A stretch of 64,000 bases of DNA from Terriglobus sp. RCC_193. Lineage in GTDB: Bacteria > Acidobacteriota > Terriglobia > Terriglobales > Acidobacteriaceae. The notes beneath the pieces were generated by a model. The model was not told the origin of the DNA, searched no databases, and saw only the letters and a list, made by a program, of their open reading frames with translations. Shown here piece after piece: positions 1-64,000 of this stretch. Within the stretch, counting starts at the first letter, position 1. The number at the start of each line of letters is the position of its first letter. Where the stretch lies: assembly GCF_041355105.1 (NCBI RefSeq), contig NZ_JBFUPK010000001.1:1178001-1242000 (forward strand), read 5' to 3'. Position numbers and translations under genes: made by a program.

Positions 1-2562
1 GGAGCCAGTACTCATGTCCTGCGCCTTGAAGATGGCGACAGCCTGCTTCGGCAATCCGGCGCGCAGGTATCCGCCAGCCAGCGCCTTGATGACTCCAGGG
101 TTATCCGGGAAAGCCCTTGCTGTGGCATTCAGGATGGCGAGCGACCGCTTCTCGTTGTTGGCAGCGGCAGACTGGTTCGCCTTGCGGACGGCCCAGTTGG
201 CCCAGATGACCTGTACCGTGCGGCGCTGTTCGTCGGAAAGGTCCTGACGGCTGCCAAGCACCAGCAACTGGCGATAAAGGCCGACATCGTTCTGCCCATT
301 GAAGAGCAGCCATGCATTCTGAATGTCAATGTCAGCCGGGGCGACCGTGTGCTGGCTGGCATAACGCTGCTGCACGCGATTCAGGAAAAGCATGGCCTGC
401 GAAGGCTGACCGAGGCCGTTGTAGATGTTGCCAACCGTCTGGAGATATTCGACGTCGCCTTCGAGCGTCTTGCGCGTGGACACTGGAATCTGCTGAACCT
501 GCGCCAGAGCCTCGCGGTCGCGGCCTGCGGTATGCAGCGCGGTCAGCAGGCCTTTCCACGCATCCACGCGATCCGGATTTTCGCTCAGGATGCGCTGATA
601 GATGGGAAAAGCATGTGCCGCGTCGTTGCGCTGCAGATAGAGCCCCGCCAGTTGCACCTGCAGTGGCACGGGGATGCGCTGACCGGTGGTGTTCTGCTGC
701 GCGATGGCGCGCTCCAACAGGCTTTGCGCAATGTCGTACTTATTCTGCGACTGGTAGATGGCCGCCGCAGTTCCAAGGAAGCCGGGGTCCCGGAGCGCCT
801 GGTCGTAGACCACAGGCGGCATGCTCTCCAGGGTCTGAATCGCGCCCGCATCGTCATGCATGGTGTGCAGGGTGTTAACTAATCCCTGCCATGCGAGCGC
901 GTTCGTAGGGTCCGCGGCAAGTACCTGCCGGTACAGGCCGGAAGCCTGATCAAGATGGTTCGCCTGCAGCAGCAGGCTGGCGTACTGAAGCTGCGTATCT
1001 GCCTTTAAACCCTGCGCTCCCGCAGGAAAAGGCAGATCGAGCGCGGAACGCAAAACACGCTGCGCATCCGCATCGCGGCCAACGGCGGAATAAGCCGATG
1101 CCAGCGAGCGGAGGTAATCCGGATCACGCATAAGTTGCGTACGGATAGACTGCGGCGTGCGGCGCTCTGTGTCGAGTGCGGCCGCGGCATGGCCCGCCTG
1201 ATACTGCGCCATGAACAGACCGCGCCAGCCTTCGATGGCCTGCGGCTTCAGGCGGATATATTCCTGATACGCGGACACGGCCGGTTCCGGCTGTTGCGCT
1301 TTCGCAAGCGTTCCCGCGAGTCCGAGCAGCGCTTCCGGGCCATTGGGCCGGATGGCAAGCGCCTGCCGGTACTGCTGCTCCGCCGTGGTCAGATCATTCT
1401 CATTGAGGGCGATGCCGCCCTCCTGAATGGTGTAAAAGTAACGCGCAGAGGTCAGGTTCGCGTCCAGCCCCTTGTCCGTAGCGCCCTCCTGCTTCGCCTG
1501 TTCCAGGAAGGAAATGGAACCGCCAAAGTTCTGCTGATTCATGCGGACGTATCCCATGCCGGCAAGTGCGCGGGCATCATTGGGATTCTTGGCCAGCAAT
1601 GTCTTGAAGCGCTCTTCCGCCTCAGTAAACCGCTTCGCATTCAGAGCAGCATAAGCGGCGGCCTGTTCCGCGTTGTACTGGCGGAGTGCAGCGTTCTCTG
1701 GCGGTTCGACATAAGGCGCAGCGGATGATCCTGTTTTGCGACTCTTCGCCGCGGCGCGCTGGTTCGCCTCCGTAGTACGTAGAGCATCCTGCAACTGCGG
1801 ATCACGATGTTTCGCGAGATAGTTGCGGATATCACCTGCGGAAGCCGGATTCTGCGCGTCCCACACCAGCGACTGCTTCAGTGCCTCTGCCGCCTGCGGA
1901 TCGTTGGGGTGACGCTCCAGCAGCCTGCGGCCTTCTGCGCGCGTCTTTGGGTTGTACGTAAGGATGCGGCCCAGGGCCACCTGATAGCGCGAATCCGCCG
2001 GATAACGATCCATCAGCGACCGCAGCGCTGCAATGGCGTGCGGACGACCGTCTTCCGTGGCGGCTTCTGTCTCGTAATAGGCCAGCGCCCATTCGCCCTG
2101 CGGCGGATTGTTGCCGAAAACGGAGCGATAGATACGCACGGCTTCCGCGTAATTTCCAGCGGCGGCAAGCTTGCCCGCCTTCTGCAATTCAGCCAGTTGC
2201 GCTCCCTGCTGCATCACGCTTTCCGCGCGGGCAATGCCGGGATCGTTCGGATTGATGGAACGCAGGCGCTGCAGATACGTGTTGGCCAGCGCGTTGTTGC
2301 CAGACATTTTGGCGGCGCGCGCCAGACCGGCAAGTGCATCGGTATTGTTCGGATCGGCAAGCAGAACCTGTTGCCAGGTCTGCGCGGCCATGTCCATGCG
2401 TCCGCGTGATTCCAGCGAGCGAGCCTTATCCAACAGAGCCTGTGTGGCTGCGCTGCTAGAAGCGGGTTGTGTTTGTGCCTGCAGGCACGACTCTGCTGGA
2501 GTGCTGAGAAGAACGGCACTCAGGAACAGAAGCGTCCGCCGGGATGGAGCCTTGTATGCCAT
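1..2562 (-). CDS. bcsC: BcsC-like cellulose export TPR protein (3' end off window)
   Basis: The frame is open from the ATG at 2562 to the left edge (854 codons), so the C-terminus is missing. The start is a cleavable-signal-like stretch with a hydrophobic core near residues 11-22, followed by repeated TPR-like helical pairs rich in Ala, Leu, Tyr and Asn-Pro turns. BcsC spans periplasm and outer membrane: its TPR scaffold guides nascent cellulose to a C-terminal beta-barrel, which here would lie beyond position 1. It is the last visible gene of the bcsQ-bcsAB-bcsZ series on the same strand, 158 bp after bcsZ. That gap holds only a weak 5-bp hairpin around an A/T run. A TPR protein of another export system would look similar; the operon context decides the call. 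Confidence 0.82.
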   Translation of the reverse strand, partial: MAYKAPSRRTLLFLSAVLLSTPAESCLQAQTQPASSSAATQALLDKARSLESRGRMDMAAQTWQQVLLADPNNTDALAGLARAAKMSGNNALANTYLQRLRSINPNDPGIARAESVMQQGAQLAELQKAGKLAAAGNYAEAVRIYRSVFGNNPPQGEWALAYYETEAATEDGRPHAIAALRSLMDRYPADSRYQVALGRILTYNPKTRAEGRRLLERHPNDPQAAEALKQSLVWDAQNPASAGDIRNYLAKHRDPQLQDALRTTEANQRAAAKSRKTGSSAAPYVEPPENAALRQYNAEQAAAYAALNAKRFTEAEERFKTLLAKNPNDARALAGMGYVRMNQQNFGGSISFLEQAKQEGATDKGLDANLTSARYFYTIQEGGIALNENDLTTAEQQYRQALAIRPNGPEALLGLAGTLAKAQQPEPAVSAYQEYIRLKPQAIEGWRGLFMAQYQAGHAAAALDTERRTPQSIRTQLMRDPDYLRSLASAYSAVGRDADAQRVLRSALDLPFPAGAQGLKADTQLQYASLLLQANHLDQASGLYRQVLAADPTNALAWQGLVNTLHTMHDDAGAIQTLESMPPVVYDQALRDPGFLGTAAAIYQSQNKYDIAQSLLERAIAQQNTTGQRIPVPLQVQLAGLYLQRNDAAHAFPIYQRILSENPDRVDAWKGLLTALHTAGRDREALAQVQQIPVSTRKTLEGDVEYLQTVGNIYNGLGQPSQAMLFLNRVQQRYASQHTVAPADIDIQNAWLLFNGQNDVGLYRQLLVLGSRQDLSDEQRRTVQVIWANWAVRKANQSAAANNEKRSLAILNATARAFPDNPGVIKALAGGYLRAGLPKQAVAIFKAQDMSTGS

Positions 2563-2720
2563 TCAATCTGCCTCTGCGCTGGTACATTGCCCGCGCATGC
2601 TAAACACTACCGACCTGGGAACCAGGCCTATGGTATTCCCCTCAGAATCTTACCCGTTTCCTGTGTGTAACACCCACTTTTTTTGGGTTTACTCTTGATG
2701 CAACAGTCATTTGCCTTGCA

Positions 2721-3908
2721 CTACTTCCATTTCAGCTTGAGCCTTCCCTCCCGATCGAAGCGAAAACGCCCTTCCTGCCAACCGGTCGCAAACAGTGCAA
2801 GGTTCTGATCGTAGTACAGAGAGGAGTGACCATAAAGGCCAGTGGTGGCATCCTTACTTGCCGTAAGGCGGTCGCTCTGCACCTTCGCCTGACTTTGGTG
2901 TCCTGTCACGGCCAGATAAGGAATCATCGCTGCGGAAAATCCAACAGTGCCCTCAGGATTTAAAACTTTTCCCGTCAGGTCCACCTGCAAAGGAGGCGTT
3001 GTGGCCGTTTGCATGTATCGCCCCATACCCTGCAGATATCCCAGCGATTCGGAAATCCCCGCAGTGTTCTTGTCGGACATGCCCAGCCAGAGGTAGACGC
3101 GGATGGCTTCATAACCGCCAACCGGAGTGAAATCGTTCTTGCCGGAAGCAAGTTGTGCCGGAGTGCCGCTGGGACGTACGCCCGTTCCTGCGGTGACCCA
3201 ATCCATGGCGTATCCCGCGGGAGAACTTCCCTGGATCAACATGGGATAGCTTTCCAGAAGCGATGCCCACGGCCCCTGCAGTGAATCCAGCCGCAGCCGA
3301 GCCAACACCTGGGGCGGCGTGTACGAGGGGTTCAGGATGAAGGTGTTCTGATCGGGATGGAACCCCTGCGGACCGGGGAGCAGAATCGTTCCCAGGCCCG
3401 GGGCTAAAGCGACCTCGCTCTGCGCGATGCGGCTGGCCATGAAGGTCCCAAGTTTCGCAAGACGGTCGTCTTTCCACAGACGTCCGGCCTCAACCAGGTC
3501 ATAGGCGATCCACAGATCGGCGTCGGCTGCGGAGTTCGCATCCAGCATCTTCCACTGGCCTTCCGGCGACTTGCCCCAATGCCATGCGGGAAGCCTTGCC
3601 GTCAGGTCACCGCCGGCAAGGTTGTCCTCTGTCCAGCGGAGCATCTTTTCGAATGTAGGACGGTCGTTACTGACCAGCGCGAAGAACATGCCGTAAGCCA
3701 TGCCTTCGCTGGTGGTGCGGTCGTTGGAGCCCGGGTCATGGTCAATGACGCGACCGGAGGAGTCAACAAACTTTGCACGATAGGCCTGCCAGAACGGCCA
3801 CGGAACCTCCGCCCGGCATCCCGTCTGCGACAGCAACGTGAAACATGCGATTGCGACCGCCGCGGTGCGACGGAAGGAATCGCGCCATCCCTTTCGTGCT
3901 CCCTGCAT
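2721..3908 (-). CDS. bcsZ: Cellulase BcsZ, glycoside hydrolase family 8
   Basis: This is the periplasmic endo-1,4-beta-glucanase of cellulose synthase operons, which trims or releases nascent glucan. The 395 residues are close to the usual 370-390. The N-terminus has a hydrophobic signal ending at Cys31 (weak lipobox, QTGC), so it may be lipid-anchored. GH8 hallmarks are Glu68 in TSEGMAYG and the Asp-rich segment DANSAADADLW at about 123-133, which holds conserved active-site acids. The start codon at 3908-3906 directly abuts the bcsAB stop codon (TAAATG), with a purine-rich GGAGAGG just before, so the two genes are very likely translationally coupled. Confidence 0.93.
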   Translation of the reverse strand: MQGARKGWRDSFRRTAAVAIACFTLLSQTGCRAEVPWPFWQAYRAKFVDSSGRVIDHDPGSNDRTTSEGMAYGMFFALVSNDRPTFEKMLRWTEDNLAGGDLTARLPAWHWGKSPEGQWKMLDANSAADADLWIAYDLVEAGRLWKDDRLAKLGTFMASRIAQSEVALAPGLGTILLPGPQGFHPDQNTFILNPSYTPPQVLARLRLDSLQGPWASLLESYPMLIQGSSPAGYAMDWVTAGTGVRPSGTPAQLASGKNDFTPVGGYEAIRVYLWLGMSDKNTAGISESLGYLQGMGRYMQTATTPPLQVDLTGKVLNPEGTVGFSAAMIPYLAVTGHQSQAKVQSDRLTASKDATTGLYGHSSLYYDQNLALFATGWQEGRFRFDREGRLKLKWK

Positions 3909-6900
3909 TTAGTCCTCTCCCTGCAACCGCAACCGTGCACGACGACGGAGCGATACGCGGATGAGCGCTGCCAGCAGAATGCAGGCCACGATCACCAGCA
4001 AGACAACGGATGCCGGGAATTCGGAAAAGAACAACTGGAGACGTGTCCAGATCGACAACGAACCGACCTTATACACGTCGTTGCCAATGCGGTAAGAGAC
4101 GAACTGTGTGCCGTGAAGAACCGCAACAGACTGCGAAATGTCCGATGACGAGTTGACACGGAGGAAGGTGGTAAGGAACGCCGGGATGACGGAATGATCG
4201 CGGAGGGCGATCACAACCACCGAACGATTGGAGCGCGCAGGCCACTCCACGCCTTCGATCAATGCGTCCGGCAGACCACCGGAGACTTCCAGTTCCCCTG
4301 TCTTCACGTGATCGGAAGAGCGAACCTTCCACCATGCGTGTTCCAGCGGAGCAAAGAAGCCCTGGGTATCAGATATCTTCAGGCCTCCGGTCGAAGGCTG
4401 CACCGGCAGGTGATCGTTCAGCTTGGCAAAGGCCGTCTGGTCCTCCACGGTACCCAGGACGATGTAGTCCTTCTTGCCGTCAGACTTCAGGCCGTCGGGG
4501 CCTTCCACCGTGACGTCAATGGCGGGATAGCCAGTGGCGGCACCGAAATGGCCCATGAGGGTCAGATAGGCTTCAATCTCGTCCGCGCCAGGATTGTCCG
4601 GCAGAATGAACGTCGTCTGCGACAGGTCCTTATAGCGCGTGAATGGGAAACCCGCGTTGGAGAACAGCTCCAGATCCGGCAGCACAGCCAGATGCGGAAT
4701 ACCACGGATATCCAGGTAGGAATCCTTGATGATGGCTCCCTGCAGGTTGAGCGGCGCCGTGTCCTGGCACTTGTTCTTCTTCGCAATCTGGAAGACGAAC
4801 TTCAGGCTCATGGTCTGTGAGAACGGACGCATGTCCACTCGGGGTACGGGAATCTCCGTCTCAAGGCGTGCCGAGGCACGGTCTGCATGCGGCATGGGTG
4901 TGGACGACACGTACGCCGTGTTCATGTAGACCTGCAACGTGCTCTCGTTCGCCAGTGGCACCGGGTTATACCGGTAGTCCATGTGGAAGATGAGGTTGGC
5001 ACGTGAACCGTAGTACAGATCCGGTGGCAGGCGCATGAAAACGCCCACCGGAACAGAGCCGTCGCCCTGAAGATCGCCGGTCTGCATCAGTTGACCAACC
5101 GTTGTCAGACGATCCGTGGGCATCCAGCGCGGTGCATCGTCTGGCTCGCTGGGAGCGGGATGCTTTACGGATGCGGATACCTGGTTGCCCTGCCACATGT
5201 CCTTCTGCAGCGACAGCGCCTGCGCCGCCAGGACTGTATCCACTGCGGAATTGCCTGTCAGCACCAACACCTTGGAATACGGATCGGATGGATTCGTTCG
5301 CATGGCGATGGTGGGGCCACCTGTGGACTGCACATTCAGCGATGCCGGAAGTTCTCCTGCGTTCTCGCTGATCAGGATGACGTTGCCCTGCGGAATCTGT
5401 CCGAAGGAGACCGGGAAGCGCACCTTGCGATAGTCGGTGAGCATACCGAAGTACGATGCGACGATGCCCGCGGCCTGCATGGCCTTGGTCGATGGCTGGT
5501 TCAGGAAAACGATGGGCACTACGGGATGCAGGTTCACCGCGGCGTCATAAAACGGCAGCGGCAACAACTTCAAATCGTCCTGCAGAGGCAGCAGATTGCC
5601 TGTGAGTTCGATGGAACTGTTGTTATCCACGTGAGACCACAGCGTGGAGTGCGAAGGGTCTTCGCACTGCAGCGTGTAATGGCCGATGAACTCAAAGGTA
5701 ATCTGGTTGTCGCGAACAAGCATGTCCGCAGGCATTTCCAGCGTGGCTTCCAGTAGCGCGTTGTTCTCGCCGACACGTTTGACAGAAAGTTTCTGGCTCT
5801 CCGCGATCTTCTCTTCCGGTGTCAGGTCCGTTGTGGCCAGAATCGGTTGCTGCGTGACTGGCAGCGTGGCGAAGAGCGTGCCGTTGACGGAGACCTTCAG
5901 GTGGCTCAGCGCAGGCAGCAGGCCCGGCGAAAAGTGAAAGCGGAGATGCAGCGTCGCGGTTTTCACTACCTGCGTCTGTGGCACGGCAAAGTAGATCGAG
6001 TGATACGCATCCACACCACGCAGAACAATGGTGTCGGCGACGCCCACATCCTGCAGCGTGAAGACATTATCAAACTGTCCCGGCGGCATAACTCGCTGCT
6101 GCGGCACGGAACCGGACGTCTGCCCCAATGCGCCAACCGCGTCGTTTGCGGCTCCGCTTTGCGCCGCAGGCGGCACCATCATGCCAGGTGTCTGCGCGCG
6201 CAGAGAAATGCCACCCAGCCCCAACAGCGTCCCCAGCGTGAGCAACAGTGCCAGTGGGGTAATCCCCGAACTCAGCGCACTTTTTTCACTACCCGCGTTC
6301 TTGTTCATCAGACCTCGGAAGGTTTCTTTCAACCCAATTACAGCAAGACTTAAAATGCGCGCCAGGCTCTTCAGTGGACGGTCGGCCTCACGCGCTTCAC
6401 CCCATCCCAGCCATGTGTCGGCGCGCGAATACAGCACCTGCGTCAGCGCTTCTTCTTCAGGGATGGAGAGCGGATCGAACTGTGCGCGAAGCTCCGTTCC
6501 ATTAACGCGCACAATGGTGGCGGGAAGCGACTCTTCGCCATCGAGCACCGGGAAGTGAATACGCACCGGCTCCCCGCCCTCGACCATCGCGGCTTCGTCG
6601 GTTTCCATCATGACTCCGCCGCTGGAGACGTCTGCCGTCACACCGGTAAGCATCGTTCCATCAGGAAGCTCCACCCTCACCGGCACCTGCATCGTCACGC
6701 GCACCGTCTGGCGGCGCTGCTGGCTCTCCCACGCCACGCCACAGGCCACACCCAGGATGAGAGTGTTGAAGAGAGTCCACAGGACGTTCATGAAGATGGT
6801 TCCGGGATGGGTACCGTCATACATGTTCGCGAGAACATTCAACGGCCAGACCAGACCACTTCCGGGAAAGTGGAAGTAGCGCGGGATAGCACACAGAAGG

Positions 6901-8480
6901 CCCAGGAAGTTAAACGCGAGCATCGTCAGAAACGGCAGAGCAATGCGCGAATCGAAGAATCTGCGGCTGACGACACCGCCCTTTGCCGTTACGTTGAACG
7001 AACCCAGCTTGGGGTTGATGATGGCCATGAACGTGGGCAGGAAGATGTATGGCGCCAGCACCGTCTCGTAGATTTCGTTCCAGAATGAATGCCGGTGCTG
7101 ACCCTGAATACGCGAGTTCGTCATGGACGACAACACCAGATGCGGGAAGGCGTATGCAAGGATGGCCGCCCAGTAACCCGGCACGTTCGTGTGGCCCAGA
7201 ATCAGGTAGATCAACGGGGCGAAAAGAAAGATCAGACGCGGGAAGCCGTAGAGGAAATGCGTCATCGCGTTGAAGTAGCAGAGCCGCTGCATGGCCTTGA
7301 GGCCCGGAGCAAACAGCGGGTTGTCCGTACGCATGATCTGGATCATGCCGCGCGCCCAGCGGATGCGCTGCTTTACGTGGCCACTGAGGCGTTCCGTGGC
7401 CAGCCCCGCTGCCTGCGGAATGTTGATGTATGCCGTATTCCAGCCATTGATCTGCATACGCAGACTGGTGTGGGCGTCTTCCGTGACGGTTTCAACGGCA
7501 ATGCCGCCGATCTCATCCAGAGCTTCGCGGCGAAGTACGGCGCACGAGCCACAGAAGAAGGTGGCATTCCACAGGTCATTGCCGTCCTGCACGATGCCGT
7601 AAAAGAGTTCGCCTTCATTGGGAATGGCACGGAACTGGCCAAGATTACGTTCAAACGGGTCCGGAGAATAGAAGTGATGCGGCGTCTGCAGCATACTCAG
7701 CTTCCGGTCGCGCAGGAACCAGCCCACCGTAATCTGCAGGAACGAACGTGTGGGGACGTGGTCAGAATCGAAGATGGCCACCAGCGGCGAATGCAAACGC
7801 TTCAGCGCACGGTTGATGTTACCGGCCTTGGCATGCGCATTATCATCTCGCGTCATGTAGCCGATCCCGGCTTCTTCGCAAAAGACGCGGAACTCTTCGC
7901 GGTTGCCGTCGTCGAGGACGTACACATTCAGCTTGTCCGCGGGCCAGTCAATCAGAGTGGCTGCGAGTGCGGTGTAACGCACCACGTTGAGAGGCTCGTT
8001 ATACGTGGGAATCAGCACGTCCACCGCAGGCCACTCTTCGGGATCATCCGGCAATGGTACAGGCGTGCGCCGCAGAGGCCAGAGCGTCTGAATATAACCG
8101 AGGTAAAGGATGGAGAACGAATACGCTTCCGCCAGAACCAGCAGGAAGATGAAGAACGCGTCCAGCCCGCCCCACTGAGAGCCGGGGTCCATGAAGAACT
8201 TGATGACCGTGGAGATACGCCAGTAAGCGTAACGATACGTGGAATAGCAGGACGCCATCATCAGCGTGAGCGTGATGAGGTAAGACGAAGAGGAACGGTC
8301 CATCCATATTGCGATGAGAACGGTCACCACGCCCAGAATGGCCTGCTGGGGCCACGTGAGTTCCAGCAAGCCGGCGTATACCAGAAGGCACACACAGCAG
8401 AAGACCACTATGGTGCGCAGGAGAAGCATGGGATAGTTATCGCCGCTCTCAAACTCCTGCCAGAGTCGCGTTTCGGTCAT
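3909..8480 (-). CDS. bcsAB: Fused cellulose synthase catalytic and BcsB subunits (BcsAB)
   Basis: One 1523-residue polypeptide carries both membrane subunits of cellulose synthase. Residues 1 to about 720 are BcsA: N-terminal membrane helices, a GT2 domain with DDG (190-192), DSD (238-240), FFCGS (308-312), TED (333-335) and QRIRW (371-375), more membrane helices, then a PilZ domain with RQTVR (590-594) and DVSSGG (617-622), the c-di-GMP binding signature. A hydrophobic stretch at about 740-760 would carry the chain back across the membrane. The remainder is BcsB-like periplasmic carbohydrate-binding sequence ending in a C-terminal membrane helix and a basic tail. UDP-glucose is the expected substrate. 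The start overlaps the upstream stop by 4 nt (ATGA). Such fusions are known in some bacteria. Confidence 0.95.
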   Translation of the reverse strand: MTETRLWQEFESGDNYPMLLLRTIVVFCCVCLLVYAGLLELTWPQQAILGVVTVLIAIWMDRSSSSYLITLTLMMASCYSTYRYAYWRISTVIKFFMDPGSQWGGLDAFFIFLLVLAEAYSFSILYLGYIQTLWPLRRTPVPLPDDPEEWPAVDVLIPTYNEPLNVVRYTALAATLIDWPADKLNVYVLDDGNREEFRVFCEEAGIGYMTRDDNAHAKAGNINRALKRLHSPLVAIFDSDHVPTRSFLQITVGWFLRDRKLSMLQTPHHFYSPDPFERNLGQFRAIPNEGELFYGIVQDGNDLWNATFFCGSCAVLRREALDEIGGIAVETVTEDAHTSLRMQINGWNTAYINIPQAAGLATERLSGHVKQRIRWARGMIQIMRTDNPLFAPGLKAMQRLCYFNAMTHFLYGFPRLIFLFAPLIYLILGHTNVPGYWAAILAYAFPHLVLSSMTNSRIQGQHRHSFWNEIYETVLAPYIFLPTFMAIINPKLGSFNVTAKGGVVSRRFFDSRIALPFLTMLAFNFLGLLCAIPRYFHFPGSGLVWPLNVLANMYDGTHPGTIFMNVLWTLFNTLILGVACGVAWESQQRRQTVRVTMQVPVRVELPDGTMLTGVTADVSSGGVMMETDEAAMVEGGEPVRIHFPVLDGEESLPATIVRVNGTELRAQFDPLSIPEEEALTQVLYSRADTWLGWGEAREADRPLKSLARILSLAVIGLKETFRGLMNKNAGSEKSALSSGITPLALLLTLGTLLGLGGISLRAQTPGMMVPPAAQSGAANDAVGALGQTSGSVPQQRVMPPGQFDNVFTLQDVGVADTIVLRGVDAYHSIYFAVPQTQVVKTATLHLRFHFSPGLLPALSHLKVSVNGTLFATLPVTQQPILATTDLTPEEKIAESQKLSVKRVGENNALLEATLEMPADMLVRDNQITFEFIGHYTLQCEDPSHSTLWSHVDNNSSIELTGNLLPLQDDLKLLPLPFYDAAVNLHPVVPIVFLNQPSTKAMQAAGIVASYFGMLTDYRKVRFPVSFGQIPQGNVILISENAGELPASLNVQSTGGPTIAMRTNPSDPYSKVLVLTGNSAVDTVLAAQALSLQKDMWQGNQVSASVKHPAPSEPDDAPRWMPTDRLTTVGQLMQTGDLQGDGSVPVGVFMRLPPDLYYGSRANLIFHMDYRYNPVPLANESTLQVYMNTAYVSSTPMPHADRASARLETEIPVPRVDMRPFSQTMSLKFVFQIAKKNKCQDTAPLNLQGAIIKDSYLDIRGIPHLAVLPDLELFSNAGFPFTRYKDLSQTTFILPDNPGADEIEAYLTLMGHFGAATGYPAIDVTVEGPDGLKSDGKKDYIVLGTVEDQTAFAKLNDHLPVQPSTGGLKISDTQGFFAPLEHAWWKVRSSDHVKTGELEVSGGLPDALIEGVEWPARSNRSVVVIALRDHSVIPAFLTTFLRVNSSSDISQSVAVLHGTQFVSYRIGNDVYKVGSLSIWTRLQLFFSEFPASVVLLVIVACILLAALIRVSLRRRARLRLQGED

Positions 8481-11110
8481 CGTTCACTCCAGCGGATGCT
8501 TCGCATACTGTTCTGCGCTGGTGCCGCAAGGTTGCGAGCCCACTCCGCCAGATGCGTGTAATCTTCCGCAACCGGCGATTCCGGTGCGTAATCCATAACG
8601 GTCATACCTTCGGCCAGCGCCTCTGCAACGGCAGGCGAGCGCCGGATCAGCACCGGCAACAGACGATCGCCGAGTTGCTGACGCAGCACCTCGCGCACAT
8701 CCAGATGAAGCGGCAAGGAGGCATCAAACTGGTTCAAGACATAGTAAGGGCGGACTGGACGGCCCTCTGCATCCTGCGTTCCCGCAAAGAAGCGCTCCAT
8801 GTTCTTAATGCCGAGAACCGAGTTCATGTCCGGTGAAATCGGCACCAGAATCTTGGCCTGCTTTTCTGCAAGACGGCGACCCAGCCATGCGCTGGGGCTG
8901 TTCAGATCCAGCAGAATACGCTGCGTGCCGCGCGCATGCTGTGCGATCTCTTCCAGGAGTGCCGCCTGTCCTTCGTCATCGTTATGCATGCCCTCTGCCT
9001 CGTAATTCACCATGAAAACCGGTGCGTCCCTGCTGTCCGGTGGAGGCGAGAAGGTCCGCACTACATTCGGCCGCAATTCGCGTGCGCCAAAGTAATACGG
9101 CAGCAGGCCGTGGGGCGTGGCGTCTGCCAGAAGAACACGTTCCCCCATGGAGGACAGCGTGCGTCCAATGGTAGCCACCATACTCGTCTTGCCCACGCCG
9201 CCGGACAGCGACATGACACAGAGCGTCGGTACTGGAATTTCCTGATTTCGCGCAGGTGCCGGCTCTGAGGATGTTTCCGTGTTTCCGCCGACCAGTCCCT
9301 TCAGCGCGAACCATCGTGCGGCAACCCGTTCGCGCGATTGCTGCAGGGTGTCTCCCGAAGGACGCGAGGCTGGCTGGCTCGAAGCCTCGCTGGAACCCGG
9401 CCTCGCCTGCGGCACTTCGGCCACGCGTTGAGCGGCAGGCAGTGTGGTCGGCTGAACATCGCGCATGGCACGGATGTCCGAAATACGTTCGACACCGCGT
9501 GTCTCTGAAACCCGTGCAGATGGCAACTCGTGACGATCGCTGTCTCTCCGCGTCTCGGTCCGGGAAGCAGGAAACCGATCCGGCAAGGGAGGAAGGTTGA
9601 ATCCACCATCCGACGCAGGCACAAACTGCCCGGAATACGCCGATGGACGCGACCGTTGCTCTTCACGAACGCTCTCTTCGCCATAGGAGCGATCTTCCCG
9701 GGCGGAAATGCGTTCGCTGGGAATGGCACGCTCCTGCGGTTCCGTTGCGTGCCGTTCCTGACGCGAAGAAGCCTCAGGCACGCGCGCATCACGTCCGAAC
9801 CATTCCGGACGTCCCTCCGGAGAACGCACTGGCTCATCCCGATGCGTCGGCGGCAATGTGGCATCCGACCAGCGTCGATCCGTGGGAAGGCGGCGCATAG
9901 CCTTCAGAGACTCTGCACTATATTCCGCGGCTTCGCTGACAGGCTGGGCGATGGGTTCCTGGCGCGAGCGACGGGTTGTGCGCGCGGAAATGTCCGTTGC
10001 CGACTCGCGACGGCGCACACGTGAGTTGTCCAACACGTGTGTATTGCCCGGCTCCGGGTCCACAGAACGCATCACACGGCGGTCCGGCCCTTCGTCCGAT
10101 GCAGAGGACGGCCGGGAAGCAGAAGCGCGCGGTGGAATATGCAGATCACGCGGAGCGGAATTCGGGTCAGAAGCGGTACGCGCCGGAGCCGGAGTTACAG
10201 AAGAAGCGCTCCTGCGGTCAAGCCGGTGATCGTAGTAACCGGCATCATCAATTTCGTATTCGTGCGAATCGCCAGAGCGATGCAGACGATCCAGCTCATC
10301 CGGACGATTGCGCTCCCGTGTGTCTTCCGGGGTTTCTGTACGGCGTTCCGGATAGGCATAGCTCTCCGTGTAAGGAGAACGCGAACCAGAGCTACGCGGA
10401 CGGATACCGGAAGAAAAGAGGCCGTGCGGATCGCGCTCCGGCGCCGTGGCCGCGGGCATTTCGGCGCTCCCCTTCGAGCGGTGGTAATTTTCCGTGATCC
10501 TGCGTTCTGAGGAGACGCGCTGCGGAACGGAACTGCGAACACCCTTGCCCGGAGCAAATGCCGTGGGCTCCAAATGACCTGCGTAATAGTAGGGATCGTT
10601 GATTTCGCCGGGCAGTTCTTCACGAGTGGAATCGCGGTAGCGGGCGTCAGCTTCTGCGTAACGGGCCGCCTGTTCCTCCACGCGTCGCCGCGCTTCTTCC
10701 ATCTCCCGCTGTGCGTCTTCAAGAGCGCGCTTCAGGTTTTCGGCTGTTTCCACGTGACGCTGAGCGGCCTGGCGTTCATGGCTGGCGCGCTCCTCAGCCA
10801 GATGGCGCGCCTCTTCTGCTTCCTTGCGGGCAACTTCGCCGGCTGCGTCCTGCTCCCTGAGGCGCGCTTCTTCCAGCTCACGTGCGGCAGCTTCTTCCCT
10901 GGAGCGTGCGGCATCCAGTTCTGCCTGACGTTGCGCCTCCACCACACGGTGACGCTGTTGCGCCCGGTGTTCGCGGCGTTCCGCGGAAAAATCACGGTAC
11001 TTTCCACCGTGGACATTCGCCCAGGTGTACAGCACGGCAACATCTTCCGGCGTCTCCGGAGCTCCCGTGAGATGTTCGTCTTCTGCCGGATTCATGCTGC
11101 TATCGTCCAT
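8477..11110 (-). CDS. BcsQ-like ParA/MinD ATPase with a 600-residue N-terminal extension
   Basis: The C-terminal 240 residues form a ParA/MinD-type ATPase with a deviant Walker A, SGGVGKTS at 635-642, like BcsQ (YhjQ), which localises cellulose synthesis at the cell pole or membrane. The first ~60 residues contain a segment (about 22-42, ending YRDFSAERR) that resembles N-termini of BcsR/BcsP-type accessory proteins, from memory. Residues about 45-150 are Glu/Arg/Ala-rich and probably coiled coil. Residues about 150-620 are polar, Arg/Ser/Pro/Glu-rich and likely disordered. The length of 877 is far above the ~250 usual for BcsQ. It is first in the operon, with GGCGGAGAG upstream of the ATG; the 268 bp between it and the tRNA must hold the promoter, but I could not pick a convincing one. 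Confidence 0.82.
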   Translation of the reverse strand: MDDSSMNPAEDEHLTGAPETPEDVAVLYTWANVHGGKYRDFSAERREHRAQQRHRVVEAQRQAELDAARSREEAAARELEEARLREQDAAGEVARKEAEEARHLAEERASHERQAAQRHVETAENLKRALEDAQREMEEARRRVEEQAARYAEADARYRDSTREELPGEINDPYYYAGHLEPTAFAPGKGVRSSVPQRVSSERRITENYHRSKGSAEMPAATAPERDPHGLFSSGIRPRSSGSRSPYTESYAYPERRTETPEDTRERNRPDELDRLHRSGDSHEYEIDDAGYYDHRLDRRSASSVTPAPARTASDPNSAPRDLHIPPRASASRPSSASDEGPDRRVMRSVDPEPGNTHVLDNSRVRRRESATDISARTTRRSRQEPIAQPVSEAAEYSAESLKAMRRLPTDRRWSDATLPPTHRDEPVRSPEGRPEWFGRDARVPEASSRQERHATEPQERAIPSERISAREDRSYGEESVREEQRSRPSAYSGQFVPASDGGFNLPPLPDRFPASRTETRRDSDRHELPSARVSETRGVERISDIRAMRDVQPTTLPAAQRVAEVPQARPGSSEASSQPASRPSGDTLQQSRERVAARWFALKGLVGGNTETSSEPAPARNQEIPVPTLCVMSLSGGVGKTSMVATIGRTLSSMGERVLLADATPHGLLPYYFGARELRPNVVRTFSPPPDSRDAPVFMVNYEAEGMHNDDEGQAALLEEIAQHARGTQRILLDLNSPSAWLGRRLAEKQAKILVPISPDMNSVLGIKNMERFFAGTQDAEGRPVRPYYVLNQFDASLPLHLDVREVLRQQLGDRLLPVLIRRSPAVAEALAEGMTVMDYAPESPVAEDYTHLAEWARNLAAPAQNSMRSIRWSER

Positions 11111-11378
11111 GCTTCCGTTCTCTCCGCCTTACTTCAAGGGCATCCTCAAAACCGGCACAATAACAAAAGCGGCCACAACGGGCCGTCGCCAGTTTCAGAC
11201 CGGCAATCGGACGAGGTTTGCACATCAGGTGGTGCGAAATACAGTCTGCTTGAGGAGAGGCTACGTTCCTTACCATCTCAAGTCAACCTACGTATCTGCC
11301 ACTAAAGTTGCAAGGGGTACCCAGCGCGGAACACCCAGCACCGTAACGGGAAAAAGTTTGAAAATAATCAGGTGGGAA

Positions 11379-11454
11379 TGGTGAGAGGTCTGGGGCTCGA
11401 ACCCAGGACCAGCGCCTTAAAAGGGCGATGCTCTACCAACTGAGCTAACCTCTC
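11379..11454 (-). tRNA. tRNA-Lys (TTT anticodon)
   Basis: Read on the minus strand, the 7-bp acceptor stem (GAGAGGT with ACCTCTC), a D arm with AGCTCAGTTGGTAGAGC, an anticodon loop CTTTTAA with anticodon TTT, and a T arm containing GGTTCGAGCC all fit a canonical cloverleaf. The discriminator is A and the CCA end is encoded (11381-11379). It lies about 270 bp upstream of the cellulose operon on the same strand. Confidence 0.96.
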
Positions 11455-11588
11455 GAACAATTCAAGAATACCTGATTCTGATCAGAATGTCGGCCCGGCC
11501 TGCGGTGGAAGAGTGGCCCAGATAGGCGACACGAACCGTTCGCGATACTCCCTGAGGCTGTCTCCGCGCTATTCGTCGTGATCCCGGC

Positions 11589-13073
11589 TTACTTTGCACA
11601 GCCTGCCGTCATCTTCTTCACAATGTTAGTGGTGGAGAAGCCCTCCACAGTGGGCACGATCTCCACGCGGCCACCAGCAGCAAGAACATCTTCATGCCCC
11701 ACAACCGTCTCCACGGAATAATCGCCACCCTTCACCAGGACATTCGGTTTGAGAGCGCGAATCAATTCCAGCGGCGTCTCCTCGTCAAAGAGCACCACCA
11801 TATCCACACAGCCCAGGGCAGCCATCACACGTGTGCGTTCGTTCTGGCCCACGATAGGACGTGTGGGCCCCTTCAGCTCGCTTACGGAACGATCTGTGTT
11901 CATCGCCACCACCAGCTTCGAACCATAGCGGCGGCAATCTTCCAGCAGGGTGACGTGGCCGATATGCAGCAGGTCAAAACAGCCGTTGGTGAACACGACC
12001 GTTTCGCCGGACTCCTGCCATTCAGCGATGCGCGCCGCTGCCCGTTCCCGATTCAGTACCTTTTCACCAGAGATGATGGCGCCGGAGACGGTGAGTTCGG
12101 CGACAATCTCATGCGCCGCTACCGGCACTGTTCCCAGTTTGGCAACGACGATGCCTGCGGCTACATTCGCCAGGTCCACCGCAGTTCCCACCTGCAGACC
12201 GCCGGCCAGACCGGCCGCCAGTGTTGCGATGACGGTATCGCCCGCACCCGATACGTCAAAGACTTCGCGCGCACGCGCCGGAGAATGAATTTCTTCGCCT
12301 TTGCCATCTGCATGAAGCACGCGGATGCCCTTCTCGCTCATGGTGACGGTAAGGTAATCCATCTGCAGCGAGTTCAACAGGTCGCGCCCTGCCTGCAGCA
12401 GAGCGTCCGTCTGGTGCACCGGGATGCCGGTGGCCAGGCTAAGCTCATGCAAATTGGGGCTGATGGTGGTGGCACCGCTGTACTTCGTCAGGTCGCGCGT
12501 CTTGGGATCTACCAGGACAGGAATGCCTCGGGAGCGCGCAGCGTCGATAACGGCATGACAGAGCGTGTCCGTCAATGCACCTTTTGCGTAATCCGACATG
12601 ATGACCGCATTTACCGCGGAAACAGCCTTCGTGGCAAAGTCGCGCAGAGCCTGGCAGTCGGTACCGCTGTATTCATCGCGGCTTTCCACGTCAATGCGCA
12701 TCAACTGTTGCGTGCGACTGACGACACGCGTCTTCGCAATCGTGGGAAGTCCACAATCGACCAGTCCAGAGGCGTCCACGCCGGAGCCTACGAGCAGAGA
12801 ACGCAGTTCCCTTCCGGCAACGTCGTCTGCAACAAACCCCGCAAGCGTGGCCTTCAAGCCAAGCCCGGCAAGGTTCATGGCAACGTTCGCTGCGCCGCCA
12901 GGCCGGGAATATTCACGAACCTGCCGCAGAACGGGAACAGGCGCTTCCGGCGAGATGCGTTCCACATCGCCCACAATGTAGCGGTCAATCATGACATCGC
13001 CAATCACCAACACGCTGAGGCTGCCGAAGCCATCCTCCAGCAGGTCAAGTACCTTGTGCAACTCGGGAAGCAT
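11589..13073 (-). CDS. hldE: Bifunctional heptose-7-phosphate kinase / heptose-1-phosphate adenylyltransferase
   Basis: HldE performs two steps of ADP-heptose synthesis for LPS inner core: phosphorylation of D-glycero-D-manno-heptose 7-phosphate and adenylyl transfer to heptose 1-phosphate. The N-terminal two thirds is a PfkB/ribokinase fold with the signature DVSGAGDT and an early GDVMIDRY. The C-terminal ~140 residues are a nucleotidyltransferase with NGCFDLLHIGH, containing the HxGH motif. At 494 residues it is the usual full length. AAGGAGAGGC precedes the ATG. It starts 9 nt after the stop of the upstream heptosyltransferase gene, so both are probably one transcript. Partner enzymes gmhA and hldD lie at 38278-39881. 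Confidence 0.96.
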   Translation of the reverse strand: MLPELHKVLDLLEDGFGSLSVLVIGDVMIDRYIVGDVERISPEAPVPVLRQVREYSRPGGAANVAMNLAGLGLKATLAGFVADDVAGRELRSLLVGSGVDASGLVDCGLPTIAKTRVVSRTQQLMRIDVESRDEYSGTDCQALRDFATKAVSAVNAVIMSDYAKGALTDTLCHAVIDAARSRGIPVLVDPKTRDLTKYSGATTISPNLHELSLATGIPVHQTDALLQAGRDLLNSLQMDYLTVTMSEKGIRVLHADGKGEEIHSPARAREVFDVSGAGDTVIATLAAGLAGGLQVGTAVDLANVAAGIVVAKLGTVPVAAHEIVAELTVSGAIISGEKVLNRERAAARIAEWQESGETVVFTNGCFDLLHIGHVTLLEDCRRYGSKLVVAMNTDRSVSELKGPTRPIVGQNERTRVMAALGCVDMVVLFDEETPLELIRALKPNVLVKGGDYSVETVVGHEDVLAAGGRVEIVPTVEGFSTTNIVKKMTAGCAK

Positions 13074-13082
13074 GCCTCTCCT

Positions 13083-14207
13083 TCAAGACGTCTTTGTGAC
13101 GGACATCTTCATGGTAGCCGTTAGTGCAGCCAGGACTTCGTCCACGGTGATAGAAAGCAGACATTTGCGCTTTTGTTCTACGCAGGTCTCCAGGGCGCAT
13201 CCCCAACAGTCAACATGGTGATAGATCACGCGATGCCCTTCACCAAAGGGGAACCACATGCGGGGCTTGTTGCGCGCTGCAAAGATCGCGACACAAGGCG
13301 TCTGCACCGACGCCGCAAGATGCATGGGGCCACTGTCATGCCCCAGAAACACGCGGCATCTGCTGAAGGCGGCAGCGCTCTCCCGCGGCGATAGCTTGCC
13401 GCAGAGATTCACGACAGGACCGGCGCCCGCAACGGAACACCAGCCATCCGACGCAAACTCACTCGCCTCTGACTCTTCCGGTGCGCCCGCAAGCACCAGG
13501 CCGTGGTTCGGGTAGAGCTCTGCCACTCGAGATAGCAGAGCACGCCAGTTGTCGCGCCCCCAATCCTTCGCCTGCACCTTGGTTCCTACACTGACGGCGA
13601 TACATGGCAGATGCGCCACGGGTTGCAGCAGGCGGTCGGCGGCGGCAAATTCTTCCTCTGCAAGCCGCATGTCCCAGCTTGCAGGCTCATTCAAATAGGC
13701 CTCTCCCAGCGCACCAATGTTGCGGGACAGCCGCGACGCTTCCGGCTCCAGCCTGCCCGCCGCATCCACCCGGCAGCGCTGCATGTCTTCGGTCACTGGA
13801 ACGCCGATGATATTGCGTATGCCACAGATGGAACGGAAGAAACGGAGGTCGCGCTCGGCTGTCACAGTGCCACGCGCCGACATCAGGTAGACCAGCGTAT
13901 CCGGACGGAAGCGGCGGATGCGCAGTGCCAGCTTCAGCAGCTCCAGTGGGCTACGCATGCCTACTGTGTAGCGCTCGTAGCCGTGGACAAGGCCGGACTC
14001 GCCCAGGACGGCCGCAGCTGCCGGAGCTTTACCAGAAACAGGAAAGTTGGTCAGCAGCCTGCGCTCAGCCGTGGGAAAGGCACGTTCCACCAAATGTAGC
14101 GATGGAAGCGCCACCAACGTGTCGCCCAGACTACCCAAGCGATAGATTAGTACCCTTCGTGCTTTGCGACTGATAGCGGCACCCCTGCCTATTCCCGTTA
14201 CACTCAT
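13083..14207 (-). CDS. ADP-heptose:LPS heptosyltransferase (GT9)
   Basis: This GT9 glycosyltransferase transfers heptose from ADP-heptose to the LPS inner core at the cytoplasmic face of the inner membrane. An N-terminal strand and loop, VLIYRLGSLGDTLVALPSL, and a C-terminal GHDSGPMHLAA motif are family hallmarks. I place the start at 14207 (374 residues) because an upstream in-frame start would run into the divergent DUF4254 gene and adds non-family sequence; the AGGTGAG close before this ATG is only a moderate ribosome site. The WaaC/WaaF/WaaQ subtype cannot be settled by eye. It is co-oriented with and 9 nt upstream of hldE. Confidence 0.88.
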   Translation of the reverse strand: MSVTGIGRGAAISRKARRVLIYRLGSLGDTLVALPSLHLVERAFPTAERRLLTNFPVSGKAPAAAAVLGESGLVHGYERYTVGMRSPLELLKLALRIRRFRPDTLVYLMSARGTVTAERDLRFFRSICGIRNIIGVPVTEDMQRCRVDAAGRLEPEASRLSRNIGALGEAYLNEPASWDMRLAEEEFAAADRLLQPVAHLPCIAVSVGTKVQAKDWGRDNWRALLSRVAELYPNHGLVLAGAPEESEASEFASDGWCSVAGAGPVVNLCGKLSPRESAAAFSRCRVFLGHDSGPMHLAASVQTPCVAIFAARNKPRMWFPFGEGHRVIYHHVDCWGCALETCVEQKRKCLLSITVDEVLAALTATMKMSVTKTS

Positions 14208-14218
14208 TCTCACCTGCC

Positions 14219-14869
14219 ATGCTACATGCCGACACCGCTTACGACCCCACGCCAGAACCGACACACCTGCTGGACGCACAAGCCGAGACGCTACGTTTTG
14301 CGGAGCACACCGCACGGTGGCACGTCTCAGACTCAGCAGTTTCTGAAAGTGATCTGTCGCTCCGTTTACATCGCAGTAACTTTGATCTGTGGCACCTGGA
14401 GGATCGTGCGCGCGATACCAGCGCTACTGATGCGGTGATCGCCAATGTGAAGCGCGCCATTGACCAGACCAACCAGCGCCGCAATGATCTGGTGGAGGAG
14501 GTAGACAACGCGTTGATGACAGCGCTGATCGCCGCAGGGTTGCCGAATCCCCAGTCGCCGTTGCATTCAGAGACACCGGGCATGATCCTGGATCGGCTTT
14601 CGATTCTCTCCCTGAAGATCTTTCACACGGCTGAAGAGACGGAGCGGCAGGACGCATCCGAGGAGCATCGGGCACGCAGCCGTCAGCGACTGTCCATTCT
14701 GAAGGAACAACGCGCAGCCCTCACCGGCTGCCTGGCCGATCTATGGCAACAGGTGGTGCGAGGAGAACGCCGTTTTCAGCTCTACCGACAGATGAAGATG
14801 TATAACGATCCCACCCTGAATCCAGTGCTGTACGCTGCGGCGAAACGCAACTCGATGCCAGGCTCTTGA
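14219..14869 (+). CDS. DUF4254 family protein
   Basis: The 216-residue protein has the pattern of the DUF4254 family: an early ARWH motif followed by NFDLWHLEDRARD and a helical segment rich in Asn, Gln and Arg (IDQTNQRRNDLVEEVD). It appears mostly alpha-helical, without signal peptide or membrane segments, so it is probably cytoplasmic. Its function is not known. DUF4254 genes often sit beside heptosyltransferase genes, and here the start codon is 11 bp from the start of the divergent GT9 gene, which supports a link to LPS synthesis (inference). The region 14870-14971 downstream shows nothing distinctive. Confidence 0.8.
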   Translation: MLHADTAYDPTPEPTHLLDAQAETLRFAEHTARWHVSDSAVSESDLSLRLHRSNFDLWHLEDRARDTSATDAVIANVKRAIDQTNQRRNDLVEEVDNALMTALIAAGLPNPQSPLHSETPGMILDRLSILSLKIFHTAEETERQDASEEHRARSRQRLSILKEQRAALTGCLADLWQQVVRGERRFQLYRQMKMYNDPTLNPVLYAAAKRNSMPGS

Positions 14870-14971
14870 CCGCGTCGCAACACTCCCGTATAACGCATAG
14901 CGAACACCCGTTGCCAAGTTCATACGTTTTCCCCCTAAACAAACGGCATACGGAAATCTTTCAGGACACTC

Positions 14972-15562
14972 ATGCCAGCCGCAAAAACCGCAACTTCCAA
15001 GACCTCTGCAAAATCCGGCAAGAATGATGCCGCCGGAAAGCCCTCACGCACCATCGCAGGCACCGTGGCACCTCCGCAGGACGAACTGCGGCAGCAAATT
15101 CTGCGGCAATACGAAGAAGCAGTCCGCGCCATGCAGCAGGGCAACTATGCCGCCGCGCATCCGTCACTGGAAAAACTGCTGCTGATTGCTCCGACGGAAT
15201 TCATTGATCGTATCCGCATGTATCTTGCCGCCTGCGTCGCCCAGGCAAACCGTAAGACGGCGAGCTTCTCTTCCGCGGAAGAAAGGTATGACTACGCGAT
15301 CTCCCTGCTGAACGATGGGCAGTTTGACGATGCGCGGGACCACCTGAACGAGATTCTGAATGGCAACTCCGAAGCCGACTATGCGTTCTACGGCCTGGCG
15401 GTGCTCGCCTCTGTCACCGGCGACTCGCACAACTGCCTGGAGAGGCTTACGGAGGCGATCCGGCTGAATGGCCAGAACCGCATCCAGGCCCGCTCCGACT
15501 CCGACTTTCAGGACATGGCAGATGATCCTCGCTTTACGGAACTGCTATACCCGGAAGCGTAG
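14972..15562 (+). CDS. TPR-containing hypothetical protein
   Basis: A 196-residue soluble protein. Residues 1-35 are Lys/Ala/Ser/Thr-rich and probably disordered. Residues about 40-190 form helical repeats of TPR type (for example YEEAVRAMQQGNYAAAHPSL and YDYAISLLNDGQFDDARDHL). No signal peptide is evident, so a cytoplasmic protein-protein interaction role is likely, but no partner is indicated. It stands alone, and a strong hairpin terminator follows at 15582. Confidence 0.7.
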   Translation: MPAAKTATSKTSAKSGKNDAAGKPSRTIAGTVAPPQDELRQQILRQYEEAVRAMQQGNYAAAHPSLEKLLLIAPTEFIDRIRMYLAACVAQANRKTASFSSAEERYDYAISLLNDGQFDDARDHLNEILNGNSEADYAFYGLAVLASVTGDSHNCLERLTEAIRLNGQNRIQARSDSDFQDMADDPRFTELLYPEA

Positions 15563-15581
15563 GAAACCAAACTAAGCATCG

Positions 15582-15617
15582 AACCATAGGCCGGCATCTT
15601 GTCGGCCTGTGGTTTTC
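15582..15617 (+). terminator. Rho-independent-like terminator after the TPR gene
   Basis: A 12-nt arm AACCATAGGCCG (15582-15593) pairs with CGGCCTGTGGTT (15603-15614) with one mismatch, separated by a 9-nt loop and followed by TTCG. It lies 20 bp after the stop codon and separates this gene from the dehydrogenase gene. Confidence 0.7.
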
Positions 15618-15639
15618 GTGCGATTCGGCTACGGCTAAC

Positions 15640-16608
15640 ATGGAATCCATGAAGCCTATCCTTGCCGTGGCCCGCCGCTTCACCCCTGAAGTGGATGCGC
15701 GCATCAACCGCGATTTTGAGCCGCGCTGGAATCCCAACGAACAGCCGTGGACGCAGGACGAACTACTGCAGGCTGCCGATGGCGCCGATGCCATCCTCGT
15801 CTCGCCAGTGAACAAGCTGGATGCGCGATTCTTCTCGCTGCTTTCCAAATCTGTAAAAGTGATTGCCACTTTTTCCGTGGGATACGATCACGTGGACCTG
15901 GCCGCGGCGCACGCCAGAGGCATCCCTGTCGCGCACACACCGGGCGTGCTGACCGATGCGACTGCAGATGTGGCCATGCTGCTGCTTCTGGGGGCCTCGC
16001 GCCGCGCGTACGAGGCGCAACAGCGGCTCCGCAGCGGTCTATGGGCATCCGCAAAGGGGGACCTGCTGGGATGGTCTCTACAGGGCAAGGTGCTGGGTAT
16101 CTATGGGATGGGACGCATCGGTCAGGCGTTGGCACATCGTGCGCGCGCTTTCGGCATGCAGGTGCACTACAGCAATCGACGCAGACTCTCGCCGGAAGAA
16201 GAACAGGGAGCTGTTTTTCATGAGGACGCCGCTTCCCTGCTGCGTGTAAGCCAGTTTCTTTCGCTGAATGCGCCATCCTCGGAGCAGACGCGCCACTTCC
16301 TCCGGACAGAAAACATTGATCTACTGCCTGCTGGCGCAATCGTCATCAACACAGCACGCGGCGCACTGGTAAAGGACGACGACCTGATCGCAGCGCTGAA
16401 GTCCGGACGGATTGCCTCTGCGGGACTGGACGTCTTCGAAGGCGAACCAAACCTGAACCCCGGCTATCTCGACCAGCCAAACACATTTCTGCTGCCACAC
16501 ATCGGCAGTGCCACGGTGGAGACACGCACGGCGATGGGAATGCTGGCGCTGGACAACATTCAGGCCGTACTGAGCGGGAAACCCGCGCCCACGCTGCTGC
16601 GGGATTGA
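15640..16608 (+). CDS. D-2-hydroxyacid dehydrogenase (glyoxylate/hydroxypyruvate reductase type)
   Basis: NAD(P)H-dependent D-2-hydroxyacid dehydrogenase of 322 residues. The Rossmann motif GIYGMGRIGQALA, the substrate Arg region INTARGALV, an Asp/Glu in GLDVFEGEP and the catalytic His in LPHIGSAT are in the expected order. The pattern is closest to glyoxylate/hydroxypyruvate reductases (GyaR/GhrB), which interconvert glyoxylate and glycolate or hydroxypyruvate and glycerate. A second ATG lies 9 nt downstream (15649) and could be the true start; no strong ribosome site distinguishes them. It is followed 48 bp later by yvcK on the same strand. Confidence 0.87.
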   Translation: MESMKPILAVARRFTPEVDARINRDFEPRWNPNEQPWTQDELLQAADGADAILVSPVNKLDARFFSLLSKSVKVIATFSVGYDHVDLAAAHARGIPVAHTPGVLTDATADVAMLLLLGASRRAYEAQQRLRSGLWASAKGDLLGWSLQGKVLGIYGMGRIGQALAHRARAFGMQVHYSNRRRLSPEEEQGAVFHEDAASLLRVSQFLSLNAPSSEQTRHFLRTENIDLLPAGAIVINTARGALVKDDDLIAALKSGRIASAGLDVFEGEPNLNPGYLDQPNTFLLPHIGSATVETRTAMGMLALDNIQAVLSGKPAPTLLRD

Positions 16609-16656
16609 ACCGTAACCGAAAACAACTTCGTATAACGGAACGGGTACACTCCAGAA

Positions 16657-17703
16657 ATGCCTGACCCTGTAGCAAAGCAGCTTCGCGTGGTAGCCATTGG
16701 TGGGGGCACAGGCCTCTCCACGCTGCTGCGCGGCCTGAAGCGCTACGTGGACCCTGCGGACGGAGATGGTCACAACAAGGACACGTGTCTCAACGCACCA
16801 TGCCGCATTCGCAAACTGTCCGCACTGGTCACCGTGACGGATGACGGCGGCTCTTCCGGACGTCTCCGTGAAGACCTGCAGATGCTCCCTCCGGGCGATG
16901 TGCGCAACTGCGTCGCAGCCCTCAGCGAAGATGAACGCCTGCTGACCAAGCTGTTCCAGTACCGCTTCCCTGAGGGCGGGACAACGCATGCCCTCTCCGG
17001 TCATTCGTTTGGCAATCTTTTTCTGGCCGCGCTGACAGCCATTCACGGAGGCGATTTCGCCAAAGCCGTGCAGGCCTCGTCGCATATTCTGGCCGCGCGC
17101 GGCAACATCTATCCGGCTACGAACTCGCCTGTGACGCTGTCTGCCATCATGGATGACGGCTCCGTGGTTCATGGCGAAACGAACATCACCGCGTCGAAAC
17201 AACGCATTGCTGAACTGCGCATGCATCCCTCCGATGCACCTCCGATGCAGGAGGCACTGGAAGCGATTCGTGAAGCAGACATGATCACAGTGGGCCCCGG
17301 TTCGCTCTTCACTTCTCTCATCACAAACCTGCTGGTGAAGGGCATTCCAGAGGCGATTGCAGCATCCAAAGCGAAGCGTGTGTACATCGGCAACCTGATG
17401 ACACAGGCGAATGAATCCATTGGCCTGACCGCTTCAGAACACATGGAACGTATCCAGTCGCATACAGGCGGCCAACGGCTGTTCGACATTGCACTGTTGA
17501 ACACTGCACCCATTTCGCCAGCCCTTCTACAGCACTACGCCAGCAGCGGCCAGTTGCCCATTGAGGCCGATCTCGAACGCATTCGCGCTATGGGGGTAAC
17601 GCCCGTCACCGGCAGCTTTGTGCATGAAGACACGGTGCTGCGCCATGACTACGACCGCGTTGCCGACGCCCTGATGGATCTGACGGAGCGCGAGCCATCG
17701 TGA
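16657..17703 (+). CDS. yvcK: YvcK family protein (gluconeogenesis factor, CofD-like fold)
   Basis: The 348-residue protein has the YvcK/CofD-like opening VVAIGGGTGLSTLLRGLK, then TVTDDGGSSGRLRED with the conserved DDGGSSGRLR and PPGDVRNC, and SLFTSLITNLLVKGIPEA near the middle. YvcK proteins bind UDP-sugars and are required for growth on gluconeogenic carbon and for normal cell shape in Firmicutes; in Gram-negatives the role is less clear. No membrane segments. Its stop codon overlaps the start of the next gene by one base (TGATG), indicating coupled translation. Confidence 0.92.
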   Translation: MPDPVAKQLRVVAIGGGTGLSTLLRGLKRYVDPADGDGHNKDTCLNAPCRIRKLSALVTVTDDGGSSGRLREDLQMLPPGDVRNCVAALSEDERLLTKLFQYRFPEGGTTHALSGHSFGNLFLAALTAIHGGDFAKAVQASSHILAARGNIYPATNSPVTLSAIMDDGSVVHGETNITASKQRIAELRMHPSDAPPMQEALEAIREADMITVGPGSLFTSLITNLLVKGIPEAIAASKAKRVYIGNLMTQANESIGLTASEHMERIQSHTGGQRLFDIALLNTAPISPALLQHYASSGQLPIEADLERIRAMGVTPVTGSFVHEDTVLRHDYDRVADALMDLTEREPS

Positions 17704-18299
17704 TGAACCACACGCCACTTTTGCAAGGCTACGGCGTTCGCCTTGAGCCGCTGTCCACCACACACATTCCTGCGCTGACCGACATCATTCTCGATGAATC
17801 CATCTGGCGCTACATGAATCCGCGCCCTAGAACGCCGGAGGACGTGACGACACTTGTCGAAGATTCTCTTCTGCAGGCGGAACAAGGGCTGGTGGAACCG
17901 TGGGTGACCTTTGTGGGCGATGAAGCGGTGGGCGCCACTCGTTTTCTGGATATCCAGAGGGCTCATCGCGCTGCCGAGATCGGCTTTACCTGGCTGGCGA
18001 AACCGTGGCGTTCCAGCGGTGTGAATCCACGCGTGAAGCTGCTGCAGATGACCTACGGATTTGAAACGCTTGGTCTGCGCCGCATCGCACTTAAGACGCA
18101 CCACGAGAATCTGCACTCACAAAACGCCATGTTGAAGCTGGGCGCGCAATACGAAGGCACCTTTCGCAATCACATGATCCTGCCTGACGGATCGACGCGT
18201 CACACGAAGTGGTACAGCATCATTGCGGAAGACTGGCCCGGGGTGAAAGCGCAGCTCCTGGAACGTATTGCAGGCGAACCGATACATCGCAGGGCCTGA
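17703..18299 (+). CDS. GNAT family N-acetyltransferase (RimJ/RimL-like)
   Basis: A 198-residue acetyltransferase of the RimJ/RimL/YdaF branch. Features include PRTPEDVTT-type N-terminal spacing, the central beta strands VGATRFLDI and AEIGFTWL, and the C-terminal LGLRRIALKTHHENLHSQNAMLKLGAQYEGTFRNH, in which the N-x-x-S-x-x-x-x-x-K-L-G portion is typical of acetyl-CoA binding and substrate closure. The ATG at 17703 is preferred to a GTG three bases upstream. It overlaps the yvcK stop by one nucleotide. Substrate unknown; cytoplasmic. Confidence 0.85.
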   Translation: MNHTPLLQGYGVRLEPLSTTHIPALTDIILDESIWRYMNPRPRTPEDVTTLVEDSLLQAEQGLVEPWVTFVGDEAVGATRFLDIQRAHRAAEIGFTWLAKPWRSSGVNPRVKLLQMTYGFETLGLRRIALKTHHENLHSQNAMLKLGAQYEGTFRNHMILPDGSTRHTKWYSIIAEDWPGVKAQLLERIAGEPIHRRA

Positions 18300-18327
18300 T
18301 CACCCTCCGACTCGCTACAATGGAAGG

Positions 18328-19650
18328 ATGGTCGAAACCACTCCCTTTGCGGAGAATGCCGCATCCGCCACCGCCTCCAACGAACGCAATATCCGCCGCA
18401 CCGCACTGCCGAACGGCATGATGGTGCTGACCGAACGTATGCCGCATGTGCGCTCCGTCAGCCTGGGCGTCTGGATCAGCACCGGATCGCGCGATGAACA
18501 GGCGGAAGAGAACGGCCTCTCGCACTTTGTAGAACACATGGTGTTCAAGGGCACCACGACACGCTCTGCCCGCGACATTGCCCGTGAAACCGATGCCATC
18601 GGCGGCAACCTGGACGCATTCACCGGTAAAGAGACCGTCTGTTTCAACATCAAAGTGCTGGATACAAATGTGCCCGCCGCCATGAATATCCTTGCCGACC
18701 TGGTCCTGAACCCGACGTTCACACCGGACGACATTGCACGCGAACAGTCCGTGGTGCTGGAAGAGATCAAGATGGACGAGGACAACCCCGACTACCTGAT
18801 CCACGAAATCCATACGGCAAACTTCTGGAAGAACGATCCGCTGGCGCGCTCCATCCTGGGCACGGCGAAAACCGTTTCCAGTTTTGATGAAGCCGCTGTG
18901 CGCCGTTTTCATTCCGAACGCTTCTCCCCGTCCAACATGATTTTTTCTGCTGCCGGTCATCTGGAACATGAAGAGATGATCGCGGAGATAACGCGCTACT
19001 TTGGTGCGCTGGCTGCGACATCAGACACTCCAGCGCGCTTTCCCGAACCGGCAGCAACACCGCACATCACGCTGCGCAACAAGAAGTCGTTGGAGCAGGT
19101 GCAGATTTGCCTCGGCGTGCCTGCGCCGCGCGTGGATCATCCCGATCGTTACGCGCTATATCTTCTCAGCAGCATCCTTGGCGGCGGCATGAGTTCGCGT
19201 CTGTTCCAGTCCGTACGTGAAGAGGCTGGGCTGGCTTACTCGATCTATTCAGAACTGTCGCCCTTCCGCGATACCGGCGCGTTGAGCATCTATGCGGGAA
19301 CCTCGATTGAAAAAACGCAGGAGATGCTGCGCCTGATCCTGGAAGAGTTCCGCCGCATCAAGGCTGAACCTGTCAGCGACGACGAACTGCTGCGCGCGAA
19401 GAACCAGAGCAAGGGCAACATCGTTCTCGGTCTTGAAAGCTCCTCGTCACGCATGAGCAACCTCGCGCGTCAGCAGATGTACTATGGCCGATTCAACACC
19501 GTGGACGAAGTTATCGCGGACGTGGATCGTGTTACCGCCGCCGATGTGCAGCGGCTTGCTGTTGCATTGCTGCAGCCGGAGAAGATTTCGCTGACGCTGC
19601 TGGGAAACCTCGGCGACCTGAAGGTTACACGCGACGATCTACAGTGCTAA
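18328..19650 (+). CDS. M16 family zinc peptidase (processing-protease type)
   Basis: A zinc metallopeptidase of the insulinase/M16 family, 440 residues from the ATG at 18328. The inverted zinc motif HFVEH occupies 66-70, followed by MVFKGT and the distal Glu region EETDAIGGNLDAFTGKE-type strand; the C-terminal half contains the family's SSILGGGMSSRLFQSVREE segment with the conserved R-x-x-Y-like substrate region GLAYSIYS. Such proteins (PqqL/YmxG/mitochondrial processing peptidase-like) degrade or process short peptides. A TTG-started extension from 18268 would overlap the GNAT gene and is unlikely. A hairpin terminator follows 2 bp after the stop. Confidence 0.92.
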   Translation: MVETTPFAENAASATASNERNIRRTALPNGMMVLTERMPHVRSVSLGVWISTGSRDEQAEENGLSHFVEHMVFKGTTTRSARDIARETDAIGGNLDAFTGKETVCFNIKVLDTNVPAAMNILADLVLNPTFTPDDIAREQSVVLEEIKMDEDNPDYLIHEIHTANFWKNDPLARSILGTAKTVSSFDEAAVRRFHSERFSPSNMIFSAAGHLEHEEMIAEITRYFGALAATSDTPARFPEPAATPHITLRNKKSLEQVQICLGVPAPRVDHPDRYALYLLSSILGGGMSSRLFQSVREEAGLAYSIYSELSPFRDTGALSIYAGTSIEKTQEMLRLILEEFRRIKAEPVSDDELLRAKNQSKGNIVLGLESSSSRMSNLARQQMYYGRFNTVDEVIADVDRVTAADVQRLAVALLQPEKISLTLLGNLGDLKVTRDDLQC

Positions 19651-19652
19651 CG

Positions 19653-19691
19653 AGCGAACGCAGCGGATCCGCCGCATTCGCTGCGTTCGTT
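19653..19691. terminator. Bidirectional hairpin terminator between convergent genes
   Basis: A perfect 11-bp inverted repeat, CGAACGCAGCG (19655-19665) with CGCTGCGTTCG (19679-19689), extended by a G-T and an A-T pair. It lies between the M16 peptidase gene (plus) and the PepSY gene (minus), so it can serve both. Confidence 0.75.
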
Positions 19692-19713
19692 CTTGTACGG
19701 CACCCAGATATTT

Positions 19714-20388
19714 TTAAGGCACCCAGATGCGATACAGCAGCAGGCACAGGGCTGTTGCGATCGCGGCCAGCAACAGGCCGCTGGTACGACGCTTGTAGAT
19801 GAAGAAGATCAGCACCAGTCCCGAAAGCGATACCAGCGTGAGCAGGATAGCGGAGCCGTCAATCACCCACGACCACACCTTGCCGCTATCACGCCCTTTG
19901 TGAAGGTCGTTGATGACAGCGACGAAGCCCGCCTTCGTTTCCACCACCTGGTACTTCGCCGTTGCGCGATCGACGGTGGTGTCTGCGCTGTAGCCGGGGC
20001 CACGAAAGCTGAAAGTGATCTGGTCATCATCCACGCGCAGGTCTTCGGTATTCACCGCGCCATGTACGTGGTCCGTGTTGCGGATATGCTCCACGATGGC
20101 CAACGTGTCGGGATGTTCCTTCGGCCCCATCTCCTTCGCGGACAGTGAACCGCTAAGGTTCTTAACCACCTCGCCATGGGAGAAATACTCCGCATGGTTC
20201 AGCGTGAGTCCCGTCACGGCAAAGAACAACACCACGGCGAAGCTCACCATGGACAGGTAGATATGCAGCCAGCGCGAGACGATCGCGGTCTGCTTACGCA
20301 GACGCACCCGGAGAGGCTGCTGCGCCTTTCCGGGTGTGCTGTGATGACTTTCGGGTTTAGTGGAAGGATTAGTGCTTGCGGTAGTCAA
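19714..20388 (-). CDS. PepSY-associated transmembrane protein
   Basis: A membrane protein of 224 residues, with a first membrane helix at about 35-58 (WLHIYLSMVSFAVVLFFAVT), a periplasmic PepSY-like domain that contains the conserved HDLHKGRD-type segment, and two closely spaced C-terminal helices. I take the TTG at 20388 as start: GGGAG lies 9 nt upstream and the frame overlaps the end of the ApbE-DUF2271 gene by 20 nt, suggesting coupling. PepSY-TM proteins of this kind are linked to ApbE flavinylation and transfer electrons across the cytoplasmic membrane, and they also occur in iron-reductase-like systems. An upstream extension in this frame would be an artefact inside the neighbour. Confidence 0.8.
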   Translation of the reverse strand: MTTASTNPSTKPESHHSTPGKAQQPLRVRLRKQTAIVSRWLHIYLSMVSFAVVLFFAVTGLTLNHAEYFSHGEVVKNLSGSLSAKEMGPKEHPDTLAIVEHIRNTDHVHGAVNTEDLRVDDDQITFSFRGPGYSADTTVDRATAKYQVVETKAGFVAVINDLHKGRDSGKVWSWVIDGSAILLTLVSLSGLVLIFFIYKRRTSGLLLAAIATALCLLLYRIWVP

Positions 20389-21937
20389 GCTGCACCACTC
20401 CCAGTTCGTCGCTCGCCGGCAACGTCTTTGCCGCGGGCGTGCCGTTGAAGTTGATCTCCTGGCGCAGCAGCGAGTGTCCGCCGTGCTCACGCGCAGCCTC
20501 AATCACCACGGTGTACGTGCCTGCCTTCACCAGCTTGCCGTTGTTGTCCTTACCGTCCCACTTCAGCGTGTACGAACCGGGTACGCGCGTGGCGCTGGAG
20601 ACCGTTGCGGAGATGTCCGTGCCTTCGCTCAGGTTGCGCAGCTGGTCATCGCGATACCACCCCTTCAATTCATTCAGCCAGCGCGGGTTCTTGAACCACA
20701 GCGCAATGGTGCGGACCGGATACTTGTCCTTGTCTTCGATCCACACCGCAACATACGGGCGACGATAACGCGGATTATCCATGCGCGGCAGTTCCAGCTT
20801 GATCTGCAGTTCCATGGCTTGATTCCAATTGGTACCAGCCTGCGGTGCGGCAGCGCCCGCCTTCACAATGTACGCAGCACGCTCCAGCTTCGGCTCTGCG
20901 TAGTTCGTCCAGCCGTTGCTGCGAATCTCTTTACCCGCAGCGGTCACGATGAGGTACTGTGCCTCCGGGTGACGCTGCATCAGCGCCTGCGATTCACGCG
21001 GCGACAGAATGGACAATGCTGTGGCCAGTGCGCCTGCGGTGGTTGCATCCTGCGCGATGACGCTGGAGGACAACACCTGCGATGCAGGCGTGGCTGTGCG
21101 CGGATCAATGAGATGCGACATGTGCTCGCCCGCAACATCAAACCCGCGGCGATAACTACCGCTGGTGGCAATGGCGCGATCGCGCAGCACCACGGTGTCG
21201 ATGGCGGCATCGTTCTCGGTGTGCGCCTGTGGATTGGCAACATCCACCCGCTGCGTGAGCGCGCCACGCGTAACAATGTCGCCGCCAACATTCAGCATGA
21301 CGCCTGTCGCACCCGCATGCAGAGCGGCTTCCGCAGCCTTCTCCGTGATCCAGCTCTTCGTGAACGTGGCAAGAACCAGCGGCGCCCCGCCCAGACGTGT
21401 CGCCGTGCCATGGACGCGATCCAGTGACCAGTGCGGCTGCTTCATGGCCTGCACCACAGCAGCAAGCTGTTCCGTGGAAGGCGCTGCACCCTTTACCGCC
21501 GCGCTACGCCACACCTTGGCAGCCGTCTCGCTGGACGCATTCAGAACACCGCCCGTCTCGCCCTGCCATGCATCGAAGCGCGCCAGCACTTCCATCAACT
21601 CCGGCGATACCTTCACCGCAACGCCACGCGTCCGCTGCCAGCGCGAAAATTCACTGTCAGCATTCCATGCGCTGAGCTTTACCGACAGACGATCAAACTC
21701 CGCAAGAGCCGCCTTCTCCGCCACACGCGCATCGTGCTGCGACGGTGCGCTGATGGCCGCATCCAGCGATGTTCCCAGCACATTCTCATGCGAAAAACCC
21801 CATGTACCCGCAGCATCCTTCGCCGGAGTCACCGTGAGTTCCGCCGCATGTGCCGCCACAAAACCAGGCAGCAGACCCAATGTAATAGCAGCCAAAGAGG
21901 TAACGCTACCTCTCATAATCGAAACAGTCTTTTTCAC
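20369..21937 (-). CDS. ApbE FAD:protein FMN transferase fused to DUF2271
   Basis: Two domains share one exported polypeptide of 522 residues. After a signal peptide (hydrophobic core near 10-30, ending AAHAAE), residues about 35-330 match ApbE: GETGGVLNASSE-like region, LNVGGDIVTRG, SGSYRRGF, HLIDPRTATPA and DATTAGALATALSIL, the last three forming the FAD/metal site. ApbE attaches FMN covalently to Thr/Ser of acceptor proteins outside the cytoplasm. Residues about 360-522 match DUF2271, including PYVAVWIEDKD and LKWDGKDNNGKLVKAGTY. The GTG at 21937 is chosen because GGGAGA sits 7 nt upstream; another in-frame GTG lies 6 nt earlier. The overlapping PepSY gene is the obvious redox partner. Confidence 0.87.
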   Translation of the reverse strand: MKKTVSIMRGSVTSLAAITLGLLPGFVAAHAAELTVTPAKDAAGTWGFSHENVLGTSLDAAISAPSQHDARVAEKAALAEFDRLSVKLSAWNADSEFSRWQRTRGVAVKVSPELMEVLARFDAWQGETGGVLNASSETAAKVWRSAAVKGAAPSTEQLAAVVQAMKQPHWSLDRVHGTATRLGGAPLVLATFTKSWITEKAAEAALHAGATGVMLNVGGDIVTRGALTQRVDVANPQAHTENDAAIDTVVLRDRAIATSGSYRRGFDVAGEHMSHLIDPRTATPASQVLSSSVIAQDATTAGALATALSILSPRESQALMQRHPEAQYLIVTAAGKEIRSNGWTNYAEPKLERAAYIVKAGAAAPQAGTNWNQAMELQIKLELPRMDNPRYRRPYVAVWIEDKDKYPVRTIALWFKNPRWLNELKGWYRDDQLRNLSEGTDISATVSSATRVPGSYTLKWDGKDNNGKLVKAGTYTVVIEAAREHGGHSLLRQEINFNGTPAAKTLPASDELGVVQLDYRKH

Positions 21938-22025
21938 AAACACATCTCCCGGAGGTGAAATCCGTACAGGGGAAAACCTTGCTGCTCATTGATATCGACG
22001 TTGAAACGCAGGAATTTGTTGCGAT

Positions 22026-22868
22026 TTAAGGACGAGGCTGGCCTTCTCCCTGAGGGCGCTGACCGCCAGCGGGTCCACCCGGTCCACGTCCCTGCGGCTG
22101 CTTCTCCATGTAAGCGGTGGCCTCATCCATGTCGACCTTGCCGTCATGGTTCGTATCAATCGCCTCAAACTGCGCCTGCATACGATCCGGCATCTCTTCC
22201 TTGATCAGAAAACCGTCCTTGTTCGTATCCCACTCGTCAAAGAGGTGCTCGGCGCGCTGACGGGGTGTCTGCTGGCGCATGCGAAGTTCCGCTGTGGACA
22301 GTGTGCCATCGCCGTCCTTGTCCAGCGTCTTCAGCGCAGCAGGAGCATTCGCAATTTCCGCCGCGGAGAGAATGCCGTCCTTGTCCACATCCAGCGCAAT
22401 CATGATGGGGTCCATGCTGTTGAAGTTGCCGCGACCAACAGGGCGCCCCTGAGGGTCAGCCTGCTTGCCGGACATGGCGGCGATCTCTTCTTTGGTCAGC
22501 TTGCCGTCGTGATTGGTATCGCCACGCTCAAAGAGCGGCTTCATCCGCTCAGGCACTTCGTCCGCCGTCAGAACGCCGTCGCCATTCTTGTCCAGCAGCA
22601 TCAGGCGCTGCTCCAGGTCGCTGGTGGCAGTCTTGTCTTCCAGGCGCGGACTGTATTCCGCTGATGTGATCTGCCCATCGCCATTCTTATCCAGCTTCAG
22701 CAACGACTGCGATGCCGCAGCGATCTCCGCAGCGGAAAGCTGGCCGTCACCGTCCGTGTCCAGCGCTTCCAGAAGAATGCGCTTCGGCGGTCCACCACCA
22801 GGTCCCTGTGCAACAGCGGCCGTGGAAAGAAGAATGGGCAGGGCGAACAACAGGTGCGAGGGCTTCAT
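22026..22868 (-). CDS. Secreted protein with eight EF-hand motifs
   Basis: A signal peptide (residues 1-20, ending AVAQ) is followed by eight EF-hand loops in tandem, each of the D-x-[DN]-x-DG-x-[LIV]-x-x-x-E form, such as [24 protein letters not shown] and [12 protein letters not shown], arranged in four pairs across 260 residues. The tail is Gly/Gln/Pro-rich. Calcium binding in the periplasm or outside the cell is expected. No enzymatic domain is visible. It lies just upstream of the ApbE-DUF2271 gene on the same strand with an 88-bp gap, so co-expression is possible but not shown. Confidence 0.88.
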
Positions 22869-23005
22869 CGGGAAACGATCCTGAGGAGAATGCGGACTGA
22901 ATACGTCCTTATTCTTTGTAGGACATATTTAGTCCTAGATCAAGCACAAAATTCCAAAGCCGCAAGATGCGCCATGCGATAAACGCCCATTTCCGAGGAA
23001 GATGG

Positions 23006-23671
23006 CTACGCCGGAGGCAGGCCATCCACCACCGTCACGCCCGCTGGAGGCGTGAAACGGAAGTCCGCATCCGAGGCTGCGACGTTCTCTTTCATGTCGC
23101 GGAAGGCAAACTCCGTCACCGTGCCGTCAATCTCTTCGATGCGCAGGCCGGTGATGACTCCCGTCGCTGCGACCACCGTCACCGCAATGCGCTGCACGCG
23201 CTGGTCGCCGGGCGACATCTCATAGCGAGGCGTTCCGCTCAGCGTCACTTCCCCACTGCCTGCTGGCGTTACCTTCAGGTTATCCAGCTCCTTTTCCAGC
23301 TTTGTGTGGCCCAGCAGAAAGCGCAGCGGCGAACGCATGTCATCCAGTTGTTTTGCCGGAACTCGCTGCGCCTGCGGATCACCCGGCGTGTAGCTGATGG
23401 CGTATTTGCCGTCCAGCACGAACAGTTTCCCGTTGCTGTACTGCCAGCGCATACGCCCCGGCTTCTTCAACAGCAGCGTGCCGCTCTCAGTCCGCTGCTG
23501 GCCCATGCCGCTGTAATGCTCAGTGTAGGACGAGCGCAGAGTGGCCAGATGGTTGTAGTGATCGTCGATTTTCGATGCAATGGCATGGACATCCTGTGCA
23601 TGCACTGACCCAGTCAACACAGCCACCGCGGCAAATCCTGTAAGAAACTTCATCGTTTTGCTAAGACGCAC
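23006..23671 (-). CDS. LolA-like outer-membrane lipoprotein carrier
   Basis: The 221-residue protein has a signal peptide ending VHAQ near residue 26, then a LolA/LolB-type fold pattern: YTEHYSGMGQQRTESGTLLLKKPGRMRWQYSNGKLFVLDGKYAISYTPGD-like strands (shown here only in part as KKPGRMRWQYS and LFVLDGKYAISY). LolA shuttles lipoproteins through the periplasm from LolCDE to the outer membrane. The start is taken at a GTG (23671) preceded by GGGAGA; an ATG 18 nt later is an alternative. It may be a divergent LolA paralogue rather than the housekeeping one. Confidence 0.8.
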   Translation of the reverse strand: MRLSKTMKFLTGFAAVAVLTGSVHAQDVHAIASKIDDHYNHLATLRSSYTEHYSGMGQQRTESGTLLLKKPGRMRWQYSNGKLFVLDGKYAISYTPGDPQAQRVPAKQLDDMRSPLRFLLGHTKLEKELDNLKVTPAGSGEVTLSGTPRYEMSPGDQRVQRIAVTVVAATGVITGLRIEEIDGTVTEFAFRDMKENVAASDADFRFTPPAGVTVVDGLPPA

Positions 23672-23745
23672 AAACTCTCCCGGTAGTCATCCCGTACAGA
23701 CGAAAGGCGCAGCCGAAGCTGCGCCTCTTCAAACACCAGAACCCG

Positions 23746-24258
23746 CTACTGAATGGGCTGGGTGCAGGCAGTGCCGCCTTTGGGGTCGTACTTGATCTGC
23801 TGCGAATCGTCTGAGCAAAACCCGCGGTCGCCGGTGTTGCCCACCTTCTGCGGAACAGCGGTGATCTCGTACGAGGTGTACTGATCCTGGTTGTTAATCG
23901 TCACCTTGTTGCAGTTCACCAGCGCGAAGGTGTAACCCGCCTTCTCGCCACCTGCCAGATCGGTAGGCAGCAGGCCTGCTGCTGCGGGAGTAGGAGCTGC
24001 TCCCTTATCGCCACCCAGCGCTGCCAGCGAACAGGCGTAACCATTAGCGGGATACGTCTGCTGATACTGCAACTGCGCCGCCACAATGGCGCGGATGGAC
24101 TGGATGGCTGATGTCTCGTTACCCTGGCGCTTGATACGCGTAATGTTGGGGATCGCGAAGGTGGCGATGATGATGATGATGGACATCACGATCAGCAGTT
24201 CAATGAGTGTAAAGCCCTCATCCTGGCGCGATGTACGGTGGCGGTTCGGGAAAGTCAT
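23746..24258 (-). CDS. Type IV pilin / pseudopilin-like protein
   Basis: The N-terminus is a class III signal: a short basic leader ending at Gly15, then FTLIELLIVMSIIIII, the hydrophobic pilin helix with the Glu at position +5 of the mature protein. The mature 155-residue protein contains ARG/Ile-rich helix residues, then a globular domain with Cys pairs (YACSLAAL, ALVNCNK, RGFCSDD, TACTQP). It could be a major pilin PilA or a GspG-like pseudopilin. No assembly genes (pilB, pilC, pilQ, pilD) are in the window, so it is an isolated pilin gene. GAGGATCCGC precedes the ATG. Confidence 0.88.
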   Translation of the reverse strand: MTFPNRHRTSRQDEGFTLIELLIVMSIIIIIATFAIPNITRIKRQGNETSAIQSIRAIVAAQLQYQQTYPANGYACSLAALGGDKGAAPTPAAAGLLPTDLAGGEKAGYTFALVNCNKVTINNQDQYTSYEITAVPQKVGNTGDRGFCSDDSQQIKYDPKGGTACTQPIQ

Positions 24259-24375
24259 GCGGATCCTCAGCGAGTTCGTCAGCCCTGCTCTGAGAGACGG
24301 AGCGGAAAGCGAATCGACAACACAAACTGTAGCAAAAAGAAGTCAGGTCTGTTGTGTATGGGGTAAAGCGAAAAT

Positions 24376-24774
24376 TTACTGAGCGGGCAATGTGTAGGTG
24401 AAGTCATAACTATGGCCGGATTTGTCGATGGCGATCTGCAGGGTACCTTCAATCCCCTTTAAATCGCCGGTCCCGGTATTTGGAAGCACGCTGACCTCCA
24501 TGACGCCACTCTTCGGATTGGTGGAATCCATGGTCGCCTTGTGCGAAAAGACGAATGTCCCGGACTTGCCATTAATCTTCACGTTCATCGTTTCCAGTGC
24601 CACATAGGCCATCGTCGTTCCGACCGCAGTGGTGGTCATTTCGCCTTTGCTGGTGCCTTCGATGTCACCGCTCCACACCTTGTCAATGGTCATGCGGCCA
24701 AGCCCCGCAGCTTTGCCGATTTCGCTGGCCTCTGCCGGTTTTACGGCCACCTGGAATGTTCCTGTTGCATGCAT
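24376..24774 (-). CDS. DUF3224 family protein
   Basis: A 132-residue protein with the DUF3224 pattern: ATGTFQV start, KVWSGDIEGTSKGEM, an antiparallel strand-rich centre, and a closing FTYTLP. Proteins of this family are short single-domain beta barrels related to allene-oxide-cyclase-like folds; no activity is established. I start it at the ATG at 24774 because AAGGA lies 8 nt upstream, directly after the TGA stop of the co-oriented membrane gene. A longer frame to 24900 would add a signal-peptide-like sequence but overlaps that gene by 113 nt. Confidence 0.72.
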   Translation of the reverse strand: MHATGTFQVAVKPAEASEIGKAAGLGRMTIDKVWSGDIEGTSKGEMTTTAVGTTMAYVALETMNVKINGKSGTFVFSHKATMDSTNPKSGVMEVSVLPNTGTGDLKGIEGTLQIAIDKSGHSYDFTYTLPAQ

Positions 24775-24787
24775 CTTCGCGATCCTT

Positions 24788-25156
24788 TCAGAGCTTGGTT
24801 TCGTTGTCCCGCTTGCGATTCTCCTGCCCTGCGAAAAAGCGCAACTCGGAAGAACCAGCATAAGGAACGCGGCCATACGAAACAGGGAGATGCGGTTCAT
24901 CAGCCCAGCTTAGCAAATCGTCACCGCTGGCCTGTGGATTTGATTGCGACGGGGAAAGCAACAGCAAAACGACTTCTACCCAAAGCCACGCGATACACAT
25001 CAGCATCAGGATGCCGCAGACATTCCAAAGCGAAGACAGCAGCGTCTCAGGACGCGCTGCGTCAATGTGTTCGTATCCCTCCCCAAGGAACAAAAACACA
25101 GAGATCACAGTTGCCGCGCAGGACAAAATCAATCGCTTCAGGTTTACTTGCGTCAT
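24788..25156 (-). CDS. Small membrane protein of unknown function
   Basis: A 122-residue protein with hydrophobic segments at about 8-24 (ILSCAATVISVFLFLG) and about 41-68 (SSLWNVCGILMLMCIAWLWV and following Val/Leu run), the second long enough for one or two helices. The C-terminal ~50 residues are polar. I recognise no family. Its stop is 13 nt before the DUF3224 start with a ribosome site between, so the two appear to be a small operon. Confidence is limited because the longer form of the DUF3224 gene would overlap its 3' end. Confidence 0.5.
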   Translation of the reverse strand: MTQVNLKRLILSCAATVISVFLFLGEGYEHIDAARPETLLSSLWNVCGILMLMCIAWLWVEVVLLLLSPSQSNPQASGDDLLSWADEPHLPVSYGRVPYAGSSELRFFAGQENRKRDNETKL

Positions 25157-25214
25157 CTTCTTCGTTGGATGCGTGGCTCCGAAGAAAGTCGTGTTCGGAG
25201 TTCTAAAACTGATA

Positions 25215-26093
25215 TCACAGGCCGCTTTTCAACCGGAACGTCTTCACCACTTCCGCAGGGTCCCTGTGCTCGCCTTCCACTTCGTGATTCATCGCCTGCA
25301 TCTGGGCTTCGGAGATTTTTCCGGTCAGCATTTGAAGTGCCTTCAGGGCCGCAGGATGCGTCCGCAGCATGTCCTCACGAACCAACGGAACGGCCTGGTA
25401 CGGCGGAAAGTAATGACGATCATCCGCGAGCACGCGAAATCCCATCGCTGGAATCGCACCGTCTGTGGAATTACCACTGACGATGTCCACCTGGTGGCTC
25501 TGTAATGCGCGATACAGCAGTCCGAGATCCATCACGCGCGGTGACCCCTGAAAGTGCAGATCATACGCAGCCTGCAGCCCACGAAGGCCGTCCGGACGCT
25601 CCTCAAACTCGTATCCCACACCCAGTTTCAGCGATGACGCTGCACTCGCGAGTTCGCTCAATAGGGTGAGATGAAGTCGATCCGCATCTTCGCTCCGCAT
25701 CACCATAGCAAAGGTATTTTCAAAGCCCAGCGATGGCATCACACGCACGCCATATCGTTCGCGATAGATGCGAGCGACTGTATCGAAGACACGCTGTGGA
25801 TCGTGGTCAAGCGGCTGTTTCAGGATGGAGGTCAACGCCGTTCCGCTGTACTCCACATAAGCGTCAATGCGACCGGAGACAAGCGCCTGGTGAGCGATGT
25901 AACTCCCTCCAAGATAGAAGCGACGGTCGACCGGTTCCCCCTGTGCTTCGATCTCCTGGGCCAGCAGTTCCCCTAGTAAAACCTGCTCTGTAAAGTTCTT
26001 CGCACCGATGACAATGCGTGAACCATGCGGCGGATTACATGCCGTCAACAACAGAAGGAATAGCGGCAGCACGAATGCCGCTTTGCGTCTCAC
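25215..26093 (-). CDS. Glycine betaine/choline-type ABC transporter substrate-binding lipoprotein
   Basis: A 292-residue lipoprotein: signal peptide with lipobox LTAC, Cys19. The body matches the OpuAC/OsmF-type binding fold (IVIGAKNFTEQVLLGELLAQ, GGSYIAHQALVSGRIDAYVEYSGTA, and VDIVSGNSTDGAI in the second lobe). Substrates are expected to be quaternary ammonium compounds such as glycine betaine, choline or a related osmolyte; the specific ligand cannot be read from the sequence. It is the last gene of a three-gene unit with 4-nt overlaps (ATPase, permease, binding protein). Confidence 0.9.
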   Translation of the reverse strand: MRRKAAFVLPLFLLLLTACNPPHGSRIVIGAKNFTEQVLLGELLAQEIEAQGEPVDRRFYLGGSYIAHQALVSGRIDAYVEYSGTALTSILKQPLDHDPQRVFDTVARIYRERYGVRVMPSLGFENTFAMVMRSEDADRLHLTLLSELASAASSLKLGVGYEFEERPDGLRGLQAAYDLHFQGSPRVMDLGLLYRALQSHQVDIVSGNSTDGAIPAMGFRVLADDRHYFPPYQAVPLVREDMLRTHPAALKALQMLTGKISEAQMQAMNHEVEGEHRDPAEVVKTFRLKSGL

Positions 26094-26722
26094 TGCGGCC
26101 TCCGCACTTCCACCCGATGTTCAATCCATCCAAGAATTGCATCCGCAAAGAGCGCGAGCAACGCAGCGGGAATGGCACCTAATAGAACGAAACGGTTATC
26201 CACGGACGCCACGCCGCGAAAGATAAATTCGCCCAGACCGCCTGCGCCAATGGCTGCTGCAATCGTTGCCACACCAACGCAGGTAACAGTCGCTGTGCGA
26301 AGTCCAGCGAGCAGAACACTGGCAGAAAGCGGCAATTCCACTTTGGTCAGCCGCTGCCAGCCCGTCATGCCAAGTGCATGGCTCACGTCGATCAGTGCCG
26401 GGTCAATGCCCTGTATGCCCACGTAGGTATTGCGGAGAATCGGCAGCAACGCATAGCCGGTAAGCGCAAGGATGGCGAGCCTTGCCGCGTTTTCCCCGAG
26501 CCACGGTACTGGCAGCAGCAGACCAAAGAGTGCAAGGCTTGGCACAGTCTGCACCACGTTTGCAAATCCGATGACAGGCTTTGCCCATCGCTCATGCCGT
26601 GTGAGCCAGATGCCCGCAGGAATGGCGATGAGCGATGCGAACAACATCGCAGACGCCGTAAGCCACAGATGCTCAAAGGTCAGTTGCAGAAGCTCATGCA
26701 GATGCAGGCGAAGGAAGCTCAT
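26090..26722 (-). CDS. ABC transporter permease (OpuCB/ProW type)
   Basis: A 210-residue inner-membrane permease with about five membrane helices and the BPD_transp_1 coupling region AGLRTATVTCVGVATIAAAIGAGGLGEFI, where the GAGGLG motif contacts the ATPase. The small size and NVVQTVPSLALFGLLLP segment are typical of osmolyte/quaternary amine permeases (OpuCB, OpuCD, OsmW/Y). Overlaps both neighbours by 4 nt (ATGA). Only one permease gene is present, so a homodimer is expected. Confidence 0.92.
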   Translation of the reverse strand: MSFLRLHLHELLQLTFEHLWLTASAMLFASLIAIPAGIWLTRHERWAKPVIGFANVVQTVPSLALFGLLLPVPWLGENAARLAILALTGYALLPILRNTYVGIQGIDPALIDVSHALGMTGWQRLTKVELPLSASVLLAGLRTATVTCVGVATIAAAIGAGGLGEFIFRGVASVDNRFVLLGAIPAALLALFADAILGWIEHRVEVRRPQ

Positions 26723-27495
26723 GACTCTGCCTCCGTGAAGCGCTGCACCGCCGCCACGTATTCCTTCACTGCGGGAATCTGAGAGTGCAGGACTTCCCGC
26801 GAAGGCAGATCAGCAACGATGCTTCCCTTGTCCAGCAGCAGTATCCGATCCGCAAGAAAGACCGCTTCCTGTAAATCATGCGTAACGATCACTGCGGTCT
26901 CCTGCAGTTTCGTCAGCAGGTCGCGCAGCATGGTCTGCATCTCTGCGCGCGTCAGCGGATCGAGCGCGCCGAAGGGCTCGTCCAGCAGCAGGATGGAAGG
27001 ATCGGCAGCCAGCGCACGCGCCACACCTGCACGTTGACGCTGCCCACCAGACACTTGCCACGGCATGCGTTCCGCAAACTTCGCCGGATCGAGTCCCGTC
27101 ATGGCAAGCAGTTCGCGTACGCGCAATTGCCGCTCCGTCAGTGGCGTTCCCGCAAGCTCCAGAGGCATGGCCACGTTGCGTTCGATGGTCAGGTGAGGAT
27201 AGAGCCCCGTCTCCTGAATGACGTAGCCAATGCGGCGCCGCAACGCCAACAGATCGCCCGCGCCAACGACTTCGCCATCGATCAGCACTGTTCCAGAAGT
27301 TGGCGATACCAGTCCGTTGATGGTGCGCAGCAGTGTCGTTTTGCCGCTGCCGGAACGACCAAGCAGGGCCGTTGTCGTTCCCGCCTCCAGCCGCAGCGAA
27401 ATGCTGTTGAGAATAGCAACGCCCTCGCCGGAATGTTTCCGGGAGGGCGCTGCGTCCACTGTCACGTCGCGGAACTCAATGGCCGCGCCGTTCAT
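26719..27495 (-). CDS. ABC transporter ATP-binding protein (OpuCA/ProV type)
   Basis: The ATPase of the osmolyte importer, 258 residues. Walker A GRSGSGKTT is at 46-54, the Q-loop at VIQETGLYPHLTI, signature VSGGQRQRAGVARAL, Walker B ILLLDEPFGALD and the switch His in IVTHDLQEA. Unlike many OpuA/OpuC ATPases there are no C-terminal CBS domains, so the ionic-strength sensing associated with those domains is not expected here. It begins 6 nt after the stop of the P-loop kinase-like gene. Confidence 0.93.
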   Translation of the reverse strand: MNGAAIEFRDVTVDAAPSRKHSGEGVAILNSISLRLEAGTTTALLGRSGSGKTTLLRTINGLVSPTSGTVLIDGEVVGAGDLLALRRRIGYVIQETGLYPHLTIERNVAMPLELAGTPLTERQLRVRELLAMTGLDPAKFAERMPWQVSGGQRQRAGVARALAADPSILLLDEPFGALDPLTRAEMQTMLRDLLTKLQETAVIVTHDLQEAVFLADRILLLDKGSIVADLPSREVLHSQIPAVKEYVAAVQRFTEAES

Positions 27496-27501
27496 GGGTA
27501 T

Positions 27502-28362
27502 CTACTCGACCGACTCGTCCGGCTCGATACCTTCCGGTCCGTCCAACTCCGGTGCATCCACATCGGCGGGCACAGGCGCGTTAAAGGCATCATCGTTGAC
27601 AGCAGACACCGGGGCGGCGCTGCCCTGCCCCTTGACGCGAACCACCGTGATCTTCGTGAAGCCTTCCTTGAACGACGGCGGACGCAGGCGTTCTGCCATC
27701 TTCTGCATCACGTCATCGGCCACGCGGCGTTCGCGCTTGCTGTTGCGGTCCACGCAAACGGCCAGCGGCACGTCAAAGTACACGGCCTGCACCTCGTAGC
27801 CGAACGAGCGTGCCATCTTGATCCACTGGCGGCGCTCGTGGGCGCTGAGGTTGGTGGCATCCACGTAGTTCCACGGCATCTTGGCAATCAGGCGTGCACG
27901 CAGCAATGAACGCAACGTGCTGAACACCAGACCGCTGTAACGCTGGTCCGTAATGTCGTCAAAGAGGATGTTGCGCAGCATGTCGCTGCTGAGGGGAGAC
28001 ACACCACGGCGCTTGAACCACGTCGTCTTGCCACTGCCGGGAAGGCCAATGGTCAGAACAACATAGCCACGCGGAGCGGACTTGTCACCCGCCGCAACCG
28101 ACGGCGGTTCCTCAGGAGCGCTCACCAGCGATTCCGGCTGTGTTTCCACTTCAATTTTGCCGGGAGCAACTGGCTCCACCTCAACCGTTTCCGGCTCGGC
28201 TTCAGCAGCTATTTCCGTTTTTGCAGGCGATTCGGGGTAACTCGGCTGCAGCGCTGCAGGCTGATCCTGTGGGATCTCCTGCCCAATCTTTCCGGTGGCC
28301 TCGCTGTTGTTGGGGCCACGCTTACCACGTCTTTTCATCTTGTTGCGGATCCAGTCCCGCAT
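27502..28362 (-). CDS. P-loop kinase-like protein (AAA_33/polynucleotide kinase-like)
   Basis: A 286-residue protein in two parts. Residues 1 to about 95 are Pro/Glu/Ala/Val-rich and probably disordered. The remainder is a P-loop NTPase with Walker A GLPGSGKTT, followed by SSDMLRNILFDD, a DATNLSAHERR segment and VYFDVPLAVCVDRNSKRERR; this order is that of the AAA_33 / polynucleotide kinase-type family (substrate unknown). The C-terminal tail is acidic. The ATG at 28362 is taken; 21 nt upstream there is an alternative GTG-like start. It sits just upstream of the ABC transporter ATPase gene, perhaps only by chance. Confidence 0.8.
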   Translation of the reverse strand: MRDWIRNKMKRRGKRGPNNSEATGKIGQEIPQDQPAALQPSYPESPAKTEIAAEAEPETVEVEPVAPGKIEVETQPESLVSAPEEPPSVAAGDKSAPRGYVVLTIGLPGSGKTTWFKRRGVSPLSSDMLRNILFDDITDQRYSGLVFSTLRSLLRARLIAKMPWNYVDATNLSAHERRQWIKMARSFGYEVQAVYFDVPLAVCVDRNSKRERRVADDVMQKMAERLRPPSFKEGFTKITVVRVKGQGSAAPVSAVNDDAFNAPVPADVDAPELDGPEGIEPDESVE

Positions 28363-28534
28363 AGCCGGTTTGTAACACACCACGCGCCTCAGGCCAAACT
28401 CGACAGGAATCTGCGACGGCTCCCCTGACGTTTCACACAGCGGAATTGCGCCACCCCACAGCGCACCCGCTACACTGGTTGCGACGGACGAAACGGCGTT
28501 CGCCGTAACCCTGAGAGGAAGCTAAAGACACGTC

Positions 28535-29545
28535 ATGGCAGTAAAGGTAGGCATCAACGGATTTGGCCGTATCGGCCGCAACGTCTTCCGCACCGCACTC
28601 GACAACCCTGAAATCGAGTTTGTGGCCGTCAACGACCTGACCAGCCCTGCGACGCTGGCGCACCTGCTCAAGTACGACTCCATCCTCGGCAACCTGCACA
28701 AGCACGAGATCGAAGCGGGCGATGACTACATCAGCGTCAACGGCAAGAAGATCAAGGTTTTTGCCGAGCGTGACCCCGCCAAGCTACCCTGGGCAGAAGT
28801 TGGCGCACAGATCGTGGTGGAATCCACCGGCCACTTCACCGACGCCACCAAGGCCAAGGCTCACCTGGGCGAGACCGTGAAGAAGGTCATCATCTCCGCT
28901 CCTGCCACTAACGAGGACGTAACCCTGGTGCTGGGCGTGAACGGCGACAAGTACGACGCCGCAAAGCATCACGTCATCTCCAACGCCAGCTGCACCACCA
29001 ACTGTCTTGCGCCGGTCGTCAAGGTGCTGCATGACACCTTCGGCATCACCAGCGGCATCATGACCACGATCCACAGCTACACCAACGATCAGGTCATCCT
29101 GGACTTCCCGCATAAGGACCTGCGCCGCGCCCGCGCTGCAGCCCTGAACATGATCCCGTCGACCACAGGCGCTGCCAAGGCCCTGAAACTGGTCATTCCT
29201 GAGATGGACGGCAAGCTGGACGGCTTCTCCATGCGCGTGCCCACGCCGAACGTCTCCGTGATCGACCTGACGTTCAACACGGAAAAACCGATGACCGTCG
29301 CCAGCATCAACGACGCTATCCAGTCCGCCAGCGAAGGCGCTCTGAAAGGCATCCTTGGCTACACGGACAAGGAACTGGTCAGCAGCGACTTCAAGGGCGA
29401 CGACCGCTCCTCCATCTTCGACTCGAAGCTGACCAAGGTCATCGGCGATAAGACGGGCAAGGTCATCTCCTGGTACGACAACGAGTGGGGCTACAGCTCG
29501 CGCGTGAAGGACCTGATCCTGTTCCTGGTAAGCAAGGGCCTGTAA
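28535..29545 (+). CDS. gap: Glyceraldehyde-3-phosphate dehydrogenase, type I
   Basis: Glycolytic GAPDH of 336 residues. The NAD fold begins INGFGRIGR; Asp34 in VNDLT indicates NAD preference. The catalytic Cys153 lies in SNASCTTNC and the active-site His in TTIHSYTNDQ. The phosphate-binding and S-loop regions (NMIPSTTGAAKA) are intact, as is the C-terminal WYDNEWGYSSRV. GAGGAAGC precedes the start by about 12 nt. A strong terminator follows 20 bp after the stop, and no other glycolytic gene is adjacent. Confidence 0.98.
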   Translation: MAVKVGINGFGRIGRNVFRTALDNPEIEFVAVNDLTSPATLAHLLKYDSILGNLHKHEIEAGDDYISVNGKKIKVFAERDPAKLPWAEVGAQIVVESTGHFTDATKAKAHLGETVKKVIISAPATNEDVTLVLGVNGDKYDAAKHHVISNASCTTNCLAPVVKVLHDTFGITSGIMTTIHSYTNDQVILDFPHKDLRRARAAALNMIPSTTGAAKALKLVIPEMDGKLDGFSMRVPTPNVSVIDLTFNTEKPMTVASINDAIQSASEGALKGILGYTDKELVSSDFKGDDRSSIFDSKLTKVIGDKTGKVISWYDNEWGYSSRVKDLILFLVSKGL

Positions 29546-29565
29546 GTTTCATAACCACGACAGGC

Positions 29566-29603
29566 AAACGGGTGCGACATGCGTCGCACCCGTTTCGTTT
29601 TCT
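29566..29603 (+). terminator. Rho-independent terminator of gap
   Basis: A perfect 13-bp stem, AAACGGGTGCGAC (29566-29578) with GTCGCACCCGTTT (29583-29595), a 4-nt loop, then CGTTTTCTT. It starts 20 bp after the gap stop codon. Confidence 0.92.
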
Positions 29604-29612
29604 TCAGAGAAT

Positions 29613-29696
29613 AGCTTCGAATAAAAGCAAGGATGCAAACAGCTTCGAATAGAAGCAAGGACGCTAACAACTTCGAATAAAGCAAGGATGCACAAA
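29613..29696. repeat. Three tandem imperfect 28-bp repeats
   Basis: Units of about 28 bp beginning at 29613, 29641 and 29669 share AGCTTCGAATA..AGCAAGGA with small changes. They follow the gap terminator in non-coding DNA. No hairpin or coding function is apparent; a replication-slippage array is the simplest reading. Confidence 0.75.
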
Positions 29697-29724
29697 ACCA
29701 GCGAAGCTCATACGAACGAAGTTC

Positions 29725-29880
29725 GTCATCCTGAGCGAAGCCGAAGGACCTGCTTTCCTCTCAGGCAACTGAGATGCATCACGCGAGTCAGTTATCCATT
29801 TCCTTGAAAATTCCAGTAGCGCGAAAAGCAAGCAGGTCCTTCGACTGCACTCCGCTACGCTTCGTTTCGCTCAGGATGAC
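29725..29880. repeat. Inverted-repeat element (REP/MITE-like)
   Basis: The left arm at 29725-29755 (GTCATCCTGAGCGAAG, then CCGAAGGACCTGCTT) is matched in reverse complement by the right arm at about 29830-29880 (AAGCAGGTCCTTCG ... TTTCGCTCAGGATGAC), where an extra ~13 nt interrupts the repeat. The centre (~75 bp) is unrelated and AT-richer. The motif with CCTGAGCGAAG and GGACCTGC resembles intergenic dispersed repeats that are common in Acidobacteria and other soil bacteria (from memory). It carries no ORF and fills the gap between gap and the DinB-like gene. Confidence 0.75.
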
Positions 29881-29901
29881 GGGCCGTGAATTGTAGCGGA
29901 G

Positions 29902-30411
29902 TTACCCCACCTTTTCATCCGCGCTGGGCCCATACGTCGCAGGCACGGTCGCATCCAGCAGCCGCAGGTAGACCGTCAACTGGCCGCGATGGTGTGCCAA
30001 GTGGGTAAAGTTCTCTGCCACCTGCTGCAGCCGCGAAGCGCTGCTGACCACTCGACCACCAATCTTCAGGTTCCAGCTTCCCTCCCACGCGCCTTCGCTG
30101 ACATGGGACAGCGCGGAGTCTGCCTTGGCGAGCGCAGCATCCGCATACACCAGCAGCGCTTCGCGCGAATCCTGCGCCACGGGACGGAAGTCCTTCCCGG
30201 CGTGAGGGTCCGTCAATTCCATCTCGTCTGTCGTGAGCACCAGGGCAATCCACGCCGGCATCTGCGCCACCAACGCCGCCAGATAACCTAGTTCCATCGA
30301 CTTCTCATGCGGCTTCCAGGTGTTTTTGCCTTCCGGCACCTGTGCCAGCACTTTTTTGTTCAACGCATGTTCCCTCTGCAACTGGCCCGCAAAAAACGAC
30401 ACCGCATCCAT
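29902..30411 (-). CDS. DinB-like (DinB_2) family protein
   Basis: A 169-residue four-helix-bundle protein of the DinB/YfiT superfamily. The C-terminal ENFTHLAHHRGQLTVYLR is the typical HxxxHRGQ metal-binding helix, and an N-terminal His (in QLQREHALNKK) could complete a metal triad. Family members include thiol-transferase-like and uncharacterised damage-inducible proteins, so the activity is open. The ATG at 30411 is preferred to the GTG and ATG up to 9 nt upstream because AGGTGA lies 5 nt before it. pyrE is divergent, 123 bp away. Confidence 0.82.
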   Translation of the reverse strand: MDAVSFFAGQLQREHALNKKVLAQVPEGKNTWKPHEKSMELGYLAALVAQMPAWIALVLTTDEMELTDPHAGKDFRPVAQDSREALLVYADAALAKADSALSHVSEGAWEGSWNLKIGGRVVSSASRLQQVAENFTHLAHHRGQLTVYLRLLDATVPATYGPSADEKVG

Positions 30412-30534
30412 CGCCATCACCTCACGTGAAAACGATACGCCGGGTGCACCAGGTTCGCGAAGCTAACCTGGGTACTCGCTCAGGCGCGAACCCGCTGACT
30501 TGCTCACTTGCAGCGCGGCTGTTTTCATAGACAC

Positions 30535-31143
30535 ATGACCCTGTCCACCGCTCTGCACGCCGACCGCGCCAAACTTCTCAGCCTGATTGCAAAGCTCAGC
30601 TTCCGACTAGGTGATTTCACGCTGGCTTCAGGCGCCAAGAGCGATTACTACATCGACTGCCGCACTACGACACTGGATGCAGAGGGTGGCCGTCTGAGCG
30701 GACTCGTCTTCGCGGAACTGATTCGCCAGCACGCTCCCCACGCAGTAGCCGTGGGCGGCCTGACGATGGGCGCAGACCCGCTGGTGAGCAATACGGCGTC
30801 TGCCACAGCCTGGTATGCGCTGGAACATCCTGCAGCGACACCCGTGCACGGCTTCCTCGTCCGCAAGGCGCTAAAGCAGCACGGCACCGGACGCCAGATT
30901 GAGGGCTATGTGCGCGAAGGCGCTTCCGTGGTCGTGGTGGACGACGTCTGCACCACCGGCGGCAGCACCATCACCGCCATTGAAGCCGTAAAGGCCGCGG
31001 GCATGACCGTTGCAGCCGTGCTCTGCCTTGTGGACCGCGAACAGGGTGGACGCGCGAACATTGAAGCGGCCATTGGCAATGCGCCGTTCCTCAGCGTCTT
31101 CACCGCAAGCGATGTCCGCGCGGAAAAGCTGACGCAGATCTAA
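30535..31143 (+). CDS. pyrE: Orotate phosphoribosyltransferase
   Basis: De novo pyrimidine synthesis: orotate plus PRPP gives OMP. The 202-residue protein has FTLASGAKSDYYIDCR near 28-43 and the PRPP-binding loop VVVVDDVCTTGGST at 132-145, the signature of type I phosphoribosyltransferases. The ATG at 30535 is chosen over a TTG at 30508, whose extension lacks family similarity. The stop overlaps the stop codon of the convergent zinc-ribbon gene by 4 nt. No other pyrimidine gene is adjacent. Confidence 0.95.
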   Translation: MTLSTALHADRAKLLSLIAKLSFRLGDFTLASGAKSDYYIDCRTTTLDAEGGRLSGLVFAELIRQHAPHAVAVGGLTMGADPLVSNTASATAWYALEHPAATPVHGFLVRKALKQHGTGRQIEGYVREGASVVVVDDVCTTGGSTITAIEAVKAAGMTVAAVLCLVDREQGGRANIEAAIGNAPFLSVFTASDVRAEKLTQI

Positions 31144-31346
31144 ACCGGATCGCCCGCTTCGCTTACCGTCACGCCCTGCTTCGTAAACGCCACCTTGCAC
31201 ACACCGCACTTCGGGCATGCGCGCCCTTTGCGATGAAGAATCTGTGACGTGAGAAATACCTTGCCGCAGTGGAAACAGGTCACTGCGGCATTGTTGCCAT
31301 ACCAATCTTCGCCCAGCGCGAGGTCATCCTTGTTCAACAAACGCAT
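31140..31346 (-). CDS. Zinc-ribbon microprotein
   Basis: A 68-residue protein with two CxxC knuckles, TCFHCGKVF and RACPKCGVC (the latter also CGVC), spaced about 20 residues apart, as in a zinc ribbon. There is no signal peptide. The ATG at 31346 follows the 3' end of the upstream gene by 28 bp; a longer frame to 31433 would overlap that gene. It is the last gene of a Fur/Zur, CobW, unknown-protein series on one strand, so its metal site may be functionally relevant (inference). Its stop overlaps that of pyrE by 4 nt. Confidence 0.68.
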   Translation of the reverse strand: MRLLNKDDLALGEDWYGNNAAVTCFHCGKVFLTSQILHRKGRACPKCGVCKVAFTKQGVTVSEAGDPV

Positions 31347-31374
31347 ACATCCATCGTATGCCGTGTGCAGGCGT

Positions 31375-31941
31375 TTAGCAGAACGCAGCCAACTCCTTTG
31401 CCAGTTGCCGCCACGTCGCAGCGATGCCTTCAACTTCCTGCGCAGGATCAGGGCCGCTCAACAGGCAGGTACGTCGATACGCTTTGCCAAACTGCAGTAA
31501 CGCCCACATTTCGTATTCCGCGATCCAGCCACATGCAGCACTGAGGCGTTGAAAATCCATATAGCGCGGCGCTTCCTTTAACCGCACTGGGTCCTGCCAG
31601 TCCTCTGTAAACCGCACCAGCCGCGGCTCAAAGGCAAAGCGATTCAGGAAGACGCCTTCTTCCACACTTCCAAAATAGAAACCGGAACCCCATAGACGGA
31701 CGATGCTGCAGTGTTCCAGAGGAAGCGTGTATTGCGTGGAACGCTTGCCCTCAAGATCGGCCTGCCGCGCGAAGCCATACGTCAGCAGCAGATTACCTTC
31801 CGATCTGCGGATGTCGCAGCCCCAGAGCCAACACTGCTGATGCAGCAAAGCCGAGCCGCGGCGGAGGACTTGCGGCAGTTCTCGCCGCATTCTCCGTCCG
31901 CCCAGGCCAGGTTTCAAAGAGAAAAAAGACGCGGACAACAC
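31375..31941 (-). CDS. Conserved-looking hypothetical protein downstream of CobW GTPase gene
   Basis: A 188-residue protein with no family I recognise. It is rich in Trp, Tyr and Arg, with segments such as WLWGCDIRRSEGNLLLTYGF, VRLWGSGFYFGS and GWIAEYEMWALLQFGKAYRR; no signal peptide or membrane helix is evident. The GTG start overlaps the TAG of the CobW gene by one base, implying translational coupling; an internal ATG at 31887 is a possible alternative. The position between a zinc-handling GTPase and a zinc-ribbon microprotein hints at metal homeostasis, but nothing in its own sequence proves this. Confidence 0.65.
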   Translation of the reverse strand: MLSASFFSLKPGLGGRRMRRELPQVLRRGSALLHQQCWLWGCDIRRSEGNLLLTYGFARQADLEGKRSTQYTLPLEHCSIVRLWGSGFYFGSVEEGVFLNRFAFEPRLVRFTEDWQDPVRLKEAPRYMDFQRLSAACGWIAEYEMWALLQFGKAYRRTCLLSGPDPAQEVEGIAATWRQLAKELAAFC

Positions 31942-33143
31942 TAGGCAGCGCGCTGTCCGCGTTCGGGGAACATCATGGCAAAGGGGCAGTCATAGTTGCC
32001 CCACGCCCTGGGTCCCGCGGCAAATTCTTCATCCGTCAACAACGCATCATTCAGGAGAAGCTCCAGTGCTTCGCGATCCATTCCCTGCCCGATGAAGACA
32101 ATCTCCTGACGACGATCGCCATAGGGCTGCTGCCACACACTCTGGTAGTAGTCGAGCGTCTCCGGATCATCGATGTCCACCGTCTCCATCGCGGCCATCC
32201 AACGCGCCTGCGGTTCCATCGCCATGTTTCTGCCTGCGATGGAGAAGAGGATCAGGTCATCCTGCGCCGTTGCGAGCCACAGAAATCCCTTTGCGCGCAG
32301 CACATTCGGCAGAGGATCGTTCGTCAACTCTTCCAATCGCTGCGGATGAAACGGTCTGCGTGCGCGATAGACAAAGCTGGTAATGCCATACTCCTCCGTC
32401 TCCGGCGTGTGGACGTTGTTCAGCTCCTGAATCCATCCGGCAGAGTTCTCCGCCTCTTCCATGTTGAACAGGCCGGTGTTGAGGATGGTTTTCAACGGCA
32501 CCGCACCGCGCTCCGCATACACAACGTGCGCCTTCGGGTTCAGATGGTGCAGCACACCTTCCACGCGCGCAAGCTCCGCGATAGAGACAAGGTCTGTCTT
32601 GTTCAACACCAGCACATTCGCAAACTCCACCTGATCGATCAACAAGTCGGACAGTGTGCGCTCGTCCTCTTCTCCCATGGATTCGCCACGATCGCGCAGA
32701 TCGTCTGCGGAATCCAGATCCCTCAGAAAACTGGAGGCATCCACCACCGTCACCATCGTGTCCAGCTTCGCCGCGCTTGATAACGAGCGTCCTGTCTCGT
32801 CGATGAATGTGAAGGTAGCGGCCACCGGCAATGGCTCCGAGATGCCCGTGGATTCAATCAGCAGATAGTCGAAGCGGCCTTCATGCGCAAGGCGCGACAC
32901 CTCCTGCAACAGGTCCTCACGCAGCGTGCAGCAGATGCAGCCGTTGGTCATCTCCACCAGCTTTTCTTCCGTGCGGCTTAACCCCGCGCCCTGGGCCACC
33001 AACTGCGAATCGATATTGATCTCACTCATATCGTTCACGATCACCGCCACACGCAACCCCTCGCGGTTGGCCAGCACATGATTCAGCAGCGTGGTCTTTC
33101 CCGCACCAAGAAATCCCGACAACACGGTCACAGGCAGTTGCAT
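31941..33143 (-). CDS. CobW/COG0523 family GTPase (probable zinc metallochaperone)
   Basis: A 400-residue G3E GTPase. Walker [10 protein letters not shown] occupies 10-18, the metal-binding GCICC motif 68-72, and NKTD gives guanine specificity; the C-terminal CobW_C domain includes RAKGFLWLA and the closing region with CPFAMMF. COG0523 proteins under zinc control (ZigA, YciC, ZNG1 types) deliver zinc to client metalloproteins during starvation. The ATG at 33143 has GAGGGG upstream; a GTG 15 nt earlier overlaps that site. The promoter overlaps a palindrome (33207-33226) and a Fur/Zur family gene is directly upstream, which points to zinc regulation. Confidence 0.92.
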
Positions 33144-33184
33144 TTCAAATCCCCTCACCCTCTACTATTGCGAACTAATTCCTA

Positions 33185-33226
33185 TTTATAGAGGATGGCT
33201 ATCGCTAATGCAACTCCGTTTGCATT
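33185..33226 (-). promoter_or_regulatory. Sigma-70 promoter with overlapping palindrome, candidate Zur operator
   Basis: On the minus strand TTGCAT (33213-33208) and TATAAA (33190-33185) are separated by exactly 17 bp. The -35 lies inside a 7-6-7 palindrome, AATGCAA (33207-33213) and TTGCATT (33220-33226). It is in the 120 bp between the Fur-family gene and cobW, 42 bp upstream of the cobW start. A repressor bound there would block RNA polymerase. The identity of the repressor as Zur is inferred from context. Confidence 0.65.
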
Positions 33227-33263
33227 TAAAGAACGCATTGATTGGTTTAGGGGACTGCGCGTT

Positions 33264-33638
33264 TTACTGGCAATCGGGGCACACGCCAAACAGTGTGAAC
33301 TCGTGCCCGGTTACACGAAACCCGCGCGCCAACCGGGGTTTCACCTGCATGGCACAGCCCGCAACCTCATATACCTTGCCGCAGGTGTTGCAGTGAAAAT
33401 GGTGGTGATGTTCCTTCCCCGCACGCTCGTAGCGCGTCGGAATGCCGGGAAGCTCCACGGCCTGCAACCATTCTTCTTCCAGCAGTGCGCTCACGTTGCG
33501 ATAGACCGTAGCCAGGCTAAGCCCCTTCACATCGCCGCGAGCGCTTTGCAATATCTCCTCCGGCGAAAGCGGTCGGTCGGTCTTGTCAAAGGCACTGCGG
33601 ATGGCCTGTTTCTGGCGCGTATTTCGTTGGGTCGTCAT
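33264..33638 (-). CDS. Fur family transcriptional regulator, probably Zur
   Basis: A 124-residue metalloregulator. The N-terminal winged helix contains SLATVYRNVSALLEEEW at about 41-57 as recognition region. Structural zinc ligands are Cys83 and Cys86 (HCNTCGK) and Cys120 and Cys123 (CPDC), and the histidine cluster KEHHHHFHC at 76-83 is the usual regulatory metal region. Fur, Zur, PerR and Nur cannot be separated with certainty by eye; the adjacent CobW gene with a palindromic promoter favours Zur. It may also be autoregulated. Confidence 0.85.
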   Translation of the reverse strand: MTTQRNTRQKQAIRSAFDKTDRPLSPEEILQSARGDVKGLSLATVYRNVSALLEEEWLQAVELPGIPTRYERAGKEHHHHFHCNTCGKVYEVAGCAMQVKPRLARGFRVTGHEFTLFGVCPDCQ

Positions 33639-33714
33639 CAGGGCTCTCAGCGAAGTCTATCGTTGCAGGGGCATCCGCGCCCATCTTCGCCCTTTCATCG
33701 CCTACAATCAACCT

Positions 33715-34629
33715 ATGGCAGCGCGGACGGAATCCCCTGAACTCATCGTACGATCGGCGACGAATCTTCGCCGCGAGATCAGCGCCCGCAACCTGGCCGA
33801 CGCACATGAAACAACCTACGGCAGCATCCCTTCCGTCTTGTTTTGTGAAGATGAAAACGGTCAGCACGGTAACTTTCATCCCGCAAGTTACAAGCGCATT
33901 CTTGCCAATCCGGATTGGGCGGAGCGGCTCGGCAAGGCATACACCGCGTCCAGCCGCATTATGCGCGGCAACGAACGCAGCCGCGGCGAACTGGATTGCG
34001 CTGCAAGTTCCGATGCGTTGCTGATGAACATCTTCTGCCATCCGCAGACACTGCGATCCAAACGCCTGCAATCCCTGCTGAACATCGATCCCGACGCAGC
34101 ACCTGCATTTGGTTTCCGCGTGCGCACATCACTTCGCGACGGCCATGACGATCGCACGGAGATGGATATGCGCATCGGCGATCTGCTGGTGGAAGCGAAG
34201 TTGAGCGAGTCCGATTTTCAGACAGCGCGACCCGACCTGCTGCGGCGTTACGAAGCGTTCGAAGAGGTCTTCGAAACCGATCGGCTTCCCCGGTCGCGCA
34301 ATCTGTTTCGCAGCTATCAGCTTCTGCGCGGCGTGCTGGCGGCACATCATGCCGAGGCGCGTTTTGCCGTATTTCTCGATGAGCGCAGACCAGATCTGCA
34401 GAGGCAATACTTCGCCGTGCTCTCCGCCATCCGTTACAGCCATCTGCGCAGCCGCATTCTGATGCTGACGTGGCAGGAGATTGCGGCCACGCTGCCCGCT
34501 TCCCTGCGGCAGTTTTTGGAAATGAAGTACGGCATTATTGCCACATCGGAACCTGCTGAAGCGGTGATAGCAGCCACACCTTCAAGCTCACGAAAGCGTA
34601 AACTTAAAGGCGATGATTCCTACTCTTGA
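33715..34629 (+). CDS. Orphan PD-(D/E)XK nuclease-like protein
   Basis: A 304-residue protein from the ATG at 33715 (the frame upstream lacks family-like sequence and overlaps the Fur-family gene). A candidate PD-(D/E)XK active site is visible: Asp151 and Asp156 followed by LLVEAKL with Glu160 and Lys162, then RYEAFEEVF and a LLRGVLAAH segment. Some uncharacterised restriction-endonuclease-like proteins have this outline. No methyltransferase, specificity subunit or helicase is nearby. The C-terminal tail is basic ([13 protein letters not shown]). The last 17 nt overlap the mtnA start, so the two are translationally coupled. Function and substrate are unknown. Confidence 0.62.
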
Positions 34630-35707
34630 ATGGACCGACCAGGGCGTTCGCTTCCTCGATCAGACGAAGCTTCCGCTTGAAGAAACCTACGTACTCGCCA
34701 CCAGCTATCAGGACGTTGCCACCGTCATCCGCGACATGATTGTCCGCGGCGCTCCGGCCATTGGCGTTTCTGCCGCTATGGGCATGGCCCTGGGCATTCA
34801 GAACTCGCCCGCCACCACCGTTGCCGCACTGAGCAAAGACGTGGACGAGATGGCCAAGGTACTGGCCGCTACCCGCCCCACAGCCGTGAATCTCTTCTGG
34901 GCAATCGAACGCATCCGCGTGCTGTATTACCAGCTTGTGGACAAGCAGCCTGCGAACCTGTCGGAAGCCGAAAAGATTGAGCGCATCCGTGAAGCAGTTC
35001 GCGCCGAAGCGTTACGCATGTACGACGAAGACATTGCAGCCTGCAAGACGATGGGCCGTTACGGCGCGGCACTGTTGCCGAAGGAAGGTACCGTGCTGAC
35101 GCATTGCAACGCCGGCGCATTGGCGACCTGTGGCTATGGCACGGCACTCGGTGTCATCCGCGCAGCCGTCGAAGCCGGACACAAGATCAACGTACTTGCC
35201 GATGAGACGCGCCCCTACCTGCAGGGTGCTCGCCTGACCGCATGGGAGCTGCTGCACGACGGCATTCCCACCTCCGTTCTGTGCGACAACATGAGCGGCG
35301 CGCTGATGCGCAAGGGTCGTGTCCAGGCCGTGATCGTCGGGTCGGACCGCATTGCTGCCAACGGCGATGTGGCCAACAAGATCGGCACCTACTCCGTTAG
35401 CGTGCTGGCGAAGGAGCATGGCATTCCGTTCTACGTGGCCGCACCGTGGTCCACCGTGGACATGGCGACGAAACATGGCGATGACATCCCCATCGAAGAA
35501 CGCAGCGCCTACGAAGTGACACACTCCAACGGCAAGCAGATGACGCCGGACGGATGCGGCATTGAGAACCCTGCCTTCGACGTCACTCCGGCAAAGTACG
35601 TCACCGCCATCATCACCGAGCGGGGCGTGCTGTATCCGCCATACGATGAGAGCATGCGCGCCATGGCGGCCGCAGTCCAAGCAGAAACCGATGGCGTACC
35701 TGCATAA
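34613..35707 (+). CDS. mtnA: Methylthioribose-1-phosphate isomerase
   Basis: MtnA isomerises 5-methylthioribose 1-phosphate to methylthioribulose 1-phosphate in methionine salvage. The 364-residue protein contains the family's [20 protein letters not shown], the catalytic Cys in HCNAGALAT, and the Asp in [19 protein letters not shown], all in order. The eIF2B-like fold is complete. It overlaps the nuclease-like gene by 17 nt and the following small membrane gene by 17 nt. No other salvage gene (mtnB, mtnC, mtnK) is in the window. Confidence 0.96.
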
Positions 35708-35999
35708 CCATCACCGGATGGCATTCGTGGATTGGCGCCAGCGTTCGCTGCTGCGCGCCAATCTACTGGTGCTCTTGAGCCTGACCGTTTCGTTCTGGTT
35801 ATCAAACTTCCCCTATAACAAAGCCAATCCGTGGCTTGTGATTCCGCTGCTGTTTTCTTTCATTGGCACTGCGGATACATTGCGCTGCATGCGTACAAAA
35901 TGGAACTGGTATCACGGTGGCGTGGTGCTGTGCGCGTACATGGACCTGATGTGTATCTGCGTAATCCTGTTCTTCCTTGTGTATCCGTTCTGGCTGTAG
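35691..35999 (+). CDS. Small three-helix membrane protein
   Basis: A 102-residue protein with likely membrane helices at about 23-40 ([16 protein letters not shown]), 47-62 ([17 protein letters not shown]) and 77-100 ([20 protein letters not shown]). The first start (35691) overlaps mtnA by 17 nt; an ATG at 35718 is an equally plausible alternative (93 residues). I recognise no family. Its coupling to mtnA suggests co-expression only. Confidence 0.6.
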
Positions 36000-36095
36000 C
36001 ACTACGAAATTTTCCACACATCAAAAGCTTCGTGCTGCCATAAATTCGATCCGGCATGTATGCTGTCCCCACAAAGTAAGGGGGAAACACTCCAC

Positions 36096-36548
36096 ATGCT
36101 GAAGGGCTTTCGCGATTTCATCCTGCGCGGCAACGTTGTCGATCTGGCAGTCGCTGTCATCATCGGTGCGGCCTTTGCTGCCATCACCGCATCGGTAACG
36201 GCAGACATCATCACTCCGTTCATTGCTGCCATTGTTGGCGCACCGGACTTCTCCAACCTGGTTGTCCACGTTCCCACGCTGCGCCACGTCGTACCGCCCA
36301 GCCCACTGCCTGCGGGCTACATTCCGCCGGGCGAACTTCACATTGGCAAATTCCTGAATGCCGTCATCAATTTTCTGATCAACGCAGCTGCCATCTACTT
36401 CATGATCGTGATGCCAATGAAGTACGTGATGGAAAGGTTTAATAAACCCGCAGAAGCTGCCGCACCAACCACCAAGGCTTGCCCACAGTGCCTCTCAGAT
36501 ATCCCTCTGGAAGCCACGCGCTGCAAGTTCTGCACGCAGCCGGTGTAA
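36096..36548 (+). CDS. mscL: Large-conductance mechanosensitive channel with C-terminal zinc ribbon
   Basis: A 150-residue channel protein. The first helix with FRDFILRGNVVDLAVAVIIGAAF and the second FLNAVINFLINAAAIYFMIV are diagnostic of MscL, the pressure-release valve for hypoosmotic shock. After the second helix, where typical MscL has a short cytoplasmic helix, this protein ends in a zinc-ribbon-like tail with CPQC and CKFC. GGGGGA lies about 10 nt before the chosen ATG; a longer frame upstream (36060) is not needed. This pentameric channel would then carry five metal sites on its cytoplasmic side (inference). Confidence 0.92.
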   Translation: MLKGFRDFILRGNVVDLAVAVIIGAAFAAITASVTADIITPFIAAIVGAPDFSNLVVHVPTLRHVVPPSPLPAGYIPPGELHIGKFLNAVINFLINAAAIYFMIVMPMKYVMERFNKPAEAAAPTTKACPQCLSDIPLEATRCKFCTQPV

Positions 36549-36658
36549 GCCTTCCGGTTATGAAACTGGCGAACCAATGCAGTTATTAGTGACTGCTGCG
36601 AACAGCCATGACCAGAACGATGCTATGTCCCATGCTGATATTTGAAACAGGAGACAGC

Positions 36659-36754
36659 ATGCACGACTTTCTCATTGCACTCGTCTTTCTCGCCATGGTG
36701 GTTACGCCAGCGATCGTTGCATTTGATCGGGAAGAACATCCCGGTCGAAAGTAA
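36659..36754 (+). CDS. 31-residue predicted membrane microprotein
   Basis: AGGAGA lies 4 nt before the ATG. The protein starts MHDFLIALVFLAMVV, continues with TPAIVAF as a single hydrophobic segment of about 20 residues, and ends in a charged tail DREEHPGRK. A hairpin terminator starts 8 bp after the stop. This looks like a genuine small single-pass membrane protein. I do not recognise a family. Confidence 0.65.
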   Translation: MHDFLIALVFLAMVVTPAIVAFDREEHPGRK

Positions 36755-36761
36755 GGCAAAA

Positions 36762-36790
36762 GGGGCCGCAGATGCGGCTCCTTCGCTTTG
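36762..36790 (+). terminator. Hairpin terminator after the microprotein gene
   Basis: GGGGCCGC (36762-36769) pairs with GCGGCTCC (36774-36781) with one G-T pair and a 4-nt loop, followed by TTCGCTTT. It begins 8 bp after the microprotein stop. Confidence 0.7.
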
Positions 36791-36829
36791 AAAAAACGCA
36801 TGAAAGCAGACCGCGCTATGATCGTATGC

Positions 36830-37267
36830 ATGAAGCGCGTGATTGCTCTTGTTGCCGTTGCCGTCCTCACCGTAGCCGCCTGTGCGCAGTGGTCGAATCC
36901 CTCGAAGGACATTCCGGCCTACAACACCTCCGCGCCGACCAAGCCCCTGCCGCCGATCCTGCATGACGCGCAACTAACGGGCGTGTATTTCTCGCATCCG
37001 TACCAGGTAACGGTATACAAGATGGCCGCGAAGGTTTCGCCGGTGCTGCACCAGATGCCCTGCTACTGCCGTTGCGACCAGGGCATGGGTCACAACAGCC
37101 TGCACTCCTGCTTTGAAGGCCTGCACGGAGCCGAATGCTCCACCTGCATGAAAGAAGCTGCCTTCGCCTACCAGCAGACCAAGCTGCACAAGTCGCCCGC
37201 ACAGATTCGCGCCGCCATTGAAAAGGGCGACTGGATGAATCTGGATCTGGAACACATCAGCCTGTAG
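36830..37267 (+). CDS. PCYCxC-motif lipoprotein
   Basis: A 145-residue exported protein. The signal peptide ends in a lipobox VAAC, so lipidation and envelope anchoring are likely. The central PCYCRCDQGMGHNSLHSC is the PCYCGC-type motif with closely spaced Cys, followed later by ECSTCMKEA. Members of this family are uncharacterised; the Cys and His pattern suggests metal or redox function. The ATG at 36830 gives the shortest n-region; in-frame ATGs at 36788, 36800 and 36818 exist. It ends just upstream of a long hairpin shared with the convergent mak operon. Confidence 0.75.
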   Translation: MKRVIALVAVAVLTVAACAQWSNPSKDIPAYNTSAPTKPLPPILHDAQLTGVYFSHPYQVTVYKMAAKVSPVLHQMPCYCRCDQGMGHNSLHSCFEGLHGAECSTCMKEAAFAYQQTKLHKSPAQIRAAIEKGDWMNLDLEHISL

Positions 37268-37279
37268 GTCGTTGCTCTC

Positions 37280-37354
37280 GTTACCTCGTTTCTCACGTTG
37301 CTCTCGCGATGTTTAAGACAAGAACAACGAGAGCAACGTTAGCAACGAGGTAAC
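37280..37354. terminator. Long two-segment hairpin between convergent genes
   Basis: GTTACCTCGTT (37280-37290) pairs with AACGAGGTAAC (37344-37354), and inside it ACGTTGCTCTCG (37295-37306) pairs with CGAGAGCAACGT (37328-37339). The two stems, 11 and 12 bp, are separated by symmetric 4-nt internal loops, with a 21-nt apical loop. It lies between the PCYCxC gene (plus) and mak (minus) and could stop transcription from both sides. Confidence 0.75.
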
Positions 37355-37359
37355 AACTC

Positions 37360-38265
37360 CTATTCCTGCGGCCACAGCCACGCGGCGCCACGCACACCAC
37401 TGGCGTCGCCGTGCACAGCCTTCCGCAGCGGGGTATCAAACCCCTTGCCAAAGGTGTACTTCGCGATGAGCGGCGGCACATTCGTATACAACCGATCAAG
37501 CTGCGACAGACCACCACCGAAGACAATTGCATCCGGATCCAGCAGATTGCAGACGTTGGACAGACCGCGTGCAAGACGGTCTTCCAGGCGTTGCAGTGCG
37601 GCTTCAGCCTCGGGATCGCCGCTCTCGCTCAGCTTCACGATCTCAGGTCCGCGCAGCGCCTTGCCAGTAACCGCAAGAAAGTCGCGTTCCAGTCCTGATC
37701 CGGCGACCCATGTCTCCATGCATCCGCGCTGACCGCAGTAGCACTCCGGGCCGGGCCATTCGCCTTCACGCTGCATGGGCAACGAGTTATGTCCCCACTC
37801 GCCACCAATGCCGTTCGGACCGTTGTGTACCCTGCCGGCAATGGCAACACCACCACCGCATCCAGTGCCAAGGATGACGCCGAAGACAACGTTGTATCCC
37901 GCGCCCGCTCCATCCACTGCTTCTGAAACGGCGAGACAGTTGGCATCGTTGGCGCAGCGAACTTCGCGGCCCCATGTCTTGGAAAGATCCTTCTCCAGGG
38001 GGCGACCATTCAGCCACGTGGAGTTCGCATTCTTTACCAGTCCGGTGGATTTCACCACCGATCCGGGGATGCCAACGCCCAGCGTTCCCTGCTGACCGAG
38101 ACGCGTCTCCAACGACCGCGCTACCTCGATAATCGTGGCAACTGTGCCGTCGTAGTCTTCACGCGGTGTGGGAACGCGAAGGCGATCCAGTTCTTGTCCG
38201 TTGTTATCAAAAGCGCGGCCTTCAATCTTTGTGCCGCCAAGGTCAACTCCAATACGCATGCTCAT
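37360..38265 (-). CDS. mak: ROK family manno(fructo)kinase
   Basis: A 301-residue ROK sugar kinase with ATP-binding MRIGVDLGGTKIEG at the start, the ROK zinc site ending CYCGQRGC, and C-terminal GVRGAAWLWPQE. From memory the closest pattern is E. coli Mak (YajF), the fructokinase that phosphorylates fructose and mannose at C6, including KNANSTWLNG, NDANCLAVSEAVDGA and EWGHN in the same order. It is the last gene of a unit with gmhA and hldD, 12 bp after gmhA on the minus strand. Confidence 0.9.
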   Translation of the reverse strand: MSMRIGVDLGGTKIEGRAFDNNGQELDRLRVPTPREDYDGTVATIIEVARSLETRLGQQGTLGVGIPGSVVKSTGLVKNANSTWLNGRPLEKDLSKTWGREVRCANDANCLAVSEAVDGAGAGYNVVFGVILGTGCGGGVAIAGRVHNGPNGIGGEWGHNSLPMQREGEWPGPECYCGQRGCMETWVAGSGLERDFLAVTGKALRGPEIVKLSESGDPEAEAALQRLEDRLARGLSNVCNLLDPDAIVFGGGLSQLDRLYTNVPPLIAKYTFGKGFDTPLRKAVHGDASGVRGAAWLWPQE

Positions 38266-38277
38266 CGCCCGTTCCGC

Positions 38278-38880
38278 TTAAGTTAGCGGCTGCTCCCCTG
38301 CCTCTGCGGCAGCAAGAAGCCGAAGCTCCACCAGCTCGCAGATAGTGTGCAACAGCAGCTTGTGTGCTTCCTGAATGCGTGCCGTCACGTTGTGACGCAC
38401 AATCAGCTCCACATCTGCAATGCCCGCACACGCTCCACCGTCGCGTCCAAGAAAGGCAACCGTGGCAACACCATACTGTCGCGCCGTGTTCAGCGCACGC
38501 AGTACATTCTCGCTGTTGCCGCTGGTAGTGTAGGCAAACAGAACGTCGCCCTTCAACCCGAAGGCGCGTACCTGCCGCGAAAACACATCATCAAAGCTGT
38601 AATCGTTACCGCAGGCCGTCAGATCGCCACCGTTTGCAGTGAGGCTGATGGCGGGATAAGGACGGCGGTCCTTGTGGAAGCGAACCACAAACTCCGTGGT
38701 GAGATGCGATGCATCCGCAGCCGACCCGCCGTTGCCACAGGCCAGCAGCTTGTTACCGCGCAGCAGCGCGTCGGCAAGTACGTTTGCCGCTGCTTCCACC
38801 TGTGGCTCAAGCTCCAGAATCGCGTCCAACACGACCTTGGACTCAGCTACGTTGTTTTGAAAGATGCTCAATTCCTTCAT
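38278..38880 (-). CDS. gmhA: D-sedoheptulose-7-phosphate isomerase
   Basis: GmhA makes D-glycero-D-manno-heptose 7-phosphate, the first step of ADP-heptose synthesis. The 200-residue SIS-domain protein has KLLACGNGGSAADASHLTTEF, ALSLTANGGDLTACGNDYSF-type substrate segment (SLTANGGDLTACGNDYSF as seen) and YTTSGNSENVLRAL, all diagnostic. It shares a 4-nt ATGA overlap with hldD upstream, so the two are coupled. The second-step phosphatase (gmhB) is not in the window; hldE is at 11589-13073. Confidence 0.95.
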   Translation of the reverse strand: MKELSIFQNNVAESKVVLDAILELEPQVEAAANVLADALLRGNKLLACGNGGSAADASHLTTEFVVRFHKDRRPYPAISLTANGGDLTACGNDYSFDDVFSRQVRAFGLKGDVLFAYTTSGNSENVLRALNTARQYGVATVAFLGRDGGACAGIADVELIVRHNVTARIQEAHKLLLHTICELVELRLLAAAEAGEQPLT

Positions 38881-39881
38881 CCCTTCAACCTCTCCGCACG
38901 GGGCTGCAGATAGCTCTTCACGTAATCGTGAATGCCATCTTCCAGCGTTGTAAATGGTTTGGTATAACCTGCGGCGCGCAGCTTGTCCGGCTTGGCTTCG
39001 GTGTAATACTGATACTTCTCGCGCAGGGTTTCCGGCATGTCGACATATTCAATGTTTGGCTGCTTCCCGCCCGCCGAATACACCGCCGTGACCAGGTCGT
39101 TCCATGTGCGCGAGATACCGGTGCCACAATTGAAAACACCGGCAATCTGCGGGTTCTCCAGCAGCCACAGCGTGACATCGACAGCGTCCTTCACATACAC
39201 GAAGTCCCGCATCTGCTCGCCGTCCTTGTACTCCGGACGATGGCTCTTGAACAACTTCACCTTGCCGTCACCGTCATGAATCTGGCCGAAGCTCTTGTGC
39301 ACCACGGAACGCATATCGTCCTTGTGATCTTCATACGGGCCGTACACATTGAAGTACTTCACACCGGCAATGGGATGACCGTCAGCAAAGAAGCCATTCT
39401 TTAAAGCCCACAGGTCAAACATGTGTTTGGAATAGCCGTACATGTTCAACGGCTCCAGCTTCGGCGTTACGCTGTCATCATCGTCATAGCCAAGCGAACC
39501 ATCTCCATAGGTGGCAGCGGATGAGGCATAGACAAATCGTGCGCCATGCTGCTGCGCCCACTGGCACAGGGTGCGCGTGTAGCCGTAGTTGTTGGTCAGC
39601 AGATAGTCTGCATCCTTCTCGGTGGTGGCGGAACATGCGCCCAGATGCACAATGCCGTCAATCTCCGGCAGTTCCTCCGCGCCCACACCCTGAATGCGAT
39701 CCAGAAACTCATCGACCGGGATGAGGTCTTCGTACCGCAGGCCATTCAGGTTCTGCCACTTTTCACCTGTTCCCAGGTCATCCACCAGCAATAGATCGGT
39801 CTTTCCCCGCCGGTTCAACTCTGCCACTGTGTTGCGTCCGATGAATCCGGCTGCGCCGGTAACCACGGTCATCTTTCCCAT
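38877..39881 (-). CDS. hldD: ADP-L-glycero-D-manno-heptose-6-epimerase
   Basis: The final enzyme of ADP-heptose synthesis, an NADP-dependent SDR-type epimerase of 334 residues. The nucleotide-binding TGAAGFIGRN lies near the start, then LGACSATTEKD, YASSAATYGDG, and the catalytic YGYSKHMFD. YFNVYGPYEDHK follows in the usual place. The start was placed at the ATG at 39881; an ATG 9 nt later, with GGGAAAG before it, is an alternative. The frame to 39950 is probably not coding. metG is divergent 143 bp away. Confidence 0.94.
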   Translation of the reverse strand: MGKMTVVTGAAGFIGRNTVAELNRRGKTDLLLVDDLGTGEKWQNLNGLRYEDLIPVDEFLDRIQGVGAEELPEIDGIVHLGACSATTEKDADYLLTNNYGYTRTLCQWAQQHGARFVYASSAATYGDGSLGYDDDDSVTPKLEPLNMYGYSKHMFDLWALKNGFFADGHPIAGVKYFNVYGPYEDHKDDMRSVVHKSFGQIHDGDGKVKLFKSHRPEYKDGEQMRDFVYVKDAVDVTLWLLENPQIAGVFNCGTGISRTWNDLVTAVYSAGGKQPNIEYVDMPETLREKYQYYTEAKPDKLRAAGYTKPFTTLEDGIHDYVKSYLQPRAERLKG

Positions 39882-40024
39882 GAGGATGATTGTAGACGTG
39901 CCGATACCATGCGCAATGGCTGCGAAGTACACGTAATATCTGCTTTTCATCGAAACTTATCGACGGCCTATGCAGCCTTGCACAGAAGCCTCCAAATGGC
40001 GCTGATAAACTGAACGTTAGCGCG

Positions 40025-42160
40025 ATGCCCAATAAGTTCTATCTCACGACTCCGATTTATTACGTCAACGCCCGGCCGCACATTGGCCATGCGTATACGA
40101 CCATTGCCGCAGACACGCTGGCACGCCGTAAACGAATCGATGGCGCCGACACCTACTTCCTGACAGGAACGGACGAACACGGCCAGAAGATTGGTCGCAG
40201 CGCCGCGTCCGCAGGCGTTCCGCCGCAACAGTTCACGGATGAGGTTTCCGCCACCTTCCGCACGCTGTGGCAGCGCATGGGCATCAGTTACGACCAATAC
40301 ATCCGCACCACCGACGAGAAGCACAAGCTCGGCGTACAGAAGCTGTTCCGCGTTCTGTATGAGAAGGGTGCGATTTATCTCGATCGCTACACCGGTGCGT
40401 ACTGCGTTTCCGACGAAGCCTTTGTGGATGTCCCCATCGGCGATCATTGCCCGGAGTGCGGTCGTGTGACGGAAGAGGTGACGGAAGAAAACTTCTTCTT
40501 CCGGCTGTCGACCTATCAGAAGCCGCTGATTGATCTCATCGAATCGAATCAGCTCACCATCACGCCAGAAGCGCGCAAGAACGAAGTTCTCAGCTTCCTG
40601 CGTGGCCCGGTGAACTCCGGCGTAGAAACACTGCTCAGCGATACCGGCATCCCCTACGTCCCCGGGGCGGTGAAGGACCTTAGCGTCTCGCGCACCAGCT
40701 TTGACTGGGGCATTCCTGTTCCCTCGCCTGCTGCCAACACTACGACACAAAAGCATGTCATCTACGTGTGGCTGGATGCGCTGGCCAACTACATGACCGC
40801 GGTGGGATACGGCGATGAAAGCGAAGAAGGCGTGGAGATGTTTGCGCGCTACTGGCCTGCCGATCTGCACTTTGTCGGCAAGGAGATTGTTCGCTTCCAC
40901 TGCGTCTACTGGCCCGCGTTCCTGCTGGCCGCAGCTCTGCCGCTGCCGAAGAAGATCGTTGCGCACGGATGGCTTCTCTTTGAAGAGAGCAAGATGAGCA
41001 AGAGCCGCGGCAACATTGTGCGCTCTGAAACCATTCTTGATGCCTTCGGCTCGCTGAAGCCCGAGCTGGATAAGAAAGAACAGGACCTGTTCGGCGCGGA
41101 TGTATTGCGCTACTTCCTGCTGCGCGAAATCTCGTTCGGTCAGGATGGCTCGTTCTCGTTCGATGCTCTCGTTGCTCGTTACAACAGCGATCTTGCCAAC
41201 GGCTATGGCAACCTCGTCAGCCGTACGCTCAGCATGATCGTGCAGAACTTCGATGGCGTAATCCCGGATGCCGCTCTGACTACAGAACTCACCGCGGACA
41301 TCACAGCTGCGATCGAAGCTGTCGGACGTGGTCTGGAAACCCAGGACTTCACCGCCGCCGTGCAGTCCACCTCTGCATTGATTGCAGCCACGGACGGTTA
41401 CCTGACTGCGAATGCGCCGTGGAAACTGGCAAAGGATCCCGCGCAGCGCGAACGCCTTGCCACTGTGCTGCGTACGGCTGCGAAGAGCATCCGCATCATG
41501 ACGGCGCTGCTGCATCCTGTGCTGCCGTATGTCACCGCGCGCGTGTGGGAGCAGCTTGGACTTGGCTCCATTGAACGCGCCGCCGAAACCGGCGAACTGC
41601 GCGACCTGACACAGGGCGGATTCGCCGCAAACACAAAGCTTGGAACACTCGCGCCCATCTTCCCGCGCGCAGAAAAGGAACTGATTACCCGCATGAACGA
41701 CGCAGAACAGAAACCCGTTACGACCGATGCCAACGCACCACAAAATCTCGCTGAAGGCGAACAGAAGCTGACACCCGTAAGCGATGCAACCACTTCCCCC
41801 GCAGCCGCAGCCACTCCCGTAAAGCCTGATACCCCCGAGATCACCATCGACGACTTCGCCAAGGTCGACCTTCGTGTCGCGCAGATCCTCGTAGCTGAGC
41901 GTGTCCCCAAGGCCGACAAGCTGCTTCGCCTTGAAGTAGACCTTGGCTACGAGAAGCGCCAGATCCTTGCAGGCATCGCGCAGTATTACGAGCCGGAAAA
42001 GTTGATCGGACGCAAGGTGGTCATCGTGGCAAATCTTGCGCCGCGCAAGCTGCGTGGCTACGAATCGCAGGGCATGGTCGTTGCTGCTTCTATCGGCGAC
42101 GGCACACCCGCACTCGCCAGCTTCATCGAAGACATTGAAATCGGAGCACGCCTCCGCTAG
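40025..42160 (+). CDS. metG: Methionyl-tRNA synthetase
   Basis: A class I synthetase of 711 residues. HIGH lies at 19-22, KMSKS at 323-327, and a zinc-knuckle-like HCPECG follows YCVSDEAF. A linker rich in Ala, Thr and Pro (about 560-605) leads to a C-terminal EMAPII/Trbp111-like tRNA-binding and dimerisation domain at about 607-711 (KVDLRVAQIL, LRLEVDLG, RKLRGYESQGM). It charges tRNA-Met in the cytoplasm. A long minus-strand frame across this region is a shadow of the GC bias. A 15-bp hairpin follows the stop. Confidence 0.97.
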   Translation: MPNKFYLTTPIYYVNARPHIGHAYTTIAADTLARRKRIDGADTYFLTGTDEHGQKIGRSAASAGVPPQQFTDEVSATFRTLWQRMGISYDQYIRTTDEKHKLGVQKLFRVLYEKGAIYLDRYTGAYCVSDEAFVDVPIGDHCPECGRVTEEVTEENFFFRLSTYQKPLIDLIESNQLTITPEARKNEVLSFLRGPVNSGVETLLSDTGIPYVPGAVKDLSVSRTSFDWGIPVPSPAANTTTQKHVIYVWLDALANYMTAVGYGDESEEGVEMFARYWPADLHFVGKEIVRFHCVYWPAFLLAAALPLPKKIVAHGWLLFEESKMSKSRGNIVRSETILDAFGSLKPELDKKEQDLFGADVLRYFLLREISFGQDGSFSFDALVARYNSDLANGYGNLVSRTLSMIVQNFDGVIPDAALTTELTADITAAIEAVGRGLETQDFTAAVQSTSALIAATDGYLTANAPWKLAKDPAQRERLATVLRTAAKSIRIMTALLHPVLPYVTARVWEQLGLGSIERAAETGELRDLTQGGFAANTKLGTLAPIFPRAEKELITRMNDAEQKPVTTDANAPQNLAEGEQKLTPVSDATTSPAAAATPVKPDTPEITIDDFAKVDLRVAQILVAERVPKADKLLRLEVDLGYEKRQILAGIAQYYEPEKLIGRKVVIVANLAPRKLRGYESQGMVVAASIGDGTPALASFIEDIEIGARLR

Positions 42161-42166
42161 TCACAG

Positions 42167-42200
42167 CAGCGAGTGAGCAAGCTGACTTGCTCACTCGCTG
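42167..42200 (+). terminator. Hairpin after metG
   Basis: A perfect stem of 15 bp (arm CAGCGAGTGAGCAAG at 42167-42181 with CTTGCTCACTCGCTG at 42186-42200) with a 4-nt loop CTGA. No T run follows, so termination strength is uncertain. The sequence GCTGACTTGCTCACT within it also occurs at 30494-30508 before pyrE. Confidence 0.6.
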
Positions 42201-42223
42201 ACCTGCTGACTCGCTGCACTCAT

Positions 42224-43072
42224 ATGCATATCGTCGATTCACACGCACATCTCGACTTCCCCACCTACGCCGATGATCTCAACGCGGTACTGGCGCGCTC
42301 ATTGGAAGCAGACGTACGCACCATCCTGTCTGTGGGCATTGGCGATGGCCCGGAGACGATGCATCGTGCGCGCGATCTTGCCGTGAAGTACAAGCACAGT
42401 TCCGCTGTTCCACGCATCGTCGCGTCAGCAGGCATTCATCCGCAGGAAGCGCATCACGCAAATGACGCCGCGCTAAGCAAACTGCGCACGCTGGCAACGG
42501 ATGAAAACGTTGTCGCCATTGGTGAAATCGGGCTGGACTATTACCACATTGAAAACCCCGATATCGACGTGCAGCAGCAGGCATTTCTGGCGCAGATGGA
42601 GATTGCACTCGCGGCGAAGAAACCCATCCTGATCCACTGCCGCACCAGCGAACTGGCCACACCGCAGGCAAAAGAGCGCTTTGGCACTGCCGACGCGCAG
42701 GACGACCTGCTTCGCCTGATCGCAGAAAACTTCGCGAACAAGGGCGGCATTGGCGTCATGCACTGCTTCTCCGGAACAGCGGACGAAGCACGACGCGCAC
42801 TCGATCTTGGCTTCTATCTCTCGTTCGCGGGCAACGTAACCTATGCGCGCTTCCCTTCCATCCGCGAAGCGGCAGAGCTGGTCCCCGCCGATCGCTACCT
42901 GGTGGAAACAGATGCGCCTTTCCTGGCGCCGATCCCCTATCGCGGCGAACGCAACGAACCCGGACGCACGCGCGTGACGGCGGAGTTTGTCGCCGACTTG
43001 CGCAAGATCCCGCTGGAACAGCTTGCGGAAGAGACCACCGCAAACTTCCGTCGCCTCTTCCGCGTAGAATAG
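42224..43072 (+). CDS. tatD: TatD family hydrolase
   Basis: A metal-dependent DNase/amidohydrolase-fold protein of 282 residues. Metal ligands are visible in DSHAHLDF at the start, the EIGLDYYH Glu, PILIHCRTS, MHCFSGT and the closing ETDAPFLAP. TatD proteins have 3'-5' exonuclease activity on damaged DNA. The start at 42224 (MHIVDSHAH) is the family start; the 51-nt upstream extension comes from the metG hairpin. It probably shares a transcript with yajQ downstream. Confidence 0.95.
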   Translation: MHIVDSHAHLDFPTYADDLNAVLARSLEADVRTILSVGIGDGPETMHRARDLAVKYKHSSAVPRIVASAGIHPQEAHHANDAALSKLRTLATDENVVAIGEIGLDYYHIENPDIDVQQQAFLAQMEIALAAKKPILIHCRTSELATPQAKERFGTADAQDDLLRLIAENFANKGGIGVMHCFSGTADEARRALDLGFYLSFAGNVTYARFPSIREAAELVPADRYLVETDAPFLAPIPYRGERNEPGRTRVTAEFVADLRKIPLEQLAEETTANFRRLFRVE

Positions 43073-43152
43073 CCCGGCAACGTGCGGCATCTTTCTGCCG
43101 CTCTAAATCATCAGCATGTGCAGGATTGCAGTACTGGCAAGGAGAACGAACA

Positions 43153-43653
43153 ATGGCAGCCGATAACAGTTTTGACGTCGTCAGCAAAGTGGAAGTACAG
43201 GAAGTAAAAAACGCGATTGACCAGGCCAGCAAGGAAGTCAACGCGCGCTTCGACCTGAAGAATTCGAAGTCCACCATGTCACTGGAGGGCAACGACGCCA
43301 TCCAACTGGCATCGCAGGACGAGTACACCCTGAAGGCTGTCACGGACATCCTGCAGCAAAAACTTGTCAAGCGCGGCGTCTCGCTCAAGAACCTGGAATA
43401 CGAGAAGATTGAGCCCGCCTCCAATTCCTCTGTCCGCCAGAAGATCAAGCTGAAGCAAGGCATCACGGGCGATGCAGCCATGAAAATCACCGCCGCCGTG
43501 AAGGACAGCAAGCTGAAAGCGCAGGCCTCCATCCAGGGCGATACCGTTCGCGTCACCAGCAAGGACCGCGATGTTCTGCAGCAGATCATCGCCCTGCTCA
43601 AGGGCAAAGACTTTGGCGTGGACCTACAGTTCACCAACTACCGCTCCAACTAA
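43153..43653 (+). CDS. yajQ: YajQ family cyclic-di-GMP-binding protein
   Basis: A 166-residue protein with the YajQ/UPF0234 opening NSFDVVSKVEVQEVKNAID, then RFDLKNSKSTM, LKQGITGDAAMKIT and a closing DLQFTNYRSN. In Xanthomonas YajQ members bind c-di-GMP and act in signalling. AAGGAGA lies 7 nt before the ATG, supporting this start rather than a frame 27 nt upstream. The PilZ-containing BcsAB in this window is another c-di-GMP protein. A terminator follows at 43672. Confidence 0.95.
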   Translation: MAADNSFDVVSKVEVQEVKNAIDQASKEVNARFDLKNSKSTMSLEGNDAIQLASQDEYTLKAVTDILQQKLVKRGVSLKNLEYEKIEPASNSSVRQKIKLKQGITGDAAMKITAAVKDSKLKAQASIQGDTVRVTSKDRDVLQQIIALLKGKDFGVDLQFTNYRSN

Positions 43654-43671
43654 ACCTTCTTAAAAGTCAAC

Positions 43672-43711
43672 ACCCCGTTCATGAAAATAGTCGTGAATGG
43701 GGTTTCTCTTT
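43672..43711 (+). terminator. Rho-independent terminator after yajQ
   Basis: ACCCCGTTCA (43672-43681) pairs with TGAATGGGGT (43694-43703), including one G-T pair, followed by TTCTCTTT. It lies 18 bp after the yajQ stop and upstream of the prenyl synthase gene. Confidence 0.8.
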
Positions 43712-43765
43712 CCTGCGTCCCACTGCACTGCTTTTGCGTCAAAGAACTGTTACAGTTTGAAAAGC

Positions 43766-44770
43766 GTGAGCCTTCTCCCCAGTGCGACTGCGAAACAGGT
43801 CTTCGACCTTGTACGTGACGATCTTGCCGCCGTAGAGCGCGAGTTCGGCAAGCAGTCGCAGTCCGAAGTGGCCGTCATTCAGGACATTGCAGAATACCTG
43901 CTGGCAGGCGGCGGCAAACGCATCCGTCCACTGCTGCTGTTGCTTGCAGCCAAGGCGCTTGGCTTCCAGGGCGAAAGCCGCATCCGCATGGGTGCCGTGG
44001 TGGAGATGCTGCACACCGCCACGCTGGTCCATGACGACATCATTGACGAAGCGAAGACACGCCGCGGCAAGGCCAGCACCAACACTGTGTGGGGCGAAAG
44101 TAAATGCGTCCTCGCAGGCGATTGGCTGTACATGCAGTCGTTCCAGACCGCTCTGGACGAACGCAACTTTCACGTGCTGGACCTGCTCATCGGCCTGACG
44201 CAGCAGATGGTGGAAGGCGAACTGCTCCAGATTCAAAAGCTGGGCCACCTCATCAACGAGGAAGAGTACTTCGATCTGATCTTCCGCAAGACTGCCATGC
44301 TCTTCAAGGTGAGCATGCAGCTTGGTGCAGCCCTCGCTGGGGCCAGCGATGAGGTCGAGCAGCAGCTTGGCGAATACGGCCGCAACCTCGGCCTCGCATT
44401 CCAGATTGTCGATGACGTTCTCGACATTACCGGCGAAGAAGCCACCATCGGCAAGCCTGCCGCCAGCGACCTGCGCGAAGGCAAGGCGACACTCGCCGTG
44501 ATTCACGCGCTGGAACGCGGCACAGGCGCCGAACGCGAAGCCATCCGCACCGTACTGGCCGATCGCAACTTCAGCCGAGTCAAGCACGCCACCATCCTGG
44601 AAATCCTGACGCATCACGGATCGCTGGAATACGCCATGGATGCAGCCCGCGCCTACGCGGAAGCGGCACGCCAGTCCATCGTCGATCTACCCGCCGCCAA
44701 CACAGAAGCTGCCAAGGCGTTACGCGCATTGCAGTGGGTTCCCGGCTACGTCACCGACCGCGACCGCTAG
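43766..44770 (+). CDS. Polyprenyl diphosphate synthase (IspB-like)
   Basis: A trans-prenyltransferase of 334 residues with the first aspartate-rich motif in LVHDDIIDEAKTRRG and the second in FQIVDDVLDITG. GGKRIRPLLLLL precedes the first motif. It elongates farnesyl or geranylgeranyl diphosphate into the side chain of a quinone; chain length cannot be read from sequence alone. The start is uncertain: the GTG at 43766 fits the family length, and an ATG at 43697 or a TTG at 43757 are alternatives. It ends 3 bp before the stop of a convergent small gene. Confidence 0.9.
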   Translation: MSLLPSATAKQVFDLVRDDLAAVEREFGKQSQSEVAVIQDIAEYLLAGGGKRIRPLLLLLAAKALGFQGESRIRMGAVVEMLHTATLVHDDIIDEAKTRRGKASTNTVWGESKCVLAGDWLYMQSFQTALDERNFHVLDLLIGLTQQMVEGELLQIQKLGHLINEEEYFDLIFRKTAMLFKVSMQLGAALAGASDEVEQQLGEYGRNLGLAFQIVDDVLDITGEEATIGKPAASDLREGKATLAVIHALERGTGAEREAIRTVLADRNFSRVKHATILEILTHHGSLEYAMDAARAYAEAARQSIVDLPAANTEAAKALRALQWVPGYVTDRDR

Positions 44771-44773
44771 ACC

Positions 44774-44947
44774 TTAGCCAGCCTTTGCAATCGGCTCGGA
44801 TTCCATAGATTCATTCGCAGAATTCTCGTGAGCAACTTTTACCTTCTGCTCCGCAAGCTTCCACTCATAGATCTTGCGTTCGATGGCAACGCCTTCCTGA
44901 GCCTTCTTCTCCAGGAATTCTCCGAGCTTGTCGATATCCCACTCCAT
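44774..44947 (-). CDS. Small acidic/basic hypothetical protein
   Basis: A 57-residue protein starting MEWDIDKLGEFLEKKAQEG and ending in a charged tail with Ala-Asn-Glu repeats. It is predicted mostly helical, without signal peptide. The ATG at 44947 is chosen because the longer frame to 45031 overlaps the aceE terminator hairpin. AGGAG is 12 nt upstream, rather far. No family recognised; a weakly supported gene. Confidence 0.42.
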   Translation of the reverse strand: MEWDIDKLGEFLEKKAQEGVAIERKIYEWKLAEQKVKVAHENSANESMESEPIAKAG

Positions 44948-44992
44948 GGCGATAGTGAACTCCTGACATCCCGCAGTCGATGCGCGAAAGAA

Positions 44993-45020
44993 GAGAGCGC
45001 CGAATGGTATCGGCGCTCTC
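44993..45020 (-). terminator. Rho-independent terminator of aceE
   Basis: On the minus strand GAGAGCGCCGA pairs with TCGGCGCTCTC (11 bp), followed by TTCTTTC. It lies 20 bp after the aceE stop codon. Confidence 0.88.
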
Positions 45021-45039
45021 GTTATCTTCACGTATGGGC

Positions 45040-47739
45040 TTACTGTTTCGAAGGTTCCGGCGCTTCCGTGTTGACACCGATCTCCGTGAACGCCTTCTTC
45101 GCATCCTTGGCCTTCAACGCACCATCACGCACCAGCTTCGAGATAGTTGCGGCGACGATCGCCTTGGCATCCACCTCAAAAAACTCGCGCAGATGTTCAC
45201 GATTATCGCTGCGTCCGAAGCCGTCTGTGCCCAGCGTGACTAGGCGCTTGCCCAGCCACGGCGACAGCGCATCCGGCATCACCTTCATCCAATCGCTGGC
45301 TGCAATGACCGGTCCCGGTGCATCGCCAAGAGCTTCCAGAAGATACGGCGTCTTCTCCGCTTCAAACGGATGCAGGCGGTTCCAACGCTCAATGGCAAGC
45401 GCGTCACGACGAACCTCGGTGTAGCTCGGCACGCTCCACACATCGGCTTCAATGCCGAACTTGCTGGAGAGAATCTCCTGCGCCTTCAGCACTTCATTAA
45501 GAATGGTGCCCGAACCGAAGAGCTGCACCGTCGCCTTACCCTTGAGAGCGGACTTGAAGCGATACAGTCCCTTCAGAATGCCCGCACGAACGTTGTCGCC
45601 CTGCGGCATTTCCGGATGAACATAGTCCTCGTTGTACATGGTGACGTAGTAGAAAATCTGTTCGTCGTCCACGTACATGCGCTTCATGCCGTCCTGTAGA
45701 ATCACCGCCATTTCGTAGGCATAGGCCGGGTCGTAGCTGAGGCAGGTTGGAATCGTGCTGCTGATCACGTGCGAGTGGCCGTCCTGGTGCTGCAACCCTT
45801 CGCCCAGCATCGTCGTACGTCCCGCGGTGCCACCCATCAGAAAGCCCTTGCCGCGCGAATCCGCAAACGCCCACGCCATGTCGCCAATGCGCTGGAAGCC
45901 AAACATGGAGTAGTACATGTAGAACGGGATCGACGGCACGCCGTAGTTGGCATAGGCCGTTCCGGCAGCCGTAAAGCTGGCCATGGAGCCGGCTTCCGTA
46001 ATGCCCTCTTCCAGAATCTGGCCATCTTTTTCTTCGCGGTACGACAGCAGCATATCGCTGTCGTGTGGCGTGTACTTCTGGCCTTCGCTGGCGTAGATAC
46101 CCACCTGCTTCACAGCAGATTCCATACCGAAGGTACGGCCCTCATCCGGAACAATAGGTACAACCAGACGGCCGATGTTCTTGTCTTTCATCAACGCACG
46201 CAGGATAGCAACGAACACCATCGTGGTGGAAACAGCGCGTCCCTTCGACCCACCCAGCCACTCCTTATAGAAGTCAACTTCAGGGTTCGTAAAGCTGAAC
46301 GGTTTCCATCCGCGTGTGGGCACATAACCGCCCAGATTCGCACGACGCTCCTGCAGATACTTCAGCTCCGGCGCATCGTCCGATGGCTTCCACGGTTTAC
46401 CCGCAGCAGCCTGCTCGTCTGGCACAGGAATATCAAAGCGCTGCTTGAACGCGATCACGCCCTCGTCGGTCAGTTTCTTCTCATTGTGCGCGGCGTTGCG
46501 GCCTTCGGTACTGGCAAAACCATAGCCCTTCACCGTTTTTGCAAGGATGACCGTCGGTCCGCCCTTGTGCTCCACGGCGCGCTTGTAGGCGTTGTAGACC
46601 TTCTGTGCATCGTGGCCCCCGCGGTGCAGCTTGGAAAGCTGTTCGTCGGTGTAATCCTTCACCAGTTCCACCAGCTGCGGATACTTGCCGAAGAAGTGCT
46701 CGCGGAGATACGCGCCGCCCTTCGCCTTGTACGCCTGGAAGTCGCCATCGACGCACTCTTCCATACGCTTCAGCAGCAGGCCCGTGTGGTCGCGCTCAAA
46801 CAGCGCATCCCAGTCGGTTCCCCAGACCACCTTAATGACGTTCCAACCGCAGCCGCGGAAGTGGCCTTCCAACTCGTCGATGATGCGCTTGTTGCCACGC
46901 ACCGGACCATCGAGGCGCTGCAGGTTGCAATTGACGACGAAGATCAGGTTGTCCAGATTCTCACGCGTCGCAAGCGAAATCGCACCAAGCGTATCCACTT
47001 CGTCCGATTCACCATCGCCAACAAAAGCCCACACCTTGCGGTCCGTGTGCGGAATCAGGTTACGGTTCTCCAGGTACTTCATGAAGCGCGCCTGATAGAT
47101 CGCATTCAGTGGGCCAATGCCCATAGACACTGTCGGGAACTGCCAGAAATCCTTCATCAGCCACGGATGCGGATAGCTCGACAGGCCGGGATGATCACGC
47201 AGTTCATGGCGGAAGTTAAGCAGATGCTCTTCCTTCAAACGGCCTTCCAGGAACGCACGAGCGTAAACGCCCGGCGAAGCGTGACCCTGAAAATAAACGA
47301 AGTCACCCGGCTGTTCCGTGCCGTCTGCAGCAGTGTATTTCGCATGGAAGAAATGGTTGAACCCAACTTCAAACAGCGTGGCTACCGACGAATACGTGGA
47401 GATGTGACCGCCAATGCCCGCGTCCTTCTTGTTCTGGCCGTGGACCATGGCCATGGCGTTCCAACGGATCAGCGCTTCCACGCGGCGTTCCATATCACGG
47501 TCGCCGGGATACGGAATCTCGTCATGCTTGGGAATGGTGTTCTTATACGGCGTGGTCAGTTCAATGCCCGCCGTGACGCCTGCCTCGCGCGCACGCTGAC
47601 GCAGAGCCGTCATCAACTCCGCACCCTGTTCTGCGCCTTCAGCGACGATCATCTCGTCAAACGCTTCAATCCACTCTGCAATTTCCTGCTGCCGATCGTT
47701 CAGGGCGCTTGCCGGGGGCACTGCTACATTGGTCGCCAT
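45040..47739 (-). CDS. aceE: Pyruvate dehydrogenase E1 component (homodimeric)
   Basis: The 899-residue thiamin-diphosphate-dependent E1 subunit decarboxylates pyruvate and acetylates the lipoyl domain of E2. The N-terminal domain has HISTYSSVATLFEVGFNHFF, the ThDP site VGDGESDEVDTLGAI and PVRGNKRIIDELEGHFRG, the second half has MVFVAILRALMKD, PDEGRTFGMES and the late GTILNEVLKAQEI. The ATG at 47739 has GGAG at optimal distance; a 66-nt upstream extension is not needed. Length matches E. coli AceE (about 890). No aceF or lpd is adjacent, so the E2 and E3 genes lie elsewhere. Confidence 0.97.
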   Translation of the reverse strand: MATNVAVPPASALNDRQQEIAEWIEAFDEMIVAEGAEQGAELMTALRQRAREAGVTAGIELTTPYKNTIPKHDEIPYPGDRDMERRVEALIRWNAMAMVHGQNKKDAGIGGHISTYSSVATLFEVGFNHFFHAKYTAADGTEQPGDFVYFQGHASPGVYARAFLEGRLKEEHLLNFRHELRDHPGLSSYPHPWLMKDFWQFPTVSMGIGPLNAIYQARFMKYLENRNLIPHTDRKVWAFVGDGESDEVDTLGAISLATRENLDNLIFVVNCNLQRLDGPVRGNKRIIDELEGHFRGCGWNVIKVVWGTDWDALFERDHTGLLLKRMEECVDGDFQAYKAKGGAYLREHFFGKYPQLVELVKDYTDEQLSKLHRGGHDAQKVYNAYKRAVEHKGGPTVILAKTVKGYGFASTEGRNAAHNEKKLTDEGVIAFKQRFDIPVPDEQAAAGKPWKPSDDAPELKYLQERRANLGGYVPTRGWKPFSFTNPEVDFYKEWLGGSKGRAVSTTMVFVAILRALMKDKNIGRLVVPIVPDEGRTFGMESAVKQVGIYASEGQKYTPHDSDMLLSYREEKDGQILEEGITEAGSMASFTAAGTAYANYGVPSIPFYMYYSMFGFQRIGDMAWAFADSRGKGFLMGGTAGRTTMLGEGLQHQDGHSHVISSTIPTCLSYDPAYAYEMAVILQDGMKRMYVDDEQIFYYVTMYNEDYVHPEMPQGDNVRAGILKGLYRFKSALKGKATVQLFGSGTILNEVLKAQEILSSKFGIEADVWSVPSYTEVRRDALAIERWNRLHPFEAEKTPYLLEALGDAPGPVIAASDWMKVMPDALSPWLGKRLVTLGTDGFGRSDNREHLREFFEVDAKAIVAATISKLVRDGALKAKDAKKAFTEIGVNTEAPEPSKQ

Positions 47740-47867
47740 CGCTGCTCCAGATTCTGTGTCGATACGTGACAGAAGATGCGCGTGCTGAAACGACTCAGCA
47801 CACACATTTCAACCACAGCCATTATAAGTGCGGAGAGGAAAAGGTATAAGCAAAGCGAATCGGTCGC

Positions 47868-49091
47868 TTAGGTCGAATAATCCGCGTTGATATGCACGTA
47901 CTCCACCGTGAGGTCGCACGTAAGGAAACGAGCACGCCCCGGCCCGGTGCCAACACTCACGGCAATGGTGTATTCGCGCTGCTTCATCTTCTCGTGGACA
48001 ACAGCTTCGTCATATCCAGCGGCGCGCACACCGCGGTCAAAGACCTTCACGCCACCGATGGTGACGGTCGTCTCTTCCGGCGAGAACGGCACGCCCGCAT
48101 AGCCTGCTGCGGCAATAATGCGTCCCCAGTTCGGGTCGGCGCTGGACCACGCTGTCTTGCAGAGTGGCGAATGCGCGATGGATTTGGCGATGGTCTTTGC
48201 ATCCGCGTCGTTTGCGGTACCGCTGATCTCCAGCGTAACGACGTGCGTCACACCTTCGCCATCATCAATGATGGCGTGCGCAAGTTCATTGCATACCTGC
48301 TGCAGCGCATCGCAGAAATCGTCCTGAAAGCTGCGCGGTGCATCGCTCCACTTCACACCACTGGCACCACTGGCCAGTAGAAGCACCGTGTCATTCGTTG
48401 ACGTATCGCCGTCCACGCTGATGGAGTTGAAGCTGGCCTCCACACGGCCCTGCAGCAACTCGCGCAGAACCGCAGGGTCCACGGCAAGATCCGTAAACAG
48501 ATAGACCAACATGGTCGCGTGCGGTGGTCCAAGCTGCGGCCCGATCATGCCAGCACCTTTGCAGCATCCAAAAATGCGCACAGAGGTTTCCGCCGCTTCC
48601 ACCGTCGCCTGCGACACCTTCATCTTGGTGTCGGTCGTCATAATCGCGGTAGCAAAATCTTCCGCTGCTTTGTTGCTGTTCGCCAGGCGTTCCGCAGCCA
48701 GCGGCAGCGCCTTCGTCAGCTTTTCTACTGGCAATGGCACGCCAATGATGCCGGTGGAGGACGGGATAACCTCCTCCGCTGTACAGCCGAACAGTTCCGC
48801 AGCCTTGTGGCAGGTCTCTTCCGCAACGGCGATACCCGGCGCTCCCGTGGCACAGTTTGCATTGCCAGCGTTGACCACCACGACCTTCACCCGGCCCTGC
48901 GTGGCGGCCATGTGTTTCCGCCCTACCGTTACCGGCGCAGCCACCACCTGATTGTCCGTAAACATGACCGCGGCTGAAGCCACACGATCCGCCACAGCCA
49001 CCGCCACATCGGTACGACCGCTGGCCTTAATACCAGCCTTTACAGCCGCCCAACGGAACCCGCGCGGCAATTCTTTTCTTAATGATGCCAA
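47868..49091 (-). CDS. argJ: Bifunctional ornithine acetyltransferase / N-acetylglutamate synthase
   Basis: ArgJ transfers the acetyl group of N-acetylornithine to glutamate in the cyclic arginine pathway, and may also use acetyl-CoA. It self-cleaves before a Thr: here ATML with Thr193 in PPHATMLVYL. Other landmarks are VVVNAGNANCATG and SISVDGDTSTNDT, both conserved. The 407-residue length is typical. Whether it is mono- or bifunctional cannot be read. It is followed 37 bp upstream (in genomic order) by a Gfo/Idh/MocA gene on the same strand. Confidence 0.95.
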   Translation of the reverse strand: MASLRKELPRGFRWAAVKAGIKASGRTDVAVAVADRVASAAVMFTDNQVVAAPVTVGRKHMAATQGRVKVVVVNAGNANCATGAPGIAVAEETCHKAAELFGCTAEEVIPSSTGIIGVPLPVEKLTKALPLAAERLANSNKAAEDFATAIMTTDTKMKVSQATVEAAETSVRIFGCCKGAGMIGPQLGPPHATMLVYLFTDLAVDPAVLRELLQGRVEASFNSISVDGDTSTNDTVLLLASGASGVKWSDAPRSFQDDFCDALQQVCNELAHAIIDDGEGVTHVVTLEISGTANDADAKTIAKSIAHSPLCKTAWSSADPNWGRIIAAAGYAGVPFSPEETTVTIGGVKVFDRGVRAAGYDEAVVHEKMKQREYTIAVSVGTGPGRARFLTCDLTVEYVHINADYST

Positions 49092-49128
49092 CTACTTACA
49101 CCCCATCTCTGAAACAACCACTTTTGAT

Positions 49129-50226
49129 TTACCAGCCGGTATGGTCCACGCGGACGGTAGCTCCGATACGAGCGCTTTCGTACGCCAGATCGATCATGCG
49201 CGCGGTTCGGACAGCGCAACGCGCCGTCACCTCCGGCGCAGCCAATCCCAGCAGCGAGTCCGCCACGTTCTGGTAGAAACCGCGATAATCGCCCCGCAGC
49301 GTAGGAATTGTCTCCCGCTCCAACTCATTTGGTTTCTGAGTATTGGGGCAGTAGGTCAGAATGCCGTAGCGATCCTCCGGCTCCTGCAGCCAGACCTCCT
49401 CAGCACCCTGCCGCGGCGGCAGATGCCCTGCCAGAATCGCAGGCTCCTGCGGGTCCAACCCGTACTTTACATAGCTACCACCCGTACCATTCAGGCGATA
49501 GCGCGGCGCCGGATCGGCGGCCAGCACCGTGGTGCCCAGCTTCACCGTAATCTTGCGGTCTTCCCTGCCCGTGTCGAACACCAGTGTCAGGTCAAAGCCA
49601 TCCGGAACCTTGCCCACATTGCGGTCGGAACGAAGATTCGCCGTCAGCGTAGACGGACGTCCAAAGAGCGTCAGCGCCTGATCCATCAGGTGTGGCCCAA
49701 TGTCATAAAGCTGGCCGCCACCCGCTGTTTCTTCCTCACGCCATGCATTTGGCTTCGGTTCAGGGCGATAGCGGTCAAACCGCGACTCCAACATGACAAC
49801 GCGGCCCACGCGGCCATCGCGAATGATTCCCTGCAATGTCTGAAAGTCGCCATCCCAGCGGCGGTTGTGGAACGGAAACAGCAACAGCCCCTTCTCATGG
49901 GCAATCCGCTCCAGTTCCTCGGCCTGGGCCGTGGTGGTGGTCATGGGCTTGTCGCAGACCACGTTTTTGCCCGCCAGCAGTGCCTGTTTGGTCATGGGGT
50001 AGTGGCTGATGGTGGGCGTTCCCAGCACCACCAGCTCCACGTCACTCTGCAGAAGTTCTTCGAAACTGCGAAGCTGCTCCGCCTGCGGAAAGGCGTGTCG
50101 TGCCTCGTCGCCGGAACGCTGGACTATATAAGCCAGCTCCAGTTCAGGAATAGCATCTACAAAGGGCGCGTGAAAAACGCGTCCTGCCAGTCCAAATCCC
50201 ACAACTCCCGTGCGAATGCGACGCAA
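49129..50226 (-). CDS. Gfo/Idh/MocA family oxidoreductase
   Basis: A 365-residue NAD(P)-dependent oxidoreductase of the Gfo/Idh/MocA family. The Rossmann loop VVGFGLAGRVFH lies at the start and the catalytic-lysine motif VVCDKPM at about 96-102 (family EKP), followed by the conserved HNRRWDGDF segment. It resembles YdgJ-like proteins acting on sugars or inositol derivatives; the substrate is unknown. Its start is divergent from the efflux gene, 166 bp away. argJ lies downstream. Confidence 0.9.
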   Translation of the reverse strand: MRRIRTGVVGFGLAGRVFHAPFVDAIPELELAYIVQRSGDEARHAFPQAEQLRSFEELLQSDVELVVLGTPTISHYPMTKQALLAGKNVVCDKPMTTTTAQAEELERIAHEKGLLLFPFHNRRWDGDFQTLQGIIRDGRVGRVVMLESRFDRYRPEPKPNAWREEETAGGGQLYDIGPHLMDQALTLFGRPSTLTANLRSDRNVGKVPDGFDLTLVFDTGREDRKITVKLGTTVLAADPAPRYRLNGTGGSYVKYGLDPQEPAILAGHLPPRQGAEEVWLQEPEDRYGILTYCPNTQKPNELERETIPTLRGDYRGFYQNVADSLLGLAAPEVTARCAVRTARMIDLAYESARIGATVRVDHTGW

Positions 50227-50392
50227 TTCTTCCGTTCCCCCTGTCCGCGTCCTGTTTCAACGCGCGAATCAACAGGATAGAACGGAGTGATGAATCGCGC
50301 AGAAAAGAATCTGCACAGAATTTGTGGCACGCAGGCAACATTTTCTGCATCGGGACATGGGGTTGCCTGCATCTGAAGAAGGAAACCGAAGC

Positions 50393-52006
50393 ATGGCCGA
50401 CGCCCGGCCACTGACTTGCCAGTCAGTGGAGACGTGGAACCGAGTCGCTTGGGTCGCAATGGAGCGTATGACGCAACACGTTCGAGCCTCAGGCTTTCAC
50501 TGCCGCCCACGGCGTTGGACACTGTCCGCGGCGGCTGTCCTTTCGCTGATGCTGCCACTCGGAGCCGGTGCCCAGGTGGGAGCGAGTACACAACCGGGCA
50601 GCAACGACCACACCGCCAGCGGCGTCACCACCGTTCAGGGTGCAGAGCAGATTTTCAGCTCTGTCCCACAAGCAGCGGGCAGCACGCAGGTAACACAGCA
50701 GGATTTCAAGGGATCCATCGTTGATGGCAAGGCCACAGACGGCGTGCTGGAACTGACGCTGGACGATGCGATCCAGCGCGGCTTTCGCACGAACCTGGGC
50801 CTGATCCTGCAGGGCGCTCAGACACAAACCGTGAATGGTCAGAAACTGCAGGCATTGCAGGCTCTGCTGCCCTCGGTCACCGGATCTGCTTCCTACACGG
50901 TAGAGCAGGTGAACCTTGCCGCCTACGGCTTGAGCTTCCCCGGATTGAATCCCATCATCGGCCCTTTCCAGGTCTTTGACTTCCGCGCGTATCTGTCGCA
51001 GTCACTGGTGAATGTCAGCAGCATTCAGAAGTACATTGCTGCGAAGCATAACTTTCAGGGCGCGAAGCTGACCGCGGAAGACGCACGCAACATGGTGGTG
51101 CTGACCATCGGCAATGCTTACCTTCTCTGCATTGCGGATCAGGCGCGCATTGATGCTGCCATCGCGGAACGTGCCAATGCGAAAGTGTCTCTCGATCAGG
51201 CCACTGCAGCGCATGAAGCCGGCACCAGCCCCAAGCTGGACGTGCTGCGCGCCCGCGTGGACTATCAGAATGCGGATCAGCAGGTCATCCAGACGCAGAA
51301 CAATCTGGAGAAGGACAAGCTGAATCTCGCTCGAGCGATTGGCCTGCCACTGGACCAGAAGCTCCACATTGCCGATGCAGCTCCCTTCACTGCCGCAACA
51401 CCCACCACACCCGAACAGGCGTTTGCCGATGCGCAGAAGAACCGCAAGGACCTGCAGGCATCCGCAGAACGGGTAAAGGGTGCGGCATCGCAAAGGTCTG
51501 CGGCAAAAGCGGAGTACTACCCGACCGTCGACTTTAACGGCGACTTCGGCGACCTGGGTACCACGCCTGCTCACTCGCATGGAACCTATACCGCAACGGG
51601 ACAGGTCTCCGTACCCATCCTGCAGATTGCACGCACGCAAGGTGATATTCAGGTGGCAGACGCCAACCTGAAGGCGACACAAGCTCGTTATTCCGACCAG
51701 GTGCAGCAGGTAAACGCAGACGTTCGCGATGCCCTGCTGGACATTGAAGCAGCGGAAAAGCTGGTGGAAGCCACCAAGTCCAACGTGGATCTGGCAAACG
51801 AAGCACTTAGCGAAGCGCAGCAGCGCTTCCGCTCCGGTGTAGCAGACAATCTGGCCGTCTCCGATGCGCAGTCGCAGACCGAACAGGCGAACAACCAGTA
51901 CATCAGCGCGCTGTATCAGCACAACATCGCAAAGCTTTCATTAGCGCGCGCCGTCGGCTATGCCGGAACGAATTACAAACAAGCTCTTCAACTCGGAGGA
52001 AAGTGA
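50393..52006 (+). CDS. TolC-like outer-membrane efflux protein
   Basis: An outer membrane efflux factor, 537 residues from the ATG at 50393 (AAGGAA 8 nt upstream). Before the signal core (VLSLMLPLGAGAQ at about 58-70) is an unusually long, basic n-region; an ATG at 50459 or 50468 would give a normal signal. The body is two TolC-type repeats with coiled-coil helices (Ala/Gln/Glu-rich), with LTLDDAIQRGFRTNLGL at the entry and SVPILQIARTQGDIQVADANL in the second repeat. It is the conduit of a tripartite efflux system; the EmrA-like gene starts 2 nt after its stop. Confidence 0.9.
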   Translation: MADARPLTCQSVETWNRVAWVAMERMTQHVRASGFHCRPRRWTLSAAAVLSLMLPLGAGAQVGASTQPGSNDHTASGVTTVQGAEQIFSSVPQAAGSTQVTQQDFKGSIVDGKATDGVLELTLDDAIQRGFRTNLGLILQGAQTQTVNGQKLQALQALLPSVTGSASYTVEQVNLAAYGLSFPGLNPIIGPFQVFDFRAYLSQSLVNVSSIQKYIAAKHNFQGAKLTAEDARNMVVLTIGNAYLLCIADQARIDAAIAERANAKVSLDQATAAHEAGTSPKLDVLRARVDYQNADQQVIQTQNNLEKDKLNLARAIGLPLDQKLHIADAAPFTAATPTTPEQAFADAQKNRKDLQASAERVKGAASQRSAAKAEYYPTVDFNGDFGDLGTTPAHSHGTYTATGQVSVPILQIARTQGDIQVADANLKATQARYSDQVQQVNADVRDALLDIEAAEKLVEATKSNVDLANEALSEAQQRFRSGVADNLAVSDAQSQTEQANNQYISALYQHNIAKLSLARAVGYAGTNYKQALQLGGK

Positions 52007-52008
52007 TC

Positions 52009-53247
52009 GTGGCAGATTCCGATCAGCAGCAACAGCAGCAGAACAAAGCAGCAGCACCCGATCCGTCTGAGACGGCACCGGCAAAGGCTCGCCGCAAGTT
52101 CATCATTATTCTTGTCGTCCTCCTTCTCGTTCTGGTGGCCGGCTTCTTCTACTGGCGCTCCACGCTGACGGAAGACACAGACGATGCGCAGGTGGATGGC
52201 GATCTGTACCAGGTATCCGCACGTGTCTCCGGCCAGGTCATCAAGGTCAGCGTCACAGACAATCAGGAGATCAAGCAGGGCGATGTTATCGCTGAAATTG
52301 ATCCGCGCGACTACCAGGTAGCAGTTGAGCAGGCAGAAGCACAGCTTGCCAATGCCAAGGCCAGCTACTTACAGGCCAACTCAAATGTACCCATTGTGAG
52401 CGTTCAAACGCGCACGCAGGTGGCGACATCGGGATCGGACGTTGCGACGGCCGAAGCTTCTGTGGCACAGGCACAGAAGAACGTCGCTGCAGCGCAGGCT
52501 CGCGTCGATCAGGCAAAGGCAAATGCTCTGAAGGCTCAGCTCGACGTGGACCGCTACAAGCCCCTCGTCGAAAAGGACGTTATCAGCAAGCAGCAGTTTG
52601 ATCAGGCGGTTGCACAGGCAGCAGCCACCAGCGGCGCCCTGCTGGAAGCACAGCAGAATGTGATTGCGCAACAGGCAGCTGTGGCGCAGACGCAATCCAG
52701 GCTGAACTCTGCCCGCAGCGATGCAGCACAGGCTCGCGAGAACGGCCCCAAGCAGATTGCAGTGCAGCAGGCTCGTGCACAGGCCGCCGATGCGGACATC
52801 CTGACGGCACAGGCAAAGCTGGACCAGGCCAAGCTGAACCTGAGCTACTGCCACATCGTCGCGCCAATTGGCGGCATCATCAACAAGAAGAATGTTTCGG
52901 TGGGTCAAAACATCTCGCCCGGCCAGAACATGCTGACCATCATCCCGCTGGATAACCTCTGGATCACCGCGAACTTCAAGGAAACCCAGCTCCAGCACAT
53001 GAAGGTGGGCCAGGAAGTTACCGTGAAGGTAGATGCTCTGGGTGGCCGCAAGTACAAGGGCCGCGTAACTCAGGTTGGTGGTGCAACAGGTTCACGCCTG
53101 TCGCTCTTTCCGCCGGAGAACGCCACGGGTAACTACGTGAAGGTAGTGCAGCGCATCCCGGTTCGCATCGACCTGGAAAAGGGTGAGAATGACGACCACC
53201 TGCTGCGTCCCGGCTACTCCGTGGTTCCGGATGTAGGCATTAAGTAA
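52009..53247 (+). CDS. EmrA/HlyD-type membrane fusion protein
   Basis: Periplasmic adaptor protein of 412 residues. A Gln-rich cytoplasmic N-terminus is followed by one membrane helix (about 31-51), a lipoyl half motif VSARVSGQVIKVSVTDNQEIK, a long Ala/Gln-rich coiled coil, the second lipoyl half IVAPIGGIINKKNVSVGQ and a beta-barrel domain. The GTG at 52009 fits GGAGGA 8 nt upstream; the GTG at 52003 is too close. It pairs with the TolC-like gene 2 nt upstream. The inner-membrane pump (EmrB-like or other) is not here: after a terminator the next gene is dps. Confidence 0.92.
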   Translation: MADSDQQQQQQNKAAAPDPSETAPAKARRKFIIILVVLLLVLVAGFFYWRSTLTEDTDDAQVDGDLYQVSARVSGQVIKVSVTDNQEIKQGDVIAEIDPRDYQVAVEQAEAQLANAKASYLQANSNVPIVSVQTRTQVATSGSDVATAEASVAQAQKNVAAAQARVDQAKANALKAQLDVDRYKPLVEKDVISKQQFDQAVAQAAATSGALLEAQQNVIAQQAAVAQTQSRLNSARSDAAQARENGPKQIAVQQARAQAADADILTAQAKLDQAKLNLSYCHIVAPIGGIINKKNVSVGQNISPGQNMLTIIPLDNLWITANFKETQLQHMKVGQEVTVKVDALGGRKYKGRVTQVGGATGSRLSLFPPENATGNYVKVVQRIPVRIDLEKGENDDHLLRPGYSVVPDVGIK

Positions 53248-53269
53248 CTTCACTGCAATCTATGCACAA

Positions 53270-53296
53270 AAGGGCGCGGCTTTTAGCCGCGCCCTT
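53270..53296 (+). terminator. Rho-independent terminator after the efflux operon
   Basis: AAGGGCGCGGC (53270-53280) pairs perfectly with GCCGCGCCCTT (53286-53296), loop TTTTA, then CGTGTTTCT. It lies 22 bp after the EmrA-like stop. Confidence 0.9.
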
Positions 53297-53376
53297 CGTG
53301 TTTCTGCGCCGATGAGAAAAGCCACCGTATCCCCCGCCCTGGCATCCAAGAAATAAGCCGCAAAGGAGAGCGCATC

Positions 53377-53970
53377 ATGGCAGTCGCAATGAAGAAAGCT
53401 GAGTCAAAAGATCTAATTACACCGCACTGGCACGAGAAGGCCGTGGAAATTCAGAAGTGGGGCACCGTCGTTCAGGACCTGCCGCTGGGGCTGGATGCAG
53501 ATGTCCGGGCAAAATCGTGCAAGGCACTGAACCAGCTTTTGGCAGATTCCATCACCCTGCGCGACATGTACAAAAAGCACCACTGGCAGGTTGCCGGCCC
53601 CACCTTCTATCAGCTCCACCTGTTGTTTGATAAGCACTTTGACGAACAGGTAGAGATCGTCGACTCCATCGCAGAACGCATTCAGATTCTGGGTGGCGTT
53701 TCCATTGCGATGGGTGGTGACGTAGCAGAAGTAAGCCGCATCGCACGGCCTCCACGTGGCAAGGAAGAGGTTCCCGTGCAGATCTCGCGCCTGCTCGAAG
53801 CGCACAAAATCATCATTGAAGACTGCCACAAAATTGCCAAACAGGCCGACGATAACGGTGATGACGGCACCAATGATCTGGCTGTCTCCGACGTACTTCG
53901 TGTGAATGAACTGCAGGCGTGGTTCATCATGCAGCACCTGGTAGATATGCCGTTGATCCACGCGAAGTAG
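53377..53970 (+). CDS. dps: Dps family DNA-binding ferritin-like protein
   Basis: A 197-residue Dps-type ferritin. KKHHWQVAGPTFYQLHLLFDKHFDEQVEIVDSIAERI contains the inter-subunit ferroxidase site ligands (His, Asp, Glu), seen here as HHWQV and DKHFDEQ. Twelve-subunit assemblies store iron and protect DNA from peroxide. The extra N-terminus carries several Lys and the C-terminus a short extension, so the protein is longer than the usual 150-170. AAAGGAGAGC lies before the ATG. A strong terminator follows. Confidence 0.93.
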   Translation: MAVAMKKAESKDLITPHWHEKAVEIQKWGTVVQDLPLGLDADVRAKSCKALNQLLADSITLRDMYKKHHWQVAGPTFYQLHLLFDKHFDEQVEIVDSIAERIQILGGVSIAMGGDVAEVSRIARPPRGKEEVPVQISRLLEAHKIIIEDCHKIAKQADDNGDDGTNDLAVSDVLRVNELQAWFIMQHLVDMPLIHAK

Positions 53971-53991
53971 ATCTTCGTTCATCAGAATGCA

Positions 53992-54017
53992 AATGGCCTG
54001 CCTTATGGCAGGCCATT
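53992..54017 (+). terminator. Rho-independent terminator of dps
   Basis: AATGGCCTGCC (53992-54002) pairs with GGCAGGCCATT (54007-54017), a perfect 11-bp stem with a 4-nt loop, followed by CGTTTTATC. It starts 21 bp after the dps stop. Confidence 0.92.
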
Positions 54018-54035
54018 CGTTTTATCTCGGGACAC

Positions 54036-54486
54036 TTATTGCTTTTGAGCATCCGGGTAATCGATACGCAATGACGTAATTGAATAAGGACTTACAGGAA
54101 CCCCAACCTTATTCGTGTCAACAACGGATATCGGGCTACCTTCAGGCTTCTCCATCAGATTCGTCAACGTAGCAGACTTCGCCCCCGCAGGAATGCGGAA
54201 CACGACCCTGCCATTCTCCCCTACCCATTCGTAGATTCGATGTAGGCAGTTCGTCCAACTTAGACAATTTGTCGATATTATCTTGCGATTGCTTCGTCAA
54301 AGCCTTCACCGCAGTGGCGATTTGCTGTGGTCCGGGATTATCGAACTGCTTTGTTTCCGGAGTATATTGCGCATACGCAACGTTGCATGAAACAAGACCT
54401 CCACACAGAGCGGTCGCCATCGCGAGCGAATTTACACTCTGACGATAGTAACTTGACTTACTACATTTTCCTGTAAACACAAACAC
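54036..54486 (-). pseudogene. Remnant of a GH38-like or related exported enzyme gene
   Basis: An open frame from 54486 begins with a signal peptide (ending AYAQ) and about 40 further helical residues, then shifts into a poor-quality tail and stops at 54142. In the +1 frame, from about 54255 to a TAA at 54036, the sequence RIYEWVGENG, SATLTNLMEKPEG and PYSITSLRIDY reads like the C-terminal domain of GH38-type alpha-mannosidases. The pieces suggest the two ends of one gene with the middle deleted. A single frameshift in a short protein of about 150 residues is the alternative. The intact GH38 gene starts 354 bp away on the other strand. Confidence 0.5.
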
Positions 54487-54840
54487 TTCTTAGGAAATGG
54501 TAAGGACGTAACGGAGCCACGCCCGCCGATGCAGGTACCAGACACAATGCTAGATATGCTGCCCCGCGAATTCTATCGCGCAGGCTGGCGGCGCCTTCCG
54601 TTCAATCGAAAGCGTTTTGATTTAAGTTGTCATGCCAGCTTTGCAACCAACATTCTTGACAGGTGTTTACCGCAGAAAAGATAAGTTCATATGTGATTCT
54701 GGCAGGATTGCCAGAACAATATCCGATCATAGCTCGCACGATGTGCCGATATGGAAGACGCGTGCTTTCCTATTGATTCATCTTCCACCTAGATGCCATC
54801 TGCATCATGAATATTGCAGTCAACCCACGAGGAAGCTCTT
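54487..54840 (+). promoter_or_regulatory. Upstream region of the GH38 gene: LacI-type operator and promoter candidates
   Basis: This 354-bp gap has no credible gene. TCGAAAGCGTTTTGA at 54606-54620 is a near palindrome around GCG, in the manner of LacI/CcpA-family operators. TTGACA at 54656-54661 and GATAAG at 54680-54685, 18 bp apart, form a plausible sigma-70 promoter. GAGGAAG lies before the GH38 start at 54841. The rest is featureless. No LacI-type regulator gene is in the window. Confidence 0.4.
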
Positions 54841-57342
54841 ATGAAAACGATTGAAAGCAGCCTGTCCAGAAGAGACTTCTTAATTCAGGGCACAGCAGCT
54901 GTTGGCACCGTGGCCGTTTCTAATTGCCTTGCTCAGGTTGTGCACAATAGCGCAAACAGCAAGCGCATATTGCATATCATGGGGCATTCGCATATTGATG
55001 CGGCGTGGCTATGGCCGTGGCGCGATGGTGCCGATGAAGCATTGAACACATTCCGCAGTGCGTTGAATCGCATCAAAGACACGCCGGGATTCTGCTATAC
55101 CCACTCTTCCTCGATGCATTATCGCTGGGTCCAAAACGCGGATCCCGGCATGTTTGAAGAGATTAAACAGCGTATTCGCGAAGGCCGCTGGGAAGTGGTA
55201 GGGGCTTGGCCTGTTGAGCCCGATTGCAATATCCCCTCAACAGAAAGTTTCGCTCGACACTGTCTCTACGGAAAACAATTCTGCAAGAACGAGCTTGGAG
55301 TTGATGTCAAAATCGGATTCAATCCTGACTCCTTCGGACACGCTGCTGGACTTCCAACCATCCTTAAGAACGCAGGCTATGAATACTACGTTTTCATGCG
55401 GCCACAAGAACATGAGATGGATCTTCCACTGCTGTTCTGGTGGGAGGGTCCGGATGGTTCACGTGTACTCGCGCTCAGGATTTATGACACCTATGAAGCC
55501 AAACCTTCCGATATTGCATCTGCCGTAACTCACGATTTCTCACCTGGTATGGATCATGCCGCCTTCTTCCTTGGCGTCGGCGACCACGGAGGCGCAGTAA
55601 CTGCCGCGCAGATACGCGAAGTCCTGAAGATGAAAGGTGACCGGAGTCTTCCGGAGCTACGCTGGAGCACATTGCATGAGTTCTTCGAGGCAGTAAAGAA
55701 ATCGCCGGCGTTCGGCTCCCTGCCTGTGGTTCGCCACGAATTGCAGCATCATTCGCGGGGCTGTTACTCCGCTTACGGAGAAGGCAAAGCCCTCAACCGT
55801 CGCGCGGAACGGTCCATGGTGGAAGCCGAATCCATCTCTCTGTTCTCGAGCCTGACGACGACGCATCAATATCCCCACAAGGAATTCATCGATTCGTGGT
55901 GGAAGATTCTTTTCTGCCAGTTCCATGACATGGCAGCGGGAACATCCCTTTACACCGACTATCAGGATGTGCGCGACAGCCTTGGATTCGCATGCGAGGT
56001 TGCTCAGACGACCAAGATAGAAGCGCTGCAGACGATGGCTCGTCAAGTAGATACCAGCAAGGTGGTACAGGGCGCCGTATTTTTGTGGAACCCCCTACCT
56101 TGGCCACGCAAAACATTAGTCGAGTACTACACAGGACGACGCCCCGACAATCTGGAACTTATTACTCACCTAACTGACAAAGATCAAAAGAAGTATCCAA
56201 TTCAATGGATTTCTTCTGAGAGCATGACGCAAAACCATCTGCGCCTTACCGCCTGGGTGGACTTACCTGCTTGTGGATATAAGTTATTCGAACTTGCCCA
56301 CGGTCCTGCACCTGGTGGTGATAAACTCTCGAATGCCATCGCAGTTTCCGAAACTGGCTTCGGCATCTCTTCTGTGAAAGCCGAGGACGGGACCGAGCTT
56401 CTGGCCAGGAGCATCGGACTGGTGGTTGTGTCCGATACGTCAGACACCTGGGCGCATGGCGTGAAGCAATTCCGTCAGGAAATGGGCTGTCCCACTCTTG
56501 TTTCTGCCGGGGTTGTAGAAGATGGACCCGTTACTCGAGTTACCCGTCATCGCGCAACGTGGATGGAATCCGAAATCATTCTCGATCTTGTTCAGTATGC
56601 AGGTATCGAAGCAGTAGAACTCCGCTTCGTCATCAATTGGCATCAGCATGAGCAGATGCTGAAACTCGAGATCCCAACCGCACTGGTCCAGCCACGTATC
56701 TTCACCAAGGTTCCTGGAGCAATCATTGAACGCTCCGTCAATGGCGAAGAAGAGCCGTATCAGGATTGGGCAGCAGTGCAAGGCAAGATCGGTTTCAACG
56801 ACTACACTCTTGCGCTCATCAACGAGCAGACCTATAGCTACGATTGCCTCGACGGACTCTTCCGGACAGTGCTCATCCGATCTGCACCATTCGCTCGCCA
56901 CAGACCCGCGCCCACCACCTACTTCGATGCCAATGCATGGCAGGACCAGGGGCGCCAGGAGCGCCGATTCTGGCTTGTGGCCAAAAAAGGAACACATTCT
57001 CAATTAGCGCTGGACCGCCTTGCAGAAGAGCTACAAAGCCCAGCCGAACATGTCATGACATCGGCTCATGCAGGGCATATGGAATGGGAGCAGTCGTTCT
57101 TTGATGTGTCTCCAAGCTCTGTCTGGGTACTCGCACTCAAACCCGCAGAGAACGTCAAGGATGGCTATGTCGTTCGCATACAAGAACGTTCCGGAACGGC
57201 GACAAAGACATCCCTGAAAAGCGCTCTCATGAATCTTGATCATGAAGTCAAACTTGGTCCATGGGAATTGAAGACGTTGCTCATCCAACACTCAACCTCC
57301 GGCCCGGCAAAGGTGAAAGAAGTATCCATCCTCGAGGTTTGA
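54841..57342 (+). CDS. Alpha-mannosidase, glycoside hydrolase family 38, with Tat signal
   Basis: An exported glycosidase of 833 residues. The N-terminus contains the twin-arginine motif SRRDFLIQG (R10, R11), so export is expected through Tat. The GH38 zinc site is GHSHIDAAWLWP with His51 and Asp53, the catalytic nucleophile Asp163 in NPDSFGHAA, and FHDMAAGTS at 361-369 contributes further conserved residues. It hydrolyses alpha-mannosides; whether it acts on glycans, LPS or other polymers is not indicated. The start has GAGGAAG at suitable spacing. It is followed by a hairpin terminator. Base composition looks less GC-rich than the genes left of 54000. Confidence 0.92.
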   Translation: MKTIESSLSRRDFLIQGTAAVGTVAVSNCLAQVVHNSANSKRILHIMGHSHIDAAWLWPWRDGADEALNTFRSALNRIKDTPGFCYTHSSSMHYRWVQNADPGMFEEIKQRIREGRWEVVGAWPVEPDCNIPSTESFARHCLYGKQFCKNELGVDVKIGFNPDSFGHAAGLPTILKNAGYEYYVFMRPQEHEMDLPLLFWWEGPDGSRVLALRIYDTYEAKPSDIASAVTHDFSPGMDHAAFFLGVGDHGGAVTAAQIREVLKMKGDRSLPELRWSTLHEFFEAVKKSPAFGSLPVVRHELQHHSRGCYSAYGEGKALNRRAERSMVEAESISLFSSLTTTHQYPHKEFIDSWWKILFCQFHDMAAGTSLYTDYQDVRDSLGFACEVAQTTKIEALQTMARQVDTSKVVQGAVFLWNPLPWPRKTLVEYYTGRRPDNLELITHLTDKDQKKYPIQWISSESMTQNHLRLTAWVDLPACGYKLFELAHGPAPGGDKLSNAIAVSETGFGISSVKAEDGTELLARSIGLVVVSDTSDTWAHGVKQFRQEMGCPTLVSAGVVEDGPVTRVTRHRATWMESEIILDLVQYAGIEAVELRFVINWHQHEQMLKLEIPTALVQPRIFTKVPGAIIERSVNGEEEPYQDWAAVQGKIGFNDYTLALINEQTYSYDCLDGLFRTVLIRSAPFARHRPAPTTYFDANAWQDQGRQERRFWLVAKKGTHSQLALDRLAEELQSPAEHVMTSAHAGHMEWEQSFFDVSPSSVWVLALKPAENVKDGYVVRIQERSGTATKTSLKSALMNLDHEVKLGPWELKTLLIQHSTSGPAKVKEVSILEV

Positions 57343-57361
57343 CCCATCACACCAATACATT

Positions 57362-57392
57362 GAGCACTCCGTCACATCACGCCGGAGTGCTC
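57362..57392. terminator. Hairpin between convergent genes
   Basis: GAGCACTCCG (57362-57371) and CGGAGTGCTC (57383-57392) form a perfect 10-bp stem with an 11-nt loop. It is 20 bp after the GH38 stop and upstream of the convergent small gene. Confidence 0.65.
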
Positions 57393-57437
57393 GATGTACT
57401 TGCGGACTATATGCCTTCGCGCAGTTGTTCCGAAGCA

Positions 57438-57824
57438 TCAACACGTCTTCACACTAGGATAGTCAAAGGTATCCACGTTATCTGCATCGCCACGATCGAT
57501 ACAGGCAAAGTCTTTTTCAATCGCGATCTGGAGTATTTGGTCTCCGTATACCGTTTGTTCCGCATAAAGTCCTACCTTCCCGTCGTCGTTTGCCCAGCCG
57601 ACAATCTCTTCCGTGGGCGCCGTAATGTGAATGGAAAATCCTTTCTGTTCCGCCCTGAGCACTGTGTACATAGCCCCGTGTTCAATCGAGTAAGACAACC
57701 GGCCGGCGGGATCGGAGGCACTAAGCAGCGTGTGCGCCACGATACTTCCCTGCTCTGCCAGGGCACGCACTTCCGATCGGAGCAAACGGAAGCGGATGGA
57801 GTTATCCTTGATTCTCAATTTCAT
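57438..57824 (-). CDS. Uncharacterised small protein at the end of the nitrate cluster
   Basis: A 128-residue protein, starting MKLRIKDNSIRFRL. Its pattern (charged, strand-rich, with a central IHITAPTEEIVGW segment and a Cys-rich end with DFACIDRGDADNVDTF) resembles short conserved proteins I associate with molybdopterin-enzyme operons, without a name I can state confidently. No signal or membrane segment. The ATG at 57824 is the likely start; a GTG 12 nt earlier is possible. It ends the minus-strand nitrate module, 16 bp after the porin gene. Confidence 0.6.
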   Translation of the reverse strand: MKLRIKDNSIRFRLLRSEVRALAEQGSIVAHTLLSASDPAGRLSYSIEHGAMYTVLRAEQKGFSIHITAPTEEIVGWANDDGKVGLYAEQTVYGDQILQIAIEKDFACIDRGDADNVDTFDYPSVKTC

Positions 57825-57840
57825 AAAACGCGACACACTC

Positions 57841-59292
57841 CTAAAGATGCTTTTGGAACTTGTAGTTCAACTCGAAGTATCCATAGTTAGAATCACGATT
57901 GCGAGGATAGATCGTCGCGATCACCGTCTTCCCATAAGCATGAGCATAATAGGCCGTCAGTGATACTTGTGGCGTGATGGCATAATCCGTGCTGATATCG
58001 AAGAGCGATGAGAAGCTGGCGTTGCCGTTTGAGGGGCGCCCGGTGTACCCAAACACCTTGTTATCAAACGCTCCTCCACCCTGATACCAGAAATCCTGCT
58101 TCGATGTGAGTTGCAGAAAATGTAGATCGCTCCGGATTTCTATCTTCTTACTGGGATTATCGATCATTTGCACAAATGTATCTGTGGAGTTCATCAGGTT
58201 GTAAAACGGATCACGCGCATAAACGCGCGGGGTCGGCAACATCTGGAAAAATGTATTGTGTTTCCCGTCATTGGGATTATCGTCACCAGTCGAACGAAAG
58301 TGTCCTCCACGAAACCATGGCATCGATGCCACAGTGTTGAGCTTAATGCCGCCTTCTACCGCGATCGCACCGGCGGAGTGATCCAGAACGCCCCAGCGAC
58401 CGCTCTGCCCTGCACCCCACAGTACAAAATCCACCGTAGTTTTGCCTGTAGGAATTGCAGCAACAATATCGCCGCCGTATGTGCCAATGCGAATATTCGT
58501 GTGGTCCAGTGCTCTTGCTGTAGCTGTCCGGTTATCTGTTTTTGTAATCCCCGTACGCCCATCGTGATATCCAACCCCAAAGCCACGAACAAGTAGGTGC
58601 TGGTTCAGGTACCGAGAAAACGAAAGGTACTGAATATCAACGTTAAGCTCCGGATTGGCATTCGTATTGAAGACACCTTGCGTTACACGGCCCGCCATCG
58701 CAGTAACATCCCAGGCTGCCCCGCCAAGCTTCACATCCATGCCGTCGAATGATCGCTGTCCATTGGAGAACCCGAAGTTACCCACCAGACGCTGGGCAAC
58801 ACGATTCGTTTGCAACCAGCGAAGTGACGGGGCCTTGGCCGACATCTCTTGCCCTTCGAAAAACTCGAAGCGCCCGATGCGTGCCGCGCCTCCATCCTCA
58901 TGGAAGTGATAGCGAAGAAAACCCTGCCGGAACGACGCAGCCGCTGGGTACGCATTGCTATTGTTCGCGGCATAGTACGTGCCTCCCAGGCCAAGTTGCC
59001 CCTGCGCTGCAATCGGCGAAACTGCATCCGTTGGAAGCGCCAGCTCAGCGCTCTGGCCCAGGTCCAGCATGTAGTCGACTTTGCGTATTCGTTGCGTCAA
59101 CGAAAGGCGTAAGAGCGAATCCTGATGCCCATACACTTCAGCAGTTGGAGTCGCAGCAAACCACTGAGTGGCATTCGTGCGTTCACGAATGGCAACCGTA
59201 ACAAGCGGCCCCGTTGTTGCCGATGGGGAGGTCTGAGAAAACAAAGAGGGAGCCATGCTCGCAACAGCGAGCAAGAGGAGGGACTTCTTCAT
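57841..59292 (-). CDS. Alginate-export-like outer-membrane beta-barrel protein
   Basis: A 483-residue exported protein: signal peptide (residues 1-20, ending LFSQ), followed by a long strand-rich sequence with alternating hydrophobic and aromatic residues and a terminal aromatic strand (GYFELNYKFQKHL), as in outer-membrane beta-barrels of the alginate_export type. Conserved-looking segments include SAKAPSLRWLQTNRVAQRLVG and FDISTDYAITPQVSLTAYYAHAYG. As part of the nitrate module it may be the outer-membrane pore for nitrate or nitrite uptake (inference). 100 bp separate it from narK upstream. Confidence 0.8.
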   Translation of the reverse strand: MKKSLLLLAVASMAPSLFSQTSPSATTGPLVTVAIRERTNATQWFAATPTAEVYGHQDSLLRLSLTQRIRKVDYMLDLGQSAELALPTDAVSPIAAQGQLGLGGTYYAANNSNAYPAAASFRQGFLRYHFHEDGGAARIGRFEFFEGQEMSAKAPSLRWLQTNRVAQRLVGNFGFSNGQRSFDGMDVKLGGAAWDVTAMAGRVTQGVFNTNANPELNVDIQYLSFSRYLNQHLLVRGFGVGYHDGRTGITKTDNRTATARALDHTNIRIGTYGGDIVAAIPTGKTTVDFVLWGAGQSGRWGVLDHSAGAIAVEGGIKLNTVASMPWFRGGHFRSTGDDNPNDGKHNTFFQMLPTPRVYARDPFYNLMNSTDTFVQMIDNPSKKIEIRSDLHFLQLTSKQDFWYQGGGAFDNKVFGYTGRPSNGNASFSSLFDISTDYAITPQVSLTAYYAHAYGKTVIATIYPRNRDSNYGYFELNYKFQKHL

Positions 59293-59392
59293 GAATGTCT
59301 CCTGAAGCGTCTTGCGTTATTCCAGCGCGGCTAGCTGATGCTTTGCGCCTCTGGACGTTATGTATCTCGCGGTTGAGTCAGCCGGTTAGACC

Positions 59393-60652
59393 TTAGACAG
59401 CGATAGCCGAATTCGTTACTCCAATAATTTCGGAGTCAACAGCCTCGGAAGCAATCGCTCTCCCCCCTGCTCCGACCCAGCTCTTCGTCCATCGGCGAGC
59501 AACAAGTCTCATGACGACTAGTACCAGAACGGCAAAAATCGCATAAGCCACGAAGCCCGCGGAAAAGGATCCGGTCTTCTGTTTCGAGATTCCAAGAGCA
59601 TTCGGAAGAATGCTTCCGCCAAGAGCTCCGATCTCGCCGATCATGCCACCTGCAATTGCTGTGGTTAGCGGCCAACGCAATGGGACAAGCTGAAATGTTG
59701 CTCCATTACCAGCACCCAGTGCCGCGAAACACACCATAAAGAGAAAGGTTGTTACAGCAAGCGAGGGTGATGTCGTAAGACCGAAGATGCCTGCAATGGC
59801 TACGAGAAATACAACCGATAGAGTCGTGATCCCACCGATCTTATCTGAGAGCCATCCGCCCAATACACGCGTTCCACTTCCCAGCAGTGTCGCCATCATG
59901 GTCAGCGTACCGGCCTGGGTCTTTGCAATGTGGAACTGCGCTACATACAGAGAGGGCAGGAACGTCGCGAGCCCCAGAAAGCCGCCGAAGGTAATGATGT
60001 AAATAAGGTTGAAGTACCATCCATCAGCTTCCACCAGGCATTTCAGATGCTGCCGCAGTGTCTGATGCTCTTTGTCTGGTGGTTCCTTCGCAAAGAAGAT
60101 CATAGTCAAAAGTGGCAACAGCATGAATAGTGCTGCAACGCCATAAACATCTGACCATCCGTAGGCCTTGGCAAGACGCGGTGCAAAGAACGCGGCAAGA
60201 GCTGTTCCGCTGTTCCCTGCTCCGGCAATGCCCATCGCAAGGCCTTTGTATTCCTTTGGAAACCAACCGGAGCCAAGAGAGAGAGCGACGCCAAAGCTGG
60301 CGCCTGCAGTTCCCAGCAACACACCCATGGCAAGAACATTTGAAAATGTGTGGACAAAGAAAAAACCATACATCAAAGCGGCAATAATTATGACCATCTC
60401 AATAATTGCCGCGCTCTTACGTCCGATGTATTGACTAAGAACTCCCAGTGGAAAGCGCATCAGCGCACCAGCCATGGTGGGTATCGATACCATCAGCCCT
60501 GTCTGAGCTGGTGAAAGATGAAACTGTTCAGTAATGAATGGGCCCATGGCTCCGTTCAGTACCCATACAGCAAAACTGAAGTCGAAATACAGGAAGGCGG
60601 CGAAGAGTGTGGGTGGATGTCCGGAACGTAAGAACGCTTTTGCGCTTGCCAT
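59393..60652 (-). CDS. narK: NarK-type nitrate/nitrite transporter (MFS)
   Basis: A major facilitator transporter of 419 residues with about 12 membrane helices. Nitrate signatures are visible: AGAGNSGTALAAFFAPRLA and ALGAGNGATFQLVPL, the two NarK-type G-rich motifs that line the substrate path, and FPLGVLSQYIGRK near the loop 2-3 region. It imports nitrate or exchanges nitrate and nitrite across the inner membrane. AGGAGCC precedes the ATG. It is downstream of the nitrate reductase gene on the same strand with a 126-bp gap. Confidence 0.93.
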   Translation of the reverse strand: MASAKAFLRSGHPPTLFAAFLYFDFSFAVWVLNGAMGPFITEQFHLSPAQTGLMVSIPTMAGALMRFPLGVLSQYIGRKSAAIIEMVIIIAALMYGFFFVHTFSNVLAMGVLLGTAGASFGVALSLGSGWFPKEYKGLAMGIAGAGNSGTALAAFFAPRLAKAYGWSDVYGVAALFMLLPLLTMIFFAKEPPDKEHQTLRQHLKCLVEADGWYFNLIYIITFGGFLGLATFLPSLYVAQFHIAKTQAGTLTMMATLLGSGTRVLGGWLSDKIGGITTLSVVFLVAIAGIFGLTTSPSLAVTTFLFMVCFAALGAGNGATFQLVPLRWPLTTAIAGGMIGEIGALGGSILPNALGISKQKTGSFSAGFVAYAIFAVLVLVVMRLVARRWTKSWVGAGGRAIASEAVDSEIIGVTNSAIAV

Positions 60653-60778
60653 GTTGTGGCTCCTAAGTCGAAGTGAGTTTGTTGTGAAACTGCGCTTACG
60701 GCTTGTGGTGCGGAGCGAACGTCATGGTTCAGCTCTTTACTACGGTGATACTCTCGCGGCGGTCATGGCCGCAAGGAT

Positions 60779-62947
60779 TCAGCGGCTACGCTCGACGCGC
60801 ACAGCACACTGTTTGAAATTGGGTTCGCGACTAATGGGATCGAATGCACCCAGTGTGACAAGATTGGAGTTCTGTTCGGCAAAATGGAATGGCATAAAGA
60901 CCTGGCCAGGTGCAACGATGCCGGTAATGCGCAGCTCAATACCCTCAACACTGGCACGGCGAGAGACGAGGGTGATCCGATCATGCTGACGCAACGAGAG
61001 ACGTTCCGCATCAACAGGATTCATCTCTAACCACGCGTTGGGGACCATTCTATCCAGCTGCGGAACAGCTCCTGTCTTTGTTCTTGTATGCCAATGCTCA
61101 ACCGTGCGGCCCGTATTGAGAATGAAGTCGAACTCTTTGTCTGGCTGTTCTGTGAAGGGCAGGCACGGGACACAATGTAATTTCGCCCGACCACCTTCAT
61201 AGGGGAAGACGCCCTCTCGATAGAGGCTTGCACCACCCCATTGCACACCGCCCTGTTCTTCCAGTTGCTCCCACGTAAATTGGCTATAGTCGCAAAGCCT
61301 GCCTGCCGACACACGCTGCCACTCCAACCATGCGTCATGAGATGAGGTCCAGCCAGGAAACAGCTTTTCTCGAATCCCTAGCCGCTCTGCGATAGAGAGA
61401 AAGATATTGAAGTCTGGACGTGCCTCTCCGGGTGGTGTAACAAACGCATTTACCTTACTGACGCGGCGCTCTGAATTTGTATAAGTTCCTTCTTTCTCAC
61501 CCCAGATCGCCGCAGGAAGCACAAGATCGGCATAATCCATTGTTGGCGTTGGGAAGAAACCATCCTGCACCACCACAAACTCGGCCGTAGACAAAGCCTG
61601 CGTCAACAGCTTCACATTCGGAAAACTCACAACCGGATTTGTAGCTATGAACCAAAGAGCACGAACGCGTTTATCGAGAGCACCCTCAATGATGTCAGGG
61701 TACGCAAGTCCGCGTGACTGCGGCAACTCATCTTCGTCAATACCCCATAGCGCTGCTAATTCTTCACGATCTTTTGGGTTATCAAATTTGCGATACCCAG
61801 GCATGCCAGAGGTAAAGCCACTCTCGCGCGTCCCCATGGCATTGCATTGTCCCGTGATCGAGAAGGGAGCAGAACCCAATTGCCCTATCTTGCCAGTAAG
61901 CAATGCAAGATTGTTGATCGCCGCAACCGTCACGGCCCCCTGTGTCGAATGGTTCACGCCCATCGTCCACCCGATAAAAGCGGACGATGCTTTCCCATAA
62001 AGGAAGGCTACATTCTCAATCGTTTCTACCGAGAGGCCTGTGGTGAGAGATACAGCATCTGGCGTGAACTCAGAAACAAAACTCCTGAATTCTTCGAGTC
62101 CTTCCGTGTGTTCTTTTAAGAAGCTCGCGTCGATCATGCCGTCACGCAAGAGGATGTGAGCGATACCATTCAACAACGCGATATCAGAGCGAGGCTTAAC
62201 CGGAAGATGGATGTCTGCCATCATTGCTGTTTTAGTAACGCGAGGATCGGCAACAATAAGAACCTGTCCTGGCTTCTTTCGCAGACGATTGCAAAGAATC
62301 GGATGGTTGTCTGCAATATTCGAGCCGACTAACAGGACGACATCTGCATGCTCCATATCGGCATACGAACCGGGCGGACCATCTGAGCCAAAGCTCATCT
62401 TGTAACCCGATACGGCTGATGCCATACACAGCGTAGTGTTGCCGTCGTAATTCCTACTGCGGAACCCGAGTTGCACAAGCTTGCCAAGCGTGAAGAACTC
62501 CTCTGTGAGGAGCTGTCCTGTCCCGATCACACCGAGAGTATCAGCGCCATGCTGCCGCTGAAGTGCCGTTATGCGCGTGACCATCACATCCAGCGCCTCG
62601 TCCCATGTGATCGGCTCGAAAGGTGAATTCCGTCCGCCACGACGCAGCAATGGAGTACGCGCGCGGCCCGGAGTATCGATCATCTGGTGTTCACTTAGTC
62701 CTTTCGGACAAAGTTTGCCGAGGTTTACAGGGTGATCCGGATTGCCGCGTACCGCAACTGCTTTACCATCGCGTGTACCAGCCAGCATGCCGCAGCCCAC
62801 GGAACAATAGCCGCACGTTGTCTTCGTCCACTTATCAGCAATCCTGGATTCCGATATATGTCCGAAGATTGGATCTCGTCCGTAGGCGTACTTACTCGTT
62901 GCAATATCCAGGCCAAGAGCTCTCATCAGTCGTTGCGTAATGCTCAT
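60779..62947 (-). CDS. nasA: Nitrate reductase catalytic subunit (NasA/NarB type)
   Basis: A molybdopterin (bis-MGD) oxidoreductase of 722 residues. The N-terminal 4Fe-4S site has Cys45, Cys48, Cys52 and Cys80 (TTCGYCSVGCG ... KLCPKG). Further landmarks are GQLLTEEFFTLGKLVQ, NHSTQGAVTVAAINNLALLTGK and EHWHTRTKTG near the MGD sites; the C-terminus ends EPNFKQCAVRVERSR, as in assimilatory nitrate reductases. No Tat signal is present, so it is cytoplasmic; no C-terminal 2Fe-2S domain is visible. It overlaps the upstream FeS/DmsC-like gene by 4 nt, pointing to a membrane-linked electron donor. It reduces nitrate to nitrite. Confidence 0.92.
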   Translation of the reverse strand: MSITQRLMRALGLDIATSKYAYGRDPIFGHISESRIADKWTKTTCGYCSVGCGMLAGTRDGKAVAVRGNPDHPVNLGKLCPKGLSEHQMIDTPGRARTPLLRRGGRNSPFEPITWDEALDVMVTRITALQRQHGADTLGVIGTGQLLTEEFFTLGKLVQLGFRSRNYDGNTTLCMASAVSGYKMSFGSDGPPGSYADMEHADVVLLVGSNIADNHPILCNRLRKKPGQVLIVADPRVTKTAMMADIHLPVKPRSDIALLNGIAHILLRDGMIDASFLKEHTEGLEEFRSFVSEFTPDAVSLTTGLSVETIENVAFLYGKASSAFIGWTMGVNHSTQGAVTVAAINNLALLTGKIGQLGSAPFSITGQCNAMGTRESGFTSGMPGYRKFDNPKDREELAALWGIDEDELPQSRGLAYPDIIEGALDKRVRALWFIATNPVVSFPNVKLLTQALSTAEFVVVQDGFFPTPTMDYADLVLPAAIWGEKEGTYTNSERRVSKVNAFVTPPGEARPDFNIFLSIAERLGIREKLFPGWTSSHDAWLEWQRVSAGRLCDYSQFTWEQLEEQGGVQWGGASLYREGVFPYEGGRAKLHCVPCLPFTEQPDKEFDFILNTGRTVEHWHTRTKTGAVPQLDRMVPNAWLEMNPVDAERLSLRQHDRITLVSRRASVEGIELRITGIVAPGQVFMPFHFAEQNSNLVTLGAFDPISREPNFKQCAVRVERSR

Positions 62948-64000
62948 GCAGCCTCCGCGTGACTACCGATAAAGCCCAGGCCCATGCTCAACGGCACAAC
63001 GGAAACAAAGAAAAGATATCGTCCGGTAACCACTGTCACGACGCCTGCGAAAAGTGCGAGCCACGGCAGCGGGGCGTATGCAAACAGAACCGCTGCACCA
63101 GCACTTAGAAAAGCGAGCGCCACTCGATAGAACAATTGCTCTCCGCGCAGCAGGTTATAGCTGGCGCGTTGCTCGAACACGATTGCGTGGCGAAGCCGCG
63201 CGATCCTCACAAGTTGATTTACGCTCCAGACCGATGCAGACACCAGCACTACGCCGGGATGAGCAAAGTGGTCCTGTGTTATGACATCTGCTACGAGGCT
63301 TCCCAGTAAGGCCGCTGAAGCCAGAAAATCAATGGGTGTATGGACTGTGTTCCATGCGGGTCTTGCTTTAACAAGATAGAGTGCGGCGCTCGCCAACGTC
63401 CCGCATAATCCAAGCAATATGCTAGTGCAGGCAAGTGGTGCAACCAACCAGCGGAGGGTTGGAAACCACGCAGAAGCCGCGCATGCCGTGACGGTGCTGT
63501 AGAAGAGGCCGAAGCATAAAACTTCACGACTGAGCCATGAACGCCGCCACATGCGAAGTGCACGCCATGCGTAGGCTGGACGACCGAGATGAAACACGGA
63601 CACATTCAAAGCAAACGTTGTAAGCAACCAGAGCAGTGCCAGAACAGTAGCCGTTAATTGATGTGCAATGGTTGTAACAGCAAGCGCTCCAAAGGAGGCT
63701 TGCATCACCGTGGTCATTGCAATCAAGGAAGGATGCGCATGCTCAAGATGGATAGCCCCCGTGTCCACACGCTCTAACCAGGAGGATGACCGCTCGGGAA
63801 GCGTAATGCGCGTGGTCGAGATTGTCTGTCCTGCTGCCGGCATTCCAGGAGATTCCGCGGTATGGAAATCTCTCTGCCATTCCTCCTTATTCACAATCTC
63901 GATCTGAATTGCATTTTCCGGGCAAGCGTTCACACAAGCAGGCTCACGTCCGTCGAGCAAGCGATCGCGACACATATCGCACTTGCCTACCACCCCGCGC
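62944..64000 (-). CDS. Fused FeS (DmsB-like) and DmsC-like membrane anchor, 5' end off window
   Basis: The frame runs off the right edge; the visible 352 codons begin in the middle of a ferredoxin domain (GKCDMCRDRL, then ACVNACPENAIQIE with further Cys). A linker and about eight hydrophobic helices follow, with the DmsC-type opening HPSLIAMTTVMQASFG and FHLGRPAYAWRALRMWRRSWLSREVL, the quinol-site signature. The protein would pass electrons from the quinol pool to an FeS module. Its 4-nt overlap with the nitrate reductase gene implies the two subunits form one enzyme. The full gene would carry additional Cys motifs in the missing N-terminus. Confidence 0.82.
   Translation of the reverse strand, partial: RGVVGKCDMCRDRLLDGREPACVNACPENAIQIEIVNKEEWQRDFHTAESPGMPAAGQTISTTRITLPERSSSWLERVDTGAIHLEHAHPSLIAMTTVMQASFGALAVTTIAHQLTATVLALLWLLTTFALNVSVFHLGRPAYAWRALRMWRRSWLSREVLCFGLFYSTVTACAASAWFPTLRWLVAPLACTSILLGLCGTLASAALYLVKARPAWNTVHTPIDFLASAALLGSLVADVITQDHFAHPGVVLVSASVWSVNQLVRIARLRHAIVFEQRASYNLLRGEQLFYRVALAFLSAGAAVLFAYAPLPWLALFAGVVTVVTGRYLFFVSVVPLSMGLGFIGSHAEAA

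Follow-up and report, generated by a model that had tools for sequence, protein, structure and literature searches.

From what source does a nitrate reductase take its electrons when it resembles the soluble enzymes of nitrate assimilation and is encoded directly against a membrane anchor? The stretch of DNA analysed here (64,000 nucleotides from Terriglobus sp. RCC_193, hereafter the window) ends within such a locus. Electron supply is one of the main traits that separate assimilatory nitrate reductases (Nas), and the known donors, as presented in the available text of PMC2483277 and PMC4013037, reach the enzyme through soluble subunits or fused domains. A 2020 phylogeny associates no member of the clade of Nas, Nap and cytoplasmic formate dehydrogenases (FDH) with four-cluster or anchor subunits, at least in the portion available (PMC7331816). 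I consider it highly probable, judging by the genes, that the Terriglobus enzyme is an assimilatory nitrate reductase that faces the cytoplasm and draws its electrons from the quinol pool.

Organisation of the locus

A sequence-only reading of the window had proposed that nasA overlaps a membrane-anchor gene by 4 nt, and the coordinates confirm this, the fusion gene having its 3' end at 62944 (Table 1). Only the C-terminal part of the fusion lies in the window; a further 461 nt continue beyond its edge to a likely start near window position 64461. With the sequence to the right of position 64000 added, the full order of the operon is nirA, CysJ-like reductase, fusion, nasA, narK, porin. The added sequence also holds a divergent HemD-GAF-ANTAR gene; the sequence-only reading had suggested that the missing upstream part might reveal regulators.

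Table 1. Genes and leader element of the locus; positions refer to the window unless L083 is named
Feature	Position	Strand	Description
DUF7009 protein	57438-57836	-	132 aa; PF22668, E 1e-27; separate small gene
Outer-membrane porin, alginate-export type	57841-59292	-	483 aa; PF13372 (Alginate_exp), E 1.9e-12
NarK-type MFS nitrate/nitrite transporter	59393-60652	-	419 aa; TIGR00886 (NCBIfam), E 1e-71, 242 bits, under the 312 cut-off; PF07690 (Pfam)
nasA-type molybdopterin oxidoreductase	60779-62947	-	722 aa, catalytic subunit; Pfam/NCBIfam, tree, motifs
Four-[4Fe-4S] and DmsC/NrfD-type 8-TM fusion	62944-64000, continues past window edge	-	505 aa whole
CysJ-like diflavin reductase	L083 4464-6206, outside window	-	upstream of fusion; NF004859 (NCBIfam), 455 bits (cut-off 432)
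NirA	L083 6203-7987, outside window	-	upstream of fusion; NF007126 (NCBIfam), 774 bits (cut-off 523)
Leader element	L083 8116-8129, outside window	-	upstream of fusion
HemD-GAF-ANTAR regulator	L083 8389-10032, outside window	+	divergent

The earlier proposal that a porin and NarK complete a route from the outer membrane to the cytoplasm holds in that both genes are present, but the route continues past nitrite. Since nirA (nirB in other genomes) and the CysJ-like reductase belong to the system, its role would be assimilation. NarK or a nitrite reductase is matched in 72 of 80 loci; the remaining eight match neither, and at least some of these have no recognised nitrite reductase in the available sequence. 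The porin has a homologue in 33 of the 80 relative loci. By tblastn, a DUF7009 homologue occurs in only one (L077) of 83 searched loci, and the protein is therefore probably accessory.

The catalytic subunit

Pfam recognises Molybdop_Fe4S4, Molybdopterin and Molydop_binding domains in NasA and, at E 0.001, no Fer2_BFD ([2Fe-2S]) domain, while a simple regular-expression check finds no twin-arginine motif; these results agree with the claim that the subunit lacks both a C-terminal 2Fe-2S domain and a Tat signal. The same expression matches three of 80 relatives (L038, L048 and L050), none of which reads as a signal peptide. The N-terminal four-Cys [4Fe-4S] motif (Cys45/48/52/80) and the Mo-ligand Cys174 are invariant in all 81 NasA rows, and Met175 follows the ligand in all 34 rows of alignment A2. 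This Cys-Met pair, together with TGQ-NAMG-RE, is as in Nas and Nap; FdhF has His at the second position, and FDH has Cys/Sec-His. In a tree of 57 rows the subunit and its relatives form a clade of their own (100/100) inside the Nas+Nap group (100/99), with FdhF and the FDH-like L138 outside. One Deinococcus Nas joins this clade with weak support (83/33), and the tree's SoePsr-like and Dms-like labels are guesses, no authenticated SoeA being among its rows. The best solved match is NapA (573 bits, TM 0.87). NasA misses the NCBIfam equivalog cut-offs for NasC (485 against 1100), NasA_Halo (470 against 1000) and NapA (445 against 904). Two other PF00384 proteins occur in the genome, one NuoG-like and one MopB, and neither reaches any nitrate-reductase cut-off.

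The membrane partner

The partner of NasA combines Fer4_11 (2.5e-22) with DmsC (2e-8, score above cut-off) according to Pfam. Its 16 cysteines for four [4Fe-4S] clusters, the mark of a CISM B subunit, are each present in 99-100% of 72-73 rows, and the DmsC quinol-site residues His65, Ser82, Glu87 and Arg271 are conserved in all 47 fusion rows. In the Terriglobus fusion, His291 and Glu313 occupy the places of DmsC His65 and Glu87. The membrane half has eight TM helices and resembles menaquinone-bound PsrC (TMt 0.73); in the structure model the FeS half is of low confidence. Lysine plus arginine counts on the FeS side are 13.2 versus 3.0 on the other, with the bias present in 47 of 47, whereas E. 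coli DmsC shows the reverse (3 versus 7) and Azospirillum DmsC is likewise opposite to the fusion. These counts predict a cytoplasmic iron-sulfur half, opposite to the orientation in E. coli DmsC. The charge rule is not decisive for every DmsC homologue, because an unfused acidobacterial control has no bias (8 versus 8). With the quinol-site residues kept and the FeS half predicted to be inside, the idea of a quinol-linked nitrate reductase unlike both NarGHI and the ferredoxin- or NADH-dependent Nas gains support, quinol being the putative supply.

Is the partner an unrelated or accidental neighbour, a finding that the sequence-only reading had taken as grounds for abandoning its proposal? 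The two genes are adjacent in all 77 relatives having upstream sequence, and in 69 of these the NasA start codon lies at the 4-nt overlap. Both occur in the same 16 of 297 genomes of the phylum and, at full length, in the same 43 of 200 genomes of the class, where the gap between the two matches is at most 136 nt in every case. One class genome (G350) has a NasA-family fragment and no anchor gene within about 3.2 kb upstream. By these co-occurrence counts the pairing is far beyond chance, and the two genes hardly ever occur apart. Elsewhere in the phylum (L107-L114), FeS and DmsC modules, either fused or as unfused pairs, adjoin MopB proteins only 25-27% identical to NasA, so the fusion type is not itself unique. 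Of 714 matched records in a plasmid collection (72,556 in all), none covers 80% of the fusion.

Alternative readings, nitrite reduction and regulation

Could the CysJ-like diflavin protein feed NasA as a soluble donor, leaving the anchor only to tether the enzyme or to dump excess electrons? Its gene lies within the same operon, Tsukamurella has a gene annotated as a NasA-CysJ-type fusion, and another such fusion is described for alphaproteobacteria in the available text of PMC4013037. However, a CysJ-like gene is found in just 30 of 80 loci, 27 of which are all those with full-length NirA, the other three being cut at a contig end. CysJ thus tracks NirA (27/27), and NirB loci without it still keep the fusion-nasA pair. 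A mere tether, moreover, would not require conserved quinol-site residues, and I regard this explanation as unlikely.

It is also improbable that the enzyme serves respiration, as a dissimilatory quinol:nitrate reductase whose active site is cytoplasmic and whose function resembles that of NarGHI, with NirA or NirB there only to remove nitrite. Quinol coupling and NarK would be compatible with respiration too, and anaerobes are known that use NirB for ammonification, but the operon and shared leader tie the enzyme to NirA, a CysJ-type donor and the HemD-GAF-ANTAR regulator. A homologue of this regulator is found in 44 of 80 loci, part of these covering the HemD portion alone, and NnaR carries a HemD-like domain. 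The ANTAR protein NasR (PMC3369931) and NnaR (PMC6277429) both serve nitrate assimilation, according to the accessible parts of these reports, which argues against respiration. The leader element is common to nirA and to separate fusion-nasA operons. Eight leaders were searched for a dual-hairpin ANTAR target under strict criteria, with stems of 4 bp and hexaloops carrying A1 and G4, and none has one. The hairpin conserved among the leaders does carry G4, but C1 in place of A1, and therefore I do not claim it as such a target. Rfam gives nothing at gathering score in L083, and only chance-level matches in the leader.

Finally, the top NCBIfam score of NasA (Fdh-alpha, 526 bits, below cut-off) suggests another CISM enzyme, such as a formate dehydrogenase that would work in the cytoplasm and pass its electrons to quinone. 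This is very improbable: I reject it for the Cys-Met motif and the tree position, and the surrounding nitrate genes also speak against it.

Comparison with known systems

The subunit is like NasA, NasC and NarB in being cytoplasmic, of about 700 aa, with one [4Fe-4S], a Mo-ligand Cys followed by Met, and a place in a nitrate-assimilation operon. Their donors, however, are ferredoxin, flavodoxin or NAD(P)H, whereas the Terriglobus system has a four-[4Fe-4S]/DmsC membrane partner. Among solved structures NapA comes nearest in catalytic fold and active-site motif, but it is a periplasmic, Tat-exported enzyme that receives electrons by NapB/NapC/NapGH. NarGHI likewise reduces nitrate with quinol at the cytoplasmic side, but in NarG the Mo ligand is Asp and the anchor, NarI, carries haem b, where here there are a Cys ligand and a DmsC-type anchor. 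DmsABC and PsrABC share the B-type four-cluster domain, the 8-TM C-type anchor and the quinol-site residues, but have another catalytic subunit, unfused B and C, and a periplasmic catalytic side; the reversed charge count and missing Tat motif predict otherwise for Terriglobus.

The nearest precedent in layout is SoeABC, a sulfite:quinone oxidoreductase. A DmsC-type anchor facing the cytoplasm thus has a precedent, because the available text of PMC8076601 draws SoeABC that way, with an anchor of DmsC/NrfD type expected to be inverted and a catalytic side hypothesised to be cytoplasmic. Compared by description, SoeABC differs in substrate, in having three separate subunits and, according to the literature, in catalytic family. 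In the open-access literature, as far as its text was available, I found no description of a NasA in complex with a four-cluster/DmsC anchor.

Proposed mechanism and significance

The quinol-fed assimilatory reading draws on operon, domain content, conservation, motifs, charge topology and shared leader, from which I infer substrate, quinol as donor, direction, complex formation and regulation. Nitrate would cross the outer membrane by the porin and the inner membrane by NarK, and the cytoplasmic NasA-type Mo-bisPGD subunit would reduce it to nitrite. Quinol would be oxidised in the DmsC-type half of the fusion. From there electrons would run along the four [4Fe-4S] clusters in the N-terminal half and on to NasA, with its one [4Fe-4S] cluster and its Mo centre. 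NirA, with electrons from the CysJ-like reductase, would convert nitrite to ammonium; in relatives, NirB with its own pyridine-nucleotide domain would take its place. The HemD-GAF-ANTAR protein may control both steps, perhaps via the common leader element.

Soil Acidobacteriota thus appear, from their gene content, to keep the first enzyme of nitrate assimilation attached to the cytoplasmic side of the membrane, with electrons coming from the respiratory chain and not from soluble carriers, which would link soil nitrate uptake to respiration. I think it rather likely that this enzyme, as a quinol:nitrate oxidoreductase whose DmsC anchor is inverted, forms a class of its own among assimilatory nitrate reductases, and that quinol-type or cytochrome-linked modules have joined Nas at least twice. 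If so, two of the eight electrons of nitrate assimilation would come straight from the respiratory quinone pool, sparing NAD(P)H and possibly moving charge. The attachments would be DmsC, in Acidobacteriota and a second phylum (represented by one MAG record titled Nitrospira sp.), and a four-cluster/Rieske set, found with a Nas catalytic subunit in other Acidobacteriota and on one Deinococcus plasmid.

If a common soil phylum holds a conserved exception, this would alter the picture given in the available portion of PMC7331816, where the lack of four-cluster and anchor subunits is a trait of the whole clade. It also hints where to seek the donors of Nas enzymes such as that of Sulfobacillus, given as unknown in the accessible text of PMC4378227. 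Culture-collection strains of Terriglobus, Granulicella and Acidipila carry the system, which is therefore testable, and the fusion-nasA pair offers a means to test inverted DmsC/NrfD topology.

Linkage of the fusion gene and nasA

Among the best 80 of 140 relative loci, the gene for the four-[4Fe-4S]-DmsC fusion protein adjoins nasA on the same strand in 77, and in the other three the nasA frame opens at the first bases of a contig piece. In 69 of the 77, the two genes overlap by 4 nt when NasA is taken to begin at its nearest in-frame start codon. The sequence-only reading had described a FeS and DmsC-like membrane protein overlapping nasA by 4 nt; the same overlap is found here, and the constant neighbourhood upholds its view that this partner belongs to the reductase. 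Across the phylum, the fusion scores above 700 bits in 16 of 297 genomes (next match 284) and NasA above 1330 bits in the same 16 (next 615), while a class survey found both in the same 43 of 200 genomes, on the same contig and with at most 136 nt between matches. One more class genome departs from this: in G350, a 4.6-kb contig bears a fragment of the NasA family (370 positions, 679 bits), and the ~3.2 kb upstream of it yielded no fusion gene. Either the exception is genuine or the MAG contig is poor. The phylum holding a MAG titled Nitrospira sp. has the fusion in 5 of 46 genomes, with NasA beside it in 5/5, and no plasmid record covers 80% of the fusion. Two MAGs titled Rhodanobacteraceae (L006) and Bordetella parapertussis (L054) carry an acidobacterial-type locus (NasA identity 78% and 64%, respectively) and are probably mislabelled or contaminated bins.

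The 4.2 Mb genome of Terriglobus sp. RCC_193 (G000) contains the window at G000:C1:1178001-1242000, and its closest relatives, judged by the nitrate locus, are Terriglobus and other Acidobacteriaceae. Nitrate-system genes in the window lie on the minus strand throughout, and the operon extends upstream past the right window edge into locus L083. The whole order is nirA, cysJ-like, FeS-DmsC fusion, nasA, narK, porin and a DUF7009 gene; narK and the porin are the genes that the sequence-only reading had assigned to the path from outer membrane to cytoplasm. The nirA and cysJ-like genes overlap by 4 nt, and one base separates the cysJ-like stop from the fusion gene. A DUF7009 homologue was found in L077 alone among 83 searched loci. 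Elsewhere in the genome, G000:C2:1392844-1393895 (L002) is 65% identical in DNA to the porin gene and is probably its paralogue.

Features of the nitrate locus (window coordinate = L083 coordinate + 59999)
Feature	Position	Strand	Remark
NirA-family nitrite reductase and CysJ-like diflavin reductase	outside window (L083)		upstream of fusion gene
Fusion gene	start ~window 64461	minus	continues past window edge
DUF7009 gene	window 57438-57836		directly after porin
14-nt leader element	L083 8116-8129		own copy
HemD-GAF-ANTAR regulator	L083 8389-10032		divergent from operon

The catalytic subunit

NasA belongs to the Mo-bisPGD enzymes: it carries a [4Fe-4S] motif at the N-terminus and has Cys174 as metal ligand; the cluster cysteines and Cys174 are invariant in 81 rows and Met175 in 34. 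Among solved structures its closest relative is Desulfovibrio desulfuricans NapA, a monomeric enzyme (573 bits), on which the predicted structure superposes with a TM of 0.87. A 57-row tree places its family as a 100/100 clade inside a 100/99 Nas + Nap group, with E. coli FdhF outside, and the loop TGQ-NAMG-RE agrees with Nas. Against this placement, the highest NCBIfam score is for Fdh-alpha, and NasA reached no NCBIfam equivalog cut-off. The genome encodes two further PF00384 proteins, neither reaching the NarG, NapA or Nas cut-offs, one of them NuoG-like (457 bits, just below the 470 cut-off). The other, an unassigned third MopB protein at L085 802-3528 (G000:C2:767957-769225), falls below all listed NCBIfam cut-offs.

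The fusion protein and its predicted orientation

The fusion carries the 16 cysteines needed for four [4Fe-4S] clusters, and every one of them is kept in 99-100% of 72-73 rows. Hydropathy and the structure model give its DmsC half eight TM helices, and hydropathy adds one weak stretch within the FeS half, which is modelled with low confidence. In Foldseek the modelled first half pairs with the formate dehydrogenase N beta subunit, and the modelled membrane half with ActC and also with the menaquinone-holding PsrC (TMt 0.73, E 0.013). According to the available text of PMC8076601, the quinone-site residues of DmsC include Ser62, His65, Ser82 and Glu87. Aligned to E. coli DmsC, these correspond to fusion Ser288 (kept in 44/47), His291, Ser308 and Glu313 (47/47 each), and the central Arg271 to Arg481 (47/47). 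The half-channel residues of DmsC are only partly kept: Thr151 in 47/47 and Glu267 in 35/47, the latter being Val in our fusion.

Loop Lys+Arg average 13.2 on the FeS side vs 3.0 on the other, and the FeS side is the richer in 47/47 fusions; the corresponding counts are 3/7 for E. coli DmsC, 4/11 for Azospirillum DmsC and 8/8 for one unfused acidobacterial DmsC. NasA has no Tat motif, as had been noted from the sequence. This absence and the charge bias together put the FeS half and NasA, by prediction, in the cytoplasm. The same inverted orientation is expected for SoeC in the available part of PMC8076601, and SoeABC is a precedent for the layout.

NasC, NasA and NarB are classed as cytoplasmic in the text available from PMC10100899, and the electron donor of Sulfobacillus Nas is called unclear in that from PMC4378227. 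What is new in the pair is a combination of known modules, one reported absent in the accessible portion of a published phylogeny (PMC7331816). All functional statements made here are inferred.

Proposed electron-supply partners

Within the same 80 loci, a CysJ-like gene is present in 30, namely all 27 with full-length NirA and three cut at contig ends; 31 have a partial NirA match instead. NirB domains lie downstream of nasA in L026, the single partial-NirA locus scanned, and in L080, which is below the NirA match threshold; in L066, cut by a contig end, the pyridine-nucleotide part of NirB is seen. As CysJ tracks NirA and the fusion is kept in NirA-type and NirB-type loci alike, CysJ would supply NirA with electrons, and the fusion NasA.

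Leader element and regulator

A 14-nt element, GCTC[CT][AG][CT]GA[ACT]GAGC, can fold into a 4-bp stem capped by a 6-nt loop; the loci (1.23 Mb) contain 19 copies, vs 0.37 expected from base composition. All 19 exact copies sit upstream, 11 of nirA and 8 of the fusion gene. With up to two mismatches allowed, 26/29 loci have a copy 114-178 nt ahead of nirA, and a 27th match, in L059, is at 329 nt; with up to one, 13/71 have a copy 80-194 nt ahead of the fusion gene, and in all 13 the fusion does not follow cysJ. Random 430-nt windows matched in 136/2000 and 20/2000 cases, respectively. Four loci (L051, L052, L068 and L074) have it ahead of both units; among partial-match (NirB-like) loci the fusion is preceded by the element in L058 alone, a single case that chance could explain.

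Regulators had been anticipated to the right of position 64000, where L083 indeed holds the divergent HemD-GAF-ANTAR gene. Homologues occur in 44 of the best 80 of 140 loci, in some (e.g. L053) as the HemD part alone. The closest known nitrate regulators are NnaR (HemD-like) and NasR (ANTAR). The element may be this regulator's target, although the first base of its loop is C rather than A. No strict dual ANTAR motif was found in the eight leaders scanned, and Rfam has no match to the element in our leader.

A second arrangement

Nas-like enzymes also lie beside a four-[4Fe-4S] subunit in acidobacterial loci (L131-L137) and on a plasmid of Deinococcus sp. NW-56 (L128 3671-8871). They form a clade distinct from ours, with the motif DYNGRLCMVSA, and NarK-like genes occur in several of the loci. 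A Rieske protein is confirmed in L128, L132 and L136, with MFS/NarK transporters; L128 also has DUF6755, and L132 a weak NarI-like membrane protein (below cut-off). These loci possibly represent a second, quinol- or cytochrome-linked Nas arrangement, separate from the DmsC one.
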